Positions 1 to 24,954 of a DNA stretch of 24,954 nucleotides are shown here, one piece after another. This stretch comes from a virus: positions 1 through 24,954 of the IMG/VR virus record IMGVR_UViG_3300025873_000045. One strand, written 5' to 3'. The stretch's first letter is position 1, and each line of letters starts with the position of its first letter. The notes below the pieces were generated by a model, which was given only the letters and a program-made list of their open reading frames with translations, ran no database searches and was not told the DNA's origin. The position numbers and the translations under genes are program-made.

Positions 1-1430
1 GTGGATTCACCTAAAAGGTCGTACTTCCCTAAATCACTGGTGTTTCCAGACGACCACTTTAGAAGCCCTTGCTTAATTGAATTGTTAGGAGCCACCAAAT
101 TTCCGTTGGTTGGCCAAAGGTTAAAGCAGTATTTCTTAAGGGGGTTTAACCGTGTACCCTGAGAAATATACGTGGACTTACTCAGAACTTGGCCGCTGGG
201 GGAGGTACCGGTCCCAGAGCAATACATGTACAGTGAAGGGTTTTTATAATCATTTTCGATTACCCGTTGAATATCCGCCCCACTAAAAATATTCCCGTAA
301 GACCACCCCTCTAAAACATTCACGCCAGCATTCCAGAAATAAACCCCTAAAGGATTAGCTGGAGCCGCGCAAAAGAAACTAAATGTAACTTCAAACTCGT
401 TATTAATCCTGTCGTTAGGAATGTTAATAAACTTAGAAAAGGTACCTGAGGTGTCAGCTAACGCAGGGATTACTAGCGCAGAACCATCCCCACCCCAACT
501 GTGTCTTGCGTAAGACGCTGTCGTACTAAAGTTATAAGAATCCCCAAGTGTACGGTCCCTAACGGAAACGTTGATATTAGCTGATGCTGTTGTACCACTA
601 ACGGAACTAAACTGACCCGTAATCTCAGCTAAAACAGAAGCAGATGCGGTGGTGCCTAACGTCCCAAGATTAGGACTCGCAATAGAAAACCGTTGCGACA
701 GCGCTACTGCTGAACTGGTATCGGGGGTACTACTAGGTGCGAAAGAGCGGATATAAAGAATCCCGTCCTTAGGCTCTGCGTAAGTCCCAGACAAAGAACT
801 GTAAATTGCCGAAACGCTATCGAAATCGTGTCTAGCGCAGGAGCCCGCATGGTAGTCGTTAGAATACTCCGTTGCCCGAGGGTCCCATCGTAAGTAACTG
901 TGAACAGTCCAATTAGCTAATTCATAAAGACCTAGTACTTGGTTCATAAAGAACCCAGACAGTTCAGTGTTTAGAGCATACTTTGTAAATTTCCCATTAC
1001 GTGTTTTCTCATAAACCCCAGAAAAAGTAGGGTTGGTGAGCGTGTTGTTTGGGAATGATGAAGCATCAGGAAGGTTTACCGTGGAAAAAGTATGGTTGGT
1101 AATATCAGAATTATATTTCCAGCTAGTACCATCACTAGGGTCGAAGCTAGAGGTTACAATCGAAGCAGCCCCAGTAGCAACCGTCCCAGATAAGGCGGCT
1201 AAAGAATGAATCCTAGGGAACGCAGACCTAGCGGGTCCTACAGTAAGCCCATGGATACCAAAATTAGAGACATCATAAGTACCAGAAACACTAGAGTATT
1301 CCCCTGAAGGTGCGGGGACTCGGGTCATCATATCGACAATCTGCTCCTTGAAGCCGTCTACAACTAAGTTAGACTCTTCAAGAATGGGTGTCTTCGAATA
1401 CCCTTTGTATACTGTAACCTTGCCTTTCAT
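1..1430 (-). CDS. Partial phage structural protein, C-terminus beyond window
   Basis: I read an uninterrupted frame from an ATG at 1430 to the left edge, 476 codons with no stop, so the C-terminus is missing. The start lies one base beyond the end of the large wedge gene, so the two are probably translated together. The protein opens with MKGKVTVYKGYSKTPILEES, then runs of Ser/Thr/Gly-rich beta-type sequence with recurring SGTY/SGT segments. There is no signal peptide or membrane segment. Aromatic and Gly-rich stretches near residues 330-440 look like beta-sandwich folds of tail or baseplate decoration proteins. Position after gp25-, gp6- and gp7-like genes suggests a baseplate periphery or fibre-attachment protein (inference; T4 has gp8 and gp9-gp12 in this area). 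I do not recognise the family. Reading frame is certain, function is not. Confidence 0.75.
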   Translation of the reverse strand, partial: MKGKVTVYKGYSKTPILEESNLVVDGFKEQIVDMMTRVPAPSGEYSSVSGTYDVSNFGIHGLTVGPARSAFPRIHSLAALSGTVATGAASIVTSSFDPSDGTSWKYNSDITNHTFSTVNLPDASSFPNNTLTNPTFSGVYEKTRNGKFTKYALNTELSGFFMNQVLGLYELANWTVHSYLRWDPRATEYSNDYHAGSCARHDFDSVSAIYSSLSGTYAEPKDGILYIRSFAPSSTPDTSSAVALSQRFSIASPNLGTLGTTASASVLAEITGQFSSVSGTTASANINVSVRDRTLGDSYNFSTTASYARHSWGGDGSALVIPALADTSGTFSKFINIPNDRINNEFEVTFSFFCAAPANPLGVYFWNAGVNVLEGWSYGNIFSGADIQRVIENDYKNPSLYMYCSGTGTSPSGQVLSKSTYISQGTRLNPLKKYCFNLWPTNGNLVAPNNSIKQGLLKWSSGNTSDLGKYDLLGES

Positions 1431-1431
1431 C

Positions 1432-4400
1432 TTAATCCCCTACCTCAAACCGAGTAACTGTGTATGCCCGTCCCGGTCCAGTGGCCGAGGAGGTATATAA
1501 CTCACCCCCCAGCAACTCCACATACTCAGCCCTACTACCTCCAGAAGTTTCGAAAGCAGCAGTTGATAGTGCAGAATTTCTAGAATATATGCCTTGTGCA
1601 AGTCCATCCCAGAAAGTATAAATTATATCAACCTCTGTAGCATTAAAGTCATTCATACTTCTGTTTAGAACCATATCTACCACAGAAATTTCAAAAATAG
1701 TTAAACCGTCCGATACCGAATTGTTTCTACGTGGACCAACAGTGGAATTGCTTACCTTTAACACGTATCCTGTTGAAGAGGTATGCACATCCCCCGTCTT
1801 AAAAGGCGGCTCACACGGTAACCCTTTAACAGTAAATTTATCTTGCGTGTGAAAATTAACCCTGTAAGGAAGCACACAATGCTCATCTTTACTAACAAAC
1901 ATATGTTGAATAAATTCTGACTCGTTATGAGAATAGCTGTTCCTCTTCCACTCCCCTTCAAGCCAGCTATAACGCCACTCAACTTCAATACCGTCATTGT
2001 CCAGTACCCCAGACGTTACTAGCTCTACAGAAATATTTGCGTTCTGGGCCATGTTTTGTGTTCTTGCAAACACGTCCACCGCAAACTGGGACTGTGGTCG
2101 TAGCTTATTAAAGTACGCTGACCCTTTATCCGCTGGGTTGAAAGGAACCTGAAGTTTTAACGGTCGGCCATCAATATTGAACATTGTAACACTATTCTTT
2201 AGTTTAGCGTTCAAGGTTGCGCTTAAAAAGTTATCATTGCACACGACAAAACTTTTTGATTCAGAGTAGGGTTGGTGAATTTCTATACCAGAAAGAATCT
2301 CCCTAGTCCACATGTTATCCCTACTTTCTCGGTGAACCCCAAGCTCTGGGTTACTCGTCGTCGTGGGAGCCTCCGCGAAATAAGACCGCTCGGGGCAGTG
2401 GATGGTAGAACCTTTATAGTTATAATATGAGGACACAGACCCTATCACATTACCCCCAACAATGTACTTCCAGTCTGGGTCATAACCTCTTAAAGGCCAC
2501 CCCGTTGGGTCGCGCACAATCCCCGCAATGCTCGTTGCGATAGTGCCTCTGTGGTAGAAATTACTATTCCATACAGTTGGGCCAAACGCATACGAGATAA
2601 AGTTATACCCCCCGTAATAATGATGAGTGGTGACAGAGTTGTCCTCTAGAATACTTGAGAACTCATTCGTGTAGATGCTATATGACCTGTGTAAAGAAGT
2701 CCCAAGCTGAAAGGCTCTATAATTTGCATCAGAGAAATCAAAAAACTTATTATCCTTAATACCCCTAGAGGTCATAACCTCCATGATACCTTTCATGGTA
2801 TCCCTGTAAACGTTCAGGGAACTGCACAGAAAATCAGTCTCGCCTACCGCCCGTGTGGGGTATAAAGTGGATAACTGAAACTTACCGGAGCCTTGACCCG
2901 GAATACCGCACCCAGAACTCGGGTCATAAAACCCGCTGTTATCCCATATTACAGACGAAGGCGGGTCATATGTTTGAGTGTCGTAATTAAACCCCTTGGA
3001 AATATACTCCCACGTATTAACATACGGGTCCGCAGCGACATCAGCGGCACTCGTAGTTATACCGTAATGGTTTAGTGCTATAGGCTGACCGAACCCTCCT
3101 CGCACATAAGGGTAACACTCCAAAGCATAACGATAATCCCTACGCCTAGAAGCATTTCTATCCAAGTCAGTAGCGCTAACCTGCCAAAACATACTGGATG
3201 GAGGGGTAACGCCAGAGAGATAAGAAGGTAAAACTCTCCCGTCCCCGTTAACATACGTGGGACCTAAATCTCCAGTACCGCTTGCCCCTGCCCAAAAATC
3301 AGTGCGGTAAGACCTTAAATACTCAGTGTTAAAAAGGTCTTCGCACTTATCCGTAAACAGGCACAGCGTTTCGATAGGAGAATGGTCGTCCTCTAAATCT
3401 AAGTAAAGCAGAAGTCTGATGACTGCGTGTAAAGGTAAAAAGTCTCTTAAGACATCATGGTATGTTTCTAGGGCTGCTTTATTTCTAAAAGTATCATACC
3501 CCCCAACAGTGTAGTCGATGCTCGAAGCCTCAAAAGCCGCAAAAACAAAAGACCCTTTAGTATTCCAAGTATCAAAATCGCTTACAGCGCTTGCGTGGCC
3601 ATACTTAACAAAAGCTGAGTAGTTGGGCGGCAATTCATGACCCTCTGTAAAAACCCTAAACTTATTATTCCCTGCTAAAGTAGGCGCACCACTTAAATTA
3701 TAAAGCTGGTCAATTGCGGTCGTCAATAAATCCTTGAAAACTTGAACGTGGGAGACGGGAACCTCAAACCCAAACTCATCCCTGTTTCCCGATAAGGCGT
3801 TACAAAAGAAATCAACCCTGTGATGAGAAAGCTCGCACTCTTTATAAAAACCGTATTTTTCCCACGGGGGGACTGCAACTAAAAACCCATTCAACCCTGC
3901 TGGGTCCGTGGGATAATTGCGGTGGTAAAACCCTTGCTGGCTTTGGTCTCCGACAAAGGCGGGGGAGGGGGGTACAGGCTGCGTAGGCAGGCACGTCCAC
4001 AGAGGAAGTTTCCTAAAATTTTGCCCGCCAATAACAATCCCGCTGTACTGATTGTGGAAATGCTCTAAGATACCATCCACTAGGAATCGGTAATTTCTAT
4101 CCGCAGCGTTCACCAGCCCCCGTGGCGCTTGATTAAACCTGACGCTGCTAGGCCAAGAATTATCAAACACTACAGCGGGGTCCCCAAACTCTAACTTTTC
4201 CTTAGCAACAAAGGACTCAGTCTTCACAAGATAGTACAAAAGCTTAGGAAGATAAGACTCCCAAGACTCTACTAGGTCTTCCTCAGTAAAGATTCCGTCT
4301 GGGAAGATTAGCCTGCACACGGCTCGTAAGCCAATCACGCTTCCTTTTGTCTTATACATTAAGACTGCATTAGCTAATTGAGCCCGCCATTTAGAGTAGT

Positions 4401-5406
4401 CTCCTGTAAGAAATCTCCACCCAATGTTGTTTGCTAGTAACTCAAGGAACTTGTCCGGGCACTCATCAATACTTAATAGGTGCCCAAGCTCTTCCACAAT
4501 CAAGTGAGCATCAGCAATACCTAAACTAACCGCTTTCAGGAATCTTTGAAAGGGTCCCGCATCCCGAAGCTTTTCTGGGAAAGGTGCTTGGGGAGACATA
4601 AGTAGTGCATCCAAAGCATCCTTAAAGAATGAATCGTTCCGTAATCTAGGGTCAGTCCAAGTCTGCAACTGTAGTTTAACCGTATCGAACATTTGTGTGC
4701 CCGATAAATATTCATTCGAAGATAAAGCGCTTACGGAGCTTGCGTGGGTTTGGGGGAAAAAGCTCTTATAGAATGATTTGTAATCTCTACTTTTAAAGAA
4801 AAATTGGAAAATCGCATTGATAGCCTCCCTGTCCTCTGCTATATCCCCAGTCGTCAAAGGCACCCCCAAGTATGCACAAGCAATCGAGGAAGCATCGTCC
4901 GTCGAGCTACCGTTTAGGGACACCAAAGAGGAGGTGTTCATAAAATAGAACATCCCCAAATTTTCAATAAGATACTGATGTGTAGCGCTTAAATCTTCAT
5001 ACGCACCAAACCCATGGGACGAAAGATAATAATGAAACCCTGAAGGGTTGTTTAATTCAGCATCAGGAAAAAACGTACCAGAAAGCCACCCCTTTAAATC
5101 GTCATCTGATTTAAAATCATCCAAAGTAAGGCCATACACAGACAAAAACCTATTTTGAAACGTTTGAGGTGATACGCGAGTCTTCCCTTGGGGGACAAAA
5201 TATTGAGCTAGAGTATCCCTATTAAGAGTACTTACATCGAAGAACTGGTCGTTCTGTATGGCGGCTTTAAGAAGCTTACCAAGAAAAGCTAAACTTACAT
5301 CTTCTTCAGACCCGAAAAGAGCATAATCAGTTTCGCGGTAGTACTCAGGAACAGCACGGTTAACAACCTCGATATAGTTGTATTTGTTTGTGGAAGAAAA
5401 ACTCAT
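1432..5406 (-). CDS. Large baseplate wedge protein with P2 gpI-like region (T4 gp7 position)
   Basis: A 1324-residue protein whose ATG at 5406 overlaps the TAA of the gp6-like gene (TAATG), so it is probably translated by re-initiation. Around residues 325-370 it contains NIGWRFLTGDYSKWRAQLAN followed shortly by a K-T-K-G-S segment. This is the pattern of phage tail protein I (P2 gpI), where an LGW/W segment precedes a conserved KGT motif. T4 gp7 is the wedge protein next to gp6 and has about 1030 residues, so size and order fit a gp7-like role linking wedges to the hub. Residues after about 450 are Tyr/Gly/Ser/Asn-rich and look like beta domains, with no family I can name. Wedge assignment is inference from the motif and the gp25-gp6-this gene order. 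Confidence 0.75.
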   Translation of the reverse strand: MSFSSTNKYNYIEVVNRAVPEYYRETDYALFGSEEDVSLAFLGKLLKAAIQNDQFFDVSTLNRDTLAQYFVPQGKTRVSPQTFQNRFLSVYGLTLDDFKSDDDLKGWLSGTFFPDAELNNPSGFHYYLSSHGFGAYEDLSATHQYLIENLGMFYFMNTSSLVSLNGSSTDDASSIACAYLGVPLTTGDIAEDREAINAIFQFFFKSRDYKSFYKSFFPQTHASSVSALSSNEYLSGTQMFDTVKLQLQTWTDPRLRNDSFFKDALDALLMSPQAPFPEKLRDAGPFQRFLKAVSLGIADAHLIVEELGHLLSIDECPDKFLELLANNIGWRFLTGDYSKWRAQLANAVLMYKTKGSVIGLRAVCRLIFPDGIFTEEDLVESWESYLPKLLYYLVKTESFVAKEKLEFGDPAVVFDNSWPSSVRFNQAPRGLVNAADRNYRFLVDGILEHFHNQYSGIVIGGQNFRKLPLWTCLPTQPVPPSPAFVGDQSQQGFYHRNYPTDPAGLNGFLVAVPPWEKYGFYKECELSHHRVDFFCNALSGNRDEFGFEVPVSHVQVFKDLLTTAIDQLYNLSGAPTLAGNNKFRVFTEGHELPPNYSAFVKYGHASAVSDFDTWNTKGSFVFAAFEASSIDYTVGGYDTFRNKAALETYHDVLRDFLPLHAVIRLLLYLDLEDDHSPIETLCLFTDKCEDLFNTEYLRSYRTDFWAGASGTGDLGPTYVNGDGRVLPSYLSGVTPPSSMFWQVSATDLDRNASRRRDYRYALECYPYVRGGFGQPIALNHYGITTSAADVAADPYVNTWEYISKGFNYDTQTYDPPSSVIWDNSGFYDPSSGCGIPGQGSGKFQLSTLYPTRAVGETDFLCSSLNVYRDTMKGIMEVMTSRGIKDNKFFDFSDANYRAFQLGTSLHRSYSIYTNEFSSILEDNSVTTHHYYGGYNFISYAFGPTVWNSNFYHRGTIATSIAGIVRDPTGWPLRGYDPDWKYIVGGNVIGSVSSYYNYKGSTIHCPERSYFAEAPTTTSNPELGVHRESRDNMWTREILSGIEIHQPYSESKSFVVCNDNFLSATLNAKLKNSVTMFNIDGRPLKLQVPFNPADKGSAYFNKLRPQSQFAVDVFARTQNMAQNANISVELVTSGVLDNDGIEVEWRYSWLEGEWKRNSYSHNESEFIQHMFVSKDEHCVLPYRVNFHTQDKFTVKGLPCEPPFKTGDVHTSSTGYVLKVSNSTVGPRRNNSVSDGLTIFEISVVDMVLNRSMNDFNATEVDIIYTFWDGLAQGIYSRNSALSTAAFETSGGSRAEYVELLGGELYTSSATGPGRAYTVTRFEVGD

Positions 5407-7055
5407 TATACAAACTGCACATTAATCTCTATGTTATTTAACTGGATAATCTCGTTGAAGTCCACGTAGATGTCGTTCGGGAAATTATCAATCGAGAAGA
5501 ACCGCACTCCGGGGTCTTTAATTACGTGGTTAATTAACTTCGCCAAAATAAATGGCGTTCCGAAATCTACGTTAGTAGTATCAAAGAACCCCACTATTAA
5601 CCCTGCAATTCGTTGCTTAATGTCTTCAGACGACAGCTTCTGAGAGCGGTCTACGAATAGGGTTGTGACTAGGTCCAAGGTCCTGACTACCCCATCAACC
5701 ACCGTAAGCTCATCCGTAATCATCCTATACTGGTCCATGTAGGCAATTAGCTCTCGCTTAAACTCGTAGGAGGCTCGCTCAAGGTGTTCGTCAGTTGCCT
5801 TCTGTAAGACATACAAATCAATCATATTGCCAGCGCTTCCGTTATCTCGCAGAACCGCCAACCCTTTACCCGTTTTACCTACGGTGCTTCTAAACTTATT
5901 AACAAATGCGGTGTAGTCTTGTCCTGTAACAGCGCGGTATTGAGTGGCGAACCACATAGGTCCAAACCTACGCGCCTCTTCTAAGCTTTGAGCGTTACGG
6001 CCACCTGTGGCAGCTTGGTTGTTTGTAATAAGAACTACCCCAGTACCCGGACTCGGATAGGTGAATTGACTGGTTGCAGACTTGGATACCTTATTAGAAG
6101 TGATATTACCTCTGATGCCTCCTCCCGTTCTATACCATACTTTGAAATTAGTGCCGGGAGTAGGAGATTTTCCAACAACCCCATCCCCGAATGTTAACTC
6201 ACAAGAGTAATCATCGTTATACTTCTTTTGGAATACTTGCGCTGTGGATGAGGCGAACCAAATATTCTCAACTTCGGTGAAATAGCCATCAGTGGAGGAA
6301 ACAACAATACTTCCTTCTACGATAGAGGGGAGGGTAAGAGAAACTGTCTGGTTTGTTACTCCAGTTTGGAATGTACTAGACAGTGTCTGCATCCTACCTT
6401 CCAACAGTAGAAGCCTTCCAGAGTTGACTGTTAGCCCAGCGGGGTCCTCAGCAAAATCAGCATCCACTAAAGCAATATCTTGCGTTTGCATATCAATATT
6501 ACCATTACCGTCCACCTCATAAAGTGTAAAGGTTAAAGGCAAGTTATCACGGGTGCTAACAGTCTCAAGAGTACGGTCAGCAAAAGGAATTGTTACCTCG
6601 CCGCCACCGCTCATAGCATATGTTGCCTCTTGGATAACTGCCTTCGCATTAGCTTTTGCAGGGACGGGACCACGTATTGAAATCCCAATAAGTTCCAATA
6701 GCTTAATAAGCCCTTCGCTAGTTTTAGCCGTTGCGATATAATTTTCTTGCGCTAGTGCGTCAGCCTTAAAAGATAATACCGCGCCAAAATACGCAAATAA
6801 CTCTGTAAGCATCTGCCCCAAATCAGACTCAACAAAGTTGTTGTAATCCCGTGGGTACACAGACTTCACATAATCTTTAAAACTAGTCTTAAAGGAATCA
6901 AAATCGTCGGTAGCAAAGTTAATAAGGTCTTTTTTAAGAGCCTCAGGAATCCCTCCTAACCTAAGAAAGTCCGAAGTAACTTGTCCGTCAAACCCACTAG
7001 GGTTGTAAATTGAATCAAAAGCCGGGTTGCCCCCGGGTACGTTTTGGTCAGCCAT
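5406..7055 (-). CDS. Baseplate wedge protein, T4 gp6 / baseplate J-like
   Basis: A 549-residue protein. The N-terminal part (about residues 45-130) carries YPRDYNNFVESDLGQMLTEL, then an alanine-rich helix and LIKLLELIGI. This is the conserved start of gp6/J-type wedge proteins, which form the dimeric inner ring of the baseplate. Near residues 340-400 the segment GGRNAQSLEEARRFGPMWF followed by RAVTGQDYTAFV is also typical of this family. The C-terminal part (VDFGTPFILAKLINHVIKDP) matches the usual end. The start at 7055 has a GAGGAG Shine-Dalgarno at 7065-7070, nine bases upstream, and overlaps the gp25-like gene by 8 bp. The gene is followed by the gp7-like gene as in T4. Family membership is well supported; its role in sheath-contraction triggering is known for T4 gp6. 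Confidence 0.9.
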   Translation of the reverse strand: MADQNVPGGNPAFDSIYNPSGFDGQVTSDFLRLGGIPEALKKDLINFATDDFDSFKTSFKDYVKSVYPRDYNNFVESDLGQMLTELFAYFGAVLSFKADALAQENYIATAKTSEGLIKLLELIGISIRGPVPAKANAKAVIQEATYAMSGGGEVTIPFADRTLETVSTRDNLPLTFTLYEVDGNGNIDMQTQDIALVDADFAEDPAGLTVNSGRLLLLEGRMQTLSSTFQTGVTNQTVSLTLPSIVEGSIVVSSTDGYFTEVENIWFASSTAQVFQKKYNDDYSCELTFGDGVVGKSPTPGTNFKVWYRTGGGIRGNITSNKVSKSATSQFTYPSPGTGVVLITNNQAATGGRNAQSLEEARRFGPMWFATQYRAVTGQDYTAFVNKFRSTVGKTGKGLAVLRDNGSAGNMIDLYVLQKATDEHLERASYEFKRELIAYMDQYRMITDELTVVDGVVRTLDLVTTLFVDRSQKLSSEDIKQRIAGLIVGFFDTTNVDFGTPFILAKLINHVIKDPGVRFFSIDNFPNDIYVDFNEIIQLNNIEINVQFV

Positions 7056-7488
7056 TTATTTGAACTCCTCTATTATCAACAGTTAAAACTATCGTATCTT
7101 TGTAGAACACGTTATTTTTGATAGAGAACGCAAGCTCAATTGTAACTCTAGAATTCGCCTCATCGGGAGAAATTTGAAGGTCTCGCACAATAACGCGAGG
7201 CTCGTATAAATCAATAGCAGACAAAATTGACTGCCGTAAAGATGTAATTAACTGGGAGTCCATGGGCGCAAACACAGAAGTTCTTACATCTGTACCAAAA
7301 TCCAAACGCATAGGGCGCTCGCCCCTTTGGGTCATTAAGAGTTGCAGAAGACCTTCCTTAATACTCCTAGCGTCCAAATTACGGGAGAACATGCCCCCCG
7401 TGTTCGTAGTTTTAACAGGGAACTGCAATCCTTTTATGGATGAAGTATCGTCTGTAGTTACGAATGAAACATCTCCGTAGCTCGCCAT
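7048..7488 (-). CDS. Baseplate wedge / sheath initiator, gp25-like
   Basis: A 146-residue protein of the GPW/gp25 family, which nucleates the sheath on the baseplate wedge. Residues 53-75 (QRGERPMRLDFGTDVRTSVF) match the family block with a conserved GER and FG. Residues 96-98 are the EPR triad of the core, within LYEPRVIV. The rest is alternating beta strands ending in a VTVDNRG turn. The length is normal for the family (T4 gp25 is about 130 aa). The ATG at 7488 overlaps the TAA of the upstream LamG-type gene (TAATG), and the 3' end overlaps the gp6-like gene by 8 bp, so the three are translationally linked. The name gp25-like lysozyme used in some annotations is misleading: no lysozyme catalytic motif is visible. 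Confidence 0.92.
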   Translation of the reverse strand: MASYGDVSFVTTDDTSSIKGLQFPVKTTNTGGMFSRNLDARSIKEGLLQLLMTQRGERPMRLDFGTDVRTSVFAPMDSQLITSLRQSILSAIDLYEPRVIVRDLQISPDEANSRVTIELAFSIKNNVFYKDTIVLTVDNRGVQING

Positions 7489-10400
7489 TATAATAATCTC
7501 TTAAGTTGACCCGTAGGAATACTCGGTAATTTAATCCCGTCGAAGTACGGGCTTTGCGCGTTGTAGTTGGTTTTAACCTCTAGATTAGATAGGGGTTTTG
7601 CATACATCTTGAAACTTCCAAGGTGTCCGTCTAGCCCGCTTCTTGCAAGTAGATAATCGGTACCAACCTTGTGATATCCACCAAGCCCGGGAACGAGACC
7701 GTTGGTGTGTTGCCCACGGGGACCTCCTTCGGGACCCGGACCCACTGTGTAATAGGAACTGTTTGTGTTAGTTCCTAAGAACCCGGGAAACGTTGTGGGC
7801 ATAGTTGTTACAAACGGAGAGCTTTCTATCCCGTCCGTAAACCCTCCCCCTAAAATCCAAGGAGTGAAAATTGGTACCGCAGGGGGCGTATCCCCTGTAT
7901 AAAGCTTCTCCCCAAATATCCCGAAGGGGTCGTGATAATGCTCCTCCCCAATTCGTGAGGGGATTTGCAACGAGGCTCCGGGGTCTCTACCGAACAGTGT
8001 GCTTGCAGTTCCAGAGGCCAAAAACTGTCCGTTCACGTACAACGTTATCGCATCAAGCATAGTGTTACAAGTTATGTTATAATGGGCAAAGCTACCAGAC
8101 GCTTGTCCAATAGTATACCCGCTGACCGTAGTTGCTGAGAGAGGGACTTTGAACCCCAACTCAGTCCTACAAGAAACACCCCCACCTTGGCCAGAAACGA
8201 CCTCCTCGATGCATACGCTCTTACCCCATATGTCTTCGTTTTGTGATACTGTAGGGCATACAACAAACTCTAACCCGCTCGCGCCATCGGAGTCGGGGTA
8301 CCCTCTATCTCTCCACCCAATAATCATCCCTCTCGTCTTGCCCCTACCTCGCCAACCTTGGAAGTTGTCCATTGCTACAGTGTAACCATTATTACCTGTT
8401 GCATTACTAGGCTCCCCACAGTTCTCATTAGCTGCAACCAACTTATACCTGTGGTCGAATGAAAGACCAGAGGATAAGTCCGCCCCCATATGAGACCAAA
8501 ACTCTATGGTCCAACCGCTCGCATTATACATTAGGTCGTCCAGAGGCTGGGACGCAGGGTAAGGGGCGTTATCTCGGTAATTATTCGGGAGACGCACGTA
8601 AGACCCTTCAGGAAGATAAGAGTAATGGGCTCCATACTTTACTGCGGGCTTGTATAAACTGCCTCGTAGGTATGGGATAGTGACACCCGAGACGAAAATG
8701 GCTTCGGGGTCCCCTACAAGCTTCGCGTTCATTGGGTACCCAAAATTTGTATAGTTTCTAACCCCAAAATTAGTAGAACTAGGTTCGCCTGCGGCTGAGG
8801 GCTCTAAGAAATTATAACAAACAACTAGCTTGTCTGTAACAATAGCATCATCAAGCGTTCTTAAGTAAGGGGAAATACCAGAGAGGGTGCCAGAGGTAAA
8901 AGAGGATACATTTGTATCACCAGAGGTGTTAACCCAATCCGCCGTTCCATAAGGTCCTATAGCCAATTCAGGAATAGCCTGAAACAAAGAACCGGGACCC
9001 TTCTTTAGAAATACAGGGACAAGGGGATTAGTTGTGTCGTCTAAATCCTCTGAGTGAAGAACAAGCTCCTCCTGTGATTTTATAGAGGGAGTAAAGTTAA
9101 TGTCTTTCAGATACGAGAAGTCGTTAAGTGGGATTCTCGGAATGTGCAGCGCAGACGTTGTAAGGTTGTCATTGACCTCCGCGTAATCAAGCATCTCAAC
9201 TTTCTCATCAGTACCACACTCATAGTAGGGTTCTTTGATATCATTAGCATCCACCCACCTATAAAACACGCCCTCTCCTAAGGGGTCGGTGGGTTTGGTT
9301 ACTCCAAAGGGGCCAAACAGAGCCGCAATTTGGAGTTGCTTCTTCCTACGCTTAATCTTTCTGTCATAGGTGTAGGCAATACCAGCATAACTTTCTTTAT
9401 AGTTTTTAACGACCGCCGAGGATGCCGCATAACCGAGTCCATCGACGAGGTCGTATATTTTACCAGAAACATCCTGAATCTGCAATTCCCTGTCATTTAT
9501 TAGGTTATCGAGAATGTCGTCGTACTTGTAAAAATCTTTTACATTGCCTGATTCGTCTTCAAACTCAAAAGAAAACACTGTGTCCGCAAACTCGCTGACA
9601 CGGGCGGACTGGAAAACATGCCCTTGGCCTCCCCTGTTGGCAGCGTAGCGAAGCTGCCACGACCTAGCCGTTATCTTCTGGGCTGTGATGTAAGGGATAC
9701 TCCCAGTCCGAGAATCGTAATAAATACCATCTTCCGAAAGAACATACTGGCCCTTGCTGGATATGGGGGGTCCATACACAGTATCAAAGATAGCCGAGGT
9801 ATCAACATCAGTACCGGCTGTTCCCAGTAGCTGAGCTTTAATAATGTCCAGCGCGGCTGCATTATCCGCATAAGGCAGCACAAGACGGTCTTGAATAAAC
9901 TTTTCAAAGGAATCTATGTTTAGATTTGCCGAATTTTGTATCGTCTGCCGTACCAACGCAATTTGTGCGGCAGTGAGTTGTCCCTGTGCCTCTAAATCAT
10001 CAATTATTTGGTCAATAGCAGCACTAACATTGGCAAGCCTTACTGAAGGGTTCGGAAGTTCTCCAGTAGCACGCTTAGTAATCACACTGTTAATCTGGTC
10101 TAAAGTTTGAAGGGTAGTAGAGAGTTCTTGAGTAAGCGCACTAACTTTGGCTGTAGACGAGTTTAACTCAATCTCCTTCGCTCTAGAGGCAGTACCTGCG
10201 GGGGCAAGAACATCAATATCGTTCACCTCTGAACTCATCTGGTCCACAGTGGCTTGGTCTGCGGTAGTCCCGGGGGGAAGCGAGGCGGGGTCATAGGCTT
10301 CCTGACCTCCGTCTACGAGTGTTTTTGCTAACCCAGCAACAGACGCAGCAGTCGCTACAAACCCAGCATACTTTAAAGCAGACTCCCCAGCGTTGGTTTG

Positions 10401-10580
10401 TTTTGTTGTAACCTTACCCCCTGTAGACGTAGACACCTCTACTTGCCCGTTTAACCTGTTCTTACGCGCCTCCTCTGCCGACAAATCAGCAGCTTCAGAC
10501 TCCGACTTTGACGAAAAGAAGTCCGACAAAGACGCTAAAGCGTTCGTTGGCATAAGATTTAATGTATCAGGGGAAAGCAT
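7488..10580 (-). CDS. 1030-aa virion protein with C-terminal LamG / concanavalin-like domain
   Basis: The first ~250 residues are helical and polar, with a likely coiled coil around residues 130-190 (stretches such as SALTQELSTTLQTLDQI). From about residue 660 to 1010 the sequence looks like a LamG/concanavalin-type jelly roll: GWTIEFWSHMG (about 688-698), LYVNGQFLASG (about 850), and a terminal LGSFKMYAKPLSNLEVKTNY block (about 985-1005). These strands are standard in LamG_3-like modules, which bind carbohydrates or act as structural sandwiches. The gene sits between the 115-aa gene downstream of the spike and the gp25-like gene, inside the baseplate operon. A baseplate-attached adhesin or wedge accessory is therefore plausible (inference). 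No T4 counterpart occurs at this place. The start at 10580 lies 2 bp after the preceding stop. Confidence 0.72.
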   Translation of the reverse strand: MLSPDTLNLMPTNALASLSDFFSSKSESEAADLSAEEARKNRLNGQVEVSTSTGGKVTTKQTNAGESALKYAGFVATAASVAGLAKTLVDGGQEAYDPASLPPGTTADQATVDQMSSEVNDIDVLAPAGTASRAKEIELNSSTAKVSALTQELSTTLQTLDQINSVITKRATGELPNPSVRLANVSAAIDQIIDDLEAQGQLTAAQIALVRQTIQNSANLNIDSFEKFIQDRLVLPYADNAAALDIIKAQLLGTAGTDVDTSAIFDTVYGPPISSKGQYVLSEDGIYYDSRTGSIPYITAQKITARSWQLRYAANRGGQGHVFQSARVSEFADTVFSFEFEDESGNVKDFYKYDDILDNLINDRELQIQDVSGKIYDLVDGLGYAASSAVVKNYKESYAGIAYTYDRKIKRRKKQLQIAALFGPFGVTKPTDPLGEGVFYRWVDANDIKEPYYECGTDEKVEMLDYAEVNDNLTTSALHIPRIPLNDFSYLKDINFTPSIKSQEELVLHSEDLDDTTNPLVPVFLKKGPGSLFQAIPELAIGPYGTADWVNTSGDTNVSSFTSGTLSGISPYLRTLDDAIVTDKLVVCYNFLEPSAAGEPSSTNFGVRNYTNFGYPMNAKLVGDPEAIFVSGVTIPYLRGSLYKPAVKYGAHYSYLPEGSYVRLPNNYRDNAPYPASQPLDDLMYNASGWTIEFWSHMGADLSSGLSFDHRYKLVAANENCGEPSNATGNNGYTVAMDNFQGWRGRGKTRGMIIGWRDRGYPDSDGASGLEFVVCPTVSQNEDIWGKSVCIEEVVSGQGGGVSCRTELGFKVPLSATTVSGYTIGQASGSFAHYNITCNTMLDAITLYVNGQFLASGTASTLFGRDPGASLQIPSRIGEEHYHDPFGIFGEKLYTGDTPPAVPIFTPWILGGGFTDGIESSPFVTTMPTTFPGFLGTNTNSSYYTVGPGPEGGPRGQHTNGLVPGLGGYHKVGTDYLLARSGLDGHLGSFKMYAKPLSNLEVKTNYNAQSPYFDGIKLPSIPTGQLKRLL

Positions 10581-10582
10581 GA

Positions 10583-10930
10583 TTAAGATATATCCTTTAC
10601 CATTCTAAACGGGTCAGGGGCAGGGTAGACTTCATGAGTAATATCAAGCGCGGGGATTAAAATTGTCTTACTATATTCACTATAGAGATTGCCAAAATCA
10701 GTACCGTTAAACGAAGCCATGGCTACCAAAACTCCCGTAGGGATATTAGCGAATGCCGCCCAATTACCCCCACTACCCATACCACCCCCGCCGGGGGTTG
10801 AAATTAAGCCATCAACCCAATCTGTCCAGTTAGCCAAATACGCAGACTTTAAGCTAATATACCCGGGGTCTGCCGCGCCACTGGCATCGAGTAACTCAAA
10901 AAGATTGATTGTGTCGTCTAAAAATCCCAT
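10583..10930 (-). CDS. 115-aa hypothetical protein downstream of the spike gene
   Basis: A short acidic protein lying between the gp5-like spike gene and the LamG-type gene. It has an N-terminal amphipathic helix (MGFLDDTINLFELL), a Trp-rich stretch (LANWTDWVDGLI), a Gly linker (TPGGGGMGSGG, residues about 54-64) and a C-terminal beta-like part (KTILIPALDITHEVYPAP). It is not a PAAR tip protein, because the repeated PxxR/H pattern and Gly-rich cone repeats are missing. The ATG at 10930 follows the spike stop by 19 bp. An AAGAGGA motif lies about 14 bp upstream, longer than usual, and a TATAATAGTA sequence sits directly before the start. Conserved position and tight packing argue for a real gene, probably a minor virion or baseplate component. 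I do not recognise the family. Confidence 0.6.
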   Translation of the reverse strand: MGFLDDTINLFELLDASGAADPGYISLKSAYLANWTDWVDGLISTPGGGGMGSGGNWAAFANIPTGVLVAMASFNGTDFGNLYSEYSKTILIPALDITHEVYPAPDPFRMVKDIS

Positions 10931-10942
10931 ACTACTATTATA
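10931..10942 (-). promoter_or_regulatory. TATAATAGTA element before the 115-aa gene
   Basis: The 19-bp gap after the spike gene holds TATAATAGTAGT directly before the ATG. The first ten bases equal the element before the helicase start at 23650-23659. It could be an internal late promoter, or chance in an AT-rich gap. Confidence 0.3.
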
Positions 10943-10949
10943 TATCCTC

Positions 10950-12077
10950 TTAAGGGGTTGACGGGCTTGTTAGTATTCCGAAGAACGGCGAGAAGTGCTT
11001 ATGAAGTATAAGGGAGATGGGTCCAATAATTACGTCACCCGCCATGCCCGTAATGTTTATAACTGGCGAATCTATACTGATAGAAGCGGGAGTCATCGTA
11101 ATTGTAGAAGCGCCACACACTAATTTAATTCCCGCATTAGCGTCTATCGTAACCTCACCTGTTGTGGCTTTGTAAGTGATGTTTCCCATCATAGCCGTCT
11201 CGGTGATATCCGCTTGATTTGCTTGGCGTACAATGTTGTTCTCAGCAGTAATCTTGTGGTCACCGTTAAATGCCACATCTACAATATCACCATCGCCTTG
11301 ATTATCCCTTCTCTGGTCGCCTGAACCAGTAACAACGGTGTGGTGCTGGCCACCTATATTAGTGGTGAAAATTTGGTTCTTATCAGTAACTAGCTGCGAC
11401 TCATCATCGGAAGAAATAAGCTCAAACCTATTAGCTTTCAGGTCGTTACCAGATTTCTCATCAATTAAGGTAATCCTGTCTCCTCCCCCGTTATCGGTTT
11501 TAGGCTGGTCATCAATATGGAGGCGTTTTCCAGACTTAGCCTGCACAAAAATTCCAGAGTTGTACCTTCCTTCTGTCGTAATTTTATGGGCCATAATAAT
11601 TTTATGACCATTCTTCTGCTTCCAAATATCTGCTTGAGGTTGTAGGTTGTCAGCGTAAATTGTAAAGGGTTCGGGCAACCCGAAGTCTACAATGTTATCT
11701 CCTTCACCCGGACTCCTAGCAAGGTAATCACGGTCCTGAGTATCGTAATCCTCGGGAGTATTCTTATCATTCGTTAGGGGGTTTCTACCCTTCTCTTGTT
11801 TAAGCATTTGGCCGATAGCCCCAATCCAAACATGCTTATAAATGCTCCCCTTGTCGGCTAAATCAGTTTGCCCCATGAATCCTGATTCTAAATCAGCGTA
11901 TAGTACAACCGTACCTTTTGTAGGGGGTGAGTAAAACCCACCACCACCACCTAAGTTAGGGGTACAGGGAATTGCCGTAATAGGGTCAACATTCTTACCC
12001 CCGTCCAATGGCTGGATGGTTAGTGTGCCCGCCATGAGCGGGTCTTCTGCGTCTAGTACTCGTCCTACTTTAAGCAT
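10950..12077 (-). CDS. Baseplate central spike, gp5 / gpV-like, without lysozyme domain
   Basis: A 375-residue spike protein. Residues 1-100 resemble the OB-fold of gp5/gpV/VgrG spikes: VGRVLDAEDPLMAGTLTIQ, then a PPTKGTVVLYADLESG turn and HVWIGAIG. After a polar linker, residues 165-355 form a chain of short beta repeats, ending in the regular pattern ATTGEVTIDANAGIKLVCG and STITMTPASISIDSPVINIT. That pattern is typical of the triple-stranded beta-helix needle. Near the end is His-Lys-His (residues 359-361), matching the HxH metal-binding tip known from P2-type spikes. There is no insertion large enough for the T4 gp5 lysozyme domain. An AAGGA Shine-Dalgarno lies in the last codons of the hub gene, 8 bp before the ATG. 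The gene directly follows the hub, as spike and hub genes often do. Confidence 0.85.
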   Translation of the reverse strand: MLKVGRVLDAEDPLMAGTLTIQPLDGGKNVDPITAIPCTPNLGGGGGFYSPPTKGTVVLYADLESGFMGQTDLADKGSIYKHVWIGAIGQMLKQEKGRNPLTNDKNTPEDYDTQDRDYLARSPGEGDNIVDFGLPEPFTIYADNLQPQADIWKQKNGHKIIMAHKITTEGRYNSGIFVQAKSGKRLHIDDQPKTDNGGGDRITLIDEKSGNDLKANRFELISSDDESQLVTDKNQIFTTNIGGQHHTVVTGSGDQRRDNQGDGDIVDVAFNGDHKITAENNIVRQANQADITETAMMGNITYKATTGEVTIDANAGIKLVCGASTITMTPASISIDSPVINITGMAGDVIIGPISLILHKHFSPFFGILTSPSTP

Positions 12078-12081
12078 TACT

Positions 12082-14916
12082 TTAGTCCTTTAGAAAGGCG
12101 TATTGGAACTTCCTGAGGTCCTCCGCCACTTGTGGTTGTTTAGGGAATAAAGACATAGTCATAGTATACCCGTTAGAATCAATTTTATGAGTAAACCCAC
12201 GAATCAGATAAACCCCTGTCATCCAATGGAAGCTTCCCGGCGTTCTTGGTTCCGCCACCCATAAACCTACATTGCGCCGAGCAATTTCATTATCAAGAAT
12301 ATCCATTTCAGGAACTCCTAATGTGGTTACATCAACCTGACGAAGCGCAGCCTGTAGTTGTCTTAGCACTCCCATCTTTGATGCTAATAGAACGGCCTCA
12401 GAATCAGTGGATGAGTTCGTAAAGGTCTGTAAATTCGTAAGAGGGGATGCAGCTATGGTGCGGTAATACCTAGAAGAAGCTATATTATCAGGCTCACCCT
12501 TAATGCTTAGGGGGGTGTCGTGTTGCCCGGGGAAGGTTGTTTTAGGGAAAAACACGTCCAAGAACTTATTGTTGGTAATCCACCGCAAATCTGCTGCAAC
12601 CTGCTCCCTCATTTTTTGAGTGTCCTTGGTGTCGGTGTTGCCTTCCTCGGACGAGTACCTTGCTGCTGCTGCAATAGCTTTATCAGCCGTTTCCATAGGG
12701 AGAAGCACACCAATCGGCAACTCTTTAGGTTCAAGCGCAGCTACGGGAGTCTGTGCCTCTGTTTCTGCTGCCGCTTCTCCGACCTTCTTACCTGCGGCTG
12801 CCCCTGCGGCTTCTCCTTTCGTCGGCTTCAGGGTTAGTTGCTGAGCAACAACATCACGATATGCGGGGTCTGAAAATCTTTTTGAGATGCTGTAGAGTTT
12901 CTGGTTAATAATAGGAGACTGCCGCAGTGCAGTTGCTAAAAAAGCTTGGTCCTGTTTGAACCCTACGTTCAATATAATATTATCTTTTCTTTGGGAGAAC
13001 CCAGTGGCAAGAGAAATTCTTTTCACAAGGCCGTCATCGTCCTCCACTTCAATTGGAAACGAGTTAATATCCCTTCGCCAAGAATACAACCTCATAAAAA
13101 ACTTATTATCCCCTATGATAATAGCGCCCGAGAAGTTCTCCCAATCAAGTGTACGCCCCAATACAGACTCGACGTGGGGGCGTTCGTCCTCAGGAACAGT
13201 GGAATACTCTAACTTAACCATATTAATTAAGGGCGCAACTGGGGCTAAAATCGTAGCATTAATTCTGTCAATATACCCCTTACACCTTAATATCATATTT
13301 GCATCGCCTTTAAACTCTGCCATATGGGATTTCGATACCGGGGGAGGCTTAGTCGTAGTAGCGGGCTCATTTTCCGAAATAGCGTCCGCATTCTCCTGCA
13401 TTGTGGGTGTGGTGTCATCGGCCAACTGCGCGGCTGCTTCAAGATTCTTAGCATGCTCCGTATCCGCCTGTAACTCTAACACCGTTTTATGATTCTGTAA
13501 ATCAAACAATCTAGCGTCTGTGGGAGGAAAGTCTCCTTCCCAAGGACCCGCTGGCATAGGGACCGCCACCATCGTCTGCTGGTCTCCCTTAGATTTCCCT
13601 TCGGCAACCTTCCACGCAGCCGCACTAATAAGAAGTGCCTTCCCCTCTTTAAGAATTTGTTTCATTTCGAGCGGGGTGAAATCAACCTGAAACTTATCAG
13701 GGAGTTCCTTGGCAACATAATATGGAACCATGCACGCCCACGGGGGCGGGGTCGGCAGGACTGGGGGCATCGAAAGGGCGTTCCAATCAGACTCCCCTAT
13801 TGGGAGTATGGGATACTTAGATTTCAGGGCAGCGGCTTGCGCTTGTGACGAAGCTTGGTCTGTTCCTTGAGGATTAGGCTCATCGGGACTCCCGTTATTA
13901 TTGTTCGCACCACGGTTTAAAGAGTCCTGTCCTTTGGATGTTATGCTGTTTGGTCCAAAATCGTCTTCGCTCGCAGTGCGGAAATTTGCGCGGCCCCCAA
14001 GCAAGTCCGACATATAATTACAAACAGCCATCATAAGGGGGATTTCGAAAGGGGACTTATCCTGTACATAATTAAACTTCTCCCCGTTTACGGGCAGAAA
14101 ATTCGCCTCGGACAATTGGAAACCCACATGGTCAAAGGCTGCATGGCCCTCTTCTTTAATACTCACTTTCTGCTCTTTGGTGACTACAGTGTCCTTGAGG
14201 CACTGTTTTGCTATAAGAGCATCTAAAGTTTCATTGATAGCGGTCTCCTGCTCGTCTGAGAATCTACCCAATAACTCATACTCACTAGTCCCATTCAAAC
14301 ACCTCAGGATTAACTCTTGCACCATAGAGGACATCTTACGAAGTTTGTAGTCAGAGTTATGAATTGGAAATGTGATTAACTCCCCCTCCCCTTCGCTCTG
14401 TTCAGTCATCATCCCTCGATAATCTAAATCAAGGCTATCAACAAAGTTGATAGTTATAATACGGTCTTGGTTATTGTTGATATCATAATCAACCTCAATT
14501 AACCTCATTTTATGGATTTCTGAGAGGGCGCGGGTTACAGGTTCTTTGGTGTCAGGGTCCTCAGACATATACCCCCACCTGACGTAAGATGTATTCGCTA
14601 CGTCTAGGTTCTTGCTAAGCTCCTTATCCTCGTTCTCACCGTTGATAGGTGTTTGGGCTCGGGGCTGCATTGCTTTGTATATTGAAAACAAAACGTTTTC
14701 CACGTTGCGAGTAGGGTTAACCAAACGAAACTTTGTTCGGCCACTCTTACCGCCAGCCGCATCTCCCGGAGTATACTCGAAAGAAAGCAGCGTGTTTTCT
14801 AAATCGTATATGTCCTTATACCCCACCATAGAGGTTTCTATACCTCTCAATTCCTCAATTGAAGAAGCTAAGAATACCTTAGCAGGCGCAGTGTTTCTAT
14901 AGCCGACATTAGACAT
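12082..14916 (-). CDS. Large baseplate hub protein, gp27 / gpD-like
   Basis: A 944-residue protein read just before the spike gene, where contractile phages carry the hub. The N-terminal ~180 residues are beta-rich (FEYTPGDAAGG, KFRLVNP, MRLIEVDYDI, IITINFVDSLDLDYRGMM), consistent with a tube-like hub domain. The last ~60 residues (FHWMTGVYLIRGFTHKIDSN then YTMTMSLFPKQP) match the typical end of gpD/gp27-type hubs, a strand, His and Gly-Tyr-x-x-x-x-x-L pattern. It is about twice the size of T4 gp27 (391 aa). The extra length includes low-complexity inserts near residues 330-360 (Asn/Gln/Ala-rich), 500-525 (Pro/Thr-rich) and 690-730 (Ala/Glu/Gly-rich). The start at 14916 is 2 bp after the preceding stop. 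The hub call rests on end motifs and neighbours; the middle is unassigned. Confidence 0.72.
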   Translation of the reverse strand: MSNVGYRNTAPAKVFLASSIEELRGIETSMVGYKDIYDLENTLLSFEYTPGDAAGGKSGRTKFRLVNPTRNVENVLFSIYKAMQPRAQTPINGENEDKELSKNLDVANTSYVRWGYMSEDPDTKEPVTRALSEIHKMRLIEVDYDINNNQDRIITINFVDSLDLDYRGMMTEQSEGEGELITFPIHNSDYKLRKMSSMVQELILRCLNGTSEYELLGRFSDEQETAINETLDALIAKQCLKDTVVTKEQKVSIKEEGHAAFDHVGFQLSEANFLPVNGEKFNYVQDKSPFEIPLMMAVCNYMSDLLGGRANFRTASEDDFGPNSITSKGQDSLNRGANNNNGSPDEPNPQGTDQASSQAQAAALKSKYPILPIGESDWNALSMPPVLPTPPPWACMVPYYVAKELPDKFQVDFTPLEMKQILKEGKALLISAAAWKVAEGKSKGDQQTMVAVPMPAGPWEGDFPPTDARLFDLQNHKTVLELQADTEHAKNLEAAAQLADDTTPTMQENADAISENEPATTTKPPPVSKSHMAEFKGDANMILRCKGYIDRINATILAPVAPLINMVKLEYSTVPEDERPHVESVLGRTLDWENFSGAIIIGDNKFFMRLYSWRRDINSFPIEVEDDDGLVKRISLATGFSQRKDNIILNVGFKQDQAFLATALRQSPIINQKLYSISKRFSDPAYRDVVAQQLTLKPTKGEAAGAAAGKKVGEAAAETEAQTPVAALEPKELPIGVLLPMETADKAIAAAARYSSEEGNTDTKDTQKMREQVAADLRWITNNKFLDVFFPKTTFPGQHDTPLSIKGEPDNIASSRYYRTIAASPLTNLQTFTNSSTDSEAVLLASKMGVLRQLQAALRQVDVTTLGVPEMDILDNEIARRNVGLWVAEPRTPGSFHWMTGVYLIRGFTHKIDSNGYTMTMSLFPKQPQVAEDLRKFQYAFLKD

Positions 14917-14918
14917 TT

Positions 14919-15221
14919 TTATATAATAGGAATCCTAATCTGCTTTCCAGCAACTAATTCCGTAGTAGGGTCTATAATCGCGTTCGCACTACAAATAACC
15001 CACCAAAGATTAACTGTTCCATACACAGAAAAAGAAATTAAATCAGCCCGAAATTCCATCTGTGCGGGAACAATGGCAATTTTATACTTTAGCTTGGCTA
15101 AGTCCTCAACCAAGAAATTCTTCCATTTCTTTGAGTTTACCAAATCATGGAAAGGCTTACCACGATGCTGCCTATGCAGGGCGGCATACGTAGAGTAACG
15201 GGATTGGTTAGTTTTAGCCAT
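14919..15221 (-). CDS. LysM-type / gp53-like baseplate protein
   Basis: A 100-residue protein ending in a LysM-like block: RADLISFSVYGTVNLWWVIC followed by SANAIIDPTTELVAGKQIRIP (about residues 58-98). This pattern is shared by the T4 gp53 baseplate wedge protein and by small LysM proteins that sit between tube and hub in contractile systems. The fold packs structural proteins together rather than cutting cell wall. The N-terminal 50 residues are basic (Arg/Lys/His-rich). The ATG at 15221 overlaps the TAA of the upstream gene (TAATG). The position between the tube-cap candidate and the hub fits a connector. T4 gp53 is about twice as long, so this is a compact version. Confidence in the LysM motif is good; exact T4 equivalence is inference. 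Confidence 0.78.
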   Translation of the reverse strand: MAKTNQSRYSTYAALHRQHRGKPFHDLVNSKKWKNFLVEDLAKLKYKIAIVPAQMEFRADLISFSVYGTVNLWWVICSANAIIDPTTELVAGKQIRIPII

Positions 15222-16627
15222 TATAACTTAGGATAGTTTAGCCTATCAGCGTTAGGGAACTCTTGGCCAGTCGCCAAGCTTAGGTTCATAATTTGTTCCG
15301 CCCCGGGAAGTTGTTCTGTAGTATCACCATGATGGCTTCCGTGCGTCTGCCTGAACTCTTCCAAGGAAAGCGTGAAAGTTACAATCCTAGGGAGCAACGT
15401 TCGCATCTCATACCCTTTATCTTTCGGGTAAGAAATACTAAAGTTTTTAACAATGAAAGGGGCTTCATTGAATATAGTACCATGCCGAAATCTAACGATT
15501 GGAGGTCCTTGCTGTCCAAGCTTTGTTTCGTCCCCCACAACAGATGCCCTTATGGTATCAATCACATGCTGGGTGTACAGCGCGGCACCAAGAACGGGGT
15601 TCTCTAAATGCTCGCCCTCTACAGAGTAGTTTGTTAATAGAGTTTGAAGAAGGCCAAGACTTTTAGCCTCCCCAAATTTGTTTTTCTTTTCCATACCCCA
15701 CGGCATGTTTTTATACAGTTGGGGTCCTTGGTTCCCGTAGTTTTCAAACGAAACACCACTACCGTCAAACCCTAATTTCATTGTCCCGAAGAAGAGGTTG
15801 ACTTTATCCCTTGTAAACTCCCTTAGCTTATTTAATTGCGCTTTGTTGAAATTTCCGGGGTAATGGTTACCAAGCAACCTCCAGAAGTATTCGACGTGAG
15901 GAAGGGTATAATCAAAGGTTAAACGTAATTGTCTCGGGTCGCTCCCAACCCATAAGCGGACTGGCTCATTACGAGAGAGGACGGGATGGGCAGCATATCG
16001 TGCAGAACGGTCCTCGCTTATTTGGGGGTTTTGAAACATAGCCACTCTGCGCACACCCACGTCAGGGTTAGGAAAGTAAAAATCCAGATAAGACCTTTGC
16101 TCTAAAACTGTATTGATGCGGGCGGTATTCTCTTTAATAATACCGTTCCACTCTGCCATATCAAACGTAGCACCAGACCTAGCACGGTTAGAAACCTCGC
16201 GAACCATCTCAATTTCCGTGGTTGGGGTGCTATCGGTGCCTAATGACAGCTTAGGGATAGGTTGAAGGGGAGGAGGTCCATCATTTACCCCGTGGATTGG
16301 TTGGCCCGGTTTCTTGGGAGGAACACCGACTTCCATTACATTGGAACCGTCTGGTCCATATACAGTGGAAATTGCTTTCTCTACAGGAGAGCCTAAGTCC
16401 ATAGAAACATAACCCTGCTGTTGGATGCCTTCGTGATGTCGCCACTGCGGGTCTCCAACCGGGGTCCCGTAGTCCATGTTTGCCTTTGGGTTTGCTTGGA
16501 ACATCTCCTTAGTGCCCTTTTTAATAGGGGAAAAGTTCGGTCCCGGAGCGCCCCATGTCCCTAGCTTGTTAATGGTAGCATCAAAAATCTCATTAATACC
16601 GTTTGTAATTCCTGTTAATAGTCCCAT
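15221..16627 (-). CDS. Baseplate tail-tube cap / initiator candidate (gp48/gp54 position)
   Basis: A 468-residue protein directly after the tape measure, where T4 has genes 48 and 54. Residues 1-150 are Pro/Gly-rich and probably extended. From about 170 onward a beta-rich domain appears: LDFYFPNPDVGVRRVAMFQN, QISEDRSARYAAHPVLSRNE, then RLTFDYTLPHVEYFW. Later come PPIVRFRHGT, FIVKNFSISYPKDKGYEMRT and TFTLSLEEFRQ (about 380-430). These strand patterns are common in baseplate proteins that start or cap the tail tube and pair with the neighbouring LysM protein. The ATG at 16627 shares one base with the tape-measure stop codon (TAATG). Family membership is inferred from order and strand pattern; no catalytic motif is present. 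Confidence 0.65.
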   Translation of the reverse strand: MGLLTGITNGINEIFDATINKLGTWGAPGPNFSPIKKGTKEMFQANPKANMDYGTPVGDPQWRHHEGIQQQGYVSMDLGSPVEKAISTVYGPDGSNVMEVGVPPKKPGQPIHGVNDGPPPLQPIPKLSLGTDSTPTTEIEMVREVSNRARSGATFDMAEWNGIIKENTARINTVLEQRSYLDFYFPNPDVGVRRVAMFQNPQISEDRSARYAAHPVLSRNEPVRLWVGSDPRQLRLTFDYTLPHVEYFWRLLGNHYPGNFNKAQLNKLREFTRDKVNLFFGTMKLGFDGSGVSFENYGNQGPQLYKNMPWGMEKKNKFGEAKSLGLLQTLLTNYSVEGEHLENPVLGAALYTQHVIDTIRASVVGDETKLGQQGPPIVRFRHGTIFNEAPFIVKNFSISYPKDKGYEMRTLLPRIVTFTLSLEEFRQTHGSHHGDTTEQLPGAEQIMNLSLATGQEFPNADRLNYPKL

Positions 16628-19086
16628 TATGTGTTACCCCCTCTTTGAGCTTCTTGCTTCCGTATACGGTTTTGGGCCTCATTGTATGAGCGTAGGTAGT
16701 AGACATTCTCCCATGCATCGTCGTCTTCGCGGTTCGTGCCCAATGTATTATAAGTCGGATTCGAGAGCGGCAAGCGAGCCTCCGCTGACCCATACATCTC
16801 CCCCTGTTGAGGCACACCGTTTAGCAGCAGCATGTTGTCAGCTATAACCCTAAGATACTTATTGGATTCTTTATCCTCATCAAGGGCTGCTGCGGCTAAC
16901 GCATCAGCTTCCGCAGCAGCTTTTAGCTCTGCGGGAGTACCTTGAAACGCCGATTCCTGCGCCATTCTTTCCTGTTCAGCGGCTTTTTGTTTGGCTTGCT
17001 TAGCTACGAAATCAGGGTCATTAGCGTCATTGAGAGCCTTTCCAGCCTCTCCTCCACCCCAAGCACCAAGAATACCCCCAATGAGACCACCGATGGCTGT
17101 TCCAATAATCGGAACAACAGAACCAATGGCAGCACCTGTGGCAGCACCAACCATAGCTCCTCCCATACTACCTCCAGCCGTCAGAGCGGCTCTAGACTTA
17201 TCCCCAGTTTCCGCCAACTCCAAGCCTCCTGCAATAAGACCCCCAATGAGGGGCATTCTACTCGCACCCTTTCCAAACGCAGCTTTGGCTGTGCCCATCG
17301 CCCGTGGCATTTTACCAACAGACTTGAAAGACTGGGGAACATTGTGAGGAAGCCCAGTATGTGGATTCAGTGCATTCGATAGACCCATCCCTTGACCCGC
17401 TCTGGCAACATTTCCACCCTTCCCCCAAACATCACCTTTAAGCCAATTCGCGCCTCCTCTGACCCGCTGACCCGCACGGAATGCTCTGCTACTTCCACCG
17501 CTTCCACCGCTTCCACCGCCTCCAGCGCCTCCTCCTGTTCCTCCTCCGCCGCCACCGCCTCGTCCACCGAAGAGGCGACGAGCGCCACTTGCGACACCCT
17601 GACCTAGAGATAGAAGACCCCCTAACATCGCACCAAACGAGCCAATATCTAAAGCTGTTTTGGTCATGTTAAACCCAGCTTTGGCCCCAGTGATTCCGCC
17701 TAATGTTTTGGCAAGTGCTGTAAGCCCACCGTCTACTTCATAAAGACTGTCTCTTACGGTTTGTGAAACTGTGTTTAAGACTGTGAACGCGGTAGAAGCC
17801 CCTGCCAAAGACATGGCAAAGTTTTTCATGTTCCTAGATGCTTCCGCATCAACAGCAGTGATTAGCGTTTGTTTTGCCTCGTCCTGATTCTTCTGCTCTT
17901 CGGCAGTAAGTTTTGTGGGGGTCAATAATTTTTCTACACTTATATTCCGGTCACGCGATTCCTCAACACCCCTTATGGCAGACTGAATGTTTGATAAATC
18001 AAGGTTGCCACCAAGAGAAGCGAGAGCTTCTAGGTTTACAGCCCTACCGAGTGGGTCACTCCCCGCTTGAGCAGCGTAGGATGCAATCCCCTCCATAAGC
18101 TGCGACAAAAACGCTTTCGGGTCAGACTGTTGAAGACCAACATCAACTCCAAGCCTAGCGGCCATCCTACGTGCGCCAAGCTGCGACTCAGAATCTCCAG
18201 CCATTACCTTAGCCGCAAATTCCTGTAAGCCTGTCTTCGGGAGGGCAGCTTCCATCGCCGCCACAACTCCCTGCATCTCTATCGCCATCGACTTACTGAA
18301 GATTACGGATTGTACTCTGGATACTTCTTCAAAAGCAGCCACAGCCGCAAAGATTCCGTCAGCAACACGATTATTAGCCGTGGCCGTGTTAAGTATCGAG
18401 TCTCCTAGTTTATTAGCCTTACCTGTGGAAACACCAAGAACATTGGTGTTAGTAGCAAGAAACGCATTAGTTAACCCGAGGTCGTTACCTAAGCCAGTAG
18501 AACGTGCAAGGAAGGTTTGAGTGCCCGTGTCAGTCGCATCAACATTAGCTTTTAGGGCGGCATCTAATATTTTCCCGGACTGTTCAAAGCTAGTTCCCCA
18601 CTGGCCGAAAGCGGTCTCAACTTCTGGCATAGAGAAATCAATGCTTTGTAGTTTACCCGCTTCATCCTTAATCATCTTCGCGCCAAGCAGACTGTTCCTA
18701 CCAGTCATTGCAGCGGTACGACCCATTATAGTACCGTAAGATTGAATGTCTTTGGCAGCTTTCTCAAACGGCCCTAATAAAGTACCGAGAGTTGCACCAA
18801 ACTTGGTTATCTTTTTACCAAAAGCACCAACAGCGGCCATAAAGCCGCCTTTTTTCTTACCGCCTCCTCCTCCTCCGCCACCCTCGTCATCGCCACCACC
18901 GCCCTTGCTACTGTCCCCTCCAGCACCCTTAACAGCCTTGGCAACTTGGTCACCAATCAGCTTCGCATTCGCTGCACCAAAATCTACCTTAACGGATTTA
19001 AATGCATCTTTGATAGCATCATTCATTTGAGAAGCTAAATCCTTGTTTAGCTCTTCAAAAAAATTATGGTCTTCTGATGTGGTCAT
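16627..19086 (-). CDS. Tail tape measure protein
   Basis: An 819-residue Ala/Gly-rich, largely helical protein. After an N-terminal helix (residues 1-55) comes a Gly/Asp linker (about 60-75), then long helical stretches with Ala, Lys, Gln and Met. A second Gly/Ser linker (about 505-535) is encoded by short tandem repeats. Near residues 640-680 a strongly hydrophobic Gly/Ala/Ile/Val segment (such as GAAIGSVVPIIGTAIGGLIG) is the kind of membrane-inserting region expected in tape measures. By the usual rule of about 1.5 angstrom per residue the tail would be near 120 nm (rough inference). It is followed by the tube-cap, LysM, hub and spike genes, the standard tape-measure context. No peptidase or transglycosylase motif is obvious. 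Start at 19086 is 2 bp past the previous stop. Confidence 0.85.
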   Translation of the reverse strand: MTTSEDHNFFEELNKDLASQMNDAIKDAFKSVKVDFGAANAKLIGDQVAKAVKGAGGDSSKGGGGDDEGGGGGGGGKKKGGFMAAVGAFGKKITKFGATLGTLLGPFEKAAKDIQSYGTIMGRTAAMTGRNSLLGAKMIKDEAGKLQSIDFSMPEVETAFGQWGTSFEQSGKILDAALKANVDATDTGTQTFLARSTGLGNDLGLTNAFLATNTNVLGVSTGKANKLGDSILNTATANNRVADGIFAAVAAFEEVSRVQSVIFSKSMAIEMQGVVAAMEAALPKTGLQEFAAKVMAGDSESQLGARRMAARLGVDVGLQQSDPKAFLSQLMEGIASYAAQAGSDPLGRAVNLEALASLGGNLDLSNIQSAIRGVEESRDRNISVEKLLTPTKLTAEEQKNQDEAKQTLITAVDAEASRNMKNFAMSLAGASTAFTVLNTVSQTVRDSLYEVDGGLTALAKTLGGITGAKAGFNMTKTALDIGSFGAMLGGLLSLGQGVASGARRLFGGRGGGGGGGTGGGAGGGGSGGSGGSSRAFRAGQRVRGGANWLKGDVWGKGGNVARAGQGMGLSNALNPHTGLPHNVPQSFKSVGKMPRAMGTAKAAFGKGASRMPLIGGLIAGGLELAETGDKSRAALTAGGSMGGAMVGAATGAAIGSVVPIIGTAIGGLIGGILGAWGGGEAGKALNDANDPDFVAKQAKQKAAEQERMAQESAFQGTPAELKAAAEADALAAAALDEDKESNKYLRVIADNMLLLNGVPQQGEMYGSAEARLPLSNPTYNTLGTNREDDDAWENVYYLRSYNEAQNRIRKQEAQRGGNT
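17492..17518 (-). repeat. Three tandem 9-bp units in the tape-measure linker
   Basis: On the plus strand the unit cttccaccg occurs three times in a row, followed by related cctccagcg and cctcctcct units. In the tape-measure frame these give a Gly/Ser linker (G-G-S pattern). The tract may vary in copy number through slippage. It is coding and in frame. Confidence 0.8.
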
Positions 19087-19088
19087 GA

Positions 19089-19586
19089 TTAATCGTCGTC
19101 ATCATTGCTCAAAGCATCCTCTAGATAGACGGCATAAGTATTTAGGTCCACTTGAGCCAACCGTCTTAACTTGCTGCCCCGGGCATCATACTTTCTAAAA
19201 ATTGAGTTTTCCTTAGCGGTAGGTAAATCAATCGCACCTTTGATTTCATCGTATCCCAGCAGTTCCCCTTCATGTTCAGAAAATATGATTACAAGTTGCT
19301 GGATAACCTCTAAACGCCTATTGGACTCTAAGTAGTTCAGATTGAACCCATAGACATATGGATTCTTATTTTTAGCCCTCCATGTTTTCTGGCCCTGTCT
19401 TACCGCTAGAAGCAATAAAGGTTGTTTGTCTATATTTGGCCTTCTTTTTTTATCTTTCGGACCCCAGCTAGTATACCCAAAAGTGTACAACTGGCCAGCA
19501 TACTTGGACATGTTCTTGATAGAAGACATCCTCCTTCCGGGGGTATTTCTCCTGAACGTTAAACTTGCTTGAACTTTTCTTGTCAT
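19089..19586 (-). CDS. 165-aa hypothetical protein upstream of the tape measure
   Basis: A basic, then acidic-tailed protein (ends SNDDDD). The N-terminal third is Arg/Lys-rich. The centre has the pattern QLYTFGYTSWGPKDKKRR, IDKQPLLLLAV and then YVYGFNLNYLESNRRLEVI. Several phage proteins have a comparable D-K-x-P-L ... G-x-N-L-x-Y-L ... R layout, but I cannot name the family. The gene is the first of the long minus-strand tail run after the replication cassette, 2 bp ahead of the tape measure. T4 carries gene 28 (distal hub) just before 29, but similarity to gp28 is not something I can see. A GGGGTG motif 8 bp before the ATG can serve as ribosome binding site. Likely a tail or hub assembly factor (inference from position). 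Confidence 0.7.
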   Translation of the reverse strand: MTRKVQASLTFRRNTPGRRMSSIKNMSKYAGQLYTFGYTSWGPKDKKRRPNIDKQPLLLLAVRQGQKTWRAKNKNPYVYGFNLNYLESNRRLEVIQQLVIIFSEHEGELLGYDEIKGAIDLPTAKENSIFRKYDARGSKLRRLAQVDLNTYAVYLEDALSNDDDD

Positions 19587-19612
19587 TTTCGATACACCCC
19601 GGACTTTAATCT

Positions 19613-19625
19613 TATATATTATATA
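19613..19625. promoter_or_regulatory. Shared AT-rich divergent promoter region
   Basis: The 44-bp divergent gap between the 165-aa gene (-) and the 99-aa gene (+) contains TATATA-T-TATATA, which reads the same way on both strands apart from the centre. On the minus strand it includes a TATAAT (19618-19623), leaving a leader of roughly 25-30 nt with a ribosome site. On the plus strand TATTAT (19617-19622) ends 8 bp before the ATG. No matching -35 box is seen, so phage-specific sigma use is possible. Promoter function is inference. Confidence 0.4.
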
Positions 19626-19630
19626 GAATA

Positions 19631-19930
19631 ATGAACTCAGTTAACCTAGATGACCAAATAGAACTTGAAGAGTTCCTAGAACAAGTAAACTATGCTCTAT
19701 CCTTAGAGTTTAAAGAAAAATGGAGACACAGATACTCTGAATCCTTCATTAATATATTCCAAGGACTTATCATTGATGCCTTCCAGAATCAAAAGCCTGT
19801 TAAGCTCTCTGTCCTAGAGAATCAATATACTAAGAAGTATGGCTACGATGTCGTACAGGTTAAGGATTTCCTTAAGGCTATCGACATTAGCCTTTATTAC
19901 CCGATTGTTTATCGAGACTCTTTTTCTTAA
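19631..19930 (+). CDS. 99-aa hypothetical protein of the replication cassette
   Basis: A small, mostly helical protein beginning MNSVNLDDQIELEEFLEQVN, with alternating acidic and hydrophobic residues, a helix around ESFINIFQGLIIDAF, and a Tyr-rich end. There is no DNA-binding helix-turn-helix, zinc motif or signal peptide I can identify. It is read on the opposite strand to the surrounding tail genes and its last 44 bp overlap the 3' end of the nuclease gene. No Shine-Dalgarno is visible; an AT box lies directly upstream. Strand and context suggest an early or replication-related function rather than a virion part (inference). Codon structure is clean from the ATG to the TAA, which favours a real gene. 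Confidence 0.65.
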   Translation: MNSVNLDDQIELEEFLEQVNYALSLEFKEKWRHRYSESFINIFQGLIIDAFQNQKPVKLSVLENQYTKKYGYDVVQVKDFLKAIDISLYYPIVYRDSFS

Positions 19931-20675
19931 TCGCTTCCTGTAAAAGCTTTTCTGAGCCGCCAAACTTGGGGCAGAGACCCTTATACCCACACCAGTCGCA
20001 GAACTGGTTAACCCGAGGCTTGAAGTCAAGGGTCTTCTTTTTTCGGATTTTCCACTTTTTTTCGTCTACCTTCTTAAGAAAGTTCTTTATGTGGCTAGGG
20101 AGATACTTGATAGTGACTAGGTTATTTGTGAGCGGGTAGTAATGCGCTACCGTAACGCTCCGAATATCGCACTTATACATTTTGGCGATTGCGGCTGCGT
20201 AAATCATTAGCTGCGGGTCAGTGTAAAGGTCTCTTTTAGTTTTCTCCCGCTTAGAAGTCTTGTAGTCAATTACAAGAAAATGCCCCGGCTCACCCTCTAC
20301 AACACGGTCAATAATGCCATTAACCTCAAGGTCAGGCAGGACTTCTATCTTGAACCTCATCTCTGTGGAGATGCTCTTGGTGATTTTGCTGTTGAAGGCG
20401 AAGAAGTTTTTGATACATTTCAGGGTATCTTCTTCACGACCCTTGAAGTGGTAGCTATTACGTAGTCGGAGGCCATGCTCCTTTAGCTCCTCCACTGATT
20501 CCGAGTCAACACCGTCCTCTAGGATTTTGTGAATATATGAACCGAACTGAAGCGCATCTTTCGAAAGCCCCTCGTTGTAGTCCTCTCCGAGGTAGTGTAC
20601 ATACTTGTACCGGAACTTTTGCTCACATTCGTCAAAAGTGTTCAATTTCGAGGGGGAAAAGCCTTTAATATACAT
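19887..20675 (-). CDS. PD-(D/E)XK nuclease with Fe-S cysteines, RecB/Cas4-like
   Basis: A 262-residue protein if started at the ATG at 20675, chosen because an AGAAGG ribosome site lies at 20683-20688. The longer GTG frame adds 26 residues that overlap the primase start. The nuclease core is complete: His49 (GSYIH), Glu105, Asp123 (GIID), Asp137-Tyr-Lys139 (DYK), then Gln155 and Tyr159 in QLMIYA. Four cysteines frame the core: Cys17 (DECEQ) and Cys226-x2-Cys229-x5-Cys235 near the end. This is the AddB/Cas4-type iron-sulfur layout. Such enzymes are single-strand exonucleases or end-processing nucleases in recombination. The gene lies between two plus-strand genes, back to back with the primase. 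No CRISPR array or cas1 is present, so a phage recombination or replication role is likelier than adaptation. Confidence 0.88.
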   Translation of the reverse strand: MYIKGFSPSKLNTFDECEQKFRYKYVHYLGEDYNEGLSKDALQFGSYIHKILEDGVDSESVEELKEHGLRLRNSYHFKGREEDTLKCIKNFFAFNSKITKSISTEMRFKIEVLPDLEVNGIIDRVVEGEPGHFLVIDYKTSKREKTKRDLYTDPQLMIYAAAIAKMYKCDIRSVTVAHYYPLTNNLVTIKYLPSHIKNFLKKVDEKKWKIRKKKTLDFKPRVNQFCDWCGYKGLCPKFGGSEKLLQEAIKKKSLDKQSGNKG

Positions 20676-20679
20676 AATG
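20673..20679. promoter_or_regulatory. Back-to-back start codons of nuclease and primase
   Basis: On the plus strand the sequence is CAT A ATG: the minus-strand nuclease ATG and the plus-strand primase ATG are separated by one base. The ribosome site of the nuclease (plus 20683-20688) therefore lies inside primase codons, and any primase promoter lies inside nuclease codons. TTTAAT at 20664-20669 is 7 bp before the primase ATG and could be a -10 box. Expression control is inference. Confidence 0.55.
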
Positions 20680-21660
20680 GTACCTTCTAGTGTTATTAAA
20701 GAGTATTTGTTAGCAAAGTTCCCTGAAAACCGTGTATTTGGTGAGGAATTCACTACAAACTCTATATTCTCGCCTGACGATAAACTTCACCTCTCCATCA
20801 ACATGGTGACAGGTCTTTGGCAAGATTTCAAGTCTCAAGAGAGGGGTAATTTCCCTCAGCTTGTAGCGGCTGTTGAAGAGATTCCATATAGTCAGGCGGT
20901 AACTTATCTACGTGGCAAGATGTTCGATAGCCCAGAACATCTTTTTGATGTGTCTACTTTGAGGGTCACAAACCAGAAGTCCGCTCGCACAAACACAGTT
21001 GATAAGATTTTCTCAACCTTTAAAAAGTTTGACCCCCTCAACATTGATAGTGCCAGTTTAACAGAAAGGCTTGCGAGGAAATTTATTGTAACAAGAAAAC
21101 TTGAGAAGTTTGATTTTTATCTCGCTCCTACGGGAAGGTATACTAACAGGATGATTATTCCCTACAGCTACGATAACGAGAAAGCGTTTTACTTTCAGGC
21201 ACGTAATCTTAGTGTTATGGGTATTAAATATTTAAACCCTTCTCGGGAAATGACAGGCATGAAGTCTTCTGAAATTCTATTCCCCTTCAAAGACGATTGT
21301 GATTATATCTTTATTACCGAGGGTCCCTTAGACGCTATCTCCCTCCAGATTAACGGTATCAATGCTACCTGCACACAAGGTAGCCACCTGTCTGTTGCTC
21401 AAGCCGATATGCTAAAACGGAAGCAGATAATCTTTGCGTATGACAACGACGAAGCAGGGGCAGAGGGTGTCCGTCAAGCACGTAAGACTCTTTTAAGTAA
21501 GAACAAGAACGACTTCTGTGTCGCCAAACTGCCCGAAGGCTTCAAGGATTGGAACGACCTACACGTTGCGTGTAGTGGGAAGTCTCAGTTCGTGGCAGTC
21601 TTGAGGGACGGCATGACCGCAGTAGACTTCGGTTATGATGTTACTGAAGCACTAAACTAA
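20677..21660 (+). CDS. DnaG-like TOPRIM primase with degenerate zinc-finger region
   Basis: A 327-residue protein. The TOPRIM catalytic site is clear: Glu215 in FITEGPLDA and Asp256-Asn-Asp258 in FAYDNDEAGAEG. A basic and aromatic region sits before it (RYTNRMIIPYSYDNEKAFYF), as in the DnaG core. The N-terminal segment (about residues 33-75, DDKLHLSINMVTGLWQDFKS then RGNFPQLVAAVE) has the layout of a CHC2 zinc-binding domain, but the cysteines are absent. It would make RNA primers for lagging-strand synthesis. I chose the ATG at 20677, one base after the nuclease start codon. A TTG at 20605 would extend the protein over the antisense nuclease start and looks less likely. No good Shine-Dalgarno precedes the ATG. 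The 3' end overlaps the 306-aa gene by 20 bp, tail to tail. Confidence 0.88.
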   Translation: MVPSSVIKEYLLAKFPENRVFGEEFTTNSIFSPDDKLHLSINMVTGLWQDFKSQERGNFPQLVAAVEEIPYSQAVTYLRGKMFDSPEHLFDVSTLRVTNQKSARTNTVDKIFSTFKKFDPLNIDSASLTERLARKFIVTRKLEKFDFYLAPTGRYTNRMIIPYSYDNEKAFYFQARNLSVMGIKYLNPSREMTGMKSSEILFPFKDDCDYIFITEGPLDAISLQINGINATCTQGSHLSVAQADMLKRKQIIFAYDNDEAGAEGVRQARKTLLSKNKNDFCVAKLPEGFKDWNDLHVACSGKSQFVAVLRDGMTAVDFGYDVTEALN

Positions 21661-22561
21661 ACTCTTCGCTCACGAAGGTTTGCTCAAGAAGGGTATACTT
21701 GACCTGAACGATGTAATCACCCTTCGACTCCCCGGAGGTGTCCCAAGTAAACAAGATTGTGTCCTCTGAGCTAACATCAATCCCACTAGAGGTCCATCCC
21801 GAAACAGGCTCAATGTTAGTAATGAGCCCCGTAGTCTCCGGGTTCCTTTTTCGAATTCTAATCTCAGCGTTATCAATTACCCCATCTCGCCAAATAGTTT
21901 TTAGGTCCTGAGACATATTTTTATTGGCAACAAACTGTTCTGTCGTAATCCTAAGAGTGGGGACGGAGCTTAGCTGGATATACTTATTTTGTAACTTGCT
22001 GTGGGATGTTATCTGATACGGTTCCGTGAATGTGATTATTCGGTCGTTGAACGTTTCGAATTTATTCCAATAAAGCTTCCACCCCGCTGACGCATCCACC
22101 GCTGAGAAGTCTTTAACGAGCCACATATCAAACCACTTACCGTCTGAAAGCCCTAAGGAAGAGTAAGAGGGGTATGCTACCCCATCTGCTACAACTGCAT
22201 AATGGCCTGTACCTGCGCTGTAAATAGCACTCGCACCCGAGGTTCCCGCACCCGAGTAAGAACTAGGGGGTTGGATGGCAGCGCCGTTACTTACGTCATA
22301 TTTAGCGACAACCGCCGACAACCCTACTGCATTTAGCTTTCCGTAGGCGGAGGTACCAAGAGCGCTTGCATCCTTATTGATATAAATATCTGGGCTACCG
22401 GCTGTCTTGTTGCTAATGTCCGGGAGGATGTACACCGAACTAATCTCTGAAGGATTGAAGTAAGTACCGTTGTTAGTAAAGAATTGTTCTAATAAAGTCC
22501 TTAGAAGAATGCTAGGACGGTTGTACCGCTTAACTACTGAATATCCGTTAAAAGTTGCCAT
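21641..22561 (-). CDS. 306-aa virion structural protein candidate, Ig-like C-terminus
   Basis: The N-terminus (MATFNGYSVVKRYNRPSILL, then LLEQFFTNNGTYFNPSEISS) and the Ala/Ser/Gly-rich middle are typical of phage structural proteins. The last ~90 residues form a run of beta strands: IRIRKRNPE, GIDVSSEDTILFTWDTS, GDYIVQVKYTLLEQTF and EEFSLVLQ. This resembles an Ig- or FN3-like sandwich, though no named family can be assigned. The ATG lies 5 bp after the stop codon of the -1 frame ORF downstream of the gp26-like gene, with a poor Shine-Dalgarno of its own, so coupling to the frameshifted product is likely. Position between the gp26/51 locus and the tape measure region suggests a tail or baseplate component (inference). 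The 3' end overlaps the primase gene by 20 bp on the opposite strand. Confidence 0.7.
   Translation of the reverse strand: MATFNGYSVVKRYNRPSILLRTLLEQFFTNNGTYFNPSEISSVYILPDISNKTAGSPDIYINKDASALGTSAYGKLNAVGLSAVVAKYDVSNGAAIQPPSSYSGAGTSGASAIYSAGTGHYAVVADGVAYPSYSSLGLSDGKWFDMWLVKDFSAVDASAGWKLYWNKFETFNDRIITFTEPYQITSHSKLQNKYIQLSSVPTLRITTEQFVANKNMSQDLKTIWRDGVIDNAEIRIRKRNPETTGLITNIEPVSGWTSSGIDVSSEDTILFTWDTSGESKGDYIVQVKYTLLEQTFVSEEFSLVLQ
21659..21681. terminator. Hairpin at the convergent primase / 306-aa gene end
   Basis: Directly after the primase stop, AAAC-t-CTTCG pairs with CGAAG-GTTT around a CTCA loop: nine base pairs with one bulged base. It lies at a tail-to-tail gene junction where a bidirectional terminator would be expected. 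No clean U-tract follows on either strand, so this is at best a weak terminator or an mRNA-end stabiliser. Confidence 0.3.
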
Positions 22562-22566
22562 CTTAT

Positions 22567-22797
22567 TTATCTAGTCCGTTTCTTGCGAGCTTGCTCCATT
22601 TGTTCTGCTTCTCGTTCGCGTTCTTCCCCTAGCAACTTTATATACGTCTCTCTCTCTATGAAACACAGTTTTCCCACGTCAGTCAGACTAAGATTTACAT
22701 GCTTAACTAGGATATAGGCTTGGGTTTCAAGCCCATCGTCCGCCCAGAAACTAGTTAGCTCGCGGTAAAAAAACTTTCGTTCAGTCCAATCTCCACT
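22567..22797 (-). CDS. gp51-like -1 frame extension of the gp26-like gene
   Basis: This 76-codon open frame follows a TAG (22798-22800) and ends at TAA 22567-22569. It begins SGDWTERKFFYRELTSFW and ends with a Glu/Arg/Lys-rich helix (REREAEQMEQARKKRTR). It has no ATG, GTG or TTG before codon 41, so free initiation would lose more than half of it. It overlaps the gp26-like gene at the T7 heptamer, where a -1 shift joins residue 284 of that protein to 66 new residues starting YRELTSFW, a 350-residue fusion. The position directly after gp26 matches T4 gene 51, a hub-assembly factor. The WTER...FY...W helical opening is like small gp51-type proteins (recognition tentative). It is 5 bp from the next start codon. 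Transcript slippage on the T7 run could give the same product. Confidence 0.72.
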   Translation of the reverse strand, partial: SGDWTERKFFYRELTSFWADDGLETQAYILVKHVNLSLTDVGKLCFIERETYIKLLGEEREREAEQMEQARKKRTR

Positions 22798-23618
22798 CTA
22801 TTTTTTGTATTGCATTCAGTACAAGTATAGAAGAAGTGATTTTCCATCCCATAATCAGGGGTGAAGATGTGAGAACGTAAGGTGTCGATGTCCCGAACTG
22901 TTGTCTTGTGGAGGAAAGCTTCAAGGATAGTCTTATCGGTAATGCCTCCCACACTGTAAACGAACATGTGTAGGTTGTTCATTAACAACTCCGGGGTACG
23001 GTAAAGATGCTCGTCTTGGCTCCTAGGGAGTTTAATAATCGCATCTTGCTCAGAGTCGGGAAGCCTGAACTTCATATGCTCCGGGGTGAGCTTCCGCATA
23101 TCCAACGTTGAAATCGTTAAGCTTAGCTTACTGGCCTTAGAACAATTATTACAGTCGTGTTGAATAGGGTATTCATCGCCGTAGGAAATGCCCCGTAAAC
23201 GGAAAAGGCAATAAACTCTATCGTGTGGAGTAAGCTCCTCGACTGCAATCCCCTTAACACAGTTACGCAGCAACTTTTCAATTACTGCGTCCGGGTCCTT
23301 GGCGGCTTCCATAGATTTCAGGATACGCTCGTCATCAAAAGTAAAGGGGCGGATACTTACTTTTGCTTCACCGTTTGGGTAAAGAAGTCCTTGAGAAGGT
23401 AACGAAATTTCCTGCCAAGCCATCCGATGCTTGACATGGACTAGGAGCTTCTCTAAAGCCTCCTCAGACATCTTATCAGCAGGCATGCTCTCAGACATCT
23501 GTGCTGCTTTGCGTTGCACCTCGGGCTGCACAGAGGGTTCAGCGGAAGGCAGGTTGCCAGCGTCTGCTGCTTTGTGCTTTTGTACTAGGTCAACAATTGA
23601 TTCGGTATTTTCACTCAT
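22755..23618 (-). CDS. T4 gp26-like baseplate hub / tail assembly protein
   Basis: A 287-residue protein. The first ~65 residues are polar and probably disordered. The core starts near residue 85 (RMAWQEISLPSQGLLYPNGE) and continues KVSIRPFTFDDERILKSM, a block common to gp26-type T4 baseplate proteins: the SLPS-x-G-x-x-Y start followed by a phi-R-P-F/M-T segment. Four cysteines, Cys156-x2-Cys159 and Cys266-x2-Cys269, make a likely zinc ribbon. T4 gp26 is shorter (208 aa) and acts with gp51 in assembly of the central hub. The ATG at 23618 has a GGAG 6 bp upstream (plus 23625-23628). The gene is divergent from the UvsW-like helicase, and T4 also keeps gene 26 near uvsW. Its 3' end carries the proposed frameshift site, so the short form and a longer fusion would be made from one gene. 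Confidence 0.85.
   Translation of the reverse strand: MSENTESIVDLVQKHKAADAGNLPSAEPSVQPEVQRKAAQMSESMPADKMSEEALEKLLVHVKHRMAWQEISLPSQGLLYPNGEAKVSIRPFTFDDERILKSMEAAKDPDAVIEKLLRNCVKGIAVEELTPHDRVYCLFRLRGISYGDEYPIQHDCNNCSKASKLSLTISTLDMRKLTPEHMKFRLPDSEQDAIIKLPRSQDEHLYRTPELLMNNLHMFVYSVGGITDKTILEAFLHKTTVRDIDTLRSHIFTPDYGMENHFFYTCTECNTKNRVEIGLNESFFTAS
22767..22773 (-). other. Proposed programmed -1 frameshift heptamer T_TTT_TTT
   Basis: Seven T residues on the minus strand stand in the gp26-like frame as AGT TTT TTT ACC, which is X_XXY_YYZ phase. A slip of one base back reads TAC next and enters the 66-codon extension. The zero-frame stop follows after three more codons. Possible stimulators are weak: a GTGGAG about 17 bp upstream and a CCGC/GCGG pairing downstream. 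Confidence 0.7.
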
Positions 23619-23647
23619 AAATTACTCCAAAAAAGAAACTCTTTTAG

Positions 23648-23658
23648 ACTATAATAGT
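23648..23658. promoter_or_regulatory. Palindromic TATAAT box between gp26-like gene and helicase
   Basis: In the 46-bp divergent gap, ACTAT-A-ATAGT is a perfect odd palindrome. It contains TATAAT on the plus strand (23650-23655), nine bases before the helicase TTG. On the minus strand it contains TATTAT/ATTATA, about 30 bases before the gp26-like ATG. No -35 box fits at 17 bp. Promoter activity is inference. Confidence 0.4.
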
Positions 23659-23664
23659 AATACT

Positions 23665-24954
23665 TTGAAGATTCTAGTCAAAAATGTAAATTCTTTGCTC
23701 AAAACAAGAAACAAGCAATTGCTCTCTATTTTGAGGAAAAAATACAGTGCTAAAATCCCCGGGGCAAGATATAGCCGAGCATACAAAAAAGGATGGGATG
23801 GCTCTAAATATTACATAACAGAAAAGGGAGTGTTTGGAACTGGGTTACTCCCCTTTATTTTAAAAGACCTTGAACTCGCTGAGCTTGAATACGAAATCCA
23901 AGACGAGCGCGAGCCTGTATTAGATAGGCATAATATCGAGGTACCTAAACTTAAGTACCGAGACTACCAAAAATCTCTTATAGAGTTGGCTTTAAAAAAG
24001 AGGATGGCTCTTATTAAGGCTCCCACGGGCGCGGGTAAAACAATTATTTTAGCGGGCATCCTAAAAGCTCTAGAGGATAAGACAGGTTTAATATTTTTCA
24101 CCCAAAAGACTCTGCTGCTTCAAACATACGACTTCCTTAAAGACTTGGGGTTTGACGTAGGGGTAGCGTTTGGGGATGGTGTTGAACTAAAACCTATTAC
24201 GTTATGCACCGTCCAGTCGATTCACAAGGTTGTTGATACACACCTCAAACAATCTGAGTTTATTATTTTTGACGAGGTGCATGAGTTCTCGAAAGGTAAA
24301 TTAACTACAAAGGTTGTAAAGTCTTTCCCTAACGCAGTTTACCGCTTTGGGATGTCTGCCACAATGCCTAAGGAGCGCATGGCAAAACTTAACTTAGTGG
24401 CCTATCTGGGTGATATAATTTCAGAGGTAGACGTGGAGCAGTTAGTGGAGGAGGGATTCTTAACTCCCCCCGTGGTTACATTCCTTGATATGCCTGAGTA
24501 CAAGGACCACTCGTTGTTAGATGCGGGGTATAGTGACATATACGATTCCCATATTATCCATAACGACATCAGAAATAACCTGATAAAGAAGACCTGTGAC
24601 GCTATTGATAAAGGTAGAATTTTAATTTTAGTTAAAAACCTTAAACATTTAGAGCTTCTAAAGGGTATGATACCGGGGGCACACACTTTGGAAGGGAAGG
24701 ATGACGTAATGGCTCGTAAACAAACAATTAAACAGTTTAAAACCGATGAACGCTCAGTTCTGATAGGAACCAAAATTCTACAGACTGGGGTAGACATCCC
24801 CGAAATCACTCACCTTGTTAACGCAAGGGGACTTAAATCAGAGATTGCTACTCTTCAGGCACTTGGACGTGCCCTTCGTATCCACGAAAGTAAGAAGAAG
24901 GTATATATCTATGATTTCAATGACCAAGTTCCTTATTTGAAGGAGCATGCAGCA
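23665..24954 (+). CDS. UvsW-like superfamily 2 DNA helicase, C-terminus beyond window
   Basis: An open frame of 430 codons to the right edge. Motifs in order: YRDYQKSLIE (Q-like, about residue 100), Walker A APTGAGKT (about 119-126), FTQKTLL (Ia), DEVH (motif II, about 204-207), SAT (III, about 232), then LILVKN (IV), GTKILQTGVDIP (V) and ALGRALR (VI). The N-terminal ~85 residues (KKGWDGSKYY then GTGLLPF) match the small extra domain of T4 UvsW, where W-D-G and G-L-x-P-F are typical. UvsW unwinds branched DNA and R-loops in recombination-dependent replication. No ATG lies in frame; I chose TTG at 23665 because the product then starts MKILVKN, like the family. A later TTG at 23695 is possible. 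The start has no Shine-Dalgarno and is the weakest part of the call. Confidence 0.88.
   Translation, partial: MKILVKNVNSLLKTRNKQLLSILRKKYSAKIPGARYSRAYKKGWDGSKYYITEKGVFGTGLLPFILKDLELAELEYEIQDEREPVLDRHNIEVPKLKYRDYQKSLIELALKKRMALIKAPTGAGKTIILAGILKALEDKTGLIFFTQKTLLLQTYDFLKDLGFDVGVAFGDGVELKPITLCTVQSIHKVVDTHLKQSEFIIFDEVHEFSKGKLTTKVVKSFPNAVYRFGMSATMPKERMAKLNLVAYLGDIISEVDVEQLVEEGFLTPPVVTFLDMPEYKDHSLLDAGYSDIYDSHIIHNDIRNNLIKKTCDAIDKGRILILVKNLKHLELLKGMIPGAHTLEGKDDVMARKQTIKQFKTDERSVLIGTKILQTGVDIPEITHLVNARGLKSEIATLQALGRALRIHESKKKVYIYDFNDQVPYLKEHAA

Follow-up and report, generated by a model that had tools for sequence, protein, structure and literature searches.

Organization of the gp26/gp51 locus

The viral DNA analysed here at its full length of 24,954 nucleotides (hereafter the window) carries a gp26-like gene followed, in an overlapping −1 reading frame, by a gp51-like extension, with all features of the locus on the minus strand (Table 1). 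The 3′ end of the gp26-like open reading frame (ORF) reads GAA AGT TTT TTT ACC GCG AGC TAA and includes a heptamer of the X_XXY_YYZ form, T_TTT_TTT, which is in phase and lies inside the overlap with the open −1 frame. A preliminary description of this DNA had placed the heptamer correctly in these respects; the 12 bases that it gave as the distance to the zero-frame stop are reached only by counting the stop codon itself, and the spacing is 9 nt. Its account of the −1 ORF agrees with the sequence: the frame is open for 76 codons directly after a TAG and has no ATG, GTG or TTG in codons 1–40. The earliest common start is a GTG at codon 41, followed by TTG and ATG codons. The extension ends, as also described, 5 bp ahead of the next gene (ATG at 22561). 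The gp26 ORF and the −1 extension together provide the coding capacity for a short and a long protein form with a common N-terminus.

Table 1. Features of the gp26/gp51 locus, in window coordinates
Feature	Position	Strand	Evidence
gp26-like ORF of 287 aa, proposed short form (TAC-N) of the tail assembly chaperone	22755..23618	−	PF12322, phrog_150, hhalign to T4 gp26
Slippery heptamer T_TTT_TTT, in phase	22767..22773	−	Sequence; T_TTT_TTY conserved in relatives
−1 ORF, 76 codons, gp51-like extension (TAC-C), predicted to be used from FF at 22773	22567..22797	−	Sequence; phrog_634
Zero-frame stop TAA of gp26	22755..22757	−	Sequence
Predicted downstream stem-loop, possible stimulator	22697..22763	−	Folding prediction; putative role

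The gene immediately after the extension (21641–22561) encodes a 306-aa protein that is conserved in L001, the first relative found, and has no match in Pfam or PHROG. The probable tape measure gene (16627–19086) is on the same strand as the locus, which lies about 3.5 kb upstream of it, and the two are separated by primase and nuclease genes, namely a minus-strand PD-(D/E)XK exonuclease and a plus-strand Toprim primase arranged back to back at 19887–21660. Positions 19089–19586, which immediately precede the probable tape measure gene, encode a protein of 165 aa that weakly matches phrog_429 (DNA end protector). In phage LIS04, the gene directly downstream of the corresponding locus is annotated as tape measure, and in SP-15 the gene in this position matches tape measure profiles. 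A position immediately ahead of the tape measure gene is typical of tail chaperone genes, but not strictly defining.

Relationship to T4 gp26 and gp51

The identities given to the two proteins in the preliminary description are borne out by profile searches. The gp26-like product matches PF12322 (T4_baseplate, the gp26/gp51 family) with 69.6 bits against a cut-off of 24.5 (E=3.9e-19), as well as phrog_150, and residues 27–74 of the extension match phrog_634, ‘baseplate hub assembly catalyst’ (E=2.6e-5). In hhalign comparisons, the gp26 alignment matches both T4 gp26 (E=1e-15) and T4 gp51 (E=1.5e-6), while the alignment of the extension matches the C-terminus of T4 gp51 (E=6e-5).

The T4 proteins are themselves related: both are members of PF12322 (gp26, E=8.8e-64; gp51, E=3.9e-52), gp51 additionally matches phrog_634, and BLASTP aligns the two with E=2e-6. 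By sequence comparison, T4 gp26 and gp51 are paralogues, gp51 being a gp26-like domain plus an extension. T4 has two members of this family, against one in each of 18 further records searched, and T4 gp51 resembles a fused long form established as a gene of its own. The window proteins resemble the T4 pair in family membership and domain plan, and differ from it in that T4 has two separate, divergent genes in place of one locus with a slip site. In T4 (L020:5803-7229), gp26 ends in KEFFELL with the Phe codons TTC TTT, so that the FF pair is kept and the slip heptamer is gone. A review of the T4 tail counts gp26 and gp51 among the hub assembly chaperones and describes gp51 as essential, of unknown function and not found in the final particle (PMC3004832).

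An AlphaFold model of the window gp26 (pLDDT 89.5) gave its two best VIA-align matches with the HK97 tail assembly chaperone 2OB9 (Z 5.4) and YqbN 3KLU (Z 5.2), followed by the next entry at Z 2.2. The 2OB9 alignment covers 88 of 104 residues, and values of Z under 8 are moderate. A Foldseek search of the model against the PDB returned no match with E under 0.001, and searching PDB sequences with the alignments of gp26 and of gp51 yielded no informative hit and no chaperone chain. The modelled likeness of gp26 to an HK97-type chaperone is suggestive, not decisive; together with the T4 paralogy, the matches to 2OB9 and YqbN are in line with the role proposed at the outset, in which gp26 and gp51 would be functional counterparts of the lambda G/GT chaperones.

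Conservation of the slip site and the −1 frame

Relatives were collected in five gp26-query scans of viral contigs, to which phage records were added, yielding 271 loci in which a gp26 ORF was recognised. In the 262 loci where gp51 was also found, its frame relative to gp26 is −1 in 259 and +1 in 3, and in none is it the same frame; gp51 was not found in 9. An in-phase T_TTT_TTY is present in 256 of the 259 −1-frame loci, or 187/190 after redundancy removal, and two of the three non-redundant exceptions carry T_TTT_TTA. Counted by position, the motif falls in phase within the last 36 nt of gp26 in 189/198 non-redundant relatives, as compared to 1 of 620 other ORF ends of the same loci, and the zero-frame stop follows 0–24 nt past the heptamer in nearly all loci.

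The codons at the terminal FF pair are strongly biased: in 191/194 cases, T is the last base of the preceding codon and TTT encodes the first Phe, versus 49/460 for other FF pairs. The residue before the terminal FF is variable (S, D, N, A, Y or H) and the T-ending codon is kept, including in phage loci of 51–56% GC. This bias despite a varying residue points to selection on the nucleotides and not on the protein alone.

L001, whose protein is 60% identical, has the same heptamer and −1 ORF and no start near the junction. The preliminary description had proposed an alignment of homologues as a check, and close relatives retain both the startless ORF and the slippery run. The same plan is found in isolates, including cyanophages, Methylophilales phage Melnitz-3, pf16, DLP_6, PhiW-14, Vibrio R10Z and Aeromonas AS-yj, with departures in Ackermannviridae, SP-15-like phages and T4-type two-gene phages. 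The earlier restriction of the pattern to a single lineage was too narrow, as it is present in nearly every T4-type group sampled, T4-like two-gene phages excepted. These observations support the programmed −1 frameshift first proposed from the window sequence, and we consider it very probable that the T4-type tail assembly chaperone of the window is produced in this way.

The extension is unannotated in AS-yj (L018:1606-1772) and LIS04 (L004:4709-4938), and several cyanophage records begin it at differing ATGs. Such missed or variably started extensions are a systematic annotation gap; an extension without a start codon is easily overlooked in annotation.

Alternative explanations

The extension could instead be a separate, ordinary gene whose translation begins within the frame, at a rare or internal start codon, or through reinitiation once the gp26 stop has been passed. 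An ATG near or just past the gp26 stop in 65/79 cyanophage-type loci, the TAATG overlaps of some phages and the GTG at codon 41 of the window −1 ORF would all fit such a gene. However, only 2 of the 51 non-redundant window-type loci have a common start codon (ATG/GTG/TTG) near the junction, initiation at the codon-41 GTG would remove most of the conserved domain, and a separate gene has no need of the in-phase heptamer that is kept almost throughout. We regard this explanation as improbable.

Just as improbable is slippage of RNA polymerase on the T7 run, by which some mRNAs would gain an extra U and the ribosome would not need to shift. Homopolymer runs can give transcriptional slippage and the window has seven Ts, but the run is T6C rather than T7 in 151/190 non-redundant relatives, and a strict T_TTT_TTY codon phase is needed by ribosomal and not by polymerase slippage. 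An assembly or sequencing error, in which a true run of eight Ts would make the frames continuous, has a negligible probability: errors in homopolymer length do occur, but the same −1 relation recurs across 259 loci drawn from isolate genomes as well as independent assemblies, the zero-frame stop is close behind the heptamer in nearly all, and many relatives have T6C rather than T7, which excludes this error, the eight-T objection raised in the preliminary description, as a general explanation.

Putative stimulatory elements

Programmed −1 frameshifting, our preferred reading, may be stimulated differently in different groups. The stop follows 9 nt after the heptamer in 49 of the 51 window-type loci, and the upstream GGAG/GAGG Shine-Dalgarno-like element described below is absent from them. 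In many of these loci, the zero-frame stop is held, a few nt past the heptamer, in the 5′ arm of a predicted hairpin. In the window, TAACTAG (22757–22751) pairs with CTAGTTA (22710–22704), and corresponding arm pairs in other window-type loci include GCTAGGCTT/AAGCCTAGC and CTAGAAGAAG/CTTCTTCTAG. Within one subgroup, six pairs are kept in 12/12 distinct sequences, with a double change at two pairs; in another, 94% of nine pairs are kept. A longer stem is common to the window and three relatives and includes a compensatory pair in its base. Support from folding energy is modest (z=−2.0 for the window and z=−1.0 for L001), with only 31% of window-type loci beating shuffled sequences at the 5% level, and a search of Rfam gave no match. 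The stop-codon hairpin is a plausible, not an established, frameshift stimulator in the window lineage.

Cyanophage-type loci (e.g. L011:1590-1620) have a Shine-Dalgarno-like GGAG/GAGG starting 12–15 nt upstream of the slip site. A duplex energy of −5 or below is predicted for 86% of these sites versus 15% of control positions, and the Glu codon at the element is GAG in 58/79 loci versus about 32% elsewhere in the gene. The element resembles the dnaX-type stimulator.

Possible other routes to the long form

In SP-15, LIS04 and their relatives (L004, L006, L282, L283, L284, L275 and L276), the same FF pair leads into a gp51-like extension that lies in the +1 frame. The site reads TT(T/C)_TTT, then mostly C (TTT_CGT, TTT_CAC or TTT_CAT), which suggests, from its sequence, a +1 shift in these phages. 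In form, it is similar to the UUU_C site of influenza PA-X. A literature search found no description of a +1 shift in SP-15.

In Ackermannviridae (L019:1960, L277:2305 and L278:2005), gp51 lies in the −1 frame and the slippery heptamer is missing. Their gp26 stop is overlapped by ATG, ATT or ATC (TAATG, TAATT or TGATC), and either reinitiation at an unusual start codon or slippage of a single codon is possible.

Taken together, we think it fairly likely that a single family has retained one FF junction and reaches the long form by differing routes. Most groups would use a −1 slip, accompanied by a Shine-Dalgarno-like element in some of them and by a stop-codon hairpin in the window lineage; SP-15/LIS04-like phages would use a +1 slip at UUU_N, and T4 has two separate genes.

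Proposed model and relation to known systems

In the proposed model, the locus would encode the pair of tail assembly chaperones of a contractile-tailed phage of the T4 type. The short form, TAC-N, would be gp26 as completed by most ribosomes. A fraction of ribosomes would move back by one base at T_TTT_TTT, so avoiding the stop located 9 nt further on, and append the 66-residue gp51-like domain after FF (FF-YREL...) to give the long form, TAC-NC. Stimulation of the slip may come from the downstream hairpin in which the stop codon is held. If they act like lambda G/GT, the two forms would jointly bind the tape measure protein and aid the start of tube assembly.

Tail chaperones made by −1 frameshifting, lambda G/GT among them, were reportedly described by Xu, Hendrix and Duda in 2004. 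As in lambda, the window has a short protein with a −1 extension among tail genes; unlike in lambda, its locus does not adjoin the tape measure gene, and the lambda slip sequence differs from T_TTT_TTT. The preliminary description knew of no frameshift in a T4-type gp26/gp51 pair, but one has already been reported: a frameshift in the tail assembly chaperone of T4-like phages is the subject of Vladimirov, Gautam & Davidson 2022 (Virology 566:9-15, pmid 34826709), as cited in PMC10885494 and PMC12846349. The frameshift concept is thus known and the window is a further member. The stop-codon hairpin of the window lineage, the Shine-Dalgarno-like element of other lineages and the apparent +1 shift of SP-15-like phages, all recognised from sequence, are possibly new.

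Passages of Sullivan et al. 2010 (PMC3037559) describe cyanophage and vibriophage gp51 proteins that are without the first ~200 residues and report gp51 to be missing from Aeh1; those on the shortened gp51 give no explanation. The slip would offer an answer to the puzzle of a shortened or missing gp51, as it would supply the N-terminus from gp26. Our findings extend a known frameshift to a widespread, little-known and largely uncultured aquatic lineage, and a family with −1, apparent +1 and two-gene solutions is suited to the study of how recoding is gained and lost.
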